Shown piece by piece: positions 1 through 64,000 of a stretch of 64,000 bases of DNA. The notes below the pieces were generated by a model. That model had not been told where the DNA came from. It ran no database searches and saw nothing but the letters and a program-made list of their open reading frames with translations. The translations under genes and the position numbers were made by a program. This DNA comes from Actinacidiphila alni (GTDB lineage Bacteria > Actinomycetota > Actinomycetes > Streptomycetales > Streptomycetaceae), in contig NZ_FONG01000011.1 in NCBI RefSeq assembly GCF_900112845.1, forward strand, positions 186,001-250,000, written 5' to 3'. Positions within the stretch are counted from its first letter, which is position 1. Each line of letters starts with the position of its first letter.

Positions 1-388
1 CGTACGCCCGCAGGCCGTTCTCCACCATCCGCAGGCCGCCGCCCGGCATGATGGCCCGCTTGAGCGGCGCGTCGGTCTGGAGGCCGACGATCAGTTCGCG
101 GTCGCGGTCGATCCAGCCCGGCTTGTGCGAGGTGATGGTGGACGGGGTGGCCGCGTCGACGTCGAGGATGCCCCGGCGGCGTTCCTCGGGGAACAGCGCC
201 GCGACCTTCGACCACACCGCGGCCGTACGGGCGGTCGGCCCGGTCAGGAAGGCGCTGTCGCCTTCGTACGGCGTGTAGTTGGCCTGAATGAAGTCGCGGA
301 CGTCGACCTGGTCGCGCCACCGCTGTCCGCGCAGGGCGCGCCACGGGTCCGCCGCGGCGTCGACGCGAAATCCTGAGGTCACGGTCAT
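1..388 (-). CDS. pflB: Pyruvate formate-lyase (formate C-acetyltransferase), N-terminal part
   Basis: This is the first 129 residues of a PFL; the rest lies beyond the left edge. PFL is a glycyl-radical enzyme that cleaves pyruvate with CoA to acetyl-CoA and formate in the cytoplasm without oxygen. The N-terminus reads almost like the E. coli enzyme: VRDFIQANYTPYEGD, STITSHKPG, and IVGLQTDAPLKRAI. The catalytic cysteines and radical glycine are outside the window, as is any activase. The ATG at 388 follows GAGAGGGATGA on the minus strand. It diverges from the carbamate-kinase-like gene across a region with two tandem palindromes (481-515), suggesting oxygen-limitation control. PFL is uncommon in aerobic actinomycetes, so its place in a stress cluster is meaningful. 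Identity is confident; activity cannot be judged from this fragment. Confidence 0.93.
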   Translation of the reverse strand, partial: MTVTSGFRVDAAADPWRALRGQRWRDQVDVRDFIQANYTPYEGDSAFLTGPTARTAAVWSKVAALFPEERRRGILDVDAATPSTITSHKPGWIDRDRELIVGLQTDAPLKRAIMPGGGLRMVENGLRAY

Positions 389-480
389 CACAGGTCATCC
401 CTCTCACCGAGCCGGTAACCGTCACCTCGATCCTGCTGCGGCCGCCTCCGCGGCGGCAGGGCCGTCGGACGCCCGCGGAT

Positions 481-515
481 GGGCCGACCGGCCCTCTTGC
501 AGGGCCTTCGGGCCC
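481..515. promoter_or_regulatory. Two tandem DosR/OsdR-like palindromes between pflB and the carbamate kinase gene
   Basis: The sites are GGGCCGACCGGCCC (481-494) and GGGCCTTCGGGCCC (502-515). Their starts are 21 bp apart, about two helical turns. They lie in a 224-bp divergent intergenic region. The 14-bp motif recurs upstream of other stress genes up to 15.05 kb. The resemblance to DosR/DevR boxes is from family knowledge; binding is inferred. Confidence 0.6.
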
Positions 516-612
516 CACGACGGCCGGGCGCGCGGGCGGGACCGTGGACCGTGGCGGGACGCCACGGCGATACGCGCCCCCGGGAGTCCCGCCCGTCCCG
601 AGGAGATCCCGT

Positions 613-1341
613 ATGCGCATCGTCGTCAGCATCGACACCGACACGTTCACCGAGGGCGACGACATCGCCGTCGACCTGGCCGCCGCCTCGCTCGCCGAAC
701 TCCCGCAGGCGGGCCACGAGATCGTCGTCGTCCACGGCGGCCCCGTCGAGACGCAGGCCGCGACGGGTTCCCGGCTGGTGCGCGCCCTGGACGCGCTGCT
801 CGCGGGCCGTACCGTGGTCGCGCTCGTCACCCACGCCCAGGTCGGCGCCCATGACCCGCTGGTGCACCGGCCGGACCGGCCCCTCGTGCGCCCCCAGGCC
901 GTGCCCGAGGCCCAGGTCGTCCGCGAACTGCTGGCCGACGGCACCGTCGTGGTCTGCGGCGGCGGCATTCCCGTCGTGCGCGAGCGCGGCACGGCCCGGC
1001 TGCGCACCGTGCCGGTCACGGTCGACCCGGACCGCACCGCGGCGCTGCTGGCCGTCGAACTCGACGCGGACATCCTGCTGTTCCTCACCAGCGCCACGCA
1101 TCTGTTCGCCGAGTCCGGTCACGGCCGCCCCCGGCCGCTGCTGCGGCTGACGCCGGACGAGCTGTCCGGTACGCGCCTGCCGGAAGCGGTGATCGCCCGC
1201 GCCGCGGTCGCCGCCGACTTCGTCACCCGCACCGGGGAACTCGCGGCCGTCGGTCCGGTCGACAACGCGCTCGGCATCCTGCTCGGCACCACCGGCACCC
1301 TGATCCGGCCCGCGCCCGCCTCGCTGCCGGCCGCCGACTGA
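613..1341 (+). CDS. Degenerate carbamate kinase-like protein (amino acid kinase fold)
   Basis: The 242-residue product aligns with carbamate kinases (usually about 310 residues), which transfer phosphate between carbamoyl phosphate and ADP. The central part is kept: VVVCGGGIPVV near residue 115, then a DPDRTAALLA and DADILLFLT stretch like the DKDLAA...ADLLLILT region of the family. The N-terminal ALGGNAL phosphate loop is replaced by SIDTDTF, and the following THGNGPQVG loop by VHGGPVETQ. It is therefore short and has lost residues that normally bind phosphate, so a catalytic role is doubtful; a sensor or regulatory role is possible. The ATG at 613 has AGGAGAT 6 bp upstream. It stands behind the tandem palindromes at 481-515, so it is probably co-induced with pflB. 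Confidence 0.75.
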   Translation: MRIVVSIDTDTFTEGDDIAVDLAAASLAELPQAGHEIVVVHGGPVETQAATGSRLVRALDALLAGRTVVALVTHAQVGAHDPLVHRPDRPLVRPQAVPEAQVVRELLADGTVVVCGGGIPVVRERGTARLRTVPVTVDPDRTAALLAVELDADILLFLTSATHLFAESGHGRPRPLLRLTPDELSGTRLPEAVIARAAVAADFVTRTGELAAVGPVDNALGILLGTTGTLIRPAPASLPAAD

Positions 1342-1361
1342 ACGGCAGGCCCGCCGGCGCC

Positions 1362-1393
1362 GGACGCATGCGTCCGACAGGGCCGGTCGGCCC
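1362..1393. promoter_or_regulatory. Palindrome plus DosR/OsdR-like box upstream of the acyl-CoA synthetase fusion
   Basis: GGACGCATGCGTCC (1362-1375) is a perfect palindrome. It is followed 18 bp start-to-start by GGGCCGGTCGGCCC (1380-1393), which is identical to the boxes at 10311 and 12183. Both lie 130-160 bp before the downstream ATG. Function is inferred from recurrence and position. Confidence 0.6.
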
Positions 1394-1473
1394 CCTTCTC
1401 CCACCCCGACCAGCCCCAGCGCGCCGCCCGCGGACCGCCGGATCGTGGAGACGAATCCGAGCCGGGTTCCCGC

Positions 1474-1508
1474 GGGACGCGCGACGTGGGACGCGCGACG
1501 TGGGACGT
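1474..1508 (+). repeat. 14-bp tandem repeat in the 5' untranslated region
   Basis: Two perfect copies of gggacgcgcgacgt (1474-1487 and 1488-1501) plus a half copy end 15 bp before the next start codon. The repeat may affect transcript structure near the ribosome site. No function is known. Confidence 0.7.
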
Positions 1509-1523
1509 GAGAAGGGGACAGCC

Positions 1524-4247
1524 ATGACCGAGACCGCCGACCGTACCGCCCCCGCGTACGCCCTGCTCACCGACGGCAGGACCGTCGAGATCCGATCCGC
1601 GGGACCCGGTGACCACGAGCAGGTGCTGCGGCTGTACGACCGGATGTCGGCCGAGTACCGCCGTATGCGGTTCCTCGGGACCAGCCGCACCGGGGCGGCG
1701 GAGGCCGCCGAGCGCGATTGCGCGCCGTGGCGGCCGGGTCACCGCGCGCTGCTGGCCCGCCATGAGGGCACGGTCGTCGGAGTCGCCGGGTACGAGACCG
1801 GCGAGGACCGCGGCAGCGCCGAGATCGCGCTCGCGGTGGCGGACGACTTCCACCGCGTGGGGGTGGGCACGCTGCTGGTGGAGCACTTGGTGCACGCCGC
1901 CCGCGCCGAGGGCATCACCGCCTTCACCGCGGACGCGCTCGTCGCCAACCACGCGGTGCTGGAGGTCTTCACCGACCTCGGGCTGCCGGTCGCCCGCCGC
2001 TTCGCGGGATCCGACGTGCGCTGCACCATCGCCCTCGACGTCGGCTCCGACGCCGGCGAGCGGTATCTCGACGCCGTTGCCGAACGGGGCAGTACCGCGG
2101 ATGCCGCCAGTCTGCGCGCGCTGCTGCGACCGGCGTCGATCGCGGTCGTCGGCGCCGGCACGAAGCCGGGGTCCGTCGGCCGCGCGGTGCTGGTGAATCT
2201 GCGCCGTGCGGGCTTCACGGGGCGCCTGTACGCCGTGAATCCGCACGCCCACTCCATCGTCCGTACGCCCTGCTACCCCTCGGTCGCCGATCTGCCGCAC
2301 CCGCCGGAGCTGGCCGTACTGGCCGTGCCCGCCGACGCGGTGCCGGAGGTCGCCGAGCAGTGCGGCAGGACCGGGGTGCGTGCCCTCGTGGTGCTCACCT
2401 CCGGACTCGGCGCCCGGCAGGCCGCGGCGCTCATGGCCGCCGTACGCCGCTACGGCATGCGGCTGGTCGGCCCGAACTGCCTCGGCGTCGCCAACACCGA
2501 CGAGACCGCCCGGCTGGACGCCACTTTCGCCGCGCACCGCCCGCTGCCGGGTTCCGCGGGCGTGGCCGTGCAGTCGGGCGGTGTGGGCATCGCGCTGCTC
2601 AGCGGACTGGCCCGGCTGGGGATCGGGGTGTCGTCCTTCGTGTCGCTCGGCGACAAGTACGACGTCAGCGGCAACGACCTGCTCCAGTGGTGGGAGGGCG
2701 ACGGGGTCACCGATCTCGCGGTGCTGCACGTCGAGTCGTTCGGCAATCCGCGCGCGTTCTCCCGTACCGCGCGGCGGGTGGCCCGGCGGATGCCGGTGCT
2801 GACCGTGGACGCGGGCCGTTCGCAGGCCGGCCGGCGCGCCGCCGCCTCGCACACCGCCGCGGCGGCCGCGCCGACCATGACCCGGCAAGCGCTCTTCGCC
2901 CAGGCCGGGATCACCGCCACCACCACCGTCGCCGAACTGCTCGACACCGCCGCCCTGTTGCACGCGCAGCCGCTGCCCTCCGGCACTCGGGTGGCGGTGA
3001 TCTCCAACGCGGGCGGCGCGACCGTACTCGCCGCCGACGCCTGCGCCGAGGCCGGACTGTCGGTGCCCGAGCTGCCCGCGGGTCTGACCGCGGCGCTCGC
3101 CGCGGTGCTGCCCGAAGGGGCGAGCGTGGCCAATCCGGTGGACGCCACGGCGGCGGTCGACAGCGACGCGTTGCGCGCCTGCGTCGAATTGATCAGCGGT
3201 CACGGCTGCGTCGACGCCGTCCTGGTCGCCCTGGTGCCCACCGCCCTGACCGAGGCGACGGGCGACGATCTGCTCCGCGCCCTCGCTCCGCTGGAGGAAC
3301 CGTCGGACCGGCCCGACTGGCGGCGGCGCCCGATGGCCGCCGTCCTGCTCGACCAGGCCGAGTCCGTACGTCTGCTGCGCACCGGCGGCGACACCGCCGT
3401 ACCCGCGTACGCCGACCCGCGGTCGGCGGCCCGCGCGCTGGCCCATGCCGCCGCCCGCTCCCGCTGGCTCAGGCGGCCCCCGGGCACCGTCCCCGCGCCG
3501 ACCGGCACCGACCCGGCCGCCGCCCGCGCCCTGGTCGACGCCTACCTCGCCACGTATCCGGAGGGCGGCTGGCTCGATCCGGCGCGGTGCGCGACGCTGC
3601 TGGACGCCTACGGCATACGGCAGCAGCCCTGGGCGTGGTGCGAGGACGAACAGGCCGCGGTCAAGGCCGCCGCCCGGCTCGCGGCACCGGGCGGGCGGGT
3701 GACGCTCAAGGCGTACTGGCCGGGGCTGCTGCACAAGAGCGACCAGGGCGCCGTCCTGCTGGACCTGGCCGGGGAGGACGCGGTCCGGGCCGCCCACCGC
3801 GACCTGGCCGCCCGCTTCGGCGACGTCATGACCGGTGTCCTCGTCCAGCCGATGGCCGGGCGCGGCACCGAACTGGTCGCCGGCGTCGTCCAGGACGAGG
3901 TCTTCGGCCCCCTGGTCCTCTTCGGCCTGGGCGGCACCGCCACGGAACTGCTCGCCGACCACGCCGGCCGGCTGGCGCCGCTGACCGACCAGGACGTCCA
4001 CGACCTGATCGTCTCGCCGCGCTGCGCGCCGCTCCTCTTCGGCTACCGCGGCGGCCCGACCGCGGACCTGGAAAGTCTCGAACAGCTGCTGCTGCGACTG
4101 TCCACCATGGCCTGCGACCTGCCGGAACTCGCCGAGGCCGACATCAACCCGCTGCTGGCCCGCCGCGACGGCGCCACCGCCCTCGACGCCCGTATCCGCC
4201 TCCTCCCCCGCCGGGCCCACGACCCGTACCTGCGCCGGCTGCGGTGA
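1524..4247 (+). CDS. GNAT acetyltransferase / ADP-forming acyl-CoA synthetase fusion (Pat-like)
   Basis: The 907-residue protein starts with a GNAT domain (about residues 10-175, AEIALAVADDFHRVGVGTLLVEH as acetyl-CoA loop). A CoA-binding Rossmann domain follows (RPASIAVVGAGTKPGSVGR, near 205-330), then a succinyl-CoA-ligase-like domain, and a C-terminal ATP-grasp domain (about 690-900). This N-terminal-GNAT order is typical of actinobacterial protein lysine acetyltransferases that control acetyl-CoA synthetase, whereas enteric Pat has GNAT at the C-terminus. The ligase part keeps SHT in AAASHTAAAAAP, where ADP-forming synthetases carry the phosphohistidine, so acetate/ATP formation from acetyl-CoA remains possible. 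The ATG at 1524 has GAAGGGGA upstream. DosR-like boxes upstream and neighbouring PFL and phosphoketolase fit either regulation or conversion of acetyl-CoA during hypoxia. Confidence 0.9.
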   Translation: MTETADRTAPAYALLTDGRTVEIRSAGPGDHEQVLRLYDRMSAEYRRMRFLGTSRTGAAEAAERDCAPWRPGHRALLARHEGTVVGVAGYETGEDRGSAEIALAVADDFHRVGVGTLLVEHLVHAARAEGITAFTADALVANHAVLEVFTDLGLPVARRFAGSDVRCTIALDVGSDAGERYLDAVAERGSTADAASLRALLRPASIAVVGAGTKPGSVGRAVLVNLRRAGFTGRLYAVNPHAHSIVRTPCYPSVADLPHPPELAVLAVPADAVPEVAEQCGRTGVRALVVLTSGLGARQAAALMAAVRRYGMRLVGPNCLGVANTDETARLDATFAAHRPLPGSAGVAVQSGGVGIALLSGLARLGIGVSSFVSLGDKYDVSGNDLLQWWEGDGVTDLAVLHVESFGNPRAFSRTARRVARRMPVLTVDAGRSQAGRRAAASHTAAAAAPTMTRQALFAQAGITATTTVAELLDTAALLHAQPLPSGTRVAVISNAGGATVLAADACAEAGLSVPELPAGLTAALAAVLPEGASVANPVDATAAVDSDALRACVELISGHGCVDAVLVALVPTALTEATGDDLLRALAPLEEPSDRPDWRRRPMAAVLLDQAESVRLLRTGGDTAVPAYADPRSAARALAHAAARSRWLRRPPGTVPAPTGTDPAAARALVDAYLATYPEGGWLDPARCATLLDAYGIRQQPWAWCEDEQAAVKAAARLAAPGGRVTLKAYWPGLLHKSDQGAVLLDLAGEDAVRAAHRDLAARFGDVMTGVLVQPMAGRGTELVAGVVQDEVFGPLVLFGLGGTATELLADHAGRLAPLTDQDVHDLIVSPRCAPLLFGYRGGPTADLESLEQLLLRLSTMACDLPELAEADINPLLARRDGATALDARIRLLPRRAHDPYLRRLR

Positions 4248-4276
4248 GCGGCACGAGGGCGCCGCGTGTGCGCGTG

Positions 4277-4321
4277 GCGCGGCGGCACGGCAGCTGCTGA
4301 CAGCTGCTCGTGCCGCCGCGC
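4277..4321. terminator. Bidirectional hairpin between convergent genes
   Basis: The arms GCGCGGCGGCACGGCAGCTG and CAGCTGCTCGTGCCGCCGCGC pair over about 20 bp with one bulge and a CTGA loop. It lies between the stop of the fusion gene and the stop of the convergent CBS gene. Confidence 0.7.
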
Positions 4322-4365
4322 CTCGGCCCGGATCCGTCGTACGCCGTGCGTCGCGACGGCCGTAG

Positions 4366-5049
4366 TCAGAACTGCGGTCCCACGGCGGGTGGTCCGGGGC
4401 GGTGGGTGACGGGGGTGAGGTCGCAGCGGACGTCGACGACGCCCTCGACGGCGCGGACGAGCCGGGTGACCGCGGGGACGCGGGAGGTGTCACGGACCCG
4501 TCCGGTCAGCGTCACGACGCCCTCGGTGACAGTGACGGCGACGGTCGGGGGTTCTCCGGGGAAGAGGTACGCGATGGTCTCCCGTCGTACCTCCTCCGCG
4601 ATGTCGTCGTCCTCTCGCAGGAAGACCTTGAGGAGGTCGCCGCGGCTGACGATGCCGCAGAGGTGACCCGCGCCGTCGACCACCGGCAGCCGCTTGATCC
4701 GCCGCCGGGCCATGGTCCGTGCCGCGTGCGCCAGGGTGTCGCCCGCTTCGACCGTGGCGGCGGGGCTCGTCATCAGGTCGCCCGCGGTGACTCCGCCGGC
4801 CTTCTCCATGTCCGGGAGCCGCCGCAACTGCTCCAGGCGGGTGGGGTCGCTGTCGCGGAACTCCTCCTTGGGCAGCAGGTCGGCCTCGGAGACGAGGCCG
4901 ACCACCCGGTCTTCGCCCGCCACCACCGGGACGGCGCTGATGCTCCACTGCTGCATCACCCGGACGATCTCCTTGAACGGGGCGTCGCGCCCCACGGAGA
5001 TCACCGTGTGGGTCATGACGTCACTGACGATGTGCGGGCTGACGGTCAT
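4366..5049 (-). CDS. CBS-pair protein with C-terminal BON domain
   Basis: The 227-residue protein has two CBS motifs (DVMTHTVISVGRD near residue 9 and DLMTSPAATVEAGD near 92) followed by a BON domain (VAVTVTEGVVTLTGRVRD, about 155-215). CBS pairs bind adenine nucleotides and often report cell energy state; BON domains tend to bind membranes or phospholipid. It has no catalytic domain. I chose the ATG at 5049 because the longer frame is arginine-rich and AGGGGA precedes this start. It lies 47 bp after a cyclic-nucleotide-binding gene and 560 bp from a paralogue, all on the same strand, so the three may form a nucleotide-sensing operon in the stress cluster. The target is unknown. Confidence 0.9.
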   Translation of the reverse strand: MTVSPHIVSDVMTHTVISVGRDAPFKEIVRVMQQWSISAVPVVAGEDRVVGLVSEADLLPKEEFRDSDPTRLEQLRRLPDMEKAGGVTAGDLMTSPAATVEAGDTLAHAARTMARRRIKRLPVVDGAGHLCGIVSRGDLLKVFLREDDDIAEEVRRETIAYLFPGEPPTVAVTVTEGVVTLTGRVRDTSRVPAVTRLVRAVEGVVDVRCDLTPVTHRPGPPAVGPQF

Positions 5050-5096
5050 GAGGAGTCCCCTTTCTTCACTTCGGCGTCGGCCGGAACCGCCGGCGC

Positions 5097-5534
5097 TCAC
5101 ATGTCGAGCAGACGGGCCCGGGCGCTCTGCAGGCGGTGGCCGACGATCTCGGCGACGCGCATCGCCAGCGCCCGGCCGAACACCGGATCCGCCTCGGCCA
5201 GCGCCCGTACGACGGTGGCGTCGAATTCCTGCGCCCGTACGAGGCTCTGCGCCTGCGCTCCCAGGTGCCAGGAGTACGGCGGGAAGAGCCAGGACCAGCC
5301 GAGCAGGTCGCCGGTGCGCAGCGTCTCCACCTCGGGGGCGGGGTGGCGGCCCGGCACCCGGAGGTCGAGGGAGACGGCGCCGGAGCGGACGACCCAGAAC
5401 CGGTCCGCTCGCTCGCCCTCCTCGAAGATCCGGGTGCCGGCGCGGAAGGACACGTCCCTGGCCAGACTCTCCAGGCGCTGCCGTCCGGGAGGCGGCAGCG
5501 CCGCGAAGAGTGCGGTCGTGGTCGGGATTCTCAT
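5097..5534 (-). CDS. Stand-alone cyclic-nucleotide-binding (Crp-type) domain protein
   Basis: The 145-residue product is a single cNMP-binding beta-roll (FRAGTRIFEEGERADRFWVVRSGAVSLDL...LRTGDLLGWSWLFPP) with a helical tail. It has no helix-turn-helix, unlike Crp/FNR proteins, and so cannot itself be a DNA-binding Crp. Such single-domain proteins are probably ligand sensors acting on partners. The phosphate-binding cassette is degenerate (GWSWLFPPYSWHLGAQA in place of the usual GE...RAA), so cAMP may not be its ligand. It sits between two CBS-BON genes on the same strand with gaps of 47 and 75 bp. This arrangement suggests a shared regulatory role, but the partner is unknown. Confidence 0.85.
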   Translation of the reverse strand: MRIPTTTALFAALPPPGRQRLESLARDVSFRAGTRIFEEGERADRFWVVRSGAVSLDLRVPGRHPAPEVETLRTGDLLGWSWLFPPYSWHLGAQAQSLVRAQEFDATVVRALAEADPVFGRALAMRVAEIVGHRLQSARARLLDM

Positions 5535-5609
5535 GGCCGGTTCCGTTCCTCGGTGTTCGCGTTCGGTGGCTGTTCGGGGCGTCGGGCGGGATTCGGGAGG
5601 GCTTCGGGG

Positions 5610-6332
5610 TCAGAGCCTGCGCAGCCAGTCGTCGGCGACGCCGTGCATCGCGGGCGGCTGCGTCGGGCTGATGTGGGAGTCGTCGAAGCGGGAGGTCAGC
5701 TTGTTGACGACGCCCACGACGCCGTCGATCTGGCCGGTCATCTGCGCGGCGATCGACACCTCGGTGGCCCGTTCCAGCCGGCCCTCCAGGGTGACGACGC
5801 CGTCGGTGACCGATACGCCCACCGCGTGGACCGGTTCCAGCAGGCCGCGCACGATGACCTCGTCCAGCACCTCGGCCCGGATCTCGCGGTCCGGGCGCAG
5901 AAACACCTGGAGCAGGTCGCGCCTGGTCACGATGCCGACCAGCCGGTCCTCCTCGTCGAGCACCGGAAGCCGCTCGACCCGGTGCTCGGCCATGGTGCGG
6001 GCGGACCGGGCGATGGACTCGTGGGCGTGGACGGTGACGGGCGGGGCGGACATCAGCTCGCCGGCGCTGCGCGCCCGGGCCTTGGCCGCCGACCTGCGGG
6101 CGGCGCGGGTGAGCCGCGGCCGCTTCCTGGGGGCGTTCAGGTCCTGGTCCGCCTGCCGGAACATCAGATCGGTCTCGGAGATCACCCCGAGGACCTTGTC
6201 GTCCTCGTCGACCACGGGCAGGCCGCTGATGCGGTGCTTCGCCAGCAGTTCGGCGACCTCTTTGAAGGACGTCCCGTTACGAACGCTGACGACGTCGCTC
6301 GTCATCACGTTCCCGACCTTGCGGTGCTTCAT
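5610..6332 (-). CDS. CBS-pair protein with C-terminal BON domain (second copy)
   Basis: This 240-residue paralogue of the 4366-5049 product has CBS motifs NVMTSDVVSVRNGTSFKEV and a second starting ELMSAPPVTVHAHES, joined by a basic linker (RKRPRLTRAARRSAAKARARS). A BON domain (VSVTDGVVTLEGRLERA) follows. The basic linker is longer than in the first copy and may contact nucleic acid or membrane; this is inference. CBS pairs usually bind AMP, ATP or related nucleotides. The ATG at 6332 opens the minus-strand set and diverges from phosphoketolase across a 270-bp region with three DosR-like boxes. Shared control of both directions is likely. Confidence 0.9.
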   Translation of the reverse strand: MKHRKVGNVMTSDVVSVRNGTSFKEVAELLAKHRISGLPVVDEDDKVLGVISETDLMFRQADQDLNAPRKRPRLTRAARRSAAKARARSAGELMSAPPVTVHAHESIARSARTMAEHRVERLPVLDEEDRLVGIVTRRDLLQVFLRPDREIRAEVLDEVIVRGLLEPVHAVGVSVTDGVVTLEGRLERATEVSIAAQMTGQIDGVVGVVNKLTSRFDDSHISPTQPPAMHGVADDWLRRL

Positions 6333-6428
6333 GGCCTGCTCCTCGGCTCCTGGTGCCCGGCTTGGTGGTCCACCTCCACGGTGCGACGTCGCGCGGACGG
6401 GCGCAGGGGCCGCCCGGGTCGGTGCCGC

Positions 6429-6517
6429 AGGCCGTTCGGCCCCTTCTGCGGGCCGGTGACCGAACCGGCCCGGGGGCCGGTCGGCCGGTCATGATGCGCG
6501 GGAAGGCCGATGGTCCC
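6429..6517. promoter_or_regulatory. Three DosR/OsdR-like boxes upstream of phosphoketolase
   Basis: The boxes are AGGCCGTTCGGCCC (6429-6442), GGGCCGGTCGGCCG (6474-6487) and AGGCCGATGGTCCC (6504-6517). Each deviates from the consensus by one or two bases. A further GGGCCC-GGA-GGGCCC dyad lies at 6524-6538. The region serves divergent CBS and phosphoketolase genes. Confidence 0.55.
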
Positions 6518-6602
6518 GATGGTGGGCCCGGAGGGCCCTATCCCGTGGCCGGCATGAACTCCCAACCTGGGACGACGACTTCGACTCCACGGAGGAAGAG
6601 AC

Positions 6603-8990
6603 ATGTCCGACGTCCGCACGGCGCCGACCGGCAGCGCCCTCGATGACGACGAGCTGCACGCCCTGGACGCCCACTGGCGGGCTGCGAACTATCTCGCGGT
6701 CGGCCAGATCTATCTGATGGGCAATCCGCTGCTGACCGAGCCCTTGCGCCCGGAGCACATCAAGCCGCGGCTGCTCGGCCACTGGGGCACCTCCCCCGGC
6801 CTGAACCTGGTCCACACCCACCTCAACCGGGTGATCAGGTCCCGCGGCCTGGACGCGATCTGCGTCTGGGGTCCCGGCCACGGCGGGCCTGCCGTCCTCG
6901 CCAACTCCTGGCTGGACGGCACCTATTCGGAGACCTACCCCGACATCACCCGGGACGCCGACGGCATGGCTCAGCTCTTCCGGCAGTTCTCCTTCCCCGG
7001 TGGTGTGCCCAGCCATGTCGCGCCGGAGACGCCGGGGTCGATCCACGAGGGCGGCGAGCTGGGATACGCGCTGTCGCACGCCTACGGTGCCGCGTTCGAC
7101 AACCCGGACCTGGTCGTCGCCTGCGTCATCGGCGACGGCGAGGCGGAGACCGGCCCGCTGGCGGCCTCCTGGCACTCCAACAAATTCCTCGACCCCGTCC
7201 ACGACGGAGCCGTCCTGCCGATCCTGCACCTCAACGGGTACAAGATCGCCAACCCCACCGTGCTGTCCCGGCTCCCCGAGGAGGAGCTGGACGAGCTGAT
7301 GCGCGGCTACGGCCACGAGCCGATCCATGTCACCGGCGACGACCCGCTGACGGTGCACCGGGAGATGGCCGCCGCGATGGACACCGCGCTCGACCGGATC
7401 GCCGCGTTCCAGCGGGCCGCGCGCGGCGGCGGCGCCGACCGGCGGCCGAACTGGCCGATGATCGTGCTGCGCACCCCGAAGGGCTGGACGGGTCCGGCGG
7501 AGGTCGACGGGCTGCCGGTGGAGGGTACTTGGCGTGCCCACCAGGTGCCGCTCGCCGGGGTCCGTGACAACCCCGAACACCTGGTGCAGTTGGAGGAGTG
7601 GCTGCGCTCGTACCGGATCGACGAACTCTTCGACCACGAAGGACGCCCGCGCCCCCAGGTGCTGGAGTGCGTGCCGGAGGGCGAGCGGCGGCTCGGCGCG
7701 AATCCGCACGCCAACGGCGGTCTGCTGCTGCGCGACCTGCCCCTGCCGGACCTCGGCCGCTTCGCCGTACCGGTCGACAAGCCCGGCACGACGCTGCACG
7801 AGCCCACGCGCGTCCTCGGCGACCTGCTGGAACAGGTCATGGCCGACACCGCGGAGCGTCGCGACTTCCGGCTGGTCGGCCCGGACGAGACCGCCTCCAA
7901 CCGGCTCCAGGCGGTGTTCGAGGCGTCGGGCAAGGCGTGGCAGGCGCGGACCCTGGACGTCGACGAGCATCTCGACCCGCACGGCCGGGTGATGGAGATC
8001 CTGTCCGAGCACACCTGCCAAGGGTGGCTGGAGGGCTACCTCCTGACGGGCCGTCACGGACTGTTCTCCTGCTACGAGGCGTTCGTGCACATCGTCGACT
8101 CGATGGCCAACCAGCACATCAAGTGGCTGCGCACCACCCGCAAGCTGCCGTGGCGCCGGCCCCTCGCCTCCCTCAACTACCTGCTCACCTCGCACGTCTG
8201 GCGGCAGGACCACAACGGCTTCTCGCACCAGGACCCCGGCTTCGTCGATCACGTTCTCAACAAGGCGCCCGAGGTGGTCCGCGTCTACCTGCCGCCGGAC
8301 ACCAACACCCTGCTCTCGGTGGCCGATCACGTGCTGCGTTCCAAGGACTACGTGAACGTCGTCGTCGCGGGCAAGCAGCCGTGCTTCGACTGGCTCGACA
8401 TGGACGCCGCCCGCGCCCACTGCGCCCGCGGGGCGGGCATCTGGGAGTGGGCCGGCTCCGAGGACGGGCACACCGAACCCGATGTCGTGCTGGCCTGCGC
8501 CGGCGACGTCCCCACCCAGGAGACCCTCGCGGCGGCGGCGCTGCTGCGCGAACACCTGCCGAATCTCGCGGTACGTGTCGTCAACGTCGTCGACCTCGCG
8601 CGGCTGCTGCCCAAGGACGAGCACCCGCATGGCATGTCCGACGCCGAGTACGACGCCCTGTTCACCGCCGACAAGCCGGTGATCTTCGCCTACCACGGCT
8701 ACCCCTGGCTGATCCACCGCCTCGCCTACCGCCGCACCGGGCACCGCAATCTGCACGTGCGCGGGTACAAGGAGATCGGCACCACGACCACGCCCTTCGA
8801 CATGGTCGTCCGCAACGACCTGGACCGCTACCGCCTCGTCATGGACGTCATCGACCGCGTCCCGGGCCTGGCCGTACCGGCCGCCCCGGTCCGCCAGCTG
8901 ATGGAGGACACCCGGCTGCGCCACCACGACTGGATCCGCGAACACGGCACGGACCTGCCCGAGGTCACCGACTGGACCTGGCCCGCCTGA
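6603..8990 (+). CDS. xfp: Xylulose-5-phosphate/fructose-6-phosphate phosphoketolase
   Basis: The 795-residue cytoplasmic enzyme uses thiamine diphosphate to split xylulose-5-P or fructose-6-P with phosphate into acetyl phosphate and an aldose phosphate. The length is normal for the family. Clear signatures are [46 protein letters not shown], and the diphosphate-binding [18 protein letters not shown]. The C-terminal part keeps the transketolase-like [16 protein letters not shown] segment. The ATG at 6603 follows GGAGGAAGAGAC. It is monocistronic: a divergent CBS gene lies upstream behind DosR-like boxes, and a strong terminator follows. It would supply acetyl phosphate and bypass part of glycolysis, which fits an energy-limited state beside PFL and GAPDH. 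Confidence 0.95.
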
Positions 8991-9009
8991 TCCGTCATCC
9001 CTGCGAGAA

Positions 9010-9040
9010 GGGGGCTCCGCGCAGTCGCGGAGCCCCCTTT
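9010..9040. terminator. Strong terminator hairpin after phosphoketolase
   Basis: A perfect 12-bp stem (GGGGGCTCCGCG / CGCGGAGCCCCC) with loop CAGT is followed by TTT. It separates phosphoketolase from the convergent universal stress gene. Confidence 0.88.
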
Positions 9041-9070
9041 CGGCGGTGCATGCGGTACAGACCGAGGAGG

Positions 9071-9946
9071 TCAGTCGTGCGGGACCACCGCGACGGGGCA
9101 CGCGGCGTGGTGCAGGGCCGCGTGCGCCACCGGACCGATCCGGACGGCGCCCGCCGGATGCGTCCTGCGGCGGCCGACGGCCAGCACGCCCGCCCGGTCG
9201 GCCACCGCGACCAGCGACTGCGCGACCGGACCGGCGATCACGCTCTCGCGCAGGACGACGCCGGGGAAGTGGCGTCGCCACGGAGCGAGCGTCGTCGCCA
9301 GGAGCCGGCTGCGTTCCTCGCGCAGCTCGCGCGCCAGTTCCGGGTCGAGCGACGGAGCCGCGTACCCGTACATCCGGTGGACGTCCCAGATGTGGACGGC
9401 GTGGACGGCGGCGTGCCGCGCGGCGGCCGATTCGAGGGCGAACGCGATGAGCGGACCGCATGGCCGGTCGAGGTCGAGGGCCAGCACCACGTCCCTGTCC
9501 ACCGTGTCCATCTGCCCGATGTCCGCGCCGGCGCCGCCCCGGACCGTCACCACGGGACGGTCGGACCGTGCCGCCAGGTGCAGGCCCACCGAGCCCTGGA
9601 AGAAGCCGCGCACCGCGCCGAGGCCGCGCGAGCCGAGGACCGTCAGCTCGGCACCGGCGGCCGCTTCCAGCAGGACGCTCATCGGTGGGCCGCTCTCCTG
9701 CCGCGCCGAGACACTCAGCCCCGGATGGAGGTCGGTGAGTTCCTTTCCGGCCTCGCGGACCCTGGTCTCCTCCCAGAAACGGAGCCCCTCGGGGTCGGGC
9801 GAGAACTGCACGTTGCCGGCCGGCGCCTGCCAGACGTTGAGCAGCAGAACGGGAAGACCGCGGGCCGCCGCCTCCCGTCCGGCCCAGCGCGCGGCCACGA
9901 AGCTCTGCGGGGAACCGTCGATCCCCACCAGTACCGGATTCGTCAT
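9071..9946 (-). CDS. Tandem-domain universal stress protein
   Basis: The 291-residue protein has two UspA domains. The first (residues 1-140) begins NPVLVGIDGSPQSFVAARWA and ends with the ATP-binding type loop GSRGLGAVRGFFQGSVG. The second (about 150-291) starts DRDVVLALDLDRPCGP and its loop is degenerate (GRRRTHPAGAVRIGPVAHAA). Such proteins rise in dormancy and hypoxia in actinobacteria and bind ATP; their molecular role is unclear. I chose the ATG at 9946 because GAGGTG lies 9 bp upstream, while the upstream ATG falls inside that ribosome site. A DosR-like box lies about 100 bp upstream (10044-10057). It converges on phosphoketolase. Confidence 0.92.
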   Translation of the reverse strand: MTNPVLVGIDGSPQSFVAARWAGREAAARGLPVLLLNVWQAPAGNVQFSPDPEGLRFWEETRVREAGKELTDLHPGLSVSARQESGPPMSVLLEAAAGAELTVLGSRGLGAVRGFFQGSVGLHLAARSDRPVVTVRGGAGADIGQMDTVDRDVVLALDLDRPCGPLIAFALESAAARHAAVHAVHIWDVHRMYGYAAPSLDPELARELREERSRLLATTLAPWRRHFPGVVLRESVIAGPVAQSLVAVADRAGVLAVGRRRTHPAGAVRIGPVAHAALHHAACPVAVVPHD

Positions 9947-10043
9947 CGCTGACACCACCTCGAGTCGTCATGGCGCGAACCCACGAAAGCGGACATACGC
10001 GCCGTTCAGCGCCATCCTCACGCGCCGTGCGCCGTTCCGGGCA

Positions 10044-10057
10044 GGGCCGTTCGGTCC
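10044..10057. promoter_or_regulatory. DosR/OsdR-like box upstream of the universal stress gene
   Basis: GGGCCGTTCGGTCC differs from the 14-bp consensus at one palindromic position. It lies 98 bp upstream of the minus-strand start at 9946. Confidence 0.5.
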
Positions 10058-10097
10058 AGTCCCCCGGCCCGGGCGCGAACCGCCTCTCCCCTGGCGG

Positions 10098-10290
10098 TCA
10101 CGCCGTCGTGGGCAGCACCGCGTCGTGGTGCTTGCCGCCGAGGACGACCTTCAGCGCGGCGGTGTCGGCGGCGCGGCCGAAGATGTCGTACGCCTCCTCC
10201 ATCGCGTCCAATTCGAAGGTGTGGGTGACCAGTTCGGCCGCCGTCAGCCGCCCGGCCGCCATCATCCGCAGGAGTGATGCGCTCGTGGAG
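10098..10290 (-). pseudogene. C-terminal remnant of a zinc-dependent alcohol dehydrogenase
   Basis: The minus-strand frame ending at 10098 encodes SASLLRMMAAGRLTAAELV, then THTFELDAMEEAYDIFGRAA and DTAALKVVL. This is the recognisable last 60 or so residues of class-III/YjgB-like Zn alcohol dehydrogenases (about 345 residues). Homology stops near 10285-10290. Upstream of that the frame is unrelated and runs into a DosR-like box at 10311-10324. About 80 percent of the gene, including all zinc ligands and the NAD fold, is missing. An alcohol dehydrogenase would suit the stress cluster, so this looks like recent loss. Whether the fragment is translated is unknown. Confidence 0.8.
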
Positions 10291-10310
10291 GGCCGAACCG
10301 AACCGTGGAT

Positions 10311-10324
10311 GGGCCGGTCGGCCC
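10311..10324. promoter_or_regulatory. DosR/OsdR-like box with extended symmetry
   Basis: GGGCCGGTCGGCCC is flanked by GAT and ATC, giving near-symmetry over 10308-10327. It lies 57 bp before the universal stress gene at 10381 and abuts the truncated end of the alcohol dehydrogenase remnant. Confidence 0.65.
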
Positions 10325-10380
10325 ATCGCCCGGCGCCCCGGACAGCGGCACCGTGGAGGAAAGAGCATCGGGAGGCCGTG

Positions 10381-10890
10381 ATGTCCGAGGACAGCACCGC
10401 GGGCCCCATCGTCGTGGGGATCAGCGGATCACGTTCGTCGCAGGCGGCGTTGCGCTGGGCGGCGGAGCTGGCAAGTGCCGCGCGGGTGCCGCTGATCGTC
10501 GTCCACGCGTGGCAACCGTCCGGCGCCCTCCGCGCGCCCTACGCCCCGGCGGCGGGAGTTCCCACGGAGGAGGACGACCTCCGGGCCGCCCGGCTGGTGC
10601 TGGACACAGCCCTGCGCACCGCCGGGACCGCGGATCTGCACATCGAGGTGCGACCGGTCCTGGTCCGGGGCCGGCCGGTGCCGACGCTCCTGCGGTACGC
10701 GCCGGCCGCGGAGCTCCTGGCGCTCGGCCGCCGCACGGTCCCGGACGACGGCGACCCGCGGCTTGGCCCCGTCGCGCGTGACTGCCTCACCAAGGCGGGC
10801 TGCCCCGTCGTCACCGTGCCGGCGGCCGTCGTCAGGATCCCGCCCGCGCCGACGCCGCCGAAGCGTCGTCCGGTTGTCGCGGGCCGGTGA
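10381..10890 (+). CDS. Single-domain universal stress protein
   Basis: The 169-residue protein is one UspA domain (PIVVGISGSRSSQAALRWAAEL...LLALGRRTVPDDGDPRLGPVA...CPVVTVP) plus a proline-rich tail. The ATP-binding G-x2-G-x9-G-S loop is not conserved, so nucleotide binding is uncertain. The ATG at 10381 follows GGGAGG. The preceding DosR-like box at 10311-10324 suggests hypoxic induction. Its 3' end overlaps the convergent antiporter gene by 59 bp, so the C-terminal PAPTPPKRRPVVAGR tail is encoded opposite the antiporter tail. Overlapping convergent 3' ends can give antisense effects; this is inference. Confidence 0.88.
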   Translation: MSEDSTAGPIVVGISGSRSSQAALRWAAELASAARVPLIVVHAWQPSGALRAPYAPAAGVPTEEDDLRAARLVLDTALRTAGTADLHIEVRPVLVRGRPVPTLLRYAPAAELLALGRRTVPDDGDPRLGPVARDCLTKAGCPVVTVPAAVVRIPPAPTPPKRRPVVAGR

Positions 10891-11995
10891 GGGATGTCGC
10901 GAGGGTGGTGGCCGCGACGGTCACCAGTGCCCCGAACATCAAGGCCGCGGCCTCCCCTGGCTCGAGCAGGTGCAGCTGCGTGCCCAGCGCCGCCGCGGCC
11001 ACGGGCACACCGAGCTGGGCCGAGGTGAGGACACCCACGGCGAAGGGCTGCCCGGTGATCCGCATCGCGGCGTGCACGGCGACCGCGCCCGCCCCCAGAG
11101 CCGCGCCGAGTCCCGCGAAGGCGGGGTGGTGGCCCAAGGCACGCAGATCCAGGGAAGCGCCCAACCACACGAAGAACAAGGGACCGAGAAAACCCTCGGT
11201 GAACGCGAACAACTGCTTCGCCAGACGCCGCGGTTCGCCGATCGCCGAGACCACCAGGCCGAAGGAGAAGCCGGCCAGCATGATCGAGACGTGGGTGCGT
11301 ACGGCGAGGGCAGCCAGCGCGAAGAGCACGATGAGGCTGATCCGCAGTTCCAGTGCGAACCGCCGTTCTTCGGACAGCCGGTGCAACCGCCGCCGGTACC
11401 CGTCACGTTCCAGGCGGCGCAGCACCAGGAACAGCACGGCGGCGCAGACCGTCACCGCGAGCGCGCCGAGGGCAGCCCGCGCCGCGTGCCGCGGGTCGAT
11501 CACCAGGGGCAGTGCGATGATGCACGCGGTGTCGGCGACGGCGACCTGCGGCAGCATCTCCACGATGTGCCGGCCGCCGAGCGACAGCGAGTCGACGATC
11601 GGCAGGATCAGCGCCGCCGACGAGGACGCCATCAGCACCGTGTAGAGGGCGGTGTGCCCGGTGCCGAAGCCCCGGGCGAGAGCGTACGCGGGCGCGACCG
11701 CCAACAGCCCTACGGCCGCGGCGCGGACGACCCCGATGGTCAGCCCGGCCCGCAGCTGCGTGCCGCGTACGGGAACCCTGGCCCCCGCGACGAACATGAT
11801 GAGGGCGAATCCGATGTCCGCGAGGAAGGTGAACGTCCGGTCACCGGCGTCGAGATAGCCGATCACCGTCGGCCCGAGAAGCACCCCGGCCGCCAACTCC
11901 CCCAGCACCACGGGCAGATGCCACTTCTTCGGCAGTGCGAGCAGCGGACCGAGCAGAGCGGCCAGGGACAGAACGGCAAGCACCGTGAAGCTCAC
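10832..11995 (-). CDS. Cation/proton antiporter, CPA2 (KefB/Na-H exchanger) family
   Basis: The 387-residue protein has about 11-12 membrane segments and no soluble regulatory domain. It begins SFTVLAVLSLAALLGPLLAL and contains the conserved LPVVLGELAAGVLLGP motif of CPA2 exchangers. The membrane core includes IGFALIMFVAGARV and FLGPLFFVWLGASLDL. Members swap Na+ or K+ for protons and help pH and ion homeostasis. The usual paired aspartates of CPA2 transporters are altered here, so ion choice cannot be predicted. The start at 11995 is the only good candidate. It diverges from the DoxX gene across a region with a DosR-like box (12183-12196), and its 3' end overlaps the universal stress gene. 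Confidence 0.88.
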   Translation of the reverse strand: MSFTVLAVLSLAALLGPLLALPKKWHLPVVLGELAAGVLLGPTVIGYLDAGDRTFTFLADIGFALIMFVAGARVPVRGTQLRAGLTIGVVRAAAVGLLAVAPAYALARGFGTGHTALYTVLMASSSAALILPIVDSLSLGGRHIVEMLPQVAVADTACIIALPLVIDPRHAARAALGALAVTVCAAVLFLVLRRLERDGYRRRLHRLSEERRFALELRISLIVLFALAALAVRTHVSIMLAGFSFGLVVSAIGEPRRLAKQLFAFTEGFLGPLFFVWLGASLDLRALGHHPAFAGLGAALGAGAVAVHAAMRITGQPFAVGVLTSAQLGVPVAAAALGTQLHLLEPGEAAALMFGALVTVAATTLATSLTGPRQPDDASAASARAGS

Positions 11996-12182
11996 GCGGA
12001 ATCTCCTGGCCCGGCGGTCGGAAAGGCAGCACCACCGTACTCAGCGGCGCCGGGCCCGGACCAGCACCGATGGTCGCACGTACCGGTTCCCCCATCGGGC
12101 GTCGGCCCGTGCCCAGTCGGCCGTGCCGATATCCGCGTTGTAGGCCGCCGTGCGGTCGCGGGTCCTGGCGGGCCCGGAGGAA

Positions 12183-12196
12183 GGGCCGGTCGGCCC
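12183..12196. promoter_or_regulatory. DosR/OsdR-like box between antiporter and DoxX genes
   Basis: GGGCCGGTCGGCCC is an exact copy of the boxes at 1380 and 10311. A weaker dyad GGGTCC-TGGC-GGGCCC is centred 22 bp upstream. It lies in the 296-bp divergent intergenic region, which shows no gene. Confidence 0.6.
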
Positions 12197-12291
12197 CGCG
12201 GATGCGGGCCGCAGGCCCCCAGCGCCACCCACCCGCCCCGCGGGACAGTCATCACGTCACCGAACGACACACCACCCACCAGGGAGCCGTC

Positions 12292-12918
12292 ATGGCCGTC
12301 CACCCCACCACCCGGCAGCACACGGGAATCCACCTCCCTGTCTGGCTCAAGGCGCCCGCCGCCGACCACCAGGACGGCACGACGGCCGTCACCACGACCA
12401 CCGGGGCAGCCGCCAAGTCCCTGGCCGTCCTGCGGATCGCCACCGGCTTCATCTTCCTGTGGGCCTTCCTCGACAAGACCTTCGGCTGGCACTACGCCAC
12501 CGCCTCCGGCAAAGGCTGGACCGACGGCGGCTCCCCCACCAAAGGCTTCCTGTCCGGCGTCTCCGCCGGCCCCCTACAGTCGTTCTTCCACGACATCGCC
12601 GGCAAGGGCTGGACCGACTGGCTGTTCATGCTCGCCCTCCTCGGCATCGGCGCCGCCCTCATGAGCGGCATCGCCCTGCGCCTCACCGCCGCCGCCGGCA
12701 CCATCCTCATGGCCATGATGTGGGCCGCCGAATGGCCCCCCGCCCAGCACCTGTCCACCGGCGAACCGAGCATGTCCTCCAACCCCTTCATGGACTACCA
12801 CTTCCTCTACGCCCTCGCGATGATCGCCTTCGCCCTCACCGCCGCCGGCACCACCTGGGGCCTCGGCCGCCTCTGGAACCGCATCCCCCTCGTCGCCAAA
12901 AACCCCTGGCTCAAGTAA
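12292..12918 (+). CDS. DoxX-family membrane protein
   Basis: The 208-residue protein has four membrane segments (for example SLAVLRIATGFIFLWAFLDK near 45 and LFMLALLGIGAALMSGIALR near 110). The pattern FLDKTFG fits DoxX/DoxD-like proteins, some of which form the membrane part of thiosulfate:quinone oxidoreductase or of a redox complex with SodA. The hydrophilic N-terminus and the loop PPAQHLSTGEPSMSSNPFMDYH are typical of the actinobacterial branch. The ATG at 12292 follows AGGGAG by 6 bp; longer frames are not supported. It lies behind a DosR-like box and is closed by a terminator. A role in membrane redox balance during hypoxia is inferred. Confidence 0.88.
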   Translation: MAVHPTTRQHTGIHLPVWLKAPAADHQDGTTAVTTTTGAAAKSLAVLRIATGFIFLWAFLDKTFGWHYATASGKGWTDGGSPTKGFLSGVSAGPLQSFFHDIAGKGWTDWLFMLALLGIGAALMSGIALRLTAAAGTILMAMMWAAEWPPAQHLSTGEPSMSSNPFMDYHFLYALAMIAFALTAAGTTWGLGRLWNRIPLVAKNPWLK

Positions 12919-12943
12919 CCCCAAGGAGCCGGCAGACCACCCC

Positions 12944-12972
12944 CGGGGCACCGCCACCACAGCGGTGCCCCG
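12944..12972. terminator. Terminator hairpin between DoxX and GAPDH genes
   Basis: A perfect 11-bp stem CGGGGCACCGC / GCGGTGCCCCG with a 7-nt loop follows the DoxX stop codon by about 26 bp. GAPDH may therefore have its own promoter. Confidence 0.75.
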
Positions 12973-13024
12973 AACGCATCACTGGTCCGTACAGGAATCC
13001 GCCACCCGAAAGGAAGCGACAGAC

Positions 13025-14044
13025 ATGACCATCCGCGTCGGAATCAACGGATTCGGCCGCGTGGGACGCAGCTACCTGCGGGCGCTGCTCGCCCGTGAGG
13101 CGGCCCAGGAGACACCCGGCGTCGAGGTGGTGGCGGTCAACGACATCGCCCCGGTCTCCACGCTCGCCCATCTGCTGGAGTACGACTCCACCTTCGGCAG
13201 GCTCCCGGTCGCCGTCACCCACGACGACCGGAGCTTCACCGTGGCCGGCCACCGTATCGCCGTGACCGCCCATCGCGACCCGGGGGCGCTCGCGTGGTCC
13301 GAGGAGGACGTCGACATCGTCGTCGAGTCCACCGGCCGGCTGCGGGCCCGGGACCAGGCGGCCGTCCATCTGAAGGCGGGCGCCGCGAAGGTGCTGATCT
13401 CCGCGCCGGGCAAGGACGTCGACGCCACGCTCGTGATGGGCGTCAACCACACGGAGTACGACCCGGGCCGGGACGACATCGTCTCCAACGCCTCGTGCAC
13501 CACGAACTGCGTGGCGCCGATGGTCAAGGTCCTCCAGGACCGCTTCGGGGTCGAGAGCGGTCTGATGACGACGATCCACGGCTACACCAACGACCAGTCG
13601 CTGCTCGACGGCCCGCACAAGGATCTGCGGCGCGCGCGGTCGGCCGCGCTGAGCATCATCCCGACCAGCACCGGCGCCGCTCGTGCGGTCGGCCTCGTCC
13701 TGCCCGCCCTCGACGGCGCCCTGGACGGGGTCGCGGTGCGCGTACCGGTGGAGGACGGCTCCCTGACCGATCTGACGGTGCTGCTGCGCCGCGCGGTGAC
13801 GGTGGAGGAGGTGAACGCGGCCTTCGCCGAAGCGGCGGACGGCCCGCTGTCCGGCGTCCTGCGCGTCAGCACCGCCCCGATCGTCTCCCGCGACGTCATC
13901 GGCGACCCCGCGTCCTGCGTCCTGGACGCACCGCTGACCCAGGCGCACGGCCGCCTGGTGAAGGTCTTCGGCTGGTACGACAACGAGTGGGGCTACAGCA
14001 ACCGTCTGCTCGACCTGACGGAGTACGTCGCCGCCAGGCTGTGA
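13025..14044 (+). CDS. gap: Glyceraldehyde-3-phosphate dehydrogenase, type I
   Basis: The 339-residue cytoplasmic enzyme oxidises and phosphorylates glyceraldehyde-3-P. The Rossmann start VGINGFGRVGRSYLRA, the motif SNASCTTNCVAP with catalytic Cys158, and the C-terminal WYDNEWGYSNRLLDL are intact. The VNDIA segment after the second strand carries the Asp typical of NAD rather than NADP use. Within the catalytic domain the usual phosphate-binding segments (STGAARAVGLVLP) are present. The ATG at 13025 follows GAAAGGAAG; the longer frame lacks a site. As it lies in a stress cluster and not with pgk/tpi, it is probably a second GAPDH used under stress alongside phosphoketolase. A strong terminator follows. 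Confidence 0.95.
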   Translation: MTIRVGINGFGRVGRSYLRALLAREAAQETPGVEVVAVNDIAPVSTLAHLLEYDSTFGRLPVAVTHDDRSFTVAGHRIAVTAHRDPGALAWSEEDVDIVVESTGRLRARDQAAVHLKAGAAKVLISAPGKDVDATLVMGVNHTEYDPGRDDIVSNASCTTNCVAPMVKVLQDRFGVESGLMTTIHGYTNDQSLLDGPHKDLRRARSAALSIIPTSTGAARAVGLVLPALDGALDGVAVRVPVEDGSLTDLTVLLRRAVTVEEVNAAFAEAADGPLSGVLRVSTAPIVSRDVIGDPASCVLDAPLTQAHGRLVKVFGWYDNEWGYSNRLLDLTEYVAARL

Positions 14045-14067
14045 GCCCCGGCCCGGCACCGTTCATA

Positions 14068-14103
14068 CGGGGTCTTCCCGCACATGGTCGCGGGAAGACC
14101 CCG
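14068..14103. terminator. Terminator hairpin after GAPDH
   Basis: A perfect 13-bp stem CGGGGTCTTCCCG / CGGGAAGACCCCG with a 10-nt loop lies between convergent GAPDH and universal stress genes. Confidence 0.85.
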
Positions 14104-14125
14104 TTCGGGTCGGGGCGCGGTGCCT

Positions 14126-14947
14126 TCAGTGCCGCGGTGCCAGGAGCAGCGGGCAGCGCGTGTGGTGGGCGACCGCGTGCGCGACGCCGCCGAGGCCCCG
14201 GCTCGTACGCGCCTCGCCCCGGCCCACGACCAGCAGGTCCGCGCTGCCCGACGCCCGTACGAGCGCGTCCGCGGGCCCGAACAGCCGCAGGTCCGGCAGC
14301 ACCGCCACCGACGGATATTTGGCGCGCCGGCCGCGCAACGCCTCTTCCAGCAGCTGGAGTTCCCCGTCCTCCCAGTCGGCCCGGTCCTCCTCCACCGGCA
14401 TCACCACCTGCTCGTCGTACGGGGCCGGCAGCCGCCACGCGCCCACCGCCCGCAGCCGCGCCTCCCTGCGTCGCGCCGTCTCGAAGGCGAGGTCGAGCGC
14501 CCGGGCATCGGGGTGGTGGCCGTCGACGCCGACCGCCACCTCGGGCACTCCGCTCCCGCCGGACTCCTCCGGCACGAGCGCCACCGCGCAGGGCGCGTCC
14601 GCAGCGACGCCCAGCGCCACGGATCCCAGGCGCAGCCCGGGGAATCCGCCCGATCCGCGGGTGGCGACCACCAGCAGCTCCGCCCCGGCGCCGACGTCGT
14701 TCAGCACGCGCTCCGGCACTCCGGCGATCTCCCGTGCCACCACGTCGAGCCGCGGATGGCCGCGCCGCACCTCGGCCACCGCCGTCGCCACGCGCCGCCC
14801 GACCGCCGAGCCCGTCCCGTGTCGCCGTGGACTCACGGTCACCACCCGCAGTGCCAGCCCGCGCGCCACCCCCTCGGCCGCCGCCCACCGCAACGCGGCC
14901 GCACTCGCCGCCGACCCGTCGACCCCGGCCACCACGTACCGCGTCAC
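14126..14947 (-). CDS. Tandem-domain universal stress protein
   Basis: The 273-residue product has two UspA domains. Domain 1 opens YVVAGVDGSAASAAALRWAA and has an ATP-type loop ATRGSGGFPGLRLGSV. Domain 2 opens PEVAVGVDGHHPDARALDLA and ends with a shortened loop GRGEARTSRGLGGVAHAVA. I chose the GTG at 14947 because GGGAGGTGG lies just upstream, and the longer frame adds only a glycine/arginine-rich stretch. It is the third stress protein of this family in 6 kb. A DosR-like box is 87 bp upstream (15034-15047). The role is likely ATP-linked dormancy or stress adaptation, by family. Confidence 0.92.
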   Translation of the reverse strand: MTRYVVAGVDGSAASAAALRWAAAEGVARGLALRVVTVSPRRHGTGSAVGRRVATAVAEVRRGHPRLDVVAREIAGVPERVLNDVGAGAELLVVATRGSGGFPGLRLGSVALGVAADAPCAVALVPEESGGSGVPEVAVGVDGHHPDARALDLAFETARRREARLRAVGAWRLPAPYDEQVVMPVEEDRADWEDGELQLLEEALRGRRAKYPSVAVLPDLRLFGPADALVRASGSADLLVVGRGEARTSRGLGGVAHAVAHHTRCPLLLAPRH

Positions 14948-15033
14948 CGTGCCCCACCTCCCGCTGTCGCGCCCACGGCCCGCGCCGAGGAGCTCCCGCC
15001 CCCACACTGCGCCTCACCGCCCGGCCGTCCCAT

Positions 15034-15047
15034 GGGCCGACAGACCC
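15034..15047. promoter_or_regulatory. DosR/OsdR-like box, last in the cluster
   Basis: GGGCCGACAGACCC matches the consensus with one change in the right arm. It precedes the universal stress gene at 14947. No further copy of this motif was seen to the right. Confidence 0.5.
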
Positions 15048-15085
15048 GCGCCCTGCCCCGGCCGGCCCCGCCGCGTCGGACGAGG

Positions 15086-15547
15086 TCAGGCGCTCATGCC
15101 GTAGCCCAACTCCTCGGCCCCGACGTGCCAGAAGGAGTTCTCGTCGGCGACGGCCTCGGGGTCGAGCGCCCCGAACCGTTCCAGCAACGCTTCGGTGAGC
15201 GCGTCGGCGGCCTGCTCGGCCAGGTCCTCGGCCTCGTCCTCGTCCACCTCGTCGCCGGGCCCCTCGTACGCGGCGGCCTCACCAGCGGCCTCCTCATATG
15301 CGCGGTTGAAGGCGACGAACGCCTCGACGCCGGAGTTGACGTACTGGGGCGCGTCGCCCTCCGGCAGACACCACAACGAACCGTCGTCACGCCGGAGGAC
15401 GAGGGCGCTCAGTCCGGAGTCGACCGCGACCACGGCATATCGCGCGCCGCCGACCGTCTTTTCGGTGAAAGGGGCGTCCTGCCACACCCCGGGATACGGG
15501 CAACGAGCGCATCCGGCCAGCAGCGAGGCGATGTCAGCATCATTCAT
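15086..15547 (-). CDS. SUKH-4 family immunity-like protein
   Basis: The 153-residue acidic protein fits the SUKH-4 (SMI1/KNR4-related) family, which includes immunity proteins against secreted nuclease or deaminase toxins. The family pattern is visible in YAVVAVDSGLSALVLRRDDGSLWCLPEG, YVNSGVEAFVAFNRAYEE and the C-terminal DPEAVADENSFWHVGAEELGYG. A run of Asp/Glu (GDEVDEDEAEDLAE) sits in a loop. No toxin gene lies nearby, so it may be an orphan immunity gene or serve another role. The ATG at 15547 has no strong ribosome site in view. It lies between the stress cluster and the ClC gene. Confidence 0.7.
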   Translation of the reverse strand: MNDADIASLLAGCARCPYPGVWQDAPFTEKTVGGARYAVVAVDSGLSALVLRRDDGSLWCLPEGDAPQYVNSGVEAFVAFNRAYEEAAGEAAAYEGPGDEVDEDEAEDLAEQAADALTEALLERFGALDPEAVADENSFWHVGAEELGYGMSA

Positions 15548-15624
15548 GCCGCGAATCTAGCCCGCCCCGTCAGCACTTCCCCCTCCGCCCGCCGGTCCGG
15601 TCGGCGGGCGGGTCCCGTGTCCGG

Positions 15625-17487
15625 TCAACGGGCAGCAGGCACGGTCCCGCGGGCGGCGGTGTGCATGGCGCCGAGGACGGCCTGGTGGGTGATCCAGCCG
15701 ACGAGGCGGTCGTGGCCGGGGTCGAGGACCGGCAGTCCCGCGCCTTCGGCGGTGACCAGGGCGTCGAGCGCGGTGGACAGGTCGGTGCCGGTAGCGACGG
15801 GCCGGGGCAGCTGGGCGATGGTGGCAACGGTGGTGGCGTCGTGGTCGCCGTCGGCGAGGGTCTCGGCGGCGGTGCGGGCGGTGGCGGTGCCGAGGTAGGT
15901 GCCGTCGGCGGCGGTCACCGGCAGGACGCCGTGCGGTGAGCGGGCGAGCGCGCCCGCGGCGCGGGCCAGCGGCATCGCGCCGTCGAGGGCGGTGGGCACC
16001 GGTTCCATGACAGCGTCCACGGTGAGTCCGGCGAGGAACGCGCTGCCCGGCTGCTCGTCGATGTCGATGCCGCGGCGGCGGAGCTTGAGGGTGTAGACGG
16101 TGTCGCGGGACAGTGCCCGGCTGACGCCGGTGGCCAGCACGATCGCGGTCATCAGCGGCAGGATGATGGAGTACTCGCCGGTGAGTTCGAACATGATGAT
16201 CACCGCGGTGATGGGTGCGCGGGCGGCGCCTGCGAAGACCGCGCCCATGCCGATCAGCCCGTACGCGCCGACCGGCCCCGCGGCACCGGGCAGCAGGTGG
16301 TGGGCGGCGGCCCCGTACGCGGCCCCGAGCATCGCGCCCATGAACAGCGACGGCGCGAAGACGCCGCCGGAGCCGCCGATGCCGATGGTCAGGCTGGTGG
16401 CGGCGATCTTCGCGAGCATCAGCAGGAGCAGGAAGCCGATGACGTACCGGCCGCCGATCGCGTCCTCCAGGACGGGGTAGCCGACGCCGTACATCTGCGG
16501 CAGCGCCAGCAGCAGCCCACCGAGCAGCAGGCCGCCGACGGCGGGGCGGGCCCATTCGGGGCCGCGCCACGCGAAGTCGCAGGCGTCCTCGACCAGATAC
16601 AGCACCCGGGTGAAACCGACCCCGGCGGCGCCGGCCAGTACGCCGAGCAGTGCGAAGAGCAGGTATTCCGACAGGTGCGTGACCTGGAAGGCGGGCGGGT
16701 GCAGGAAGGGGGCGTCGCCGAACGCGGCACGGCCGATGACGCTGGAGGTGACCGAGGCCAGCACCACCATGCCGAACGACTCGGCGGTGAAATCCCGCAG
16801 GATCAGCTCCATCGCGAAGAACACCCCGGCCAGCGGCGCGTTGAAGGTGGCCGCGATGCCGCCCGCCGCACCGCAGGCGACCAGCACCCGCATCCGGTCC
16901 TCGGCGACCCTCACCAGGCCGCCCAGCGACGAGCCGAGCGCGGAGCCGATCTGCACGATCGGCCCCTCGCGTCCCACCGATCCGCCGCCGCCGATGCACA
17001 GCGCGGAGGCCAGCGACTTGACGACCGCGACCTGCGGGGCGATCCGGCCGCCGCGCCGGGCGACGGCGTACATCACCTCCGGTACCCCGTGGCCGCGCGC
17101 CTCCTTGGCGAAGCGCTGCACCAGCGGCCCGTACACCAGGCCCGCCGCCACCGGCGCGAGCAGCACGAACCACGGTCCCAGCCACGGCACATGCGCGTTG
17201 GCGACCCGGCCGGCGGCGGAGTAGTCCGCGTGCCCGGACAGGACGTGCGTGAAGGTCTCGATCAGCCACCGGAAGCCGATCGCGCCGAGACCGGCGCCCG
17301 ATCCGACCAGCAGCGCCAGGACGAGCAGGCCGCCCTTCGTCTCCCGCAGCGCGGGGAGCACGGCCGCGGCTCCGTGCCGCAGGCGCGGCGCGCCGGCCGG
17401 GACTTCGCCGACCGGCGGCTCGGGGCGGGCCTTCGTGGCGGCTTCCGCGGGGCGTACGGGATCGGCGGCGTCGGCTGACTTCGGCAT
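15625..17487 (-). CDS. ClC-family chloride channel/transporter with C-terminal CBS pair
   Basis: The 620-residue membrane protein keeps the chloride-path motifs: GHGVPEVMYA (usual GSGIPE), GGGGSVGREGP with the gating Glu, and GGSGGVFAPSLFMGA. It has about ten helices between residues 45 and 430 and ends with a CBS pair (VDAVMEPVPTAL near 490). It probably moves chloride, with proton exchange if the gating Glu works as in E. coli ClC. The ATG at 17487 is preceded directly by TTGCATAATGCAAAA, with no ribosome site. The CATAAT hexamer lies 6 bp before the ATG, suggesting a leaderless mRNA. The same sequence is a palindrome shared with the lipoprotein gene, so the divergent MarR protein probably represses this gene. 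Confidence 0.92.
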   Translation of the reverse strand: MPKSADAADPVRPAEAATKARPEPPVGEVPAGAPRLRHGAAAVLPALRETKGGLLVLALLVGSGAGLGAIGFRWLIETFTHVLSGHADYSAAGRVANAHVPWLGPWFVLLAPVAAGLVYGPLVQRFAKEARGHGVPEVMYAVARRGGRIAPQVAVVKSLASALCIGGGGSVGREGPIVQIGSALGSSLGGLVRVAEDRMRVLVACGAAGGIAATFNAPLAGVFFAMELILRDFTAESFGMVVLASVTSSVIGRAAFGDAPFLHPPAFQVTHLSEYLLFALLGVLAGAAGVGFTRVLYLVEDACDFAWRGPEWARPAVGGLLLGGLLLALPQMYGVGYPVLEDAIGGRYVIGFLLLLMLAKIAATSLTIGIGGSGGVFAPSLFMGAMLGAAYGAAAHHLLPGAAGPVGAYGLIGMGAVFAGAARAPITAVIIMFELTGEYSIILPLMTAIVLATGVSRALSRDTVYTLKLRRRGIDIDEQPGSAFLAGLTVDAVMEPVPTALDGAMPLARAAGALARSPHGVLPVTAADGTYLGTATARTAAETLADGDHDATTVATIAQLPRPVATGTDLSTALDALVTAEGAGLPVLDPGHDRLVGWITHQAVLGAMHTAARGTVPAAR

Positions 17488-17489
17488 TT

Positions 17490-17524
17490 TTGCATTATGC
17501 AATACAAACCCTTGCCTTGTGCAA
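17490..17524. promoter_or_regulatory. Double MarR-type operator overlapping the ClC promoter
   Basis: TTGCATTATGCAA (17490-17502) is a perfect palindrome. TTGCCTTGTGCAA (17512-17524) is a second TTGC-N5-GCAA copy exactly 22 bp away. On the minus strand the first contains CATAAT, a good -10 box 6 bp before the ClC ATG. The region also serves the divergent MarR gene. Confidence 0.75.
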
Positions 17525-17584
17525 AATACCTGGCCGCGGACTTCCGTCCCGGACTTGTCAGTGCGAGGCGGTAGAAAGGGGCGC

Positions 17585-18118
17585 ATGCCGAAGCGTGCGC
17601 CCAGCGCAGTCGAGACCCCGCAGCACCGCAAGCCCCACGCGGAGGCGGCCGTCGGGAGCGCCGACGAGGTCGTCACCGCCGTACTCACCGCCTCGCGCCT
17701 GCTGGTGTCGGTCTCGGCACGCTCGCTGGCGGCCGTCGAGGAAGCGCTGACGCTGCCCCAGTTCCGGATGCTGGTCGTGCTGGACAGCCGGGGCGCGATG
17801 AACATCTCGCGGCTGGGCGAGCACCTGGACGTCATCCCGTCCACCGCGATGCGCATGGTCGACCGGCTCGTCGCCGCCGGCATGCTCGGCCGCGAGCCCC
17901 GGCCCGACAACCGGCGCGAGATCCTGATCGACCTGACCGCCAAGGGCCGTGGCGTCGTACGCGAGGCCACCGAACGCCGCCGCGCCGAGATCGCCCGCAT
18001 CGTCGGCGCGATGCCCGCCGCCCAGCGCACCGCTCTGGTCCGGGCCCTCCAGGCGTTCACCGACGCGGGCGACGAACCCCCCGCACCGGGCCGGTCGAGC
18101 GCCGACGTCGGCTGGTGA
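17585..18118 (+). CDS. MarR-family transcriptional regulator
   Basis: The 177-residue protein has a winged helix-turn-helix (LPQFRMLVVLDSRGAMNISRLGEHLDVIPSTAMRMVDRLVAAGML) and the beta-wing REPRPDNRREILIDLT. MarR proteins bind palindromes as dimers and usually respond to small aromatic or oxidising ligands. The ATG at 17585 follows GAAAGGGG. It diverges from the ClC gene and is upstream of a lipoprotein gene. Both neighbours carry a matching palindrome (17490-17524 and 18193-18208), which strongly suggests that these are its operators and that it also controls itself. No conserved cysteine pair is seen, so direct thiol sensing is unlikely. Confidence 0.92.
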   Translation: MPKRAPSAVETPQHRKPHAEAAVGSADEVVTAVLTASRLLVSVSARSLAAVEEALTLPQFRMLVVLDSRGAMNISRLGEHLDVIPSTAMRMVDRLVAAGMLGREPRPDNRREILIDLTAKGRGVVREATERRRAEIARIVGAMPAAQRTALVRALQAFTDAGDEPPAPGRSSADVGW

Positions 18119-18192
18119 CCGGCGGCGTTGCCGGTCCCCGCCCGACCGCGGCACCGGCCACCGAGGGGCGGCGGCCGGGCCGCCCTCGCGCT

Positions 18193-18208
18193 TTGGCATC
18201 ATGCAAAG
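18193..18208 (+). promoter_or_regulatory. MarR-type operator fused to -10 box and start codon
   Basis: TTGGCATCATGCAAAG matches the ClC operator with few changes. CATCAT lies 6 bp before the ATG at 18209, so transcription would start on the first base of the codon. The layout CATNAT-GCAAAR-ATG is the same as at the ClC gene. Confidence 0.7.
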
Positions 18209-18715
18209 ATGCCCCGCACCCGAGTCGGTCCCCGCTCCTGGCACCTGATCACCATCTCCGCGGCGCTCGCCCTGTCGGCAACCGCCTGCGCGCGCTCCGA
18301 CACGTCACCGCCCGAACCCGCTCCCTCCACCTCTGACGTTCCGGGGCGCGTCGACATCCGGGCGGGCGATGTCGACCTGACCATCAGCCACGCCACGGCG
18401 ACGCTCGATTCCGCCGGCAACGGAACACTGACGATGGTCGTCCACAACGGCAGCGGGGTTCCCGACCACCTCGACATGGTCGCCACCCCCGACGGCGGTC
18501 GCGGCGCCCTGACCGGCGCCGCCAAAGGCACCGGCACGATGACCGACGCCGGCATCCTCATCCCGCCCGGCGGCACCGTCACCTTCGGCGGCACGGGCCC
18601 CACCGTCCGGCTCACCCACACCCGCGGCATCACCGCCGGCCGCACCCTGCCCACCAACCTCGAATTCGGCGTCGCACGGCTGGTCCACCTCACAGCCGTC
18701 GTGACGGCGTCGTAG
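18209..18715 (+). CDS. Probable secreted lipoprotein, copper-chaperone-like beta-sandwich
   Basis: The 168-residue protein has a signal sequence (RSWHLITISAALALSATAC) ending in a weak lipobox, with lipidated Cys near residue 27. A linker rich in Ser/Pro and a beta-sandwich domain follow. The domain resembles PCuAC/DUF461 proteins in layout (LTMVVHNGSGVPDHLDMVATP, ILIPPGGTVTFGGTGPTVRLTHT), but the usual H-x10-M-x21-H-x-M copper motif is not complete, so metal binding is doubtful. There is no ribosome site and the -10-like CATCAT is 6 bp upstream, so leaderless translation is likely. The shared operator couples it to the MarR protein and the ClC gene, suggesting an ion or metal role at the cell surface. 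Confidence 0.75.
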   Translation: MPRTRVGPRSWHLITISAALALSATACARSDTSPPEPAPSTSDVPGRVDIRAGDVDLTISHATATLDSAGNGTLTMVVHNGSGVPDHLDMVATPDGGRGALTGAAKGTGTMTDAGILIPPGGTVTFGGTGPTVRLTHTRGITAGRTLPTNLEFGVARLVHLTAVVTAS

Positions 18716-18790
18716 GACGCCGACCTGTTCCGTAGCCGGACGGGACACGGACAGCCTCTCGGTTTTCCTCCGCCTCCTCGAACGATGGAC

Positions 18791-18818
18791 GGCGGCACCC
18801 CTCGCAAGGGGTGCCGCC
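18791..18818. terminator. Bidirectional terminator between lipoprotein and GH35 genes
   Basis: A perfect 12-bp stem GGCGGCACCCCT / AGGGGTGCCGCC with loop CGCA lies between convergent stop codons. Confidence 0.85.
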
Positions 18819-18839
18819 GCGCGCCGGTCCGGGGCCGGG

Positions 18840-21800
18840 TCAGCCGCAGTGGAGGCGGGCGTCGGCCCAGTCGGCGTGGTCGAGGCCGTTGTTGTCGCCG
18901 CCGTCGCCGACCAGCAGGTCGACGTAGTCGGCGCCGGTCACGTCGACGTTCAGGTCGACCGGGGCAGAGTCGGCCCTGAGCACGGCCGTGGTCTCCTTCG
19001 GCACTCCGTCGGCGAGGACGGTGAAGGTGACGGAGCCGCCGCCGTTGCTCTCGGCGTCGATGCCGACCGTCGCGGTGAAGGCGGTGCACTGCCCGCCGGT
19101 GAAGACCGTGACGTCGGAGACGGAATTGGTGCCGATCCCCTTGGCGTACTGCTGCCCGCCGACGGTGATCGGCCTGCCGTCGCCCGGTGCCTGCTCACCG
19201 TTGGACGTGTCGCGCTCCACCGGTCCCCAGCCGTTGGTGGCGGTGAACGGGAGGTCGCTGACGTAGGCCGTGCCGCTCGGCGCGGGCGGCGGCACCGTCA
19301 CCGTCTGCCCGTCGCTCACCTCGCGCCCGTCCAGACCGGCGGTGGCCACCAGGACGCTGCCCCACGGCCGGTTCGGGTCGGTCGAGGTCCGGGCGGTCAC
19401 CGTCCAGGTCACCCGACGTTCCTCGCCGGGCGTGATCCGGCCGAGCGGGACCGTGCCTGGGCCGTCGAGCCGCCAGCCGTCCGGCACCTTCAAGGTCACC
19501 CGGGCGGACCGGACGGCGGGCCGGCCCTTCGGCACGGACACGGTCGCGGTCACCTCGGCGCCCGTGCCGGGCGTCATGGTGTCCGGCGCGGTCAGCCGCA
19601 CCTGCGCGGGAGCGGCCGGTTCGGCGTAGCGGTGTGCGTCGTAGGCCGGGGACGCGACCGGCGACACGGGTACGCCACCGCGCAGGTTGGCCTGCGCCAC
19701 CAGCGACACCCGGCCGAGACCGGAGGTGTCGTCGTTCGACCACACGGCCAGGGCCAGGGTGTTGCGGCCGTCCGGCCGCAGCAGTCCTGCGGGCAGCGGG
19801 AAGTCGTGCTGCGGGCCGACGTCGTTGACGTACAGGCCCATGTTCCAGCCGTTGAGGTAGATCTGGACGCGGTAGTGCTTGCCGAGGTCGTCGGTGAAGC
19901 GCAGGGCGACCGGTACGTCCTGGTCCTTGGGGACAGCGGGGTTGAACTGCGTGCGGTACCAGGTGACTCCGGGGGTGCTGTGCGCGGCGGGCAGCGTGGC
20001 GTGCCGCCATGATCCGTCGGGGTAGCCGGGCAGGGTCGCGCCGTCGCGTTCGCCGGACAGGCCACCGGTGTTGAGCGGTCCGCGGACCGGGTCGACCGGG
20101 TCCTCACCGCCGCGGCCGCCCTGGATCCGCCAGGTGACCGCGGCGGTCGAGCCGCTGAGCCGGGCGCTGGTCAGGCCGCGGACGGCCATGCCGGTGCCTT
20201 CGTTGTGGCCCATGTTGGCCACCAGCACCGCCAGCACATTGTCCGTGCCCGGGCGCAGCGCGTCCTTGGGCAGGTCGAAGGTGTGCGCGTCGTTCGCGGT
20301 GCCGAGACAGCGGCCGTTGAGCCAGGCCGCGTACTGGCCGGTGGAGTTCCCGGTCTGGGCGGCGAGCGCGATGCCCGTCTCCGTGCCGGTCGCGGTGAAG
20401 TGCCCGCGGTACCAGACGTCGCCGGCGTGGAAGCCGTAGTCGTCGCTGTAGAGCACGGGGACGCCGGCGGCGCCGTTCGGGTTGTCGGTGCCGGTGCGGT
20501 CGGCGATCCGCCAGGAGGAGTCGTCGTAGCCCGCGGCCGTCTCCGGGCTGCCCGGTGCGGTGCGCCAGTCGAGCGTCGGCATGGTCACCGGACGCGGGCC
20601 GTCCAGCCGCAGGTCGGTCCGTCCGCCTCGTACGGGACGGCCGTTCCAGGTGACCCGGGTCAGCGCGGACGGCGCCCACAGCGACAGCGTTGTCGGGGCG
20701 TCGGTGTCACCGGTCAGCGCCAGCGTGCCGTGGTCGGCGGTGCCGGTGCGGACCAGTTCGGGTCCGCGGGCCAGGACCGGTCCCGCGGAGGTGTCCTCGC
20801 GCCAGAACCGCTTGGCGGTGTCGGTGTCGGCGAGCAGCAGGTCGGCCGGCGGCCGGCCGCCGCCGGAGATCCGTACCTCGGTGAGGCCGCCGTGGACGTA
20901 GTTCAGCCGCAGGTCGCCGCGGGCGGCGTCCCAGGTCGCCTTGGCGCTGCCGGACCGCACCTGGACCGTGGGCCTGGACGCGTAGCGCAGTACGGTCTCG
21001 CCGTCGTCGCCCTTGGGCGCGTACAGCACCGCGGTGTCGGTGCCGTCGATGGTCGCCCGGGTCATCAGCTGGGACGTGGAGTAGACCAGCTTCTGGCCGC
21101 CGAAGGCGTAGTCGGCCAGCAGCATCTTGGCGTCGCGGCCGTCGACGGCCAGCGACGTGCCCGGCTCCTGCGGCACGCTCGGGTAGAAGTCGGCGCCGGG
21201 TGCGGGTGGTACGTCCACCGCGTCGAGCGTGCTGTAGGCGCCGGCCGACTTGGCGTTCTTGCGCCCGGTGACGGTCAGCGTCAGGGTGTGCTCGCCGTCC
21301 GACAGGCCGTCGGCACGGTAGAGGGTCTGCTGGGTCTGCTTGGTGGCGGAGTACTCGTCCACGTCGGCGACCTTCTTGCCGTCGATGGACACTTCGGTGA
21401 TGCCGTGGTTGAAGTCGCGGAAGCCGATCCACCGCACCGAGGGGCCGGTGAAGGTCACCGACACGCTGTCGCCGGTGTGTTCGCTCCATGACGCGGTCTG
21501 CCGGAAGGCGACCTGGCCGTCGTAGTGCGACCAGCCCGTGCCGCCGTAGTGCACCGCGGCATCGGTGTCGTCATGGGTGAAGCCGGTGCGGTCGCCGAGG
21601 TCGACGGTCATATGGGTCCGCTGCGGGGTGTCGGAGGTGCCGTCAGCCTGCCGGAGCACGTACAGCTGCGTCTTGTCGTCCGGGTTGACCCGGCCCTTGA
21701 TCCACAGGTCCGGATTGGTCTGGGCGGCGCCGGGCAGTGTGTCGGTCTTGGCGAGCGACGGTACGGCCGCAAGCAGGTAGCCGGTCAGCTTCTGCTGGGC

Positions 21801-22931
21801 GTATTTGTCGGTGAGTTCGCGGTCCTCGGCGATGGCCGCGCCGTAGTCGTACGAGGTGTACGTGTCCGGCTCCGGCAGATAGCCCCAGGAGGTGCCGCCG
21901 TAGGTCATGTAGAAGCTCTGCATGGTGGCGCCCGCCGCGATGCTGGTGTCGTAGAACACCTTCTCGAAGTCGGCGCCGGACATCTGCCGGCACTTCTCGT
22001 AGCCCACGCCGCCCCACGGGTCCCAGGCGCCGGCCTGGTACTCCGGCATGAACAGCGGCCGGTCGGTGAGTGCTTGGCGCTGCGCGGAGTAGTCGGGGAC
22101 CTGGCCCCAGTGCTGCGGGTCACAGGGGACGCCCTGGGAGTAGGAGTCCCAGCCGTCGATGTCGACCGCTCCCTCGCCGCTGTTGAAGATGCCGTCGTGA
22201 TTGCCGGTCAGCGGCACCGTGATGCCGTCGGCGCGGTACTTGTCCTCGATGTGCTTCATGTACGCGCGCGCGTCGGCCGAACCGTCCCGCAGCTCGTTCT
22301 CCACCTGGTCCAGGATGACGGTCCCGGTGCCGTTGGTGAGCTGGTGGCGGGCGATGATCGTGTCGATGCGGGTCAGCCATTCGTCGGCGTAGCGCAAGTA
22401 GGCGGGGTCCGTGGTGCGTTCGCGGACGCCCATACGGTTCAGCCAGCCAGGGAAGCCGCCGCCGTCGGTCTCGGCGTTGATGTACGGGCCCTGCCGCGCG
22501 ATGACGTAGATGCCGACCTCATCGGCGATGTCCAGCAGTTGGTCCACGTTCCGGACGCCGGAGAAGTCGTACACGCCCGGCGCGGGCGAGTGGTAGTCCC
22601 AGTCGAAGTAGATGCTGACCGCGTTGAAGCCGCCGGCCTTCATCTTCTCCAGCACGTCCCGCCAGCCGCTGGGGCTCGGCAGCCGCCAGTAGGCGAACTC
22701 CCCGCCCCAGATGGTGGTGCGCCTGCCGTCGACGGACAGCGAGTACTTGTCGTAGGTGACCGTGTGTGTCCGGTGCGCCTTCGCGGCCGGTCGCGCCTCG
22801 GCGCGGTGCGGCAGCAGCAGCGGTCCGCCGACGGCGAGCAGCAGGGCGCAGAGCGCGGCGGTCGCCCTTGCACGTGCGCCGGCCGCGCCGAGGAAGGTGC
22901 GGCGGGACATCCGCCGCCGACGCGGCGTCAT
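18840..22931 (-). CDS. Tat-exported glycoside hydrolase family 35 (beta-galactosidase-like), multidomain
   Basis: The 1363-residue protein starts with a twin-arginine signal (MSRRTFLGAAG near residue 8, then a hydrophobic stretch ending EARPA). The GH35 barrel (about 50-370) opens WGGEFAYWRLPSPSGWRDVLEKM. Glu213 in QVENELRD is the likely acid/base and Glu297 in FMPEYQAGAWDPWGG the likely nucleophile. Several beta-sandwich jelly-roll modules follow, then a NEW3-like domain (about 1130-1210), and a C-terminal NPCBM sugar-binding domain (from YVSDLPFTATNGWGPVERD). The family removes terminal beta-galactose from polysaccharides outside the cell. I chose the ATG at 22931 because GAGG lies 5 bp upstream; the next ATG lacks one. 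It is far longer than simple GH35 enzymes (600-780). No sugar transporter is adjacent. Confidence 0.9.
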   Translation of the reverse strand: MTPRRRRMSRRTFLGAAGARARATAALCALLLAVGGPLLLPHRAEARPAAKAHRTHTVTYDKYSLSVDGRRTTIWGGEFAYWRLPSPSGWRDVLEKMKAGGFNAVSIYFDWDYHSPAPGVYDFSGVRNVDQLLDIADEVGIYVIARQGPYINAETDGGGFPGWLNRMGVRERTTDPAYLRYADEWLTRIDTIIARHQLTNGTGTVILDQVENELRDGSADARAYMKHIEDKYRADGITVPLTGNHDGIFNSGEGAVDIDGWDSYSQGVPCDPQHWGQVPDYSAQRQALTDRPLFMPEYQAGAWDPWGGVGYEKCRQMSGADFEKVFYDTSIAAGATMQSFYMTYGGTSWGYLPEPDTYTSYDYGAAIAEDRELTDKYAQQKLTGYLLAAVPSLAKTDTLPGAAQTNPDLWIKGRVNPDDKTQLYVLRQADGTSDTPQRTHMTVDLGDRTGFTHDDTDAAVHYGGTGWSHYDGQVAFRQTASWSEHTGDSVSVTFTGPSVRWIGFRDFNHGITEVSIDGKKVADVDEYSATKQTQQTLYRADGLSDGEHTLTLTVTGRKNAKSAGAYSTLDAVDVPPAPGADFYPSVPQEPGTSLAVDGRDAKMLLADYAFGGQKLVYSTSQLMTRATIDGTDTAVLYAPKGDDGETVLRYASRPTVQVRSGSAKATWDAARGDLRLNYVHGGLTEVRISGGGRPPADLLLADTDTAKRFWREDTSAGPVLARGPELVRTGTADHGTLALTGDTDAPTTLSLWAPSALTRVTWNGRPVRGGRTDLRLDGPRPVTMPTLDWRTAPGSPETAAGYDDSSWRIADRTGTDNPNGAAGVPVLYSDDYGFHAGDVWYRGHFTATGTETGIALAAQTGNSTGQYAAWLNGRCLGTANDAHTFDLPKDALRPGTDNVLAVLVANMGHNEGTGMAVRGLTSARLSGSTAAVTWRIQGGRGGEDPVDPVRGPLNTGGLSGERDGATLPGYPDGSWRHATLPAAHSTPGVTWYRTQFNPAVPKDQDVPVALRFTDDLGKHYRVQIYLNGWNMGLYVNDVGPQHDFPLPAGLLRPDGRNTLALAVWSNDDTSGLGRVSLVAQANLRGGVPVSPVASPAYDAHRYAEPAAPAQVRLTAPDTMTPGTGAEVTATVSVPKGRPAVRSARVTLKVPDGWRLDGPGTVPLGRITPGEERRVTWTVTARTSTDPNRPWGSVLVATAGLDGREVSDGQTVTVPPPAPSGTAYVSDLPFTATNGWGPVERDTSNGEQAPGDGRPITVGGQQYAKGIGTNSVSDVTVFTGGQCTAFTATVGIDAESNGGGSVTFTVLADGVPKETTAVLRADSAPVDLNVDVTGADYVDLLVGDGGDNNGLDHADWADARLHCG

Positions 22932-23296
22932 CGGCGCCTCGCTTCGGCCGGCGGACCGGGTCTGCGGACGCGTCGGGCGGGGCGTATCGGGCGGGGTGCT
23001 GGCGCAGGAGGGCACACGGAAGGACTCCTCGGTCCACTGGGTGGATGAACACCACTGAATCGGATGAATCGGGAGGAATGAATGCCGTTGGAATCGTTGC
23101 CAGAGTGGCGCAGTGCTGTGAACGTGTCAACGATGCGAGCAAAACTCACCGCAACTGGCAGATATAGCAGGGCAGATGAGGCTGAACCATTTCAAATTTC
23201 CGCACAAAAGACAACGGATAGCCACTGCACCGTACTGGAATGCATTCCAGAGCATGCCAAGGACCAGCCCCCGGCCGATCTCGGGACGTGCTCCGC
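22932..23296. other. 365-bp AT-richer intergenic region upstream of the GH35 gene
   Basis: No gene is seen here. The region 23040-23250 is clearly lower in GC than its surroundings. It contains a TTGACA on the minus strand (23125-23130) that could be a -35 element for GH35, although no good -10 box follows. It also contains the 16-bp perfect palindrome described separately. Confidence 0.6.
23235..23250. promoter_or_regulatory. 16-bp perfect palindrome, candidate operator
   Basis: CTGGAATGCATTCCAG is perfectly symmetrical and lies in the AT-richer region upstream of GH35 and just after the alkylsulfatase stop. No matching regulator gene is adjacent. It could be a LacI-like site; this is inference. 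Confidence 0.45.
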
Positions 23297-25210
23297 TCAG
23301 GGCGTGACGATGGGGAAGAGGGGTTCGAAGTCGTCCAGGAGCGCGGCGTAGGTGTCCAGGACACCCGTGTCGCCTTCGAGGTCGATCCTGCCCGCCCGGG
23401 CGAGTTCGGCCGCGCCGGCGGGTTGCAGGAGGACGGCGGCGACCAGTTCCTTGGCCGCGGTGACGGTGAGCTGCGGGTCGGGGCTCGTTCCGGGGCGCGC
23501 GTGCAGGACGCCGCGGCGGATCCACAGGTGCCAGGGCCGGTTCGCTCCGGTGGCGTCGGTGACATTGACGGCGATGCGGATGTCGGCGTCGGCCGCGCGC
23601 GGACCGTTGAGGTGGACAGCGGCGTAGTCGAACAGCGTGTCGATGGGCATGGACGCGATGGTGTCCGGGCTGGCGGTGACCACCGTGGCCGGGGAGATGC
23701 CGTCACGCAGTTCCTGGGCGGCGGACAGGTAGATGCCGCGCCACTGGGGCCCCTCGGCCTGGTAGCCGAGCTGTTCGTAGGCGTCGGCCTGCAGCGCCCT
23801 GGCCTCCTCGTTGCCGGGGTCGGCGAAGACCGCGGCGTGCAGGATCTGCGCGGCCCACCGGTAGTCCGCGTCCTCGATGGCGCGGCGGCCCTCGGCGAGG
23901 ACGGCGTCGGTGCCGACCATGGCGACCAGGCGCCGGGCGGTGTCGACCGGGGTGTGGGGGTTCAGCGAGACCGGGTCGCCGTCCCACGTGCCCAGTTCCT
24001 TGGTGAAGACCGCGCGGACGTCGTGGTGCAGGGTGCCGTGGTAGCCGCGGCTGGACCAGGTGCGGGCCAGTTCCTCGGGCAGCTCGATCTCCTCGGCGGC
24101 CTCCAGCGGGGTCAGGCCCCGGTTGGCCAGCCGGAGCGCCTGGTCGTGGATGTACTTGTAGGTGTCGCGCTGGGCTTCCAGGAAGCCGGTGACCTGCTGA
24201 TTTCCCCATACCGGCCAGGTGTGGGTGCCGTAGTGGACCCGCACGTCGTCGCCCCAGCGCTGCAGGGTCTCGTCCAGGTAGCGGGCGAAGTTGCGCGCGT
24301 CGCGGGTGCGGGCCCCGCGCAGGGTCTGGACGTTGTGCAGCGTGTGGTTGGCGTTCTCCGCGCACGTCAGCGCGCCCAGTTGCGGGATCCAGATGTGCAT
24401 CTCCTCGGGCGCCTCGGTGTCCGGGGCGTAGAGGAACTCGAACTCCAGCCCGGCCAGTTGCCGCTTGGTGCCGGTCTCGGTGATCGGGTCGGTCGGGGAG
24501 AGGTAGGACAGGGTGAAGCCCGCGGGCAGCCCGATGCCGATGCCGCAGGTGATGTGGCCCAGGGGGTTCTTGTCCAGCAGGCTGCCGAAGGCGTAGGAGG
24601 CGCGGCGGGACATCGCGGTGCCGGCGATGACGTTCTCGCTGATCGCGAACTTGTCGAAGGAGGCGATGGTGCCCGGGGCCAGGATCGGGACCTTGCCCGA
24701 GGCGACGTCGGCGGGGTCCACGATGCCCTTGACGCCGCCGTAGTGGTCGGCGTGGGTGTGCGTGTAGACGACGGCGGCGACCGGCTTGTCGCTGACGTGC
24801 TCGCGCACCAGGGCCATGCCCTGCCGGGCGGACTCCACCGACCCGGCGCAGTCGACCACCACCAGGCCGTCCTCGCCCTCGACGACGGTCAGGTTGGCGA
24901 TGTCGTTGTTGCGGACCTGATAGACCCCGTCCACGACCTTGTACAGGCCGCCCTTGGACAGGACTTGCGACTGGCGCCACAGGCTCGGGTTGACCGAGTC
25001 GGGGCAGGGCGCATCCTCGGCCAGGAACGCGAAGTCCCGGGGGTCGAACAGCACCAGGCCGTCCTCGCGCAGCACCCGGCCCGGCAGGGGGGCGATCAGG
25101 TCCCGGTCCGCGTCGGCGAAGTCGCTACGGTCGTCCAGCGCGTACCGGGCGGCCGCCGCCCGGTTCGCCTCGACGGTCGCCGCCGACGGCTGCTTCGGTC
25201 CGTGTCCCAT
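23297..25210 (-). CDS. Alkyl sulfatase, SdsA1-type metallo-beta-lactamase fold
   Basis: The 637-residue enzyme has the metallo-beta-lactamase zinc motif THTHADHYGG (His151, His153, Asp155, His156) and later CAENANHTLHN, characteristic of the SdsA1/BDS1 branch, which cleaves sodium dodecyl sulfate to alcohol and sulfate. A dimerisation region (about 400-500) and an SCP2-like C-terminal domain (about 520-637, IAVNVTDATGANRPWHLWIRRG) complete the usual order. No signal peptide is present, so a cytoplasmic location is likely unless the start is wrong. I chose the ATG at 25210 since the added upstream frame is not conserved in character. The gene is isolated; the released alcohol could feed dehydrogenases elsewhere. 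Confidence 0.92.
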   Translation of the reverse strand: MGHGPKQPSAATVEANRAAAARYALDDRSDFADADRDLIAPLPGRVLREDGLVLFDPRDFAFLAEDAPCPDSVNPSLWRQSQVLSKGGLYKVVDGVYQVRNNDIANLTVVEGEDGLVVVDCAGSVESARQGMALVREHVSDKPVAAVVYTHTHADHYGGVKGIVDPADVASGKVPILAPGTIASFDKFAISENVIAGTAMSRRASYAFGSLLDKNPLGHITCGIGIGLPAGFTLSYLSPTDPITETGTKRQLAGLEFEFLYAPDTEAPEEMHIWIPQLGALTCAENANHTLHNVQTLRGARTRDARNFARYLDETLQRWGDDVRVHYGTHTWPVWGNQQVTGFLEAQRDTYKYIHDQALRLANRGLTPLEAAEEIELPEELARTWSSRGYHGTLHHDVRAVFTKELGTWDGDPVSLNPHTPVDTARRLVAMVGTDAVLAEGRRAIEDADYRWAAQILHAAVFADPGNEEARALQADAYEQLGYQAEGPQWRGIYLSAAQELRDGISPATVVTASPDTIASMPIDTLFDYAAVHLNGPRAADADIRIAVNVTDATGANRPWHLWIRRGVLHARPGTSPDPQLTVTAAKELVAAVLLQPAGAAELARAGRIDLEGDTGVLDTYAALLDDFEPLFPIVTP

Positions 25211-25419
25211 AGCGTCGTCCCGTCCTCGCAGGTCATCCGGGGCAAGCCCCACAGATCCCATCGTGGGGTCCGGCCGGAGACCGGGCAAACGGAACCGGAG
25301 CCGGTGCGGCGCTGACGGCGGCGGCCGTCCGAGATGCGGCGGACCACGTCCGGCGGTATCCCTTGAGGAGTCCGGATCGGCTTCCGCGGTGGCGCCGACC
25401 GGCGAGGAAGGGATCCGGC

Positions 25420-25824
25420 ATGGACGACTATCCGCTGTTGAATCTGTTTCTCACGATGCTGTATTTCTTCTTGTGGATCATGTGGTTCTTCCTGCTGTTC
25501 AAGGTGATCACCGATCTGTTCCGGGACCACTCCTTGAGCGGCTGGGGCAAGGCCGGCTGGCTCATCGTCGTCCTCCTCCTGCCCTACCTCGGCGTGCTGC
25601 TGTATCTGATCCTGCGCGGCCGGAGCATGCACGACCGCGACGTCACCGAGGCGAAGGAGCAGGAAGCGGCCTTCCGCTCGTACGTACGGAAGGCCGCGGG
25701 ACCCGATTCCGGCGCGGGCGGCAGCGAGCACGTGAACGAACTGGCCAGGCTCGCCGACATGAAGCGCGACGGGGACCTGACCCCGGAGGAGTACGAGAGG
25801 GCCAAGGCGAAAGTCCTCGCCTGA
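25420..25824 (+). CDS. Small membrane protein with PLDc_N segment and C-terminal SHOCT domain
   Basis: The 134-residue protein has two membrane segments (LLNLFLTMLYFFLWIMWFFLLFKVI and AGWLIVVLLLPYLGVLLYLIL) matching the N-terminal domain of cardiolipin synthases. A charged linker and a SHOCT motif (VNELARLADMKRDGDLTPEEYERAKAKVL) follow. SHOCT domains are short oligomerisation modules. It lacks catalytic HKD motifs, so it is not a phospholipase. The ATG at 25420 follows GAGGAAGGGA; upstream frame residues are basic and unsupported. It diverges from the alkylsulfatase. Related stress-associated small proteins are common in Streptomyces, but the function is unknown. Confidence 0.85.
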   Translation: MDDYPLLNLFLTMLYFFLWIMWFFLLFKVITDLFRDHSLSGWGKAGWLIVVLLLPYLGVLLYLILRGRSMHDRDVTEAKEQEAAFRSYVRKAAGPDSGAGGSEHVNELARLADMKRDGDLTPEEYERAKAKVLA

Positions 25825-25875
25825 GGGGAAACGCCCCGTCCCTTCCTGACCGCCTCCGGTGACCGGCGCGGCGGA

Positions 25876-26844
25876 TCAGCGCTCGCGCCCCCGCGGTTTC
25901 AGGGGAGTCGCCGGCAGGGACGGGGCCGTCAGGCGGTCGCCGTCGTAGCCGTGGACCTCGCCGAAGCGATCGCCGCTGTTCCAGTCCTCGCGGGCCTTCG
26001 CGATGTCGTCCGCGGATCGTCCGACGAAGTTCCACCACATGACGATCTGCTCCTCGAAGGGCTCGCCGCCCAGGAGCATCAAGGAGGCGGGGGTGTCGGC
26101 GCGCAGGGGGAGGTCGCGGCGGCCGCAGCCGAGGTAGAGGAGGGAGCCGGGGGTGAGGGGGACGCCGTCGACGTGGGATTCGCCGGACATGGTGAGGACG
26201 GCGTATTCGAAGTCGGGGCGGAGCGGGAGACGGGTGTCGGTGCCCGGGGCGAGGGTGAGGTCGGCGCCGACCAGGGGGGTGTGGGTGGTGCCGGGCGAGG
26301 CGGCGCCGTCGAGGTCGCCGAGGATGACCGTGGCGTGCAGACCGCCGCCGCCGGTGATCTCGGGGAGCACCGGGTGGTGCTCGAAGGCGGGCGCGATGTG
26401 CCGGCTGGCGTCGGGCAGCGCGACCCAGAGCTGGGCGCCGTGCAGCAGCCGGGCGTGGTCGCGGGGCGATTCCTCGGAGTGGGCGATGGCCCGGCCCGAG
26501 GTCATCAGGCCCAGCTCGCGCGGGCGCACCGTTTGCAGGCTGCCGAGGCTGTCGCGGTGCAGCACCTCGCCGTCGTGCAGCCAGCTCACCGTCTGGAGGC
26601 CGATGTGCGGATGCGGCGCCACCTGCATGCCCGGTTCCTCGGCGATGTCGTCGGGGCCGTAGTGGTCGACGAAACACCAGGCGCCGACCATGCGGCGGCC
26701 GAGGCTGGGCAGCAGCCGCCGTACTTGCGTGCTCTCGCCGAGCTGGACGGTACGGGCGGGGAGCAGGTCGCGGACCGGGGCGGCGGAGACGTCGGCGCGC
26801 CCGCCGCAGACGGTCGCGGCGGGCCGCACATCGAGGTTGCTCAT
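25876..26844 (-). CDS. Pirin-family protein
   Basis: The 322-residue bicupin has the pirin signatures PHPHIGLQTVSWLHDGEVLHRDSLG and GLMTSGRAIAHSEES, which carry the iron-binding His/His/His/Glu set. The C-terminal cupin starts near 190. Pirins are cytoplasmic; bacterial ones act as quercetinases or modulate pyruvate dehydrogenase and redox responses. The length is normal for the two-domain branch. The ATG at 26844 is the first good start. It converges on the SHOCT gene with a 51-bp gap and stands alone. The biochemical role here cannot be assigned. Confidence 0.9.
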   Translation of the reverse strand: MSNLDVRPAATVCGGRADVSAAPVRDLLPARTVQLGESTQVRRLLPSLGRRMVGAWCFVDHYGPDDIAEEPGMQVAPHPHIGLQTVSWLHDGEVLHRDSLGSLQTVRPRELGLMTSGRAIAHSEESPRDHARLLHGAQLWVALPDASRHIAPAFEHHPVLPEITGGGGLHATVILGDLDGAASPGTTHTPLVGADLTLAPGTDTRLPLRPDFEYAVLTMSGESHVDGVPLTPGSLLYLGCGRRDLPLRADTPASLMLLGGEPFEEQIVMWWNFVGRSADDIAKAREDWNSGDRFGEVHGYDGDRLTAPSLPATPLKPRGRER

Positions 26845-26912
26845 ACGCCCGATGATGCCGCGCGCGACCGCCCGAGGCGAGGAGGGAACCGGGCGGTCGC
26901 GCGGTCGGTGGG

Positions 26913-26986
26913 TCCGGGGCGGGGCCCGGCGCCGGGACTAGGACGCGGCTCCGGGGCGGGGCCCGGCGCCGGGACTAGGACGCGGC
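26913..26986. repeat. 37-bp perfect tandem duplication overlapping a stop codon
   Basis: Two identical 37-bp copies (26913-26949, 26950-26986) lie at the 3' end of the 78-residue gene. The stop TAG (complement of 26975-26977) is inside the second copy, so the duplication repeats the last codons and the stop. Confidence 0.9.
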
Positions 26987-27211
26987 GGGCGCCGGAGCGA
27001 CGACGGGCCTGACCGGCGCCGGGTACGGGGCGTCGGCGGCGTGCGCCGGGTGGACGCCGTGCACGAGGTCACGCGCCTCGCTGGTGTACATCTCGCGGTC
27101 GCTCAGCGTCAGGTGCGGGAAGTAGTCCTTCAGCCGCGTGACGACCTGCTGCTCCGACTCGTGGCACTCGCGCAGCAGGAAGATCGCCTTGTGCAGAATG
27201 TCGCCGTCCAT
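26975..27211 (-). CDS. Small uncharacterised protein
   Basis: The 78-residue product starts MDGDILHKAIFLLRECHE and has a helical N-terminal part (about 1-50) followed by an Ala/Pro-rich tail (DAPYPAPVRPVVAPAPAAS). It contains one cysteine, no signal peptide and no membrane segment. I do not recognise a family. The plausible ribosome site is weak. Its last codons and stop are included in a 37-bp tandem duplication, which means that the tail has been changed or is free to vary. It follows the AtuA gene on the same strand, 70 bp downstream, and may be co-transcribed. Confidence 0.6.
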   Translation of the reverse strand: MDGDILHKAIFLLRECHESEQQVVTRLKDYFPHLTLSDREMYTSEARDLVHGVHPAHAADAPYPAPVRPVVAPAPAAS

Positions 27212-27281
27212 GGGGACCGCCCTTCACTACCCCCCGTGGGCCTGTTGCCCTCGGACGTTTCCCATGATGGCGCCGGGATTG

Positions 27282-29138
27282 TCACCGCTTGGGCAACGGC
27301 GTGTACTGGCTCTGCAAAAGATCCACCAGCTTTTCCGGTACGTCCGCCAGGCAGCCCCGCAGCCGCTCCCCCAGCGCCTTGGCCTGCGGATCCGCTCTGG
27401 TGGAGGCGGCGACACCGTCGCCGAGCAGGCCGTGCACCACGAAGTTCACGGCGCGCAGATTCGGCAGCTCCCAACGGCTGACGGGCAGCGCCGCGGTCTC
27501 CGGCAGCAGCACCCGCAGCCGGGGCACGTCGAGATACGCGCGCAGCCACGCGTACGCCTCGTCGTCGCGCGCCCACAGCCCGACGTTCGCGTCGCCGCCC
27601 TTGTCCCCGGAGCGCGCGCCGACGACGCTGCCCAGCGGCAGCCGTACGGTCCGGCCGAAGCGCTCTGGCGGTTCCGGGGCGGTGCGGCGCGGCGGTGCGG
27701 TGACCGCTCCGCCCGGCGGTGGTGCGGTGACCGGCGGTACGGGCTCGGCCCGCGGTACGGGCGCCGGGCGGTCCTCGCGGGGGCCGGTGGCGCCGTACGG
27801 GGGGCGCGGTACGGGCAGCCGGGTGCCGTCGGCGAGCACCGTGACGGCGGTGACCTCGTCGGCGTCGATCAGCGCGGGCCAGTACACGCCGTATTCGGTG
27901 GGGCGCGGTGAGGCGTGCTCCAGGTAGAGGCCCGGGTAACCGGCCAGCGCGGAGCCTGCGACGTCGGTGAAGAAGCCGCGGCCGACGGTGTCGAGGTCGG
28001 GGTCCTTGACGGTGAGGGTGAGCCGGTCGGCCTCGCCGCCGTGCTCGCGCCGCAGGTCGTACGCGGCGAAACGGCCGGGGCCGCCGGTGGCGTCGCGCAG
28101 GGTGGCCTCGGCGAAGTCCGCCTTGGCGTCGAGGTCGAGGCCGGTGAGCACGAAGGTCGCCGAATTGCGGTAGCCGCCGCGGTGGTTGACGCAGACCTTG
28201 AGGGTCTCGGGCGCGGGCTCGCCCGCGACCGGGCCGACCGCGACCCGGTCGGGGCCTTGCTGGGTGAGGCGGACGGTGTCGAAGCGGGCCACCACATCGG
28301 CGTTGAGGTAGCCGGGTCCGCCGATCTCGTACAGGAGTTGGGCGGTGACGGTGCCGACGGTGACGGCGCCGCCGGTGCCGGGGTGCTTGGTGATGACGCT
28401 GGAGCCGTCGGGGTGGATTTCGGCGATGGGGAAGCCGGGGTGCACCGGGTCGGGGATCTCGGTGAAGAAGGAGTAGTTGCCGCCGGTGGCCTGGGTGCCG
28501 CATTCGATGATGTGGCCCGCGGTGACGGCGCCGGCCAGCCGGTCCCAGTCGTCGAGCGCCCAGTCGAAGGCCCAGGCGGCGGGGCCGACGACCAGCGAGG
28601 CGTCGGTGACCCGGCCGCAGATCACCACGTCGGCGCCCCCGCGCAGCGCCTGCGCGATGCCCCAGCCGCCGAGGTAGGCGTTGGCGGTGACCGGTTCGAC
28701 ACCGGACAGGGCGAGCGGGCGGCCGGTCGCCAGATGGGCGAAGTCGTGGCCGCGGGACTGGAGTTCGGGCAGCCGGTCCAGCAGGTCGTCGCCCTCGACA
28801 TGGGCGACGGACGGGTGCAGGCCGCCGGCCGCGGCCAGTTCGGCGAGCTTGGCCGCGAGCCCGGCCGGATTGAGACCGCCCGCGTTGACGACGATCTTGA
28901 TGCCGCGTTCCAGGCAGGCGCCGAGCACGTCGCGCATCTGGGCGAGGAAGGAGACCGCGTAGCCGCCGTCCGGGTCGCGCTGCCGCGCCTTCCACAGCAG
29001 CAGCATGGTCAGTTCGGCGAGATAGTCGCCGGTCAGGACGTCGATCGGGCCGCCCTCGACCATTTCGCGGGCGGCCGAGAGCCGGTCGCCGTAGTAGCCG
29101 GAGCAGTTCGCGATCCGCAACGGCGTGTGTGCCGTCAT
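27282..29138 (-). CDS. AtuA-family (DUF1446) acyclic terpene/acyl-CoA utilisation protein
   Basis: The 618-residue protein has the DUF1446 domain (about 8-440): LRIANCSGYYGDRLSAAREMVEGG, NAGGLNPAGLAAKLAEL, GRVTDASLVVGPAAWAF, and IIECGTQATGGNYSFF. A Pro/Ala-rich linker leads to the AtuA-like C-terminal domain (about 510-610, VRLPLGSVVGARSGDKGGDANVGLWA). In Pseudomonas the atu operon degrades citronellol-type acids, with AtuA of unproved function. In other bacteria the gene sits with acyl-CoA carboxylases and dehydrogenases. Here it stands alone except for a remnant of an oxidoreductase just upstream, so a former operon may have been lost. The ATG at 29138 follows GGGAGGGCGG. Confidence 0.9.
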   Translation of the reverse strand: MTAHTPLRIANCSGYYGDRLSAAREMVEGGPIDVLTGDYLAELTMLLLWKARQRDPDGGYAVSFLAQMRDVLGACLERGIKIVVNAGGLNPAGLAAKLAELAAAGGLHPSVAHVEGDDLLDRLPELQSRGHDFAHLATGRPLALSGVEPVTANAYLGGWGIAQALRGGADVVICGRVTDASLVVGPAAWAFDWALDDWDRLAGAVTAGHIIECGTQATGGNYSFFTEIPDPVHPGFPIAEIHPDGSSVITKHPGTGGAVTVGTVTAQLLYEIGGPGYLNADVVARFDTVRLTQQGPDRVAVGPVAGEPAPETLKVCVNHRGGYRNSATFVLTGLDLDAKADFAEATLRDATGGPGRFAAYDLRREHGGEADRLTLTVKDPDLDTVGRGFFTDVAGSALAGYPGLYLEHASPRPTEYGVYWPALIDADEVTAVTVLADGTRLPVPRPPYGATGPREDRPAPVPRAEPVPPVTAPPPGGAVTAPPRRTAPEPPERFGRTVRLPLGSVVGARSGDKGGDANVGLWARDDEAYAWLRAYLDVPRLRVLLPETAALPVSRWELPNLRAVNFVVHGLLGDGVAASTRADPQAKALGERLRGCLADVPEKLVDLLQSQYTPLPKR

Positions 29139-29150
29139 TCCGCCCTCCCG

Positions 29151-29237
29151 TCACTCCCCCGCGTCACCGATCCGCACGATCATCTTGCCGGTGTTCCCGC
29201 CGCGCAAGACCGCACGGACGGCGCCCGCGACCGCGCC
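29151..29237 (-). pseudogene. C-terminal remnant of a CurA-type NADP-dependent oxidoreductase
   Basis: The minus-strand frame ending at 29151 encodes GAVRAVLRGGNTGKMIVRIGDAGE, the typical end of medium-chain NADP-dependent oxidoreductases of the CurA/PTGR type (VLRGENTGKMIVRV in relatives). Only about 28 residues remain. Homology ends near 29237 where the NUDIX promoter begins. It lies 12 bp upstream of AtuA on the same strand, so the AtuA gene probably lost its upstream partner by deletion. Confidence 0.65.
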
Positions 29238-29265
29238 CCGCACCGCCGGTGGTTGAATCGGTGCC

Positions 29266-29808
29266 ATGAGCGAGCCCACCCCGCCGGCGGCGCTGTCCGC
29301 GGCCGAGATCATCGACATCGTGGACGAGCAGGACCGGGTCGTCGGGCGGTCGGCGCGCGGCGAGGCGTACGCGAAGGGTCTGCGGCACCGCTGTGTCTTC
29401 ATCCTGGCCAGGGACGCCGAGGACCGGATCTTCGTGCACCGCAGGACCGCCGACAAACTGGTCTTCCCTTCGCTGCACGACATGTTCGTCGGCGGTGTCG
29501 TCGGCGCGGGCGAGTCGTACGACGCGGCGGCGCTGCGCGAGGCCGAGGAGGAGCTGGGGGTGAGCGGACTGCCGCGCCCCGAACCGCTGTTCAGGTTCCT
29601 GTACGAGGACGGCCCGCGCACCTGGTGGTCGGCCGTCTACGAGGTGCGCTGCCTGCTCCCGGTCGCCCCGCAGCCGGAGGAGGTGGCCTGGCACACCTTC
29701 CTCACCGAGGACGAACTGGCCGCCCGGCTCACCGAATGGGAGTGGGTGCCGGACGGTCTGGACGGTTACCGCAGGCTGCTCGACTGGCGTGCGGCGCAGG
29801 CGGGCTGA
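29266..29808 (+). CDS. NUDIX hydrolase, YfcD/isopentenyl-isomerase-like
   Basis: The 180-residue protein has a NUDIX box (GGVVGAGESYDAAALREAEEELGV, near residues 84-107) with the usual Glu cluster REAEEELG. The flanks EIIDIVDEQDRVVGRSARGEAYAKGLRHRCVFI and RRTADKLVFPSLHDMFVGG match the YfcD subgroup, which is related to isopentenyl-diphosphate isomerase. The substrate is a nucleoside diphosphate derivative or similar; it cannot be specified. There is no ribosome site before the ATG at 29266, but TTGAAT lies 7 bp upstream, so leaderless transcription is possible. It diverges from the AtuA gene. Confidence 0.88.
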   Translation: MSEPTPPAALSAAEIIDIVDEQDRVVGRSARGEAYAKGLRHRCVFILARDAEDRIFVHRRTADKLVFPSLHDMFVGGVVGAGESYDAAALREAEEELGVSGLPRPEPLFRFLYEDGPRTWWSAVYEVRCLLPVAPQPEEVAWHTFLTEDELAARLTEWEWVPDGLDGYRRLLDWRAAQAG

Positions 29809-29832
29809 CGCTCCGTCACTTCCAGGGCCGGT

Positions 29833-30171
29833 TCAGCCGAGCACGAGCAGTCCGGCGATCACCGAGGCGCAGTTGGCGGCGACCGAGGCCGCGTAGGGCA
29901 GTTGACCGCGCAGCCGCAGCAGCCGGCCGAGCAGCAGGCCCTCGACGGCGCAGACCGCGGCCTCGGCGACCGCGAAGGCCGGCCAGTAGGCGGCGCCGTG
30001 CGCCTGCCGCAGGAACCACCACAGCGGCGGGTGCGTCACACAGTTGACCATGACGGCCGCGAGCGCGGTCCGGCGCGGTCGGACGGGCGCGGGGGCCGCT
30101 GCGGTGACCGCCGCGACGTAGCACGGCACCTCGACCAGCAGGGTGAGGGCGAGGACCAGCGGATACGGCAC
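29833..30171 (-). CDS. Small integral membrane protein
   Basis: The 112-residue protein has three hydrophobic segments (LVLALTLLVEVPCYVAAVTA, ALAAVMVNCVTHPPLWWFL, AASVAANCASVIAGLLVLG) and the polar loop RQAHGAAYWPAF. It carries Cys residues in the membrane. I do not recognise a named family. It is divergent from the larger membrane protein at 30201 with only 29 bp between starts, so the two share a promoter region and perhaps a function. Confidence 0.75.
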   Translation of the reverse strand: MPYPLVLALTLLVEVPCYVAAVTAAAPAPVRPRRTALAAVMVNCVTHPPLWWFLRQAHGAAYWPAFAVAEAAVCAVEGLLLGRLLRLRGQLPYAASVAANCASVIAGLLVLG

Positions 30172-30200
30172 GGGCGGATCGTGCCACGGGGAGGGGACGA

Positions 30201-31289
30201 GTGGCCAGCGCGGTGGGGGCGCCCTTTTCGGGTGCGCGACGAGGGGTCCGGCGCGGTGCGGGCGGGCAGCGGTCGGCGGAGCAGGGGGCGGACGGTCCGG
30301 CGCTGCCGGTGACCGGTTTCGTCCTGGCGGCGGCGGTGGCCCTCGCGGTGTCGCTGCGGCTGCCCGCCGGCACGGCCGTGGTGGGGCTCGCGGTCTTCGG
30401 CATCCTGCACAATGTGCTCGAACTCCGGTACGTGGCAGGCCGGTTCGAAGGGGTGCTGCGCGGCCCGTTCCTGCGGCTGCTGGGCGCGCTGATCACCGGC
30501 ATCGTCGTCTGCCGCCTGCTGCCGCCGTCCACCGGCACCCGTACCGCCGAGATCCTGCTCGCGTACGGGCTGCTCGCCGCGGCCTGCGTGCACGCGCTGC
30601 GGTCCAGGCCGCTGCTGCTGGCCGCTTCTGCCGCGCTGCTGGCGGCGGCGGCCGTCACCTCGCTGTCCTTCCCCGCCTACCACTTCGTGGTGCTGGCCCA
30701 CTTGCACAATGTGGTGCCGCTGCTCTTCCTGTGGGAGTGGTCGCGGGCGATGCCGCGCGGCCGGGCCGCCTTCCGTGCGGTGCAGTGCGGATGGGTGCTG
30801 CTGATTCCGGCGCTGCTGCTGTCCGGCGCCCTGGACGGCCTGCTCGGCGCGGGCTCCGGCTGGACCGACCGGCTGGCGCTGTCGTACACCCCGCCCGCCT
30901 GGCAGCACACGCACGCCGGCCTGCGCTTCGTCGCGGTCTTCGCCTTCCTCCAGACGATGCACTACGTGGTGTGGGTGTGGTTCATGCCGCGGTACGCGCC
31001 GGACGCGACCGAGGCGTTCGAGCGGCGCGCGCCCGTGCTGCGCGGTGTACGCGCCTGGGCGCTGGGGCTCGGCGGGGCGGCGGCGCTGTCGGTGCTGTTC
31101 GTCAGCGACTACACGCAGGGGCGGTCGCTGTACGCGGCGGTCGCCAGCTATCACGCCTATCTGGAATTCCCGGTCCTGCTGATGCTCGTCCTGGGGCTCG
31201 GCGAACAGGGCCGGGCCGGGAGGCCGGGACGCGCCGCGCTCCCGGACGGTACCGACGACGAGGAGAACGTGCCTCATGCTGCTCGCTGA
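30201..31289 (+). CDS. Polytopic membrane protein of unknown function
   Basis: The 362-residue protein has a charged N-terminus and about nine to ten membrane segments from residue 37 onward. Striking histidines lie in the membrane or at its edge: GILHNVLELRYVAGRF, FPAYHFVVLAHLHNVVPLLFLWEW and LQTMHYVVWVWFMPRY. They might bind heme or metal; this is inference. The GTG start at 30201 follows GGGGAGGGGAC. Its stop overlaps a 45-residue membrane peptide gene by 14 bp, and two DUF202 genes follow closely, so the four genes probably form an operon for a membrane complex. I cannot assign a family. Confidence 0.75.
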   Translation: MASAVGAPFSGARRGVRRGAGGQRSAEQGADGPALPVTGFVLAAAVALAVSLRLPAGTAVVGLAVFGILHNVLELRYVAGRFEGVLRGPFLRLLGALITGIVVCRLLPPSTGTRTAEILLAYGLLAAACVHALRSRPLLLAASAALLAAAAVTSLSFPAYHFVVLAHLHNVVPLLFLWEWSRAMPRGRAAFRAVQCGWVLLIPALLLSGALDGLLGAGSGWTDRLALSYTPPAWQHTHAGLRFVAVFAFLQTMHYVVWVWFMPRYAPDATEAFERRAPVLRGVRAWALGLGGAAALSVLFVSDYTQGRSLYAAVASYHAYLEFPVLLMLVLGLGEQGRAGRPGRAALPDGTDDEENVPHAAR

Positions 31290-31413
31290 CATCGCGCCGC
31301 CGCAGGACAGCGGCGGCGGTTCCGCCGGTCATGTGGTGATCGCCGTGGTGGGCGTGGTGCTGCTCGCCGCGATCCTCGCGGTGATCATCGCGGCGGTGTC
31401 GCGCCGCAGGTGA
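31276..31413 (+). CDS. 45-residue single-span membrane peptide
   Basis: MLLADIAPPQDSGGG leads into a single strong membrane helix (VVIAVVGVVLLAAILAVIIAAV) ending SRRR, a classic N-out, C-in topology. The start overlaps the previous gene by 14 bp in another frame, and GAGGAGAACG lies 7 bp upstream. These features support a real gene despite its size. It may be a subunit or regulator of the larger membrane protein encoded just before it. No family is recognised. Confidence 0.6.
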   Translation: MLLADIAPPQDSGGGSAGHVVIAVVGVVLLAAILAVIIAAVSRRR

Positions 31414-31449
31414 CGGGCCGGTGCGCGCCCCGGTGGTTAGTGTGGCCGC

Positions 31450-31875
31450 GTGAGCGCTTTCGCCCAGCGGCTGCCCGCGCGGCTGCGTGCCGCACGGGAC
31501 TCCGTACGGCTGTGGTTCGCCCCCGCCCGCGTGCAGCGGGAGGGCGCCACTCCCGACTACCGTTTCTCGCTCGCCAACGAGCGGACCTTCCTCGCCTGGA
31601 TCCGTACCGCCCTCGCCCTGATCGGCGGCGGCTTCGCCATCGACCAGTTCCTCACCGACCACCTCGCACGCTGGGTACGGGCGGCGCTGGCGCTCGCGCT
31701 GCTGGTCGGCGGTGTGGCCTGCACCCTGCGCGCGGTCAACCACTGGGTGCGCTGCGAACGCGCGATGCGGCGCGGCGCCGATCTTCCGGTGTCCCGTTTT
31801 CCCGCGCTGCTCGCCGTGACGGTCGCCGTCATCGCCGTCGCGATGGTGTGCGTCGTCCTCTTCGGCTGGGCCTGA
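31450..31875 (+). CDS. YidH/DUF202-family membrane protein
   Basis: The 141-residue protein carries the DUF202 signature RFSLANERTFLAWIRTALALIGGGFAI followed by two more membrane segments (ALALALLVGGVACTL and LLAVTVAVIAVAMVCVVLFG). DUF202 proteins are small inner-membrane proteins of unknown function. The GTG at 31450 is chosen since the family usually begins shortly before the NERTFLAWIRT motif. There is no strong ribosome site; a TAGTGT hexamer 7 bp before the start allows leaderless initiation. It overlaps the next DUF202 gene in a TGATG stop/start, showing translational coupling. Confidence 0.85.
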   Translation: MSAFAQRLPARLRAARDSVRLWFAPARVQREGATPDYRFSLANERTFLAWIRTALALIGGGFAIDQFLTDHLARWVRAALALALLVGGVACTLRAVNHWVRCERAMRRGADLPVSRFPALLAVTVAVIAVAMVCVVLFGWA

Positions 31876-32192
31876 TGGCGGACGCCGCCGGCCGTGATCC
31901 CGGTCTCCAGCCGGAACGTACGCGGCTCGCGTGGCGCCGCACCACACTTTCGTGTGCGGTGACCGCTGTGCTGGCCGGGCGGCAGGTCGCCCTCCGGGGC
32001 GGCGGCCTCCTCGCCGCCGTGGCCCTCGCCCTGGTCACGCTCGCCTTCCTCCTCTTCCTGCGGCTCGCCCACCGCCGCATCCAGCTGCTCGACGGCTCTC
32101 CGTCGCCGTCCACGATGCCGCCCCGGTCCGCCGCCGCGGTGGCCGCCTGCACCATGTCGCTCGCGCTGTGCGGCGCCGTCCTCCTCTGGTGA
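31875..32192 (+). CDS. DUF202-family membrane protein, second copy
   Basis: The 105-residue protein has the short DUF202 motif GLQPERTRLAWRRTTLSCAV and three membrane segments. Its ATG (31875) overlaps the stop of the first DUF202 gene, so the pair is translated together and may form a heteromer. YidG/YidH of E. coli are a comparable pair of DUF202 proteins encoded side by side. Function is unknown. It ends the membrane-protein run, and the converging GntR gene begins 75 bp later. Confidence 0.85.
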   Translation: MADAAGRDPGLQPERTRLAWRRTTLSCAVTAVLAGRQVALRGGGLLAAVALALVTLAFLLFLRLAHRRIQLLDGSPSPSTMPPRSAAAVAACTMSLALCGAVLLW

Positions 32193-32266
32193 AGCCCGCT
32201 CCCGCGGAGGGCGGTGCCTGAGGTCGTTGCGGGGCGCGGCCCCTGGTCGGGCGTCCTCTTCCGGGT

Positions 32267-32986
32267 TCAGGGTGCCAGGATGTCCAGCTCGCGCAGGGCG
32301 CCGACGCAGATCTGCCGCATCAGGTCCTCGGCGAGCGGCGCCTCGCGGGCCCGGACGGCCTCGGCGACCCGGACGTGCAGGGTGACGGCGGCCGGGTCGG
32401 GCTCGGTGAACATCACATGGTGCTCGGTGCGGCCGGTGAGAACCTCGGCCACGACATCGCCGAGGCGGGCGAACATCTCGTTGCCCGAGGACTCCAGGAC
32501 GACGCGGTGGAAGGCGATGTCGTGCACGAGATACGCGTCGAGGTCGGCTGCGCGGGCGGCGGCGGCCATCTCGGCGGCGAGCACGGTGAGTTCGCGGCAC
32601 TGCCCGGGCTCTGCCGCGACCGCGGCCAGGCCCGCGGCGACCGGCTCGACGGCGGTGCGCAGCGTGGTCAGGGAGCGCAGCTGGCGGGGCCGGTCGGTGC
32701 CGGCCAGCCGCCAGCGGATGACCGCGGGGTCGAAGACGTTCCACCGTTCTCCCGGCAGCACGATGACGCCGACCCGGCGCCTGGTCTCCACCAGATGCAT
32801 CGCCTCCAGCACCCGGACCGCCTCGCGGACCACGGTGCGCGAGACGCCGTAGCGCGACTCCAGTTCGTCGATGCGCAGAACCGTGCCGGGCGGGTAGGCG
32901 CCGGAGGCGATGGCGGGGCCGAGTTCGGCCAGCACGCGGGCGTGCAGACCTCCGGCGTCGTCCCGCGGAGCTTCCTGCTGAGGCAT
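32267..32986 (-). CDS. FadR-type GntR-family regulator, probable gluconate repressor
   Basis: The 239-residue protein has an N-terminal winged helix (LRIDELESRYGVSRTVVREAVRVLEAMHLVETRRRVGVIV) and an FCD ligand domain (about 95-230) whose metal-binding pattern is seen in DIAFHRVVLESSGNEMF and HVRVAEAVRARE. Its place divergent to gluconate kinase suggests that gluconate or a phosphorylated form releases it. I chose the ATG at 32986 because the longer start (33028/33031) would put the inverted repeat 33010-33032 on top of the start codon; neither has a strong ribosome site. Control of gntK, gntP and perhaps glucarate dehydratase is inferred. Confidence 0.88.
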   Translation of the reverse strand: MPQQEAPRDDAGGLHARVLAELGPAIASGAYPPGTVLRIDELESRYGVSRTVVREAVRVLEAMHLVETRRRVGVIVLPGERWNVFDPAVIRWRLAGTDRPRQLRSLTTLRTAVEPVAAGLAAVAAEPGQCRELTVLAAEMAAAARAADLDAYLVHDIAFHRVVLESSGNEMFARLGDVVAEVLTGRTEHHVMFTEPDPAAVTLHVRVAEAVRAREAPLAEDLMRQICVGALRELDILAP

Positions 32987-33009
32987 GAGGACAGAATATG
33001 CGGCGGATG

Positions 33010-33032
33010 TGTGATGTGACTTTTCCATCACA
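33010..33032. promoter_or_regulatory. Inverted repeat between gntR and gntK, candidate GntR operator
   Basis: TGTGATG-N9-CATCACA is a 7-bp perfect inverted repeat. It lies about 24-46 bp upstream of the regulator start and 70 bp before gntK. Its position between divergent genes makes it the best operator candidate. FadR-type sites are usually shorter, so this needs binding data. Confidence 0.45.
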
Positions 33033-33101
33033 GACTCTTGAATAAGTAGTACCTATAGCGTTGAGTGGCCCCGATCGCTTGTAACAAGGAGGTTCAAGCG
33101 C

Positions 33102-33629
33102 ATGAGCGCCACCGCGCATCCGCCGCAGTCCCCCGTCATCGTCGTCATGGGCGTGTCCGGTTCGGGGAAGTCCACCGTCGGCGGCCTGCTGGCCCACCGG
33201 CTCGGCGTGCCGTACGCGGAGGCCGACGACTTCCACCCGGCGGCCAACATCGCCAAGATGTCGGCCGGCCATCCGCTGGACGACGCCGACCGGGCGCCGT
33301 GGCTGGACGCCATCGCCGACTGGATCGTGGCGCGCGACGGCTGCGGCGGCGTGGTGAGCTGCTCGGCGCTGCGCCGCCGCTACCGGGACCGGCTGCGGGC
33401 CGACGCGCCCGACCTGTTCTTCCTCCACCTGGACGGCCCCCCGGAGCTGATCGCCGCCCGGCTGGCCGCCCGTATGCAGCACTTCATGCCGTCGGGGCTG
33501 CTGCGCTCGCAGTTCGAGGCGCTGGAGCCGCTCGACCCCGACGAGGCGGGCGCCGTCGTGACGATCGAGGGCGGCCCGCAGGAGATCGCGGACCGCGCGC
33601 TCGCCGCCGTACCCGCCGTGCCGCGCTGA
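33102..33629 (+). CDS. gntK: Gluconokinase
   Basis: The 175-residue cytoplasmic enzyme phosphorylates gluconate to 6-phosphogluconate with ATP. It has the Walker A loop VMGVSGSGKSTVGGLLA, the gluconate-site segment EADDFHPAANIAKMSAGHPLDDADRAPWL, and SCSALRRRYRDRLR. The length matches GntK of the P-loop type. The ATG at 33102 follows AAGGAGG by 9 bp. It is followed by the gluconate permease gene on the same strand, 81 bp later, after a C-rich spacer with a repeated cccgtaaccgt. A divergent GntR gene lies upstream. Confidence 0.96.
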   Translation: MSATAHPPQSPVIVVMGVSGSGKSTVGGLLAHRLGVPYAEADDFHPAANIAKMSAGHPLDDADRAPWLDAIADWIVARDGCGGVVSCSALRRRYRDRLRADAPDLFFLHLDGPPELIAARLAARMQHFMPSGLLRSQFEALEPLDPDEAGAVVTIEGGPQEIADRALAAVPAVPR

Positions 33630-33710
33630 CCCCCGTCCCCGTAACCGTCTCCCCGTTCCCGTAACCGTCCCCCCTCCCCCGCTCTGTCCCCCTCCCCCCT
33701 GGAGTTCACC

Positions 33711-35105
33711 GTGTCCGCACTCAGCGTGGAGCTGCTGGCCGCCGATCCGCCCCTGATCGCCGACGCCGGCCACGCCCGGCTGGCACTGGCCGCCCTGGCC
33801 GGCATAGCCGTCATCGTCCTGCTGATCACCCGCTGGAAGGTGCACGCCTTCCTCGCCCTGACCATCGGCTCGGGCGTGCTCGGCTCGGTCGCGGGCGCCC
33901 CGCTGGCCAAGACGATCGCCAGCTACTCGACCGGCCTCGGCTCGACCGTGGCGAGCGTCGGCACCCTGATCGCGCTCGGCGCGATCCTCGGCAAACTGCT
34001 CGCCGACTCCGGCGGCGCCGACCAGATCGTCGACACGATCCTGGAGCGCACCAGCGAGAAGCGGCTGCCGTGGGCGATGGCGCTGATCGCGGGCCTGGTC
34101 GGACTGCCGCTGTTCTTCGAGATCGGCATCGTGATCCTGATCCCGGTGGTGCTGCTGGTCGCAAAGCGCAGCGGTCAGTCGCTGATCCGGCTTGGCATCC
34201 CGGCGCTGGCCGGTCTGTCGGTGATGCACGGTCTGGTGCCGCCGCACCCGGGTCCGCTGGCCGCGATCGGCGCGATCCACGCCGACATGGGCATCACGCT
34301 GGCGCTCGGTGTGCTGGTGGCGATCCCGACGCTGGCGATCGCGGGCCCGCTGTTCGGCCGGGTGGCGGCCGGCTGGGTGGACGTGACGCCGCCGGAGCGG
34401 ATGACGCCGGCGCGCGCCTCGGACGACCTGGAGCGGCGGCCGAGTTTCGCCGCCACCACCTGCACGATGCTGCTGCCGGTCGTGCTGATGCTGGCCAAGG
34501 CGCTGGTCGACGTGATCGTGGACGACCAGGGCAGCCTGACGTACCGGATCTTCGACGTGATCGGTACGCCGCTGGTGGCGCTGCTGGCCGCGGTGGTCGT
34601 GGCGATGTTCACCCTCGGGCGGGCCGCGGGCTTCAGCAAGGAGCGGATCTCCTCGACCGTGGACGCCTCGCTCGGTCCGATCGCGGGCATCCTGCTGATC
34701 GTCGGCGCGGGCGGCGGCTTCAAGCAGACCCTGATCGACTGCGGGGTCGGGCAGATGATCCTCGACTGGTCCAAGGACTGGCACATCTCGGCGCTGCTGC
34801 TGGCCTGGCTGATCGCGGTGCTGATCCGGGTGGCGACCGGTTCCGCGACGGTGGCGATCATCTCGGCGGCGGGCCTGGTGGCGCCGCTCGCGGACGGCAT
34901 GTCGTCCTCGCACACCGCGCTGCTCGTGCTGTCGGTCGGCGCGGGTTCGCTGTTCTTCTCGCACGTCAACGACGCCGGATTCTGGCTGGTGAAGGAGTAC
35001 TTCGGGATGGACGTCCCGCAGACCCTCAAGACCTGGTCGGTGATGGAGACGGTGATCTCGGTGGTGTCGCTGGGCTTTGTGATGCTGCTGTCGCTGGTGC
35101 TGTGA
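33711..35105 (+). CDS. gntP: Gluconate:H+ symporter, GntP family
   Basis: The 464-residue membrane protein has about 12-14 segments with the GntP motifs SVGTLIALGAILGKLLADSGGADQI, GLPLFFEIGIVILIPVV, GLVPPHPGPLAAI and TGSATVAIISAAGLVAP. It imports gluconate or a related sugar acid with protons. It starts with GTG at 33711 after CTGGAG. It lies downstream of gntK and is closed by a repeat and a strong terminator. Together with the repressor and kinase it forms a complete gluconate uptake and activation unit. Confidence 0.95.
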   Translation: MSALSVELLAADPPLIADAGHARLALAALAGIAVIVLLITRWKVHAFLALTIGSGVLGSVAGAPLAKTIASYSTGLGSTVASVGTLIALGAILGKLLADSGGADQIVDTILERTSEKRLPWAMALIAGLVGLPLFFEIGIVILIPVVLLVAKRSGQSLIRLGIPALAGLSVMHGLVPPHPGPLAAIGAIHADMGITLALGVLVAIPTLAIAGPLFGRVAAGWVDVTPPERMTPARASDDLERRPSFAATTCTMLLPVVLMLAKALVDVIVDDQGSLTYRIFDVIGTPLVALLAAVVVAMFTLGRAAGFSKERISSTVDASLGPIAGILLIVGAGGGFKQTLIDCGVGQMILDWSKDWHISALLLAWLIAVLIRVATGSATVAIISAAGLVAPLADGMSSSHTALLVLSVGAGSLFFSHVNDAGFWLVKEYFGMDVPQTLKTWSVMETVISVVSLGFVMLLSLVL

Positions 35106-35112
35106 CGCACCC

Positions 35113-35168
35113 GGAGACGCACGCGGATACGTATCCGGATACGCCCGCGGAGACGCACGCCGATACGT
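35113..35168. repeat. 20-bp direct repeats just after gntP
   Basis: Copies at 35113-35132 and 35149-35168 of ggagacgcacgcggatacgt differ by one base and are 36 bp apart, with cggatacg partial copies between. They begin 8 bp after the gntP stop and run to the terminator. Confidence 0.75.
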
Positions 35169-35170
35169 GA

Positions 35171-35202
35171 CGGGGGCGGCCCGGTGGTCCGGGCCGCCCC
35201 CG
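35171..35202. terminator. Strong terminator between gntP and glucarate dehydratase
   Basis: A perfect 14-bp stem CGGGGGCGGCCCGG / CCGGGCCGCCCCCG with loop TGGT lies between convergent genes. Confidence 0.88.
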
Positions 35203-35224
35203 TGCCGTCAGGCGTACGAGCGGG

Positions 35225-36553
35225 TCACCAGCGGGGCACGGACGGCGTGCGCCACTGCGGGTCCGCCTTGCGCATCGCGGCGGCGTCGTCGCGGTCGCGC
35301 ATCGTGCCGTCGTCGTCCAGCCAGCGCCGGTGCAGCGCCTTGAGCGCGTCCCGGTCCAGTTCGACACCCAGTCCCGGCGCGTCGGAGACGGTCAGGCGCC
35401 CCTCGGTGAAGGCGTGCCGCTCGGTGATGACGTCCTCGGTCTGCCACGGGTAGTGGGAGTCGCAGGCGTAGTCGAGGTTGGGCACGGTGGCCGCGACATG
35501 GGTCATGGCGGCCAGGCTGATGCCGAGGTGGGTGTTGGAGTGCATGGAAAGACCCACCCCGTACGTGCGGCAGATCGCGGCGAGCTGCTGCGTATGGCGC
35601 AGACCGCCCCAGTAGTGGTGGTCGGAGAGCACCACCTGCACGGCGCCCCGGGTGAACGCCTCGGGGATCTCGGCGAAGGTCGTCACGCACATGTTGGTCG
35701 CCAGCGGTACGGAGGTGCCGGCCGCGACCTGGGCCATCCGCTCGGTGGTGCTGGCCGGGTCCTCCAGATACTCCAGGACGTCGCCCAGTTCGCGCGCGAC
35801 CCGCAGCGAGGTCTCCACCGACCAGGCGCCGTTGGGGTCCAGGCGCAGCGGCTTGCCGGGGAAGGCGGCGGCCAGCGCGCGGACGGCGGCGATCTCCTGG
35901 TCGGGCGGGAAGACGCCGCCCTTGAGCTTGAACGAGCCGAAGCCGTACGTGTCGGCGAAGCGGCGGGCCTGGGCGACCACGCCCTCCGGGTCGAGGGCGG
36001 CGCCCCAGTCGTCGGCCTCGCCCTGACCGTCGGGGTGGGCGGCGAAGCGGTAGAAGAGGTAGGCGCTGTAGTCGACGGCGTCGCGGACCTTGCCGCCGAG
36101 CAGTGCGTGCACGGGCAGGCCGAGCGTCTTGCCGAGCGCGTCGAGGCAGGCCACCTCGAAGCCGGAGATGACCGAAAGGCGCAGCTTGTCGGCGGTCTGC
36201 ACACCACGCAGGCCGCCGACGTCGACGGAGTCGGAGACCTCGGCGGGGTCGCCGCAGACCCGCTCGGCGAGGGTGAACAGGCCGTTCAGATCGCTGACCG
36301 CATGGCCGGGGAGCGCCTTCGCCAGCGGCGCGGCCAGGTCGAGATAGCGGGTGTCGCCGTACGTCTCACCCACCCCGGTCGTACCGTCGGCGGTGACGAC
36401 CTCGATGATGAGACGCGGCGTGTAGGGCTGGTGGACACCCTGGGTGTTGAGCAGCGGCGGATCGGCGATGAGGATGGGGGTCAGCCGCACCTCGGCGATG
36501 GCGAGATCAGCCGACTGATCCCCTGTCCGCATATGTGAATTACGTTCACCCAT
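35225..36553 (-). CDS. gudD: Glucarate dehydratase, enolase superfamily
   Basis: The 442-residue enzyme dehydrates D-glucarate to 5-keto-4-deoxyglucarate. It has the family N-terminus VRLTPILIADPPLLNTQGVHQPYTPRL, the KxK acid-base pair in GSFKLKGG, metal ligands in LRLDPNGAWSVE, YLEDPAS and LATNMCVT, and the His-containing GLSMHSNTHLGIS. The length fits GudD. The true start may be the ATG at 36553 or that at 36532; neither has a strong ribosome site. It extends the neighbouring sugar-acid locus and may share the GntR repressor. Downstream enzymes of glucarate breakdown are not in the window. It diverges from the kinase gene at 36695. Confidence 0.93.
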   Translation of the reverse strand: MGERNSHMRTGDQSADLAIAEVRLTPILIADPPLLNTQGVHQPYTPRLIIEVVTADGTTGVGETYGDTRYLDLAAPLAKALPGHAVSDLNGLFTLAERVCGDPAEVSDSVDVGGLRGVQTADKLRLSVISGFEVACLDALGKTLGLPVHALLGGKVRDAVDYSAYLFYRFAAHPDGQGEADDWGAALDPEGVVAQARRFADTYGFGSFKLKGGVFPPDQEIAAVRALAAAFPGKPLRLDPNGAWSVETSLRVARELGDVLEYLEDPASTTERMAQVAAGTSVPLATNMCVTTFAEIPEAFTRGAVQVVLSDHHYWGGLRHTQQLAAICRTYGVGLSMHSNTHLGISLAAMTHVAATVPNLDYACDSHYPWQTEDVITERHAFTEGRLTVSDAPGLGVELDRDALKALHRRWLDDDGTMRDRDDAAAMRKADPQWRTPSVPRW

Positions 36554-36619
36554 AAGTCCAGAGCGTAGGCGTGGCGCCCCCGGCCGTCAACGCGGCCTCC
36601 CGCGAAGCGCTGGACTACA

Positions 36620-36635
36620 TACCGACTGGTCGGTA
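36620..36635. promoter_or_regulatory. TetR-type operator upstream of the kinase/acyl-CoA dehydrogenase pair
   Basis: TACCGACTGGTCGGTA is a 16-bp palindrome with two mismatched central bases, 60 bp before the kinase ATG. Sequences at 40661-40680 and 43211-43230 share the CATAC and GGTCGG parts, suggesting a common regulator. Confidence 0.65.
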
Positions 36636-36694
36636 CGATTTCGGCAGCCGCGACGGTGACGCCACGGACGCCACCACGGTGACGAGGAGAAGGC

Positions 36695-37750
36695 ATGAGT
36701 GAAACCGACAACCCCCCGGGTCTCGACCTCGGCAGGCTGCGGGCGCACCTGGACCGGGAGCGGCCCGGCCTGGTGGGCGGCGACCTGCGGGGCAAGCTCA
36801 TCGAGGGGGGCCGGTCCAACCTCACCTACTGGATCACCGACGGCGGCACCGAATGGGTCGTCCGCAGACCGCCGCTCGGCCACGTCCTGGCCACCGCGCA
36901 CGACATGACGCGCGAGCACCGGGTGATCAGCGCCCTCGCGCCCACCCCGGTGCCGGTGCCCGGCACGGTGCTGCTGTGCGAGGACGGTGAGGTGATCGGC
37001 GCGCCCTTCTACGTCATGGAATTCGTCGAGGGCACTCCTTTCCGCACCGAGGGCCAGCTCAGGGAGCTGGGTCCGGAACGCACCCGCGAGGTGGTGTTCG
37101 CGCTCGTCGACACGCTGGTCGACCTGCACGCGGTGGACCCGGCGGCCGTCGGGCTCGGCGACTTCGGGCGCCCGGACGGCTACCTGGCACGGCAGTTGCG
37201 CCGCTGGGGCAAGCAGCTCGACGCCTCCCGCAGCCGCGAGCTGCCCGGCATCGACGAGCTGCACGCCGCACTCGGCGCCGCGCTGCCGGACTCCCCCGCG
37301 GCCGCCGTCATCCACGGCGACTACAAGCTGGACAACGTGCTGGTGGACACCGCCGACCGGCTCACCGCGGTCCTGGACTGGGAGATGTCCACGCTCGGCG
37401 ACCCGCTCACCGACCTCGGGCTGCTGCTGGTCTACAGCGAGCCGCAGCAGGTCACCGACTTCCCGATCCAGGCGGCGGGCGGCGCGCCCGGCCACCCCTC
37501 GGAGGCCGAACTGCTCCAGCGGTACGCCGAGCGGTCCGGCCGCGACGTGTCGACCGTCGACTGGTACACCGCCTTCGCCTGCTACAAGCTCGCCGTGATC
37601 TCCGAGGGCATCCACTACCGCTTCACCCTCGGCCAGACCATCGGCGCCGGCTTCGACCGGATCGGCGGCATCGTCCCCCACTTCATCGAGCGCGGCCTGG
37701 ACCGGCTCCAGCGGCACGCGCGGCGCACCTCGCCCCGGAAGGAAGGCTGA
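36695..37750 (+). CDS. APH-type kinase, ACAD10/11- and LvaA-like
   Basis: The 351-residue cytoplasmic protein has the aminoglycoside-phosphotransferase fold with Brenner motif VIHGDYKLDNVLVD (catalytic Asp, metal Asn) and VLDWEMSTLGDPLTDLG. These domains are fused to, or encoded beside, ACAD10/11-type dehydrogenases. In the Pseudomonas levulinate pathway the related LvaA phosphorylates 4-hydroxyacyl-CoA. Here an ACAD10/11-type gene begins 6 bp downstream, so a hydroxyacyl-CoA kinase is more likely than a drug-resistance enzyme. The ATG at 36695 follows GAGGAGAAGGC. A TetR-type palindrome (36620-36635) lies upstream. Confidence 0.9.
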   Translation: MSETDNPPGLDLGRLRAHLDRERPGLVGGDLRGKLIEGGRSNLTYWITDGGTEWVVRRPPLGHVLATAHDMTREHRVISALAPTPVPVPGTVLLCEDGEVIGAPFYVMEFVEGTPFRTEGQLRELGPERTREVVFALVDTLVDLHAVDPAAVGLGDFGRPDGYLARQLRRWGKQLDASRSRELPGIDELHAALGAALPDSPAAAVIHGDYKLDNVLVDTADRLTAVLDWEMSTLGDPLTDLGLLLVYSEPQQVTDFPIQAAGGAPGHPSEAELLQRYAERSGRDVSTVDWYTAFACYKLAVISEGIHYRFTLGQTIGAGFDRIGGIVPHFIERGLDRLQRHARRTSPRKEG

Positions 37751-37756
37751 GCAACC

Positions 37757-38977
37757 GTGGAATTCGGCTTCGACACCCGTACCGAGGAGCTGCGGTCGCG
37801 GCTCACCGCCTTCCTCGACGAGCACGTCCACCCCGCCGAGCCCGTCTTCGCCGAGCAGCGGGCCCGCGCGACCGGCGACGACCGGTGGACGGCGCCGCCG
37901 GTCGTGGAGGACCTCAAGGCCGAGGCCAGGCGGCAGGGCCTGTGGAATCTCTTCCTGCCCGGCGAGCACGGCGCGGGACTGACCAATCTCCAGTACGCGC
38001 CGCTGGCCGAACTCACCGGCCGCAGCCCGCACTTGGCGCCGCCCGCGCTCAACTGCGCCGCGCCCGACACCGGGAACATGGAGGTGCTCAGCGAATTCGG
38101 CACCCCCGCCCAGCGCAAGGAGTGGCTGGAGCCGCTGCTGGCCGGGGAGATCAGGTCGGCCTTCGCGATGACCGAGCCGGACGTGGCCTCCTCGGACGCG
38201 ACCAACATCGAGACGCGGATCGTCCGCGACGGCGACTCGTACGTCATCAACGGCCGCAAGTGGTACATCTCCGGGGCGATGAACCCCAAGTGCGCGATCC
38301 TCATCGTGATGGGCAAGACCGACCCGGACGCCGAGCGGCACCGCCAGCAGAGCCAGATCCTGGTGCCGCGCGACACCCCCGGGGTCGAAGTGCGGCGCGG
38401 CATGGAGGTGTTCGGCTTCGACGACGGCGACCACGGCGGCCACGCCGAGGTCGTCTTCCACGACGTGCGGGTGCCGGCCGGGAATCTGATCGGCGAGGAG
38501 GGCGGCGGCTTCGCCATCGCCCAGGCCCGGCTCGGGCCCGGCCGGATCCACCACTGCATGCGGCTGATCGGCATGGCAGAGCGGGCCCTTGAGCTGATGT
38601 GCCGCCGGGCGGCCGGCCGGGTCGCCTTCGGCAAGCCGCTGGCCGCCCAGGGCGTGGTCCAGGAGTGGATCGCCGAAGCGCGCGTGGAGATCGAGCAGTT
38701 GCGGCTGCTGGTGCTCAAGACGGCGTGGCTGATGGACACCGTCGGCAATCGGGGTGCCCACACGGAGATCCAGGCCATCAAGATCGCGACACCCGCCGCC
38801 GTCCAGCGCATCGTGGACCGCGCCATCCAGGTCCACGGCGCCGGCGGCGTCAGCCAGGACTTCCCCCTCGCCCACCTCTGGGCCGCCGCCCGCACCCTGC
38901 GGCTGGCGGACGGCCCTGACGAGGTCCACAAGCGTTCGCTCGCGCGACGCGAACTGAAGAAGTACGGCACGCCGTAA
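37757..38977 (+). CDS. Acyl-CoA dehydrogenase, ACAD10/11 type
   Basis: The 406-residue flavoprotein has [52 protein letters not shown] and the C-terminal [15 protein letters not shown] and [11 protein letters not shown]. The last motif, in place of the YEGTSEIQ of ordinary acyl-CoA dehydrogenases, marks the ACAD10/11 group, whose human members act on 4-hydroxyacyl-CoA via a phosphorylated intermediate. It starts at GTG 37757, 6 bp after the kinase stop, so the two are coupled. Electron acceptor is presumably ETF. Function by context: elimination or isomerisation of the phosphate ester made by the kinase. Confidence 0.92.
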
Positions 38978-39000
38978 GGGGGTTGGCCGCAGGGCGCGGG

Positions 39001-39984
39001 TTACGGCTGGACGACCAGCCGGCCCGTGGTCGTACCGTCGGCGACGCGCTGGACGGCGTCGGAGGCGCCGGAGAGCGGGAGCCGTTCGCTCACGAGGGGG
39101 CGGACGGCCCCGGACTCCGCGAGACGCGACAGTTCGTCGTGGGCGTGCCGGACGGCGACGGGGTCGTGGGTGTTGTACAGACCCCAGTGCAGGCCGAGGA
39201 TGGCGTAATTCTTGACGAGGGCGTGATTGAGCCCGGGGGCGGGCACCGTGCCGCTGGTGAAGCCGACGACGACGATCCGGCCCTCGAAGGCGATGCATTT
39301 GGTGGAGCGGGTGTAGGAGTCGCCGCCGACCGGGTCGTAGACGACGTTGGCGCCGCGTCCGGCAGTGGCCTCCTTGACGACGGCGACGAAATCCTCGCTG
39401 TGCCGGTCCACGACGATGTCGGCGCCCAGTTTCCGCGCCACCTCGGCCTTCTCGGGGCCGCCGACGACACCGATGACGGTGGCGCCCGCGGCCTTGCCGA
39501 GCTGGACGGCGGCGCTGCCGACACCGCCCGCGGCAGCGTGCACGAGCAGCGTCTCGCCGGGCCGCAGCGCGGCCCGCCGGTGCAGGCCGAACCAGCCGGT
39601 CTGGTAGCCGATGTGCAGAGCGGCGGCCTCGGCGTCGTCCAGGGCGGCGGGCGCGGGCAGCACCCCGGCGGCGGGCACGACGGCGTATTCGGCGAAGGCG
39701 CCGCCGGGCAGCGCGGCCGGGGTGATGACGCGGTCGCCGACCGCCGGGCCGGTGGCGCCCTCCCCCGCCGCGACGACCTCGCCGCAGAATTCGACCCCGG
39801 GCGTGAAGGGCAGCGGCGGCCTGATCTGGTACTGGCCGCGGCACAGCATCGCGTCGGGGAAGTTGACGTCGGCGGCGCGTACCCGCAGCAGCACCTCGCC
39901 GGGTCCGGGCTCCGGGGTGGGGACCTCGTCGAGGCGCATCGCCTCGCGCGGCTCACCGTTCTCGTGCACGCGCCATGCCTTCAC
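39001..39984 (-). CDS. NADPH:quinone oxidoreductase, zeta-crystallin type
   Basis: The 327-residue medium-chain reductase lacks zinc ligands. It has PGPGEVLLRVRAADVNFPDAMLCRGQY, VHAAAGGVGSAAVQLGKAAGA (nucleotide loop) and the end VADGTTGRLVVQP. The group reduces quinones or activated double bonds such as acryloyl- or crotonyl-type compounds, using NADPH. It converges on the acyl-CoA dehydrogenase and lies 18 bp downstream of a TetR gene on the same strand, so TetR and reductase are likely one transcript. A role in the neighbouring acyl-CoA pathway is inferred only from context. Confidence 0.92.
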   Translation of the reverse strand: MKAWRVHENGEPREAMRLDEVPTPEPGPGEVLLRVRAADVNFPDAMLCRGQYQIRPPLPFTPGVEFCGEVVAAGEGATGPAVGDRVITPAALPGGAFAEYAVVPAAGVLPAPAALDDAEAAALHIGYQTGWFGLHRRAALRPGETLLVHAAAGGVGSAAVQLGKAAGATVIGVVGGPEKAEVARKLGADIVVDRHSEDFVAVVKEATAGRGANVVYDPVGGDSYTRSTKCIAFEGRIVVVGFTSGTVPAPGLNHALVKNYAILGLHWGLYNTHDPVAVRHAHDELSRLAESGAVRPLVSERLPLSGASDAVQRVADGTTTGRLVVQP

Positions 39985-40002
39985 GTCAAAGCTCCCGGAG
40001 GG

Positions 40003-40611
40003 TCAGGGCCGCCGCACCGAGTGCAGCAGCAGGTCGGAGAATTCGCCGGCGACCTCGTGCGCGGACAGCGGGCCGTCCGCGTGGTACCAGGTGCCGAGGT
40101 GGTGCACCGAGCCGAAGAAGAAGTCGACCACCAGATCGGGCCGCAGGTCCGCGCGGAAGTGACCCGCGGCCTGTCCCTCCTCGATCAGCGAGCGGAACTT
40201 CTCGTGGTAGCGCCGGCGTTCGGCGCGTACCGCCTTCTGCTTCTCGGGGCTGAGCTGGTGGATGGAGCGGAAGAAGATCTTGGTGTCGTCCAGGTTCTGG
40301 ATGCTGGTGACGACGACGTCGGAGGCGGCCTCCGCGAGCCGCTCGGGCACCGGGGTGTCGCGGGCGGCGATCGCGTCCAGGCGTTCGGTCTGCAGCCGCA
40401 GCACCCGGCCGTAGATCTCGTGCAGCAGGTCGTCCTTGGAGCCGAAGTAGTGGTAGAGGGCGCCCTTGGTGACGCCGGCGGCCTCGACGATCTCCTGCAC
40501 GGAGGTCCGGTCGTAGCCGCGTTCGGCGAAGAGCCGGGTGGCCTCGGCGAGCAGTCGCTCGGGTACCGCGGCGGTGCCGCTCTCACCGCCGCCCGTCACA
40601 GTGCGTGCCAT
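40003..40611 (-). CDS. TetR-family regulator of the acyl-CoA module
   Basis: The 202-residue protein has the HTH TSVQEIVEAAGVTKGALYHYFGSKDDLLHEIY and a large C-terminal ligand domain (IHQLSPEKQKAVRAERRRYHEKFRSL). This branch controls fatty-acid and aromatic acyl-CoA genes, usually sensing acyl-CoA. It sits between the quinone oxidoreductase and acyl-CoA ligase genes, on the same strand, and sequences resembling one palindrome occur before itself (40661-40680), the kinase operon (36620) and the SDR/ligase operon (43211). These are probably its operators. The ATG at 40611 is the only good start. Confidence 0.92.
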   Translation of the reverse strand: MARTVTGGGESGTAAVPERLLAEATRLFAERGYDRTSVQEIVEAAGVTKGALYHYFGSKDDLLHEIYGRVLRLQTERLDAIAARDTPVPERLAEAASDVVVTSIQNLDDTKIFFRSIHQLSPEKQKAVRAERRRYHEKFRSLIEEGQAAGHFRADLRPDLVVDFFFGSVHHLGTWYHADGPLSAHEVAGEFSDLLLHSVRRP

Positions 40612-40660
40612 GGCCTGACCTCTTTCCGGAGTTTTCCGTGGTTCCGTACGCGCCGCGGCC

Positions 40661-40680
40661 CATACATTCCGACCGGTATG
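40661..40680. promoter_or_regulatory. Candidate TetR operator upstream of the tetR gene
   Basis: CATACATTCCGACCGGTATG contains the half sites CCGAC and CGGTATG. It resembles the 36620 palindrome in reverse orientation. It is 50 bp upstream of the TetR start. Confidence 0.5.
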
Positions 40681-40685
40681 GAACC

Positions 40686-42350
40686 CTATCCGGCCCGGAC
40701 CTTGAGTTCGCGCCGGAGGATCTTCCCGGTGGCGGTCTTCGGCAGGTCGCCGAGCACCTCCACCTCGCGCGGGTACTTGAAGGCCGCGAGCCGCTCCTTG
40801 CAGTAGGCGACGATCTCCGCGGCGTCGGCGGTGGCGCCGGGCCGCAGGCTGACGTACGCCTTGACGCTCTCGCCGCGGTAGGCGTCGGGGACGCCGACGA
40901 CGGCCGCCTCGCGGACGGCGGGGTGGGTGTAGAGGACGTCCTCGACCTCGCGCGGCCAGACCTTGAAGCCGGACGCGTTGATCATGTCCTTCTTGCGGTC
41001 GACGACGTAGAGCCAGCCGTCCTCGTCCATGAAACCGACGTCACCGGTGAGGAGTTCGCCGCCGGGTATCGCGGCACGGGACTCCTCGGGCCGGTTCCAG
41101 TAGCCGGGGACGACCATCGGTCCGGTGACGGCGATCTCGCCCTGGGTGCCGAAGGGCACCTCGGCGCCGGTGTCGTCCAGGATCCGCACCATCGTGCCGG
41201 GCCCCGGGACGCCGACGGCCAGGGTGCCGGAGGCGGGGTCGACGGGGGCCTCGGTGCCGGGCGGGACGCTGGCGCAGGGGGCGGTGCACTCGGTGAGGCC
41301 GTAGCCGTTGGCCAGGTAGAGGCCGCCGGAGCGGGTCCTGAACGCCTCGACCACGGCGGGCGGCAGCGGCGCGCCGCCGGAGGAGATCAGCAGGAAGGAG
41401 GCGAAGTCGTCGGCGGTGGCGTCGGGCCTGGCCAGCAGCGCCATGAAGGCGGTGGAGGGGCCGACGGTGTAGACCGGGCGGTGCTCGCGGAAGGCGTCGA
41501 GCACCACTCCGGGCTCGAAGCGGTGGGCGAGCGCGACGGTGTGGCCGCCGGCCAGCGCCGCCGACAGTTGGCAGACCATGCCGGTGATGTGGAAGAGCGG
41601 CGCGAGCGCGAAGACCACCGCGTCGGCGGGGAAGCCCTGGACGCGTACCTGGCGGTGGGCGTTGAAGGAGATGTTGCCGTGGGTGTTGAGCGCTCCCTTG
41701 GGCCTGCCGCTGGTGCCCGAGGTGTAGCTGATCAGCGCGGTGTCGCCGGCCGCGGGCAGCGCGACGTCAGGGCGCGGTCCGGCGGCTGCGCGGGCGGCGG
41801 TCAGCACGTCGTCGGCGTCGGACGTGGTGCCCGCGGGCAGCCTCGGGGCGGTCAGCACGCGGGCGTCGTCGCGGGTCTGGAGGTCGTGCTCGTCGGCGGT
41901 CAGCGCGATACGGACCGGCGAGTCGGCGACGGTGGCGCGTACGTAGCCGTCCCAGGCATGCTCGGAGCAGAGGATCGCGGCGGCTCCGGCGTCGGTGAGG
42001 ATGTGCGCCAACTCCGCCTGCTTGTACATGGGGTTGACCGGGATGACGGCGCCGCCGGCCTTCCAGGCGGCGAGCAGGCCGACGACGAACTGCGGCACGT
42101 TCTGCAGCATGATCGCGAGCCGGTCGCCGGGGGCGAAGCCGCGGCCGGCCAGATGGCGGGCCAACCCGTCGGAGAGCGCGTCGAGTTCGCCATAGGTGAG
42201 CGCGCCGTCGAAGTAGGCGAGCGCGCGGTGGTCCGGGATGCGGGCGGCGACATCGAGGAAGGTGTGCAGGACGGACGGCGGATGCTCGACGTCCTCGCGC
42301 TGCTCGGCTGTGAAGTGCTTGAGCCAGGGCTGGTCGGCGTACGTGGTCAT
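40686..42350 (-). CDS. Fatty-acyl/medium-chain acyl-CoA ligase
   Basis: The 554-residue AMP-forming ligase activates a carboxylic acid to its CoA thioester. It has ISYTSGTSGRPKGALNTHGNI (ATP loop), GYGLTECT, the LTGDVGFMDEDGWLYVVDRKKDMI region and the catalytic Lys in KTATGKILRREL. The substrate is unknown. It starts at ATG 42350, overlapping the stop of the SDR gene by 4 bp, which indicates translational coupling. With the kinase, ACAD10/11-type dehydrogenase and SDR, it matches the enzyme set of levulinate-type hydroxy acid degradation (ligase LvaE). The TetR gene lies just downstream. Confidence 0.94.
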   Translation of the reverse strand: MTTYADQPWLKHFTAEQREDVEHPPSVLHTFLDVAARIPDHRALAYFDGALTYGELDALSDGLARHLAGRGFAPGDRLAIMLQNVPQFVVGLLAAWKAGGAVIPVNPMYKQAELAHILTDAGAAAILCSEHAWDGYVRATVADSPVRIALTADEHDLQTRDDARVLTAPRLPAGTTSDADDVLTAARAAAGPRPDVALPAAGDTALISYTSGTSGRPKGALNTHGNISFNAHRQVRVQGFPADAVVFALAPLFHITGMVCQLSAALAGGHTVALAHRFEPGVVLDAFREHRPVYTVGPSTAFMALLARPDATADDFASFLLISSGGAPLPPAVVEAFRTRSGGLYLANGYGLTECTAPCASVPPGTEAPVDPASGTLAVGVPGPGTMVRILDDTGAEVPFGTQGEIAVTGPMVVPGYWNRPEESRAAIPGGELLTGDVGFMDEDGWLYVVDRKKDMINASGFKVWPREVEDVLYTHPAVREAAVVGVPDAYRGESVKAYVSLRPGATADAAEIVAYCKERLAAFKYPREVEVLGDLPKTATGKILRRELKVRAG

Positions 42351-43174
42351 GCCGGTTCCCCTTCCCGGGCCGGGGTGTTGGCGGGAGCTTGTCCCACCTC
42401 CGACGCGGCCTGCATCTCCTCGTAGGTGCGCTGGAGGCTGTTCATGCCGCCGAGCCAGCGGTCGGGTTCCGCGGCGCGGGCCGCGTAGTATCCCGCGACC
42501 TCGGGGTGCGGCAGGATCAGGAAGCGGTCGGCGGCGATGCCGTCGAGCACCGCTTCGGCGACGTCCTCCGGCTCGATGGCGTTGGGCGCGAGCACGAGGT
42601 CGCCCGCGGCGCCGGTCGAGCGCAGCATCGCGGTGCGTACGCCCTGCGGGCAGACCGCGTGCACATGGATGCCGCGGTGCCGGTAGGTGAGCGAGAGCCA
42701 TTCGGCGAAGGCGAGCGCGCCGTGCTTGGTGACGGAGTACGGGGCCGCGCCGATCATCGTCAGCAGTCCGGCGGCGGAGACGGTGGAGACGAAGCGGCCC
42801 TCGCCGCGCTCCAGCCATCCGGGCAGCAGGGCGCGGGCGGCGCGGACATGGGCCATCACATTGACGTCCCAGGCCAGTTCCCAGGCGGCGTCGTCCGCCT
42901 CGGGGCCGCCGCCGGTGCCGACGCCCGCGTTGGCGCAGAAGATGTCGATGCCGCCGCCGAGCGCGGTGCGGGCGGCCGGCACGATGCCGGAGGCGTCGCC
43001 GGGGACGACGGCCGCGCCGATCTCGTCGGCGACCGTGCGGGCGGCGTCCGCGTCCAGGTCGTTCACCACGACCCGGGCGCCCTCGGCGGCGAATCTGCGG
43101 GCGAGGGCGGCCCCGATGCCGCCGCCCGCCCCGGTGACGACCACCCGGGCGCCGCGCACTGCTTCCACGACCAC
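42347..43174 (-). CDS. Short-chain dehydrogenase/reductase
   Basis: The 275-residue Rossmann enzyme has VVVTGAGGGIGAALARRFA (NAD(P) loop), FCANAGVG, and the catalytic Ser plus YSVTK pair. NDLD after the second strand suggests NAD use. I chose the GTG at 43174 because GAAGGAG lies 8 bp upstream; the longer frame has no site. It is the first gene of a minus-strand operon with the acyl-CoA ligase. A TetR-type site (43211-43230) lies upstream. It may oxidise a hydroxyacyl-CoA such as a 3-hydroxyacyl intermediate, as LvaD does in the levulinate set; this is inference. Confidence 0.92.
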   Translation of the reverse strand: MVVEAVRGARVVVTGAGGGIGAALARRFAAEGARVVVNDLDADAARTVADEIGAAVVPGDASGIVPAARTALGGGIDIFCANAGVGTGGGPEADDAAWELAWDVNVMAHVRAARALLPGWLERGEGRFVSTVSAAGLLTMIGAAPYSVTKHGALAFAEWLSLTYRHRGIHVHAVCPQGVRTAMLRSTGAAGDLVLAPNAIEPEDVAEAVLDGIAADRFLILPHPEVAGYYAARAAEPDRWLGGMNSLQRTYEEMQAASEVGQAPANTPAREGEPA

Positions 43175-43210
43175 GATCGTGTCTCCTTCGACTCGACTCG
43201 GCTCCTTTCG

Positions 43211-43230
43211 CATACTAAGCGGTCGGTCAT
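43211..43230. promoter_or_regulatory. Candidate TetR operator upstream of the SDR/ligase operon
   Basis: CATACTAAGCGGTCGGTCAT shares CATAC-N5-GGTCGGT with the 36620 site. It lies 37 bp upstream of the SDR start. The rest of the 279-bp gap (43175-43453) has only short repeats of ccctgagccctcag (43267-43305). Confidence 0.5.
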
Positions 43231-43453
43231 CCAATCCGGAAGGGTCGCCGCGCCGGGTGCCGCCGCCCCTGAGCCCTCAGCCCTGAACCCTGAGCCCTCA
43301 GGCCCGGTCCCCGGCCCCTGGCCTCGTGCGTAGCCGAGGCGTATTCGGGCGCGCGGGGGATGGACGGCCCGGCGGCAGCTCGGGATGATGCGTGCGAAAT
43401 ACGGCGATCACGGCGTATTTCCAGCGGGAAACAGCGGGAAACAGGGGGACATC

Positions 43454-44842
43454 ATGGCCGTGACCACAGTGACCACCGCGGTGACCTGCGTCGCCCCGTA
43501 CTGGGACCTGACCTTCGACGCGCAGGGCGATCCGGATCCCCGGCAGCGTGATGCCCTGCTGGCCGCGGTCGGCGACCGCACCGATCTGGTGCTGTTCTCG
43601 CACGGCTGGAACAACGACGTGTCGACCGCGACCGCGCTCTACGAGGGCTTCTTCCAGCACTTCCCCGCGCTGCTGGCCGCCGCGCCCGGCCCGCGGTTCG
43701 GCTACGCGGGTGTGCACTGGCCGTCGATGCGGTTCAGCGACGAGCCGATCCCCGACTTCCCGCACGCCGCGGCAGTCACAGCCCTGTCGGCCCTCGCGGC
43801 TCCCGCTCCCGCGGACGGTCCCGGCGCCGGCGCCACCGCGCTCGATCCGCCGACCAGGGCCGCGCTCGGCGAGGTCTTCCCGGGCAGCGGGCCCGCCCTC
43901 GACCGGATCGCCGAACTGCTGGCGACCCGGCCCGAGGACCCGGAGCGGCTGGCCGAATTCGCCGCGCTGGTACGGGGGTTGGCCGCCACGGGGACACCGC
44001 ACACGGCGGCGCTCACCGATGACACGGGCGCGGCGGGCGCGGAACCGCTGCTGTTCACCGAGGACCCGGTCACCACCTGCCTGGCGCTGGCGAGCGCGCT
44101 GGAAACCGCGGGAGCAGAGGTCGCACCGGCCCAACCGGCGGGCGGTCAGGCGCTGTTCGGCGGGCTCGGCAAGCGGGTGTGGGACGGCGCGAAGGAATTG
44201 CTGCGGCAGGCGACGTACTACGCGATGAAGCGGCGGGCCGGCACCGTCGGGCAGCGCGGGCTCGGTCCGCTGCTCGCCGAGGTGGCCAGGACCGCGCCGG
44301 CGGTGCGGGTGCATCTGATCGGGCACAGCTTCGGCGCCCGGCTGGTGTCCTTCGCGCTCGGCGGCCTGCCGGCCGGCGGCTCGGTCGCGTCCGTCACGCT
44401 GCTCCAAGGGGCCTTCTCGCACTACGTGTTCAGCGGTCCGCAGCCCTTCGCCGCCAAGGGCGGCGCGCTGCACGGCATGCAACAGCGGGTCACCGGACCG
44501 CTGGTGGCCTGCCACTCGCGGCACGACCAGGCGCTCGGCGTGTTCTACCCGCTCGCGTCACGGCTCGCGGGCGACGACGAGTCGCTGCTCGGCGGGGTGT
44601 CGGAGCTGCTCGGCGACCGGTGGGGCGCGCTGGGCCACGACGGCTTCCAAGCTCTTTCCGGGGCACCGGAGTTGACCCTGGAACGGGCGCTCGCCGGGGA
44701 GCTGCCGCGGACCGGCTGCGTCAGCGTGGACGCCTCCGCCGTGGTGTGCGCGGGCGGCCCGCCGTCCGGGGCGCACAGCGACATCTGCCATGCGGAGCTG
44801 GCCGAGTTGGTGCTGCGCGCCGCGGGCCGGATGCCCGGCTGA
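43454..44842 (+). CDS. Alpha/beta-fold serine hydrolase-like protein
   Basis: The 462-residue protein has an early strand/loop VLFSHGWNNDVSTATALYEGFFQHF and a nucleophile elbow VHLIGHSFGARLVSFALGGLP near residue 295. A likely Asp and His follow in VACHSRHDQALGVFYPLASRL and WGALGHDGFQAL. Between residues 100 and 250 an Ala/Pro-rich, acidic insertion lengthens it compared with simple hydrolases. No signal peptide is present. I chose the ATG at 43454, which has CAGGGGG upstream. It seems to be a lipase/esterase-like enzyme of unknown substrate, sometimes annotated as serine-threonine kinase-associated in Streptomyces. It stands alone. Confidence 0.75.
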   Translation: MAVTTVTTAVTCVAPYWDLTFDAQGDPDPRQRDALLAAVGDRTDLVLFSHGWNNDVSTATALYEGFFQHFPALLAAAPGPRFGYAGVHWPSMRFSDEPIPDFPHAAAVTALSALAAPAPADGPGAGATALDPPTRAALGEVFPGSGPALDRIAELLATRPEDPERLAEFAALVRGLAATGTPHTAALTDDTGAAGAEPLLFTEDPVTTCLALASALETAGAEVAPAQPAGGQALFGGLGKRVWDGAKELLRQATYYAMKRRAGTVGQRGLGPLLAEVARTAPAVRVHLIGHSFGARLVSFALGGLPAGGSVASVTLLQGAFSHYVFSGPQPFAAKGGALHGMQQRVTGPLVACHSRHDQALGVFYPLASRLAGDDESLLGGVSELLGDRWGALGHDGFQALSGAPELTLERALAGELPRTGCVSVDASAVVCAGGPPSGAHSDICHAELAELVLRAAGRMPG

Positions 44843-44900
44843 GCGAGGCGCGGGCGCGGGAAGCGCGGTCCCCGGAAGACGCGGGGCGCGGGAAACGCGG

Positions 44901-44940
44901 GGCGCCGCCCGCCCCGGTACGAGCCGGGACGGGCGGCGCC
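44901..44940. terminator. Terminator hairpin between convergent hydrolase and acylase genes
   Basis: An 11-bp perfect stem GGCGCCGCCCG / CGGGCGGCGCC encloses a second inner CCCGG/CCGGG pairing. A degenerate gcgcgggaa repeat precedes it (44843-44900). Confidence 0.7.
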
Positions 44941-44957
44941 TGGCGCGCGCTGAACTG

Positions 44958-47759
44958 TCAGCGGTGCGTGGGGAATTCCACCACCTGCTGGAAAGTCGGC
45001 CGGTTCTGCCAGGAGATCCGGTCGTCGGTGACACCGCCCAGCGGACGCTGGACGATCGTGTCGGCGCACCACTGGTCGCCGGCGGAGCAGCCGCCGTCGT
45101 CGCCCGGGTAGACGGTGTTCGCCGGGACGGCCGCCGCCTGCTTCAGGGTGGACAGCAGCATGTCGCGGCAGGCGGTGAGCTGCCCGCCGCCGCAGTACGT
45201 CTGCGCGAGCGCGCCCTGCACGGGCTCGCCGAGCACCTTGCGCAGGTCCTTGTCGGCGTAGGACCACCAGCCGTACTGGAAGGAGCTGCCCGCGTGCGAG
45301 CCGGTCGGGCCGTGGCCGGCCGACGGCGACTCGTCGACCGACAGGTCGGCGGCGAACGCGTTGTAGAGGTCGCTGCCCAGGCCCGGCTGGAACTCACCGG
45401 CGATCAGCAGCGGCCACCACGCGTCCATCACCCGTACCGCGTCGGCGTTGGCGTACGTGTGCGAGCCCGGCGAGGTCTCGTGCCGCTTGGTGCCCGCCGC
45501 GCTCCACGCCTGCAACTGCTGGACCGCGGTGGCTTCCTGGGGGTCGGTGACCGGGGCGCTGGTGATCACCTTGAGCAGGTCGGGCAGGACGTCCTCGCCG
45601 CGCAGGTCGGTCAGGGCCGCGTCGGCCATGGCCTTGGTGAGCGAGGCGCGGGTGACACCGCCGGCCTGGGTGAGGGCCTTGACCCGGTCCTCCAGCAGAT
45701 CGCCGCGGTGCACCGAGCCGTTGCCGAAGGTGGCCGAGGTGTACCCCTTGGCCTGCTTGTTGTTCCAGGAGATGTAGTAGTCCTGGTCGACGGACTGCGG
45801 ATGCTGCGCGGGCGGGGTGTAGGTGGCGGTGTTGACCGCCGGGTCCCAGCCGCGCCAGTCGTACTGCGCCTGCGCCCAGACCGGGAAGGACGCGTCCACG
45901 CCGTCCGCCCTGACCGGGTTGGTGCCGCTGTTGTAGTACGCGGTCTGCCTGGAGTCGGCGTAGAACCAGTTGAAGGTGTAGTTGATGTCCTGCGCGGCCC
46001 GCTGGAAGGAGGCCGCGTCGTGCACGAAGCCCGGGTCGTTCAGCTCCTGGAAGCCCAGGATCGAGTCGGCCTCGTGCCGGTACGAGCTGCGCAGCGAGGT
46101 GTACGCGACGGCCTTGCCGCCGACGGTCGCCCGGTACTCGACCGGGCCGTACGCGGTCCGCCAGATCTGCATGCGGTAGGAGCCCGCCGCGGTGGAGTCG
46201 GCCACCGTCGGCGACCAGGAGTTGGTGCGCTCCAGCTTCTCCATCGGGGTGCACACACCGTGGAAGAGGTAGTGCGTCGAGTCCTGGCACAGCTCGACGG
46301 CGTAGGTGTCGGTGACGTCCTGGCTCGCGGAGGTCGCGCTCCAGGCGTAGTCCTGACCGCGGCCGAGTTCCACGTACATGCCCAGGCCCGCGAAGGAGGC
46401 GCCGCGGGCGCTGATGCCGGGGCCCTGCAATTCCTGGAGCATCAGCAACTGTGGCGCGAAATAGCCGGTTTGCGGACCGAAGACGGCGACCGGGTGGCCG
46501 CTCGCGGTGTGGGCGCCGCTGACCACCAGGGCGTTGGACATGCCCTTCTTGGTGGCGTCGCCGGTGAAGAGGTTGGCCGGCAGCACACCGGGGCTCTTGG
46601 TCGTGGCCTGGGTGGCGCCGCCGGTCGCGTCGTAGACGAGAGGTTCGGGGACCACCGAGCCCGGGTCGGGCAGCGCCTCGCCCTGCGCCTGCGCCGGCTT
46701 GCCCGCGTACGGGAAGCTGGTGCCGTCGTGGACGGTGGCCGTGGCCTCCGGGTCGTCCCGTTCCCGGAAGGACTCCCAGACCTTGGTGCCCTCGGTGACG
46801 CCGTACTTCTGCTGCGCGGCCAGCAGGGACAGCGCGGACTCCACCTCACCGCCACCGCCGGTGCCGAACAGCGCGCCGATCACCGAGGCGAGCGCGATCA
46901 GGTCGGTGAGCTTGAACGGCTCGATGGTGCCGGCGTTGGTGATCGCGTCCACATGGCCGGTGAGCACGTACTCACCGGGGAAGTAGCGGCCGTTCTTGGA
47001 CTGGGTGATGTAGGCGTTGATGCCGTCCACGTACGCCTGCGCGTCGGCGAGCGCCTGCTGGCCGCGGGCGCCGGTGCCGCTGGCGAGCCGGTCGACCTGG
47101 TCCTGGAGGTCAGCCTCGGTGTACGGCGCCTGCCGCCAGAATTCCTGCTCCAGGCCGCGGTTGGCCGCCGCGCCGCCCGCGAACGAGGATAGCTCGCCGC
47201 GTCCGACGTGCCGGAACAGGTCCATCAGCCAGAGCCGGTCCTGCGCCGCCGCGTACCCGGCGCCGTACTCGGTGCCCTGCCGGGTGGTGCCCTTGATGTG
47301 CGGGACGCCGGTCGCCTTGTCCCGGGTGATCGTCACGTCCGAGCGCGGGCTGGTCACCGAGGCGACCTGGCCGGACGGGACGCCGAAGGACGAGCTGTTG
47401 AAGAATTTTCCGAGGGTGGCGTCGGTCAGCTGCGGATACCCGTCGGCGAGCGACGCGTACGGTCCGAGCTGGTCGGAGGTGTGCGCCGGTCGGGTGCCGA
47501 ACACCTTGTTCGCCAGGATGTCGGCGAGCGTGGCGTTGCCGTTCTCACCGGGCGGCAGGATGTCCGAGCACTGTCCCGCACAGTAGTCGCCCGAGCTGTC
47601 GGCGGCGTGCGCCGCCATCGGCAACGGGGCCACCAGGGTCGCGCCGAGCGCCAGCAGCGCCGCGGCCGTCGCCGTTCTCCACTTGCCGATCCTGCCGAGC
47701 GTGCCGGCTCTGCCGACCGCGCCGTACTTGCCGATCCGTCGTGGGGTCCGTAGCGGCAT
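44958..47759 (-). CDS. Secreted penicillin acylase-family (Ntn) amidase
   Basis: The 933-residue protein has a signal peptide (TATAAALLALGATLVAPLPMAAHA, about 28-52). The alpha-chain has ITRDKATGVPHIKGTTRQGTEYGAGYAAAQDRLWLMDLFRH. The Ntn nucleophile is Ser408 in KKGMSNALVVSG. The beta-chain follows, with AVFGPQTGYFAP and a later GRGQDYAWSATS. The family cleaves amides such as beta-lactam side chains, cyclic lipopeptides or acyl-homoserine lactones after self-cleavage and secretion. The chain before the Ser is longer than usual and the residue before it is Met, not the usual Gly. The ATG at 47759 follows GAAGGAG. It is alone, so the natural substrate is unknown; quorum-signal or antibiotic degradation is possible. 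Confidence 0.9.
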   Translation of the reverse strand: MPLRTPRRIGKYGAVGRAGTLGRIGKWRTATAAALLALGATLVAPLPMAAHAADSSGDYCAGQCSDILPPGENGNATLADILANKVFGTRPAHTSDQLGPYASLADGYPQLTDATLGKFFNSSSFGVPSGQVASVTSPRSDVTITRDKATGVPHIKGTTRQGTEYGAGYAAAQDRLWLMDLFRHVGRGELSSFAGGAAANRGLEQEFWRQAPYTEADLQDQVDRLASGTGARGQQALADAQAYVDGINAYITQSKNGRYFPGEYVLTGHVDAITNAGTIEPFKLTDLIALASVIGALFGTGGGGEVESALSLLAAQQKYGVTEGTKVWESFRERDDPEATATVHDGTSFPYAGKPAQAQGEALPDPGSVVPEPLVYDATGGATQATTKSPGVLPANLFTGDATKKGMSNALVVSGAHTASGHPVAVFGPQTGYFAPQLLMLQELQGPGISARGASFAGLGMYVELGRGQDYAWSATSASQDVTDTYAVELCQDSTHYLFHGVCTPMEKLERTNSWSPTVADSTAAGSYRMQIWRTAYGPVEYRATVGGKAVAYTSLRSSYRHEADSILGFQELNDPGFVHDAASFQRAAQDINYTFNWFYADSRQTAYYNSGTNPVRADGVDASFPVWAQAQYDWRGWDPAVNTATYTPPAQHPQSVDQDYYISWNNKQAKGYTSATFGNGSVHRGDLLEDRVKALTQAGGVTRASLTKAMADAALTDLRGEDVLPDLLKVITSAPVTDPQEATAVQQLQAWSAAGTKRHETSPGSHTYANADAVRVMDAWWPLLIAGEFQPGLGSDLYNAFAADLSVDESPSAGHGPTGSHAGSSFQYGWWSYADKDLRKVLGEPVQGALAQTYCGGGQLTACRDMLLSTLKQAAAVPANTVYPGDDGGCSAGDQWCADTIVQRPLGGVTDDRISWQNRPTFQQVVEFPTHR

Positions 47760-47893
47760 GTCTGCTCCTTCCGGATGCCAGTGCCCGGACGTTACCGCCG
47801 GTATGACCGTCCCGGAAGATGAACATGCGTCAGCTTTTCACTTTCCGCACATCCACGGCAGCACGGTGTGGCGACCGCTCCCGCCGCTTCGGC

Positions 47894-48637
47894 TCACGAG
47901 GTGCGCAGGACGAAGGCGCCCCAGCCGAAGTAGCGCCTGCCGTAGGCGAGGTAGCCGCGGCGGTGGTGGTCGAGGAAGTCGCGCATGTCGGGGACGTCGG
48001 GGTGGTCGGCCGGGGTGCGGCGGAGCCATTCGGAGATGGTGAACCACTGGGCCGCGTAGTAGCGGTCCCAGCTGTCGCCGTCGGCGAGGACCATCTCGAC
48101 CAGGTCGAGGCCCGCCGCCTCGAAGCGGTCCAGTGTGCCGCCGAGCGTCGCGAAGTCGTCCGGGCCGGCGCCGACCGCCTCGTACGCCTCCTCCGGCGGG
48201 GTCTCCCGCCAGTACGGTTCGCCGATCAGCAGCAGGCCGCCGGGCCGCAGCGCGGGGAGCATCAGCTCGATCGTGCCCGCGAGTCCGCCTCCGATCCAGG
48301 TGGCGCCGAGGCACGACACGACGTCGAAGGAGCCGGGCTCCGCCACGTACTTCGCCGCGTCGCCGCGTTCGAAACTCACTCGTCCGGAGACGCCGAATTC
48401 CTCGGCCCGTTCGCGCGCGGCCGTCAGGAAGACCTCGCTCAGGTCGACGCCGACGCCGCCGGTGCCGTACCGCCGCGCCCAGCTCGCCAGCATCTCGCCC
48501 TTCCCGCACGCGAGATCGAGCAGGCGCTGCCCCTCCTGGAGACGGCACACCTCGCCGAGCAGCGCCAGCTTCTCCGGCGTGATCGGGTTGAGGATGCGGT
48601 GGTCGGTCTCGGCGATCTCGTGGTGGCGCAGGCTCAT
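47894..48637 (-). CDS. Class I SAM-dependent methyltransferase
   Basis: The 247-residue cytoplasmic enzyme has the SAM loop LLDLACGKGEMLASWARRYG, the acidic VGVDLSEVFL and FDVVSCLGATWIGGG. A C-terminal Arg/Tyr-rich part (SEWLRRTPADHPDVPDMRDFLDHHRRGYLAYGRRYFGW) may bind substrate. The small-molecule target is unknown; methylation of phenols, toxins or metals cannot be told apart. I chose the ATG at 48637 because the longer frame has no ribosome site, while GAGGAC precedes this one. It is a single gene beside the secreted acylase and the amidase. Confidence 0.85.
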   Translation of the reverse strand: MSLRHHEIAETDHRILNPITPEKLALLGEVCRLQEGQRLLDLACGKGEMLASWARRYGTGGVGVDLSEVFLTAARERAEEFGVSGRVSFERGDAAKYVAEPGSFDVVSCLGATWIGGGLAGTIELMLPALRPGGLLLIGEPYWRETPPEEAYEAVGAGPDDFATLGGTLDRFEAAGLDLVEMVLADGDSWDRYYAAQWFTISEWLRRTPADHPDVPDMRDFLDHHRRGYLAYGRRYFGWGAFVLRTS

Positions 48638-48872
48638 ACGGGTCCTCGGCTGTGCGGGTGCGGTCGCGGTGATGTTCCCCGATCGGGGCGGTGGGTGCCA
48701 GTCGGTTACGGCTGTGCCGGTCCCGGGCCGGCTCAGAGGCCGACTCTGAGGCCGGCCCAAGGGCTGGCCGCTACCCGCCGGTAGTGCGAGGATCGCGGCG
48801 CGGACAGCGGTACGACGATGTCCCGCGGCGGTACGGACCGGCGCGGGCGCGAGCGGCGGAAGGCGGGCGGCC

Positions 48873-50312
48873 ATGACCGAGTTGCACGATCTGACGGCGG
48901 TGGAGCAGGCGGCGGCGGTGCGGGACGGCTCCCTGTCACCGGTGGAGCTGACCGAGCACTATCTGGAGCGGATCGACCGGCTCGACGCGGCGCTCGGCGC
49001 CTTCATCACGGTGACCCCGGAGATCGCCCGCAAGCAGGCCGCGGACGCCGAGGCGTGGGCGCTGGCCGCCCGCCGCGAGGGCGCCGCCGGCGAACTGCCG
49101 GTGCTGCACGGCGTCCCGGTGCCGGTGAAGGACCTCAACCTGGTGGCGGGCGTGCGCTGCACCTTCGGCTCGGCGGCCTTCGCCGAGTACGTGCCGGACA
49201 CCGACGACCATGTCGCGGTCCGCCTGCGCAAGGCGGGCACGATCCTGCTCGGCAAGACCAACACCCCCGAATTCGGCCTGCCCGGCTACACCGAGAACCG
49301 GCTGGCGCCGCCCGCCCGCACCCCGTGGGACCCGGACCGGTCGGCGGGCGGTTCGAGCGGCGGCGCCGCGGCGGCCGTGGCGGGCGGCCTGGCCCCGATC
49401 GCGCAGGGCAGTGACGGCGGCGGCTCGATCCGTATCCCGTCCTCGGCCTGCGGCCTGTTCGGCATCAAGCCGAGCCGCGGCCGGGTCAGTTCCGGCCCGC
49501 TGCTGCACGACGTGAGCGGGCTCAGCACCTCGGGCCCGATCGCCCGTACGGTCGCCGACGCGGCGGCGCTGCTCGACATCCTGGCCGGACCCGAACCGGG
49601 CATCCCCTACGGCGTCCCCGCGCTGCCGCCCGGCGAGACCTTCCTGTCGTACGCGCACCGCGAGCCGGGACCGCTGCGGATCGTGGTGCTCGCGGACCCG
49701 CCGGTGCCCGGCATCGGGCTGCACCCGGACTGCCGGGCCGCGGTCGACGACGCCGCCGTGCTGCTGCGCGAACTCGGCCACGACGTGGACGAGATGGCGC
49801 TGCCGGTGGACGACTCGATACGGCAGGCGTTCAACGCGGTGTGGGCGGTGATGGCCGCGGTCCGGCCGGTCGCCCCGCACGACGAGGAGCTGCTGATGCC
49901 GCTGACCCGGCATCTGCGGGCGGCCGGCCGCGAGGTGTCAGGCCCGGACTTCGCGAACGCCCTCTTCGCCTTCCGCACCCTCGGCCAGCTGATCGCCGAC
50001 GCGCTGCTGACCTCGTACGACGTCATCCTGTCGCCGACCCTCGCGCAGCCGCCCTCGCTGATCGGGGGCCTGCGCGACGACGCGGACCCGGCCGCCGAAT
50101 TCGACGCGATGGCGGCCTTCACGCCCTTCACCCCGCTCTACAACGCCACCGGGCAGCCCGCCGTCAGCGTGCCGCTGCACTGGACGGCGCAGGGGTTGCC
50201 CATCGGCGTGATGGCCGGCGGGCGGTACGGGGACGAGGCGACGCTGATCTCGCTGTCGGCGCAGCTGGAGCGGGCGCGGCCGTGGGCGGGCCGGCACCCG
50301 GAGGTCTGGTAG
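48873..50312 (+). CDS. Amidase-signature enzyme
   Basis: The 479-residue cytoplasmic enzyme has the Ser-cisSer-Lys triad: Lys in HGVPVPVKDLNL, the glycine/serine-rich GGSSGGAAAAVAGGLAP, and QGSDGGGSIRIPSS. It hydrolyses a carboxylic amide to acid and ammonia. AS enzymes include aryl and aliphatic amidases, so the substrate is unknown. It starts at ATG 48873 with GGAAGGCGGG upstream. The released acid could feed acyl-CoA genes downstream, but nothing in the sequence requires it. The MaoC gene follows after 136 bp with its own operator. Confidence 0.93.
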   Translation: MTELHDLTAVEQAAAVRDGSLSPVELTEHYLERIDRLDAALGAFITVTPEIARKQAADAEAWALAARREGAAGELPVLHGVPVPVKDLNLVAGVRCTFGSAAFAEYVPDTDDHVAVRLRKAGTILLGKTNTPEFGLPGYTENRLAPPARTPWDPDRSAGGSSGGAAAAVAGGLAPIAQGSDGGGSIRIPSSACGLFGIKPSRGRVSSGPLLHDVSGLSTSGPIARTVADAAALLDILAGPEPGIPYGVPALPPGETFLSYAHREPGPLRIVVLADPPVPGIGLHPDCRAAVDDAAVLLRELGHDVDEMALPVDDSIRQAFNAVWAVMAAVRPVAPHDEELLMPLTRHLRAAGREVSGPDFANALFAFRTLGQLIADALLTSYDVILSPTLAQPPSLIGGLRDDADPAAEFDAMAAFTPFTPLYNATGQPAVSVPLHWTAQGLPIGVMAGGRYGDEATLISLSAQLERARPWAGRHPEVW

Positions 50313-50389
50313 CGCGCGGGTGCGCGCGAGATTCGGGACCGGCCCGCCGTGATTGACACGCGGTGGCCCCGGAACCATGCTGAGACTCA

Positions 50390-50405
50390 CTGAGCAAGCG
50401 CTTGG
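50390..50405. promoter_or_regulatory. TetR operator upstream of the MaoC gene
   Basis: CTGAGCAAGCGCTTGG matches the 51623 site at 15 of 16 bases. It is 44 bp before the MaoC ATG. The AGCAAGCGCTT core is typical of acyl-CoA TetR operators. Confidence 0.75.
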
Positions 50406-50448
50406 AAACCTGCGCGCACCGTTCCTGACCGCCCCTGGAGGCCCCACC

Positions 50449-50910
50449 ATGCCGCAGCCCCGCATCTTCGCTTCGCCGGACGAACTCCGCGCCGCCGTCG
50501 GCGAGCAGCTCGGCCGGACCGAGTGGCTGGAGATCGACCAGAAGCGGATCGACCTGTTCGCCGAGGCCACCGGGGACCACCAGTGGATCCATGTCGACCC
50601 GGACAAGGCGGCGCTCGGCCCGTTCGGCGCGACGATCGCGCACGGCTTCCTGACGCTCTCCCTGATCCCGTCCCTGACCCCGCAGCTCATGCGCGTCGAG
50701 GGCGTGCGGATGGGCGTCAACTACGGCGTCAACAAAGTGCGTTTCCCCGCGCCCGTGCCGGTCGGCTCCCGGCTGCGCGCGACCGCCGAGATCGCCGACG
50801 TGAGCGAGGCGGGCGGCGGCATCCAGCTCACGACGAAGGTGACGATCGAGCGCGAGGGCGGCGACAAGCCGGTGTGCGTGGCGGAGACGGTGGCCCGCTT
50901 CTACCTCTAG
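50449..50910 (+). CDS. MaoC-like enoyl-CoA hydratase (hot-dog fold)
   Basis: The 153-residue protein is a single hot-dog domain with the hydratase motif GDHQWIHVDPDKAALGPFGATIAHGFLTLSLI, which keeps the catalytic Asp and His. It hydrates a 2-enoyl-CoA to R-3-hydroxyacyl-CoA. I chose the ATG at 50449 because CTGGAGG lies upstream and the N-terminus then matches family length. It converges on the TetR gene with 52 bp between stops. Both carry the same operator upstream, so TetR represses the hydratase and itself, probably until acyl-CoA is sensed. Confidence 0.92.
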   Translation: MPQPRIFASPDELRAAVGEQLGRTEWLEIDQKRIDLFAEATGDHQWIHVDPDKAALGPFGATIAHGFLTLSLIPSLTPQLMRVEGVRMGVNYGVNKVRFPAPVPVGSRLRATAEIADVSEAGGGIQLTTKVTIEREGGDKPVCVAETVARFYL

Positions 50911-50962
50911 GGCGTGTCTTGTGGATCTTGCCGGGGTCGCGGGGCCGGCCGGGCCGCCGGGC

Positions 50963-51577
50963 TCAGTCGGTGGCCCGCACCATGCGCAGTACGAGGTCGG
51001 CGTAGAGCGCGCCGACCTCGTCGGGTGTCCTGCGGCCGAGCGGGTTGAACCAGCGGGCCACGTCGATGCAGAGCGAGAGCACGGCCAGCGTCGTCCCGGA
51101 GATCTCGGGCACGTCGAATTCGCCCGCGGTGACGCCGTCCTTGATGATCGAGCGGATCGCGTCCTCGCTCTGCCGCCGCAGCGCCACGATCTCGGCGTGG
51201 TGCTCCTCGGCGAGCGCGCCGAGTTCGTACTGCACGACCCGGCCGGTGGTGTGGTGCTCGGCGTGCCAGCGGACGAAGACCCGGACAGCCGTCGCGAGCC
51301 GCTCGGCGGCGCTGCCCTCGGAGTCCCTGGCCTCGGCGAGCATGGCAAGCGACCGCAGGTGGCCGACCTTGCTGATCTGGTAGAGCAGCTCTTCCTTGGT
51401 CTTGTAGTGGATGTAGAGCGCGGCCGGGCTCATGCCGGCCCGCCCCGCGATGTCGCGGGTGGTCGTGGCGTGATAGCCGCGCTCGGCGAACGCCTGTACC
51501 GCCGCGATCACCAGCCGCCGCGCGGCATCGGGCGTGATGTCGCCCCACGCCTCGCCGGTTACCGCCTCCACGCTCAT
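50963..51577 (-). CDS. TetR-family regulator of MaoC
   Basis: The 204-residue protein has the HTH TTTRDIAGRAGMSPAALYIHYKTKEELLYQ and a long helical ligand domain of the acyl-CoA-sensing type. I chose the ATG at 51577 because GAGGAG lies 8 bp upstream; the earlier GTG at 51601 has no site. Its own upstream palindrome (51623-51638) is almost identical to that before the MaoC gene (50390-50405), so autoregulation and MaoC control are strongly supported by sequence. Confidence 0.93.
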   Translation of the reverse strand: MSVEAVTGEAWGDITPDAARRLVIAAVQAFAERGYHATTTRDIAGRAGMSPAALYIHYKTKEELLYQISKVGHLRSLAMLAEARDSEGSAAERLATAVRVFVRWHAEHHTTGRVVQYELGALAEEHHAEIVALRRQSEDAIRSIIKDGVTAGEFDVPEISGTTLAVLSLCIDVARWFNPLGRRTPDEVGALYADLVLRMVRATD

Positions 51578-51622
51578 CGCCTGCTCCTCGCCACCGGTCA
51601 CAGCGGCTACCTTATCGCGGAG

Positions 51623-51638
51623 CTGAGCAAGCGCTTAG
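51623..51638. promoter_or_regulatory. TetR operator upstream of its own gene
   Basis: CTGAGCAAGCGCTTAG lies 46 bp upstream of the TetR start and is nearly identical to the MaoC operator. Confidence 0.78.
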
Positions 51639-51650
51639 AGCATCCGGCCG

Positions 51651-51755
51651 CGGGACCGGGGATCCGGCCACGGGACCGGCGGCGGGACCGGCGGCAGGAC
51701 CGGCGATCCAGCCGCGGAACCGGCTACGGAACCGGCGGCGGAACCGGCGGCGGCA
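51651..51755. repeat. Degenerate 12-bp tandem repeat between TetR and acyl-CoA dehydrogenase
   Basis: About eight units related to gggaccggcggc / ggaaccggcggc fill the spacer and end 20 bp before the stop of the acyl-CoA dehydrogenase. Confidence 0.7.
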
Positions 51756-51774
51756 CAATCCCGTTCAGGGCGGT

Positions 51775-52929
51775 TCAGAAGGCCGAGACCCCGGTCAGCG
51801 CCCGTCCGATCAGCAGCTTGTGTATCTGACTGGTGCCCTCGTAGAGCGTCATGACGCGCGCGTCGCGCAACAGCTTGCCCGCCGGGTACTCGTCGATGTA
51901 GCCGTAGCCGCCGAAGACCTGGAGCGCGTTGTTGGCGCAGCGCACGGCGGCCTCGCCGGCGTAGAGCTTGGCGACCGACGACTCGGTGGCGAAGGGCAGC
52001 CCGCGGTCGATCAGGTCGGCGACCCGCCAGGTCAGCAGCCGCGCGGCGTCGACGTCCACGGCGATGTCGGCGAGCAGTTCCTGTACGAGCTGCCGCCCGG
52101 CGATCGGCGCGCCGAACTGCTCGCGCTCCCCCGCGTACGCCACCGCCGCGTCCAGGCACGCCTGGGCGATGCCGACGCAGCCCGCCGCGACCGACATCCG
52201 CCCCTTGGCCAGCGCGGACATCGCCACTGAGAAGCCCTTGCCCTCGGGGCCGAGCATCGCCGAGGCCGGTACGCGGACGCCGTCGAGCACCAGCTCCGCC
52301 GTCGCCTGCCCGCGCAGGCCGAGCTTGCCGTGGATCTCGCGGCGGGTCAGTCCCGGTGTGTCGGTCGGCACGAGGAAGGCGCTGACGCCCTTGTGCCCCT
52401 CGTCGGTCCGGCCGGTGCGGGCGAAGAGCAGCACGACATCGGCCCAGGTGCCGTTGGTGATGAACATCTTGCTGCCGGTGATCACGTACGCGTCGCCGTC
52501 GCGGACCGCGCGGGTGGTGAGATTCGCGGCGTCGGAGCCGGTCCCCGGCTCGGTCAGCCCGAAGCAGCCGACGGCGTCGCCCGCGGTGAGCCGGGGCAGC
52601 CAGTCCCGTTTCTGCGCCTCGCACCCCCAGTGCGCGATCGACTTGGCGACCAGGCCGAGCGAGACGGAGACGATGCCGCGCACCGAGGAGTCGCCCCGGC
52701 CCAGCTCCTCGGTGACCAGGCAGTAGGCGAGGTGGTCGCCGCCGGAGCCGCCGTACTCCTCGTCGATGGTCAGGCCCAGGAAGCCGAGCGCGCCGAGCTT
52801 CTTCACCACGGCCCGGTCCACGCTCTCCGCGCGGTCCCACTCCACCGCGTGCGGGGTGATCTCGCGGTCGGTGAAGTCCCTGGCCAGCGCCTTGGCGGCG
52901 GCTTGTTCCGCGGACAGTTCGAGATTCAC
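51775..52929 (-). CDS. Acyl-CoA dehydrogenase
   Basis: The 384-residue flavoenzyme has CFGLTEPGTGSDAANLTTRA (FAD), ITGSKMFITNGTWADV and the catalytic Glu region YEGTSQIHKLLIGR near the C-terminus. It oxidises saturated acyl-CoA to 2-enoyl-CoA and passes electrons to ETF. It differs clearly from the ACAD10/11-type enzyme at 37757. The ATG at 52929 is separated from the divergent TetR gene by a region holding AAACTA-N7-TAGTTT at 52981-52999. The same operator precedes the aldehyde dehydrogenase at 57007, so one TetR likely controls both. The substrate is unknown. Confidence 0.95.
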   Translation of the reverse strand: MNLELSAEQAAAKALARDFTDREITPHAVEWDRAESVDRAVVKKLGALGFLGLTIDEEYGGSGGDHLAYCLVTEELGRGDSSVRGIVSVSLGLVAKSIAHWGCEAQKRDWLPRLTAGDAVGCFGLTEPGTGSDAANLTTRAVRDGDAYVITGSKMFITNGTWADVVLLFARTGRTDEGHKGVSAFLVPTDTPGLTRREIHGKLGLRGQATAELVLDGVRVPASAMLGPEGKGFSVAMSALAKGRMSVAAGCVGIAQACLDAAVAYAGEREQFGAPIAGRQLVQELLADIAVDVDAARLLTWRVADLIDRGLPFATESSVAKLYAGEAAVRCANNALQVFGGYGYIDEYPAGKLLRDARVMTLYEGTSQIHKLLIGRALTGVSAF

Positions 52930-52980
52930 CGGGTCATCACCGTTATCACCGTCATCCGAGGGCCTTTCGGAACCGCTACG

Positions 52981-53020
52981 AAACTACCACCGCTAGTTTT
53001 TGGTCGGCAGCCTCTACTAT
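52981..53020. promoter_or_regulatory. TetR operator and leaderless promoter between acyl-CoA dehydrogenase and TetR
   Basis: The operator AAACTACCACCGCTAGTTT (52981-52999) has 6-bp arms AAACTA and TAGTTT. A TACTAT hexamer (53015-53020) lies 7 bp before the TetR ATG at 53028. This suits a leaderless transcript whose -35 region is covered by the operator. Confidence 0.75.
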
Positions 53021-53027
53021 GTGCCGC

Positions 53028-53654
53028 ATGGCCCGCCCCCGCAAGCCCCTCCTCAGCCGCGAGCGCATCGTCGCGGCGGCGCTCGCCCTCATCGACGAGG
53101 AGGGTCTGGCAGCCCTGTCGACGCGCCGGCTCGCGGCGGAACTGGGCGTGAGCGGTCCCTCGCTCTACAACCACTTCGCCACCAAGGAAGCGATCCTCGA
53201 CGCGGCGGCCGACACGGTCGTCACCCAGGTCGACCTGTCGATGTTCGGCGACGGCCGGGACTGGCGGCAGGCGCTGCTGGACTGGGGCCGCTCCTACCGG
53301 GCCGCCCTCACCGACCATCCGCACATCGTGCCGTTCCTCGCCGTCGGCCCGGGGCTGCGTCCGGCCGGGCTGCGGATGGCCGACGCGGTCTTCGGCGGCA
53401 TGGTCGAGGCGGGCTGGCCACCCGCCCAGGCCACCAGGATCGGCGCCCTGATGCGGTATTTCGTCACCGGCTCGGCGCTCGGCTCCTTCGCGGCCGGCTT
53501 CGTCGGCGACGCGGAGGTCTACGACCCCGCCGACTATCCGCACCTCGGGCAGGCCCATCTGCTGGCCAAGCACCAGCGGCAGATCGACGACGGCGCCTTC
53601 GAGACGGGGCTGCGTGCGCTGATCGACGGTCTCGCGGTGCAATTCCCGGGGTGA
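53028..53654 (+). CDS. TetR-family regulator (AAACTA operator type)
   Basis: The 208-residue protein has the HTH LSTRRLAAELGVSGPSLYNHFATKEAILD and a C-terminal ligand domain with YFVTGSALGSFAAGF. The ATG at 53028 has no ribosome site but a -10-like TACTAT 7 bp upstream, so translation is probably leaderless; the earlier ATG at 53019 would lie inside that promoter. The palindrome at 52981 is its likely operator and recurs before the aldehyde dehydrogenase gene, linking three genes. The inducer is probably an acyl-CoA or aldehyde-derived compound. Confidence 0.92.
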   Translation: MARPRKPLLSRERIVAAALALIDEEGLAALSTRRLAAELGVSGPSLYNHFATKEAILDAAADTVVTQVDLSMFGDGRDWRQALLDWGRSYRAALTDHPHIVPFLAVGPGLRPAGLRMADAVFGGMVEAGWPPAQATRIGALMRYFVTGSALGSFAAGFVGDAEVYDPADYPHLGQAHLLAKHQRQIDDGAFETGLRALIDGLAVQFPG

Positions 53655-53658
53655 CAGG

Positions 53659-54207
53659 ATGGCGCCCATGCTCTCCTCCGCCGCACCGGAACCCACCCAC
53701 GTACAGGTCAACTACCGCAAATACGACGGCACTCTGCACTGGAATCTGCGGATGCGGCGGCTCGGCGAGGACGAGCACGGCGTATGGCTCGGCCTCCCCG
53801 CCGACAGTGTGATGCGCAAGGGGCACGATCCCGAAGTGCCGCTCCCCGAGGCGCATGTGATCCTCTTCCCGCGCGACGCCTGGTGGACGGCCGTCTTCAA
53901 CGCGGCCCCGCGCAGCACCGAGATCTACTGCGACATCACCACGCCGCCGCGCTGGCCGTCGCCGGCCGAGGTCACGATGGTCGACCTCGACCTGGACGTG
54001 CTGCGCAAGCGCGGCGCCCCCGCGCCGATCCTGGTCGACGAGGACGAATTCGCCGAGCACCAGGTGCGGTACGGCTATCCCGCCGAGGTGATCGCCGCCG
54101 CCGAGGCCGCCGCGCGCTGGCTGATGGCCGCGGTGGCCGACGGGACCGGGCCCTTCGACGGCTCCCACCGACGCTGGCTGGCGATGGTCGACGGCGTCCA
54201 GGCGTAG
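53659..54207 (+). CDS. DUF402-family protein
   Basis: The 182-residue protein has the DUF402 beta-barrel (THVQVNYRKYDGTLHWNLRMRRLG, STEIYCDITTPPRWP, MVDLDLDVLRKRG, and VDEDEFAEH). The Asp/Glu residues of these motifs in the related nucleotide phosphatases bind metal, so a nucleoside tri/diphosphatase role is possible. It starts at ATG 53659, 5 bp after the TetR stop, so it is co-transcribed. Its last codons and stop lie at the first unit of a tandem repeat (54194-54283). Confidence 0.85.
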   Translation: MAPMLSSAAPEPTHVQVNYRKYDGTLHWNLRMRRLGEDEHGVWLGLPADSVMRKGHDPEVPLPEAHVILFPRDAWWTAVFNAAPRSTEIYCDITTPPRWPSPAEVTMVDLDLDVLRKRGAPAPILVDEDEFAEHQVRYGYPAEVIAAAEAAARWLMAAVADGTGPFDGSHRRWLAMVDGVQA

Positions 54208-54283
54208 GGCTCAGCGCGTCCAGGCATAGAGGCTCGGCGCCTCCAGGAGCAGGGGCTCGGCGCCTCCAGGCGTAGGGATCGGC
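54194..54283. repeat. 22-23-bp tandem repeat overlapping the DUF402 stop codon
   Basis: Four units (54194-54215, 54216-54238, 54239-54261, 54262-54283) follow the pattern gcgtccaggcgtagggctcggc with few changes. The DUF402 stop TAG is in the first unit, and TAG or related triplets recur in the others. Confidence 0.85.
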
Positions 54284-54305
54284 ACGTCCTGTCGGGCCTC
54301 GCGGG

Positions 54306-55388
54306 TCAGAACACCACCAGTGCCCGGCCGCCACGTCCGGCCGTCATCGCCTCGAAGGCGGCCGGGATCCCGTCGAGCGTGATCCGGTCGGTGACCATCG
54401 CGGACAGGTCGAGCCGGCCCGCCCGTACGTGCTCGGCCAGCACCGGCAGGTCCTTGGCCGGGTCGCAGTTGCCGTAGACGCAGCCGGAGAGCGTACGGCC
54501 GAAGTAGAAGAGTTCCAGCGCGGAGAAGGTGACCTGCTGGTCCTGGCCGCCGATGCCGACCACCGTCGTACGGCCGCCGCGCCGGGTGGCGGACCAGGCG
54601 GTGCGGATCGTGTCCGCGCGGCCGACGCACTCGATGGCCGCGTCGGTGCCGAAGCCGCCGCTGAGAGCCCGGATCCGCTTGGCCGTGTCCTCCCCGGCGA
54701 CGACGAAGTCGGTGGCGCCGGCGGCGAGCGCCAACTCCTCCTTGGCGGGCGCGACATCGACCGCGACGATCCGCCCGGCGCCCGCGATCCGCGCCGATTG
54801 GAGCACGGCGAGACCCACGCCGCCGACGCCGAAGACGGCGACGGTCTCGCCGGGCATGATCCGGGCCGCGTGGTGCACCGCGCCGTAGCCGGTGAGCACG
54901 GCGCAGCCGAGCAGCGCGGCGTCGGTGAGCGGCACCCCGTCGGGCAGCGGCAGGGCGGCGCTCGCGGCGACGACGGTCTCCTCGGCGAAGGCGGCGGTGC
55001 CGAGGCCGGGGTGGAGCGCGCTGCCGTCCGCGGCCAGCGCGGCGTACGGACGGCCCGCGGCCGTACCGGAGTTGGCGCACAGCCAGGGCTCGCCGAGGCC
55101 GCAGAAGTGGCACTCCCCGCAGGCGGGTGCCCAGTTGAGGACGACCCGGTCGCCGGGGGCGAGCCGGTCGACGCCCTCGCCGACGGAGACCACGGTGCCC
55201 GCGCCTTCGTGGCCGAGGACGGCGGGCGCCGGCTGGCGCAGCGTCCCGTTCGACAGCGACAGGTCGGAGTGGCAGACGCCGGCGGCGGCCAGCCGGACCC
55301 GGACCTGCCCGGGGCCGGGCTCCGGCAGGTCGATGTCGGCGACGGTCAGCGGCGCGTTGACGGCGGGCAGGACGGCTGCGCGTACCAC
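54306..55388 (-). CDS. Zinc-dependent alcohol dehydrogenase
   Basis: The 360-residue enzyme has catalytic zinc ligands in AAGVCHSDLSLSNG and GHEGAGTVVSVGEG, the structural zinc cysteines in PACGECHFCGLGEPWLC, and the NAD loop VFGVGGVGLAVLQSARIAGAGRIVAVD. It oxidises primary alcohols (or reduces aldehydes). It follows the aldehyde dehydrogenase gene on the same strand after a 135-bp repeat-rich gap, so the two could turn an alcohol into an acid under the AAACTA-type TetR. The ATG at 55388 has no strong ribosome site in view but fits family length. Confidence 0.94.
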   Translation of the reverse strand: MVRAAVLPAVNAPLTVADIDLPEPGPGQVRVRLAAAGVCHSDLSLSNGTLRQPAPAVLGHEGAGTVVSVGEGVDRLAPGDRVVLNWAPACGECHFCGLGEPWLCANSGTAAGRPYAALAADGSALHPGLGTAAFAEETVVAASAALPLPDGVPLTDAALLGCAVLTGYGAVHHAARIMPGETVAVFGVGGVGLAVLQSARIAGAGRIVAVDVAPAKEELALAAGATDFVVAGEDTAKRIRALSGGFGTDAAIECVGRADTIRTAWSATRRGGRTTVVGIGGQDQQVTFSALELFYFGRTLSGCVYGNCDPAKDLPVLAEHVRAGRLDLSAMVTDRITLDGIPAAFEAMTAGRGGRALVVF

Positions 55389-55523
55389 GGGGGCTCCTGG
55401 GGGCGGGCGGGATGCGGGGCGGATACGGGCGGTGCCGCCGAACGGTTACGGCCCGGCGGGCGCAGGCGGACGGCGACGGCGCGGGACCGGACGGCGGCAG
55501 CGCGGGTCCGGACGGCGGCGCGG

Positions 55524-56966
<1,443 letters not shown>

Positions 56967-57006
56967 CGTTGCCGCCCTCCGGGTCACCACTGCGTGTCCG
57001 ACGCCC

Positions 57007-57025
57007 AAACTAGCGCCGTTAGTTT
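57007..57025. promoter_or_regulatory. TetR operator upstream of aldehyde dehydrogenase
   Basis: AAACTAGCGCCGTTAGTTT has the same arms and most of the core of the 52981 operator. It is 41 bp before the chosen start. Confidence 0.78.
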
Positions 57026-57117
57026 TATGTGGCCAGCGTGCGCCGCGTGCCGTGAGTCACGTACGTCCGCTCCTGCGGTGTACCCCGCGCGGCGCCGGTC
57101 AGTACGCCCGCGGGTGC

Positions 57118-57171
57118 GCGATCTCAGGCCGGCGTGCGATCCCCGGCCGGCGTGCGATCTCCGGCCGGTGT
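57118..57171. repeat. 18-bp tandem repeat after the molybdopterin enzyme stop
   Basis: Three units (57118-57135, 57136-57153, 57154-57171) of gcgatctccggccggcgt end 12 bp from the stop of the oxidoreductase gene. Confidence 0.85.
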
Positions 57172-57183
57172 GCGGGGCGCGTG

Positions 57184-59424
57184 TCAGCGCACGGCCTCGA
57201 TGCGTATCGGGAAGCCGTTGAGCACGGCGGTGCCCGAGAGCGGGTCCAGGCGGGTGCCGTCGAGGAGTTGGTTGACGTTGGCGCCCGGTTCGCGGGCCGC
57301 CTCGGTGAGCCGGGTGCCGTCGCGGTCGTGGCCCCAGCCGTGCGGCACGCTGACCACGCCGGGGCGCAGCGCGTCGGTGATCTCGACGGCCGCGGTGATC
57401 TCGCCGCCGTCGCCCTTGATCAGCGCGAGGGCGCCGTCGGCGAGGCCGAGCCGGGCCGCGTCGTCCGGGTGGACCTGCGCCGTGCAGCGGTTGCTGCCGC
57501 CGGTGAGCGCGGGCACATTGTGCATCCAGGAGTTGTTGGAGCGCAGATGGCGGCGGCCGATGAGCACCAGCTCGTCGCTCCGGGCGCCGCGCGCGACCGC
57601 GGCCCGCAGTCGCGGCACATCGGCGACGACCGCCGCGGGCGCCAACTCCACGGTGCCGGACGGGGTGCGCAGGACTTCCGGTATCCGCGGGCGCAGCGGG
57701 CCGAGGTCGATGCCGTGCGGCCGCTCGCGGACCTTGGCCAGGCTCAGCCCTTCGGGGTCGGCGCCGAAGCCGTCGCCGTACGGGCCGAGGCGCAGCATCA
57801 TGTCGAGCCGCCGCTCGTATCCGGTGGCGCCGTCCAGGGCCGCGGAAAGCTCCGCGATGTCCCGTCCGTGGACCGGCGAGTGCGGGTCGCCGGTCTCCAT
57901 GGTGAGTTTGCGGACCACGGCCTGCTCGTCGACGAGTGCGGGGTCCGCGCCCTGGCCCGGGCCCTGCCCGAGGACGGCGAGCACCAGCCGGGCGTGGATC
58001 TCCGGCTCGTCGAGCAGACCGTCGGCGAGCGCCACGGCGGGCGGGCTGTACCGGACGGCGTTGCGGACCGCGAGCGTACTGAAGGCGAAGTCGTAGTGGG
58101 CGCTCTGCGCGGGCGGGGGCGGTGGCAGCACGACATCGGCGTGGCGCGAGGTCTCGTTGAGGTACGGGTCGACACTGACCATGAAGTCCAGGCCGTCCAG
58201 GGCCCGGTCGAGCCGCTGCCCGTCGGGCGCGGACAGCACAGGGTTGGCGGCGACCACGACGAGGGCGCGCAGCCCTCCCTCGCCCGGGGTGTCGATCTCC
58301 TCCGCCAGCGCCGCGGCGGGCAGTTCGCCCTTGACCTCGGGGTGTCCCGACACCCGGCTGTGCCAGCGGCCGACGTGAAATCCCTTGCCGGGGCGCGGTG
58401 GCCGGGGCGCCCGCGCGGTGGCGGCGAGCGGGAACATGGCGCCGCCCGGCCGGTCCAGATTGCCGGTCAGCGCGTTGAGCACGTCGACCGCCCAGCTCGC
58501 CAGGGTGCCGAATTCGACCGCCGTGCTGCCGAGCCGCCCGTAGACGACGGCCCGTTCGGCCGCGGCCAGTTCACGTGCCAGGCCGCGGATGACGTCGGCC
58601 GGGACGTCGCAATATGCGGCGACCGCCTCGGGGGTGAACTCCGCCGTCAGGGCGCAGACGTCCGCCGTGCCGCTGAGGTGCGGGGCCAGGTCACCAGGAT
58701 CGGTCAGCTCCTCGGCGAAGAGCACCTGGATCATGGCGAGCAGCAGTGCGGCGTCGGTGCCGGGCCTGGGCGCCACATGGCGGTCGGCGGCGCGGGCGGT
58801 CCTGGTGCGGTGCGGGTCGACGACGACGAGCCGGCCGCCACGCCGCCGCAGCGCCTTGAGCTTGCCGGGGAAATCGGCGGCGGTGGCCAGACTGCCGTTG
58901 GACACCAGGGGGTTGGCGCCGATGAGCAGCAGATGGTCGGTGCGGTCGAGGTCCGGCACCGGGATCGCGTTGGGGTCGCCGAAGAGATAGCCGCAGGAGA
59001 CGTGCTTGGGCATCTGGTCGAGTGTGCTGGCGGTGAAGACGCTGCGGGTGCGCAGGGCGCCGATGAGCTGCGCCGGGTAGAGACCGCCGGCCATCGTGTG
59101 CACATTGGGGTTGCCGAGGACGACGCCGACCGCCTCGCCGCCGTGCGCGCCGGTGACCGCGCCGATCCCGGCGGCGACGGCCGCGTACGCCTCGTCCCAG
59201 CCGGTCTCGACGAGTCGGCCGTCGCGCCGTACCAGGGGGCGCCGCAGCCGGTCGGGGTCGGCGTCGAGCGCGCCGAACGCGGCGCCCTTGGGGCAGACGA
59301 AACCCGCGCTGAACACGTCGTCACGGTCGCCGCGGGCGTGCGTGACCCGGTCGTCGTCGATGGTCAGCGTGAGGCCGCAGGTGGCCTCGCAGAGCGGGCA
59401 GATGCGCAGGGCGGTTCGGGTCAT
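57184..59424 (-). CDS. Molybdopterin-dependent oxidoreductase, formate-dehydrogenase-like
   Basis: The 746-residue protein has an N-terminal 4Fe-4S site (CPLCEATCGL, then FVCPKG), MGD-binding stretches (VVLGNPNVHTMAGGLYPAQL, LLLIGANPLVSNGS) and a C-terminal cofactor domain (NNSWMHNVPALTGGSNRC, VSVPHGWGHDRDG). It belongs to the DMSO-reductase superfamily, in a group without clear substrate, often called acyl-CoA- or formate-like. The candidate Mo ligand is Cys in MPKHVSCGYLFG, which needs structural checking. No signal peptide or partner subunit gene is adjacent, so electrons must go to an encoded-elsewhere carrier. I chose the ATG at 59424, which has GGGAG upstream. Confidence 0.9.
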   Translation of the reverse strand: MTRTALRICPLCEATCGLTLTIDDDRVTHARGDRDDVFSAGFVCPKGAAFGALDADPDRLRRPLVRRDGRLVETGWDEAYAAVAAGIGAVTGAHGGEAVGVVLGNPNVHTMAGGLYPAQLIGALRTRSVFTASTLDQMPKHVSCGYLFGDPNAIPVPDLDRTDHLLLIGANPLVSNGSLATAADFPGKLKALRRRGGRLVVVDPHRTRTARAADRHVAPRPGTDAALLLAMIQVLFAEELTDPGDLAPHLSGTADVCALTAEFTPEAVAAYCDVPADVIRGLARELAAAERAVVYGRLGSTAVEFGTLASWAVDVLNALTGNLDRPGGAMFPLAATARAPRPPRPGKGFHVGRWHSRVSGHPEVKGELPAAALAEEIDTPGEGGLRALVVVAANPVLSAPDGQRLDRALDGLDFMVSVDPYLNETSRHADVVLPPPPPAQSAHYDFAFSTLAVRNAVRYSPPAVALADGLLDEPEIHARLVLAVLGQGPGQGADPALVDEQAVVRKLTMETGDPHSPVHGRDIAELSAALDGATGYERRLDMMLRLGPYGDGFGADPEGLSLAKVRERPHGIDLGPLRPRIPEVLRTPSGTVELAPAAVVADVPRLRAAVARGARSDELVLIGRRHLRSNNSWMHNVPALTGGSNRCTAQVHPDDAARLGLADGALALIKGDGGEITAAVEITDALRPGVVSVPHGWGHDRDGTRLTEAAREPGANVNQLLDGTRLDPLSGTAVLNGFPIRIEAVR

Positions 59425-59590
59425 CGGGGGCTCCCGTGGACGGGCGGCGGCGTTGGCGCGCGTTCGTTCCGACATTACCCGGCGGTACGGACAACGGCCC
59501 CGGGACGGTTGTGGACAACCGGCGGGAGGGCTCAGGCGGAGGGGACGGCTCGGTCAGGAGCGGCGGGAGTGCTCCGCCGGACGCGGGCCG

Positions 59591-59686
59591 GAGCGTTCAG
59601 CCCGGCGCGGGCGGGGGCGTTCAGTCGGACGCCGGCCGGAGCGTTCAGCCGGTCGGGAGCGGGACCGTTCAGCCGGTCGGGGGCGG
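59591..59686. repeat. 24-bp tandem repeat overlapping a TetR stop codon
   Basis: Four 24-bp units (59591-59614, 59615-59638, 59639-59662, 59663-59686) of gagcgttcagccggtcgggagcgg. The TetR stop (TGA, complement of 59669-59671) lies in the fourth unit, and the same triplet recurs in each copy. Confidence 0.88.
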
Positions 59687-60298
59687 GTCGAGGACCGTCG
59701 CGAGATACGCGCGGATCAGCGTCTTCGTCTCGGCGATCACCCCGGGATCGCCCGACGGGTCGGTGCGGAAGGCCAGTTGCAGCGCGGCGTCCGCGGTCTC
59801 GACGGCGAGCACCAGGGCCAGCCGCAGCCGGGGGTCGGCGGCGTCGACCGGGAGGCGTTCGCCGAGGAGCGCGGGCAGCCGGTCGGCGAGGTCGTGATTG
59901 GTCTCGCCCGGCACACCGAAGTCGACCAGCGCGAAACCGGGCGCGGTGCGCTTCATGGCGGTGTACTCGTCGACCAGGATGTCCACGGCCGTGCGCCAGT
60001 CGGGCTCGGTGCCGGGCCGCGCCAGCCGGGCGGCCGTACGGTCGAGGAATTCGTCCAGATTGCGGTGCGCGAGGGCGTCGGTGAGGGCCCGCTTGTCGGA
60101 GAAGAAGCGGTAGACCGAGCCGATCGGGACGCCCGCGCGGGCGGCGACGGCCCGGGTGCTGAGCCGCTCGTAGCCGCCCTCGTCGAGCAGGCCCGCGCAG
60201 GCGTCGAGGATGCGTTCCAGGCGCTCGGTGCTGCGCCGCTGCACGGGCGCCCGGCGCAGTCCGCTGTCGGCGCCCGCGGCGCGGGGCACGTCGGTCAT
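59669..60298 (-). CDS. TetR-family regulator, second of an overlapping pair
   Basis: The 209-residue protein has the HTH LSTRAVAARAGVPIGSVYRFFSDKRALTDALA and a C-terminal domain with ALVDFGVPGETNHDLADRLPALL. The ATG at 60298 overlaps the stop of the upstream TetR gene by 4 bp (ATGA), so both are made together and might form a heterodimer or act in series. Its ligand is unknown. The last codons run into the 24-bp tandem repeat. No separate operator is seen for it. Confidence 0.92.
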   Translation of the reverse strand: MTDVPRAAGADSGLRRAPVQRRSTERLERILDACAGLLDEGGYERLSTRAVAARAGVPIGSVYRFFSDKRALTDALAHRNLDEFLDRTAARLARPGTEPDWRTAVDILVDEYTAMKRTAPGFALVDFGVPGETNHDLADRLPALLGERLPVDAADPRLRLALVLAVETADAALQLAFRTDPSGDPGVIAETKTLIRAYLATVLDPPPTG

Positions 60299-60948
60299 CG
60301 GCCGGTGGCGAGCGCGTCGAAGAGCTTGCGCAGGTCGGCGAGGGTCTCGGCGAGGGCGGCCCGCGGGTCCTCGGCCCGCACGATCGCCATGGCGCTCTCG
60401 CTGAGGCCGCCGTAGAGCATGGAGGTCAGCGGGTCGGGCGGACGGGGTGCGACGGCCCCCTGCTTGATCGCGTACTTCACGCCGCGCAGGGTGAGTTGGC
60501 GGCAGTTGACGCCGAGGTCGCGCATGGCCTCCCAGCCGAGCGCGCCCGGCGCGTCGAGCAGGGTGATGCGCTGGACCTCGGGGTCCAAGGACGCCTCGAG
60601 ATAGGCGCGGCTGCCTTCGTACACCGCCTCCCACGGGTCCTCGACCCGGAGATACGCGGCCGAGATCCGCTCGGCGAGGCGTTCCTGCTCGCGGGTGTAG
60701 ACGGCGCTGAAGAGCTGTTTCTTGCCGGAGAAGTGGTGGTAGAGCGCGCCTTTGGTGACGCCCGCCCGCTCGCAGACCGCGTCCAGCGAGGTGGCGGCGT
60801 AGCCGTCGGCGGCGAACAGCGTGCGGGCGGCGGTGAGCAGGTCCTCGACGGTGGCGTCGGAGCGCTCGCGCTGGGTGGGGCGGCCCGCCGTCCTGCGGGG
60901 CGCGGCCGTGTCCGTACCGCTCCCGGTGCCTGTGCGCGGTGCTGCCAC
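60295..60948 (-). CDS. TetR-family regulator of the divergent exporter
   Basis: The 217-residue protein has the HTH TSLDAVCERAGVTKGALYHHFSGKKQLFSAVY and a long ligand domain. I chose the GTG at 60948 since AGGAGG lies 7 bp upstream. It diverges from a DHA2 drug exporter, the classic arrangement for repressors that sense the exported compound. Three overlapping TAC-N-GTA-like sites lie on the exporter promoter (61012-61062). A second TetR gene overlaps its stop. Substrate is unknown. Confidence 0.93.
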   Translation of the reverse strand: MAAPRTGTGSGTDTAAPRRTAGRPTQRERSDATVEDLLTAARTLFAADGYAATSLDAVCERAGVTKGALYHHFSGKKQLFSAVYTREQERLAERISAAYLRVEDPWEAVYEGSRAYLEASLDPEVQRITLLDAPGALGWEAMRDLGVNCRQLTLRGVKYAIKQGAVAPRPPDPLTSMLYGGLSESAMAIVRAEDPRAALAETLADLRKLFDALATGR

Positions 60949-61002
60949 GGCGGGCCCTCCTGTCGTTCGCGAAGCCCTTCCCACCCTAGGGCCTGCCCAC
61001 TC

Positions 61003-61062
61003 TTGACAGACACATACCTCCGGTATGTATTTTCGTACCGTCAGTACGTACCGTTGGTATGT
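61003..61062 (+). promoter_or_regulatory. Exporter promoter covered by three overlapping TetR operators
   Basis: A -35 TTGACA (61003-61008) and -10 TGTATT (61026-61031) are 17 bp apart. ACATACCTCCGGTATGT (61012-61028) lies on the promoter. Related sites TCGTACCGTCAGTACGT (61033-61049) and ACGTACCGTTGGTATGT (61046-61062) follow. Binding would block the exporter gene directly. Confidence 0.78.
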
Positions 61063-61089
61063 TTCTCGCTGTCAAGGCAAGGACGTCTC

Positions 61090-62550
61090 ATGTCCTCATC
61101 CGCCTCGCCCCCGTCCGCATCCACCTCCGCCGCCGCGCCCGTCGCTCCCGGGACGCCCAGGGCGCCCGGTGCGGCGCCCGCCGTACGCCCCGGCCTCGTC
61201 CTGCTGCTCAGCGCGGGCGCCACCTTCATCGCCTTCCTCGACACCACCGTGGTCAATGTCGCCTTCCCGGACATGGCCGCGAGCTTCCCGGCCGACCGGG
61301 TCTCGGACCTGTCCTGGGTGGTGAGCAGTTACGCGGTGCTCTTCGCCGCGCTGCTGACGCCGGCCGGCCGCGTCGCCGACGCCTTCGGCCGCAAGCGGGT
61401 CTTCCTGCTGTCGCTTGCCGTATTCACCCTCGCCTCGGCGCTGTGCGCCGCCGCGCCGGACCTGCCGCTGCTGATCACCGGCCGGGCACTGCAAGGAGCG
61501 GCGGCGGCCGGAATGATTCCGGCCGCGCTCGGGCTGCTGCTCGCCACCACCCCGCCCGCCGGGCTCGCGGCGGCCATCGGCGTCTGGGGCGCGGCCGGTT
61601 CGATGGCCAGCGCCGCCGGGCCGAGCCTGGGCGGTCTACTGGTCGACGCCTTCGGCTGGCGTTCGGTTTTCCTCATCAATGTGCCGGTCGGCATCCTCCT
61701 GGTGGCCGTCGGCCTGCGCGGCCTGCCCGAACGCACGGGCACAGAGCGGCGGTTGCCGGACCCGCTCGGCACCTTCGCGATCACCGGCGGCATCGGCCTG
61801 CTGGTGCTCGGACTCACCAAGGGCAGCGACTGGGGCTGGGCGTCGGGAGCCGCTGTCGGCTGCATATTGTGCGGTGTCGCGTTGATCGCCGTCTCATTTG
61901 TGCGGTCCGCGCACCAGGCCGCACCCGCCGTGGAGACCGCGCTCTTCCGCGACCCCACCTTCGCCGTCGCCTCGGCGGCCGCCGCCTTCGCCGGTGCGGC
62001 ACTGTTCGCCTGGATGCTCAGCGGGCCGCTGTTCCTCACCACGGTGTGGCACTACTCGGTGCTCAAGGCGGGCTTCGCCCTCACCCCCGGCGCCTTCACC
62101 TCCGCCGTCGCGGCGCTCGCGGTCGGTAAACGTACGAGGCCGCGGCACCTGCCGGTCGTCGTGGCCGTCTCCATGACGGCCTTCGCCGCGGTGAGCGTAT
62201 GGACCTGGTCCCAACTGGACACCGGCCCCCGCTTCCTGGCCCTGTGGCTGCCCATGGGACTGGTCGGCGGCGCCGCCTTCGGGGCCACGCTCACCGCGCT
62301 GTCCACCGCCGCCGCGACATCCCTGCCGCCACTGCGATTCGCCTCGGGCGTCGGTATGACCACCACCGCACGGCAGTTGGGCGGGGCGCTCGGCGTCGCG
62401 GCGACCGCCTCGGTGATCGCCGCCCACGGCACGGACGGGGCCCGCGCCTTCCGCGAGGTGTTCCTCGTCTGCGCCGCGCTCGCGGCCGTCGCCGCCCTGA
62501 TCGGTCTCGGCCTGACCCGTACCGCACGCACGCACACCGAGGAGTCCTGA
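61090..62550 (+). CDS. MFS multidrug exporter, DHA2-type
   Basis: The 486-residue membrane protein has about 12-14 segments. The DHA markers are FLDTTVVNVAFPDM near residue 50, motif A GRVADAFGRKRVF, and motif C-like GAAGSMASAAGPSLGGLLV. It exports a drug-like molecule by proton exchange. The N-terminal 35 residues are Ser/Ala/Pro-rich. I chose the ATG at 61090, which has AAGGACG upstream. It is controlled by the divergent TetR and is followed 1 bp later by a hydrolase gene, so the hydrolase is co-expressed and may act on the same compound. Confidence 0.93.
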   Translation: MSSSASPPSASTSAAAPVAPGTPRAPGAAPAVRPGLVLLLSAGATFIAFLDTTVVNVAFPDMAASFPADRVSDLSWVVSSYAVLFAALLTPAGRVADAFGRKRVFLLSLAVFTLASALCAAAPDLPLLITGRALQGAAAAGMIPAALGLLLATTPPAGLAAAIGVWGAAGSMASAAGPSLGGLLVDAFGWRSVFLINVPVGILLVAVGLRGLPERTGTERRLPDPLGTFAITGGIGLLVLGLTKGSDWGWASGAAVGCILCGVALIAVSFVRSAHQAAPAVETALFRDPTFAVASAAAAFAGAALFAWMLSGPLFLTTVWHYSVLKAGFALTPGAFTSAVAALAVGKRTRPRHLPVVVAVSMTAFAAVSVWTWSQLDTGPRFLALWLPMGLVGGAAFGATLTALSTAAATSLPPLRFASGVGMTTTARQLGGALGVAATASVIAAHGTDGARAFREVFLVCAALAAVAALIGLGLTRTARTHTEES

Positions 62551-62551
62551 C

Positions 62552-63481
62552 ATGACGTACGACAACGGCGCCGCTCCGTCCGCCCGTACGGCGGCGGACC
62601 CGGCCGACGACCACGCTCCGGACCCGACCGCGGGCAAGGCTTCGGCCCAAGCCGCGAGCCCGGTTTCGGACCCGGCCGACGACCAGGCTTCGGTCCCGAC
62701 CATGATCCGGACTTCGGTCCATGCCCCCATCACGGCCACGATCCCGGCTCCGGACGCGGCTCCGGCCCCCGCCCACGCCCCGGCCGCGCGTGCGACCGGC
62801 CACCCGGGCGACCACCCGGCCGAGGCCGCCGATCCGCACTGCCTGTCGACGGAGGAGGCCGACGCGCTGTTGCGCGGCGCGCCCTGGCGGCGCTTCGCCG
62901 TCGTCGGCGACAGCCTCGCCGAGGGCCTCGGCGATCCCACGCCCGGCTACCGCACGGAGTCCTGGGCCGACCGGACGGCGCGGGCGCTGCGGCGGGCCGC
63001 GCCGGACGCGACGTATCTCAACCTGGGGCTGCGCGGGCTGACCGCGGGCCAGGTCCGCGCCGGACAGGCCGAGCGTGCCGCGCGCTTCGCCCCCGACCTC
63101 GTCGCGATCGTCTGCGGCGGCAACGATCTGCTGCTGCCCGGCTTCTCCTCCGACGTGCTGGCCAAGGAGCTCGACCTGCTCTTCGGCCGGCTGGCGGCGC
63201 CCGGCACCACCGTGTTCACGTACGCGCTGGCGAATGTCGCGGCGGCCGTCCCGGAACTGCGCGGCGGCCCGCTGGAGGGCGGCGTCGCGGTGCTCAACGA
63301 GGTGACCAGGACGGTCGCGAAGCGCCACGGGGCGGTGGTCGTCGAGATGTACGACCATCCGGCCGGCGCCGACCGCGGCCTGTACAGCGCGGACCTGATC
63401 CACGCCTCGGCGCGCGGCCACGCGGTGATCGCGGCGGCGACGCTACGGGCACTGGCCGCGGAGTTTTCCACAGGCCGATAG
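62552..63481 (+). CDS. SGNH/GDSL-family hydrolase with low-complexity N-terminus
   Basis: The 309-residue protein has an SGNH domain from about residue 95: block [15 protein letters not shown] (Ser), block [11 protein letters not shown] (Asn), block [13 protein letters not shown] (Asp and His). It should hydrolyse an ester. The first 90 residues are Ala/Pro/Asp-rich with an internal repeat ([11 protein letters not shown] and [11 protein letters not shown], copies 72 bp apart), and have no signal peptide. Family members usually begin shortly before [10 protein letters not shown], so the true start might be further in, for example at 62702, but the 1-bp spacing to the exporter stop favours 62552. 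Confidence 0.85.
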
Positions 63482-63497
63482 GGAGGGTTGCCGCCGT

Positions 63498-63523
63498 GAT
63501 TCCTATGGTTCAGCATAGGAATC
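63498..63523. promoter_or_regulatory. 10-bp inverted repeat upstream of hmgA
   Basis: GATTCCTATG-N6-CATAGGAATC is perfect over 10 bp and lies 27 bp before the hmgA ATG. It is a strong operator candidate, perhaps for an IclR- or GntR-type regulator; no regulator gene is in view. Confidence 0.7.
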
Positions 63524-63549
63524 AGGACGAGACCTCATCGGGAGCACAC

Positions 63550-64000
63550 ATGAGCGCCACGAACGCCGAGCAGGGTCCTGACGGCACCGGCCTCCAGGAC
63601 GGCAAGGACCTGCTGTATTCGCCGGGATTCGGCAATGAGCACAGCAGTGAGGCCGTGCCCGGCGCGCTCCCGGTGGGGCGCAATTCCCCGCAGCGCGCGC
63701 CCTTCGGGCTGTACGCGGAGCAGCTGAGCGGCACCGCGTTCACCGAGCCGCGGGCCCGCAACCGGCGCAGCTGGCTCTACCGGATCCGGCCCTCCGCCGC
63801 ACATCCCCCCTTCCGGCGGATCCCCAACGGCCAGGTGCGCAGCGCCCCGTTCCTGGACGTCGAGCCCGATCCCAACCGGCTGCGGTGGGGCCCGCTGCCG
63901 CAGCCGCAGGAGCCGACGGACTTCGTGGCGGGCCTGGTCACGGTCGGCGGCAATGGTGACGTGCTGCGCCGCGAAGGCATCGGCATCCACTGGTACGCGG
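63550..64000 (+). CDS. hmgA: Homogentisate 1,2-dioxygenase, N-terminal part
   Basis: The first 150 residues of the enzyme that opens the ring of homogentisate to maleylacetoacetate in tyrosine and phenylalanine breakdown. The conserved start [26 protein letters not shown] and [15 protein letters not shown] followed by [12 protein letters not shown] are clear. The iron ligands lie beyond the right edge. The ATG at 63550 follows GGGAGCACAC. The long inverted repeat just before it is a likely operator. Confidence 0.95.

Follow-up and report, generated by a model that had tools for sequence, protein, structure and literature searches.

A palindrome adjoins both start codons beside marR

In the 64,000-nucleotide stretch of a soil actinomycete genome analysed here (the window), a marR gene stands in the middle between a ClC-type chloride transporter gene on the minus strand and a lipoprotein gene on the plus strand. 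The transporter gene (15625..17487, minus strand, 620 aa) matches PF00654 (Voltage_CLC) at E 2.5e-99 in a profile search, together with a weak CBS domain match, and belongs to a family of proton/chloride transporters; its translation includes a GREGP stretch whose glutamate is presumably the gating glutamate. The marR gene (17585..18118, plus strand, 177 aa) matches PF01047 at E 1.6e-14 (53.9 bits vs a cut-off of 24.6) and has a ribosome site, identified by eye, at 17574-17581 on the same strand (GAAAGGGG). The lipoprotein gene (18209..18715, plus strand, 168 aa) encodes, by eye, a signal sequence with a lipobox-like ATAC. Its match to PF04314 (PCu(A)C) is marginal, at 29.5 bits for a cut-off of 29.4, and its orthologue in L111 leaves the PCuAC profile unmatched at E 0.001. 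PCu(A)C copper chaperones carry His/Met copper ligands; inspection by eye found none in the lipoprotein translations, and any copper role that the lipoprotein may have is unsupported.

As the original prediction had it, both flanking genes start with a palindrome that holds a -10 hexamer and is followed by ATG, an arrangement that can be read directly from the letters. On the ClC strand, predicted operator 1 (TTGCATAATGCAA, 17490-17502), an exact palindrome, ends 2 nt before the ATG (17487-17485), separated from it by AA, and contains the -10 element CATAAT (17499-17494, minus strand), with 6 nt between CATAAT and the ATG. Predicted operator 3 (TGGCATCATGCAA, 18194-18206, plus strand, one mismatch) ends 2 nt before the lipoprotein ATG (18209-18211), separated from it by AG, and contains the -10-like CATCAT (18197-18202, plus strand), which is a weak -10 box; no -35 box was seen at this promoter. 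The second copy that had been placed 22 bp away on the marR/ClC side is present as predicted operator 2 (TTGCACAAGGCAA, 17512-17524, two mismatches), and its TTGCAC (17524-17519), 19 bp away from CATAAT, falls where the -35 element of the ClC promoter would be.

At no more than one mismatch, TTGCATNATGCAA occurs at 2 places in the 8.27-Mb genome, both flanking marR and 704 bp apart, and its single exact copy is operator 1; base composition leads one to expect 0.016 exact sites and 0.97 sites when one mismatch is allowed, and a reversed-pattern control found 1 place. The window contains exactly 3 sites at up to two mismatches, vs a mean of 0.11 and a maximum of 1 in 100 shuffles. The degenerate form TTGCAYNRTGCAA, with one mismatch, was found at 4 places in the genome, 3 of which lie at the marR locus; since its reversed control yields 8 places, only the clustering is unusual for this form.

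Both flanking genes look leaderless

The ribosome site said to be lacking at both genes is indeed absent, with 16S-tail pairing of +1.9 kcal/mol at ClC and -0.9 kcal/mol at the lipoprotein gene; the value for marR is -11.2 kcal/mol. A sigma-70-like scan of 17000-18900 returned a single match, on the ClC strand and ending in CATAAT, 7 nt ahead of the first base of the ATG (mean of 0.1 in shuffles), and did not detect the CATCAT of the lipoprotein gene. The ClC gene shows the hallmarks of a leaderless gene, lacking a ribosome site and having a -10 element at 6-7 nt from its start codon, and the lipoprotein gene shares them with a weaker -10. Judging from these sequence features, both ATGs are predicted transcription starts and both genes look leaderless.

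The same pattern was then found before these genes in other genomes, being fused to the start in 27 distinct ClC 5' regions (one of them ambiguous), with ATG or GTG at +2 in 23 and at +3 in 4, and in 8 of 11 distinct lipoprotein loci, where the start stands at +2. The ClC count covers loci with an LSGH.DY-like stretch near the N-terminus (L189, which lacks it, is outside the count), and the lipoprotein count leaves out matches shorter than 70 residues (L064 and L112). Exceptions among the 11 lipoprotein loci are L169, with no site, and L117, whose site has 3 mismatches; at L113 the +2 ATG and the homologous part are in different frames. In 14 unfused ClC genes the palindrome is unchanged and the start lies 18-26 nt downstream, with a ribosome site, a leadered form found in named Streptomyces species and in two genomes of the window's own genus. 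Median 16S-tail pairing is +1.9 kcal/mol for the fused ClC genes (n=26) vs -12.05 kcal/mol for the unfused ones (n=14; Mann-Whitney 2e-7), the in-frame start with the strongest pairing being taken for each unfused gene and the ambiguous L099, which has two sites and whose +2 GTG shares its frame with a downstream ATG preceded by a ribosome site, being left out. In the offset histogram, from which sites near locus ends and duplicate contexts are omitted, RTG is also raised at +5 (17), +7 (14) and -1 (14), with 2, 1 and 1 open coding-like frames, respectively.

A TTG stands at the -35 position (18 or 19 bp) in 18 of the 27 fused ClC promoters, and the second copy, although present in the window, is not kept throughout the family, its two halves, TTGC and GCAA, being both present in 12 of those 27. 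Unfused ClC promoters have TTGACW 4 nt upstream of the palindrome in 10 of 15 cases, which together with CATAAT is not a normal -35/-10 pair.

The palindrome is tied to the MarR lineage

Of the 35 genomes of the genus, 17 have a close MarR relative, and the exact motif occurs in 9 of these 17 and in none of the others (Fisher 3e-4). Within the family, a MarR relative is present in 43 of 46 motif genomes vs 90 of 297 genomes overall (Fisher 5e-23). These P values, like the Mann-Whitney value above, are too small because the genomes compared are related and not independent. The motif shares a contig with the MarR at 73 of 77 family sites, lying within 30 kb of it at 72 and within 5 kb at 50. In the searched form, the motif is missing from 47 of the 90 MarR-bearing family genomes, which suggests that operators drift or that the regulator has other sites; because the family pattern closes with V, a site with T at that position escapes it, the sole reason why one genome (G000) scores 0. 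In the fetched loci, the helix stretch PSTAMRM is found in 103 of 110 close MarRs and in 0 of 10 distant ones, and it is also kept in many relatives in which the search found no site. A tie between the palindrome and the MarR lineage of the window is supported, with binding by MarR itself as a prediction.

The small chloride/lipoprotein unit originally proposed stands as far as the palindrome precedes both genes, but in relatives sites precede further genes: at up to one mismatch, TTGCAYNRTGCAA is also found before a SpoIIE-type phosphatase gene, a FAD monooxygenase-type gene and a gene for an F420H2-dependent quinone reductase. Fusion of start and palindrome is claimed for ClC and the lipoprotein only. 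It was rejected for the FAD monooxygenase-type genes (L170 and L171) and for a lipoprotein-like gene with no Pfam match (L124:6885), where by eye the coding starts probably lie further downstream.

Beyond the family, we scanned 330 bp upstream of each of 18 MarR loci. TTGCAYNRTGCAA was present at no more than one mismatch in 5 of them (L197, where it is exact, L189, L181, L201 and L203) and at two mismatches in 4 (L191, L199, L200 and L204), and 9 of the 18 had nothing better than three mismatches in this interval. L181, L201 and L203, which make up 3 of the 9 loci of one genus, share TAGCACTATGCAA, and L198 has TTGCACAGTGCAA about 0.7 kb upstream. L189 holds a fused clc/marR pair with the variant operator TTGTATGGTGCAA on the clc strand, its ClC being 71% identical over 417 residues. 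In Actinomadura, a site that differs from TTGCATNATGCAA by at most two mismatches was found at 1 of 11 named loci, L092, where it lies 2 kb from the MarR gene. Among the literature matches listed, we found no description of the palindrome motif or of a MarR-ClC unit, and those to the letters TTGCATTATGCAA are, by title, papers on mammalian cells.

Comparison with known regulators

The nearest solved relative of the window's MarR is Rv1404 (PDB 2nyx; E 6.4e-42 over residues 22-167, the next at 1.6e-12), which is cited in passages of three papers as a MarR-type acid-stress regulator of Mycobacterium tuberculosis (PMC5936775, PMC13002591, PMC6536590). Such passages describe its MarR gene as controlling adjacent genes, as we propose for the window's marR, but name two methyltransferases as targets, whereas the flanks of the window's marR are the ClC and lipoprotein genes and no methyltransferase targets of the Rv1404 type adjoin it. 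Unlike the two-gene unit proposed here, Rv1404 is listed, in an excerpt of another paper, with regulators for which over 50 promoter binding sites have been reported (PMC10312376). The helix differs as well, reading PSATGRM in Rv1404 and PSTAMRM in the lineage of the window's MarR, and no Rv1404 operator appeared in the citing passages on this protein.

MarR operators on leaderless promoters are already known from OhrR, and the present arrangement is a variant. According to excerpts of one paper, ohrR transcription in Chromobacterium violaceum starts at the ATG, the operator overlaps the -10 and -35 elements, and a leaderless ohrR start is cited also for X. campestris and S. coelicolor (PMC3469484). 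The likeness is that of a MarR-family repressor whose operator, here predicted, lies over a leaderless promoter. However, the OhrR footprint reported there extends from -8 to -50 on ohrR, leaving the start codon outside (PMC3469484), and the leaderless gene in that system is the repressor itself, whereas here the predicted targets are leaderless and marR has a ribosome site. Moreover, OhrR is a cysteine redox sensor, whereas the window's MarR has no cysteine, in common with 106 of 110 close relatives (translated stretches); in the same set, no position conserved at 95% is occupied by His or Cys.

CrtR of Corynebacterium glutamicum is described, in the portion consulted, as an actinobacterial MarR protein encoded divergently from its target, with a site over the promoter, a small local regulon and a leaderless crtR mRNA, but its target crtE has a 114-nt leader, unlike the predicted leaderless targets in the window (PMC5401885). 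Actinobacterial leaderless promoters are summarized in an excerpt of a further paper as having TANNNT some 12 bp ahead of the start codon (PMC3160421). The promoters described here resemble them in a -10 at leaderless distance and in the absence of a ribosome site, and differ in that the -10 box is built into the predicted repressor palindrome at a fixed distance from the start.

Proposed mechanism and alternative explanations

A small autoregulated MarR repressor unit, with its operator over the leaderless -10 and start, is in our view the best explanation as a whole, and we hold it with fairly high confidence; for its operator and leaderless part, our confidence is high. A MarR dimer would bind the 13-bp palindrome TTGCATNATGCAA and cover the -10 element and start point, keeping RNA polymerase off the leaderless promoter. 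At clc, the weaker second copy, about two helical turns upstream, would overlap the -35 position, and its presence in the marR upstream region could allow MarR to repress its own gene too. In the presence of an inducer, MarR would release the DNA and both leaderless mRNAs would be made. The arrangement, kept in many relatives, probably switches the ClC and lipoprotein genes on together.

An unlikely alternative is that the palindrome is an operator but the genes are leadered, with transcription starting upstream and translation proceeding without a ribosome site or from an in-frame TTG. Such a TTG, at the first base of the palindrome, is open in most +2 ClC loci, and the weak CATCAT of the lipoprotein gene would also fit. 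Against this, the ATG at +3 in 4 of the 27 fused ClC loci is out of frame with the palindrome's opening TTG, which excludes a TTG start there, and the opening triplet of the palindrome is TGG or TCG, neither of which is a start codon, at 6 of the 8 fused lipoprotein loci. It is also disfavoured by the missing ribosome site and by the scan of 17000-18900, whose sole promoter-like match has its end inside the palindrome, and in S. coelicolor leaderless mRNA arises from about 21% of primary starts, according to a passage of PMC4895711. It is more doubtful still that the operator belongs to another regulator and MarR is a mere neighbour. The window's MarR does have 30 matches in its genome with E no higher than 0.001, one of them a paralogue (63% identity over residues 25-177) encoded on a different contig, but the MarR lineage accompanies the motif in nearly all motif genomes, mostly within 30 kb, and its recognition-helix stretch hardly varies. 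Since another MarR with 57% full-length identity is encoded in the genome, on a contig where no such palindrome site was found, attribution of binding to the window's MarR is a prediction. A role for the palindrome at the mRNA level, as a UUGCA-UAA-UGCAA hairpin, might be suggested by an inverted repeat adjoining a start codon but is barely conceivable: the stem is short, clc has an imperfect tandem copy at 22 bp, the outer base is altered on one side only (e.g., TGGCAT), and the element is linked to a family of DNA-binding proteins. We rejected the hairpin on these grounds; in the leaderless reading, moreover, the palindrome would not be transcribed.

Returning to the repressor unit, its inducing condition may be acid or a related proton/anion stress, as suggested by kinship with Rv1404 and by the ClC family. 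The chloride response originally proposed was guessed from a single gene, and a proton/acid role is the better fit; because Rv1404, the nearest solved MarR, is a reported acid-stress regulator, we favour an acid unit over a chloride unit. Acid as the inducing condition is possible, though we would put it somewhat below an even chance. An electrophile, a quinone, an antibiotic or copper as the inducer comes close to an even chance: the palindrome precedes the FAD monooxygenase-type and quinone reductase genes in relatives, and the lipoprotein's marginal PCu(A)C match would suit copper. Conversely, one passage cites an action of Rv1404 on its targets at pH 5.5, phoP being required too (PMC5936775), the missing His/Met ligands speak against copper, and the scarcity of cysteine and of conserved His or Cys in these MarRs argues against OhrR-like thiol or AdcR-like metal sensing.

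Implications

Tentatively, and with more doubt than assurance, we propose that the palindrome/-10/start element (+2 or +3), kept across several genera and another family, controls ClC and partly the lipoprotein, with other lineages leadered, as an unreported Rv1404-like acid-response regulon that would link pH sensing to proton/chloride transport. Genes of this kind may carry wrong annotated starts, since no ribosome site precedes the start codon and the open frame extends further upstream, making it longer than the predicted gene. Related genomes carry one gene behind one palindrome, some in a leaderless-looking and others in a leadered form, and so offer a natural experiment on how leaderless mRNAs are translated. 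These findings also supply a probable operator, a probable target set and a probable recognition helix for a MarR lineage that is widespread in actinobacteria.

Results

The marR gene (17585-18118, plus strand) lies between a divergent ClC gene (15625-17487, minus strand) and a downstream lipoprotein gene (18209-18715, plus strand), at a G+C content of 70-76%, on contig C9 of an 8.27 Mb genome in 49 contigs. Comparison with named relatives assigns this genome to the Streptomycetaceae, probably to Actinacidiphila or a near neighbour of it. Direct reading of both strands confirmed the letters and coordinates of the original prediction for both promoters, which read TTGCAC-19 bp-CATAAT-GCAAAA-ATG before ClC, on the minus strand, and CATCAT-GCAAAG-ATG before the lipoprotein gene, on the plus strand. 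The ClC frame stays open far 5' of its ATG (15625-18060, minus strand, an 811-aa ORF), so automatic annotation could pick the wrong start. By eye, 10300-15550 encodes universal-stress-like proteins, a cation-antiporter-like protein, a DoxX-like protein and a GAPDH-like product, and reads as a stress cluster.

The predicted operator, the 13-bp palindrome TTGCATNATGCAA, is rare. With up to two mismatches it occurs three times in the window, against a mean of 0.11 in 100 shuffles; with up to one, it occurs at two places in the whole genome, precisely those before ClC and the lipoprotein gene (one place for the reversed pattern; base-composition expectation 0.016 exact and 0.97 with one mismatch). 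The degenerate form TTGCAYNRTGCAA, with one mismatch, matches four places genome-wide, three of them at this locus, and its reversed control matches eight, so that for this form the clustering is unusual and the number is not.

The same arrangement recurs before both genes in other genomes, as the original prediction had proposed to check. The comparison took distinct ClC 5' regions in which the palindrome has at most one mismatch and a ClC frame is recognisable. In 27 of them, termed fused, ATG or GTG follows the palindrome by 2 nt (23) or 3 nt (4), and the +3 starts are not in frame with its opening TTG. In 15 the start lies farther downstream, L099 being counted in both groups. At 8 of 11 distinct lipoprotein loci the start codon stands at +2, with a left arm of TGG or TCG in six of the eight. 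L117 retains the core and an ATG at +2 and has three mismatches, at L113 the +2 ATG is out of frame with the homologous part, and the L169 lipoprotein locus has no palindrome site. Over 146 oriented sites, and setting aside the palindrome's own ATG at -6, +2 is the commonest offset of ATG or GTG (23), followed by +5 (17) and by -1 and +7 (14 each); coding-like frames open at +2 in 16 cases, +19 in six, +5 in two, and +7 and -1 in one each (binomial P for +2 of 7e-9, uncorrected for kinship of the genomes). Judged from sequence, the fused arrangement reaches another family: at L189 (genus g51, family f18), TTGTATGGTGCAA is followed after 2 nt by the ATG of a ClC gene whose product matches at 71% identity over 417 residues, and the divergent gene encodes a MarR 59% identical to that of the window.

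When the 19 nt upstream of each start are paired with the 16S tail, two clear classes emerge under one palindrome. Fused ClC genes have a median of +1.9 kcal/mol (n=26), in contrast to -12.05 for unfused ones (n=14; best in-frame start, 18-26 nt after the palindrome; Mann-Whitney 2e-7). With -0.9 kcal/mol for the window's lipoprotein gene and -10.55 for marR genes (n=8), the claim that neither target gene has a ribosome site held. Fused ClC genes and the window's lipoprotein gene are predicted to be leaderless. The sole promoter-like match of the region has its -10 inside the ClC palindrome; the lipoprotein -10, however, is weak, which counts against a leaderless promoter there. The unfused set comes mostly from named Streptomyces loci and from other Streptomycetaceae genomes, and includes two loci of the window's own genus (L016 and L017, in G019 and G020). 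By eye, 10 of 15 unfused clc promoters (L017, L066, L094, L099, L111, L112 and L168-L171) have TTGACW 4 nt upstream of the palindrome; its spacing to CATAAT does not give a normal -35/-10 pair, which counts against the promoter reading.

In 5 of 14 leadered clc promoters, an ATG or GTG at +2 is out of frame with ClC. At L094, L109 and L111 this frame closes after six codons with a TGA overlapping the ClC start and has a ribosome site inside (by eye); it could be either a leader peptide or a relic of a leaderless start.

The second copy predicted on the marR/ClC side is present, offset by 22 bp, or about two turns of B-DNA, and the offset recurs in fused relatives. Among 21 fused promoters the second match at this offset is the best by a wide margin (mean 2.33 mismatches out of 8; next 4.38), whereas the unfused group has no such offset (best mean 4.53). 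Both halves of this copy are found in 12 of 27 fused promoters, and TTG at the -35 place in 18. It may be a weak operator that doubles as the -35 element of clc and through which MarR would control marR itself.

The palindrome follows the MarR lineage. Of 35 genomes of one genus, including our own, nine carry the exact motif, once each (reversed control, none), and all nine belong to the 17 genomes in which a close MarR relative is present (Fisher 3e-4). Across 297 genomes of the family, the searched form occurs in 46 (reversed control, 1), 43 of which encode a MarR relative with an E value no higher than 1e-30, against 90 overall (Fisher 5e-23); because the genomes are kin, both P values are too small. 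Motif genomes span 9 of 17 genera, and those also with MarR span seven; in the three lacking MarR, site contexts seem unrelated by eye. A MarR relative shares the contig with 73 of 77 sites, within 5 kb of 50 and within 30 kb of 72. Among fetched loci, 103 of the 110 close MarRs share the helix stretch PSTAMRM, against none of 10 distant ones; the stretch is also present in relatives where no palindrome site was found. Against the operator reading, 47 of the 90 MarR-bearing genomes lack the searched form, our own being among them for a technical reason only, and 11 Actinomadura loci with MarR have no site near it. Likewise, no site was found on the contig of a second MarR of this lineage in the same genome (L123, G000:C2:87230-87688, 57% identical), which lies about 3 kb from an L-lactate permease gene.

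At L181, L201 and L203, from one genus of another family, TAGCACTATGCAA lies 84-162 bp upstream of the MarR relative. By eye, the gene divergent from this MarR is FAD-monooxygenase-like at L181 and L201 and quinone-reductase-like at L203. L193 and L195, from the genus of L181, have a methyltransferase-like gene at that place (by eye) and no site.

Discussion

MarR repressors over leaderless promoters are already known: OhrR of C. violaceum has a footprint from -8 to -50 at the leaderless ohrR promoter, and that source cites the same start for X. campestris and S. coelicolor (PMC3469484). CrtR is described in PMC5401885 as another actinobacterial MarR, its transcript being leaderless. In S. coelicolor, about 21% of primary starts yield leaderless mRNA (PMC4895711), and PMC3160421 reports that bacteria with leaderless genes, actinobacteria being among the richest, have TANNNT about 12 bp ahead of the start codon. 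Among the matches listed, the literature gave no account of the palindrome operator or its regulon, of a fixed operator-start geometry at two target genes, or of one gene being leaderless in some genomes and leadered in others under the same palindrome.

The inducing signal may be an electrophile or a quinone, a live rival given that in relatives sites with up to one mismatch also precede genes for a SpoIIE-type phosphatase, an F420H2-dependent quinone reductase and an FAD monooxygenase-type protein. The window's MarR has no cysteine, and none occurs in the translated stretch of 106 of 110 relatives; this argues against an OhrR-like sensor. We prefer, as yet unproven, an acid response. Members of the ClC family work either as proton/chloride exchangers or as chloride channels. 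Some carriers have acid-soil taxon names (Actinacidiphila, Streptacidiphilus, S. acidipaludis), others not. Among solved structures, Rv1404 of M. tuberculosis is the closest relative of the window's MarR (E 6.4e-42; next best 1.6e-12). In passages citing Healy et al. 2016, Rv1404 acts on rv1403c and rv1405c at pH 5.5 in acid stress, with phoP also needed (PMC5936775), regulates adjacent genes and the acid response (PMC13002591), and raises acid tolerance (PMC6536590). More than 50 promoter binding sites reported for Rv1404 (PMC10312376) count against a purely local unit.
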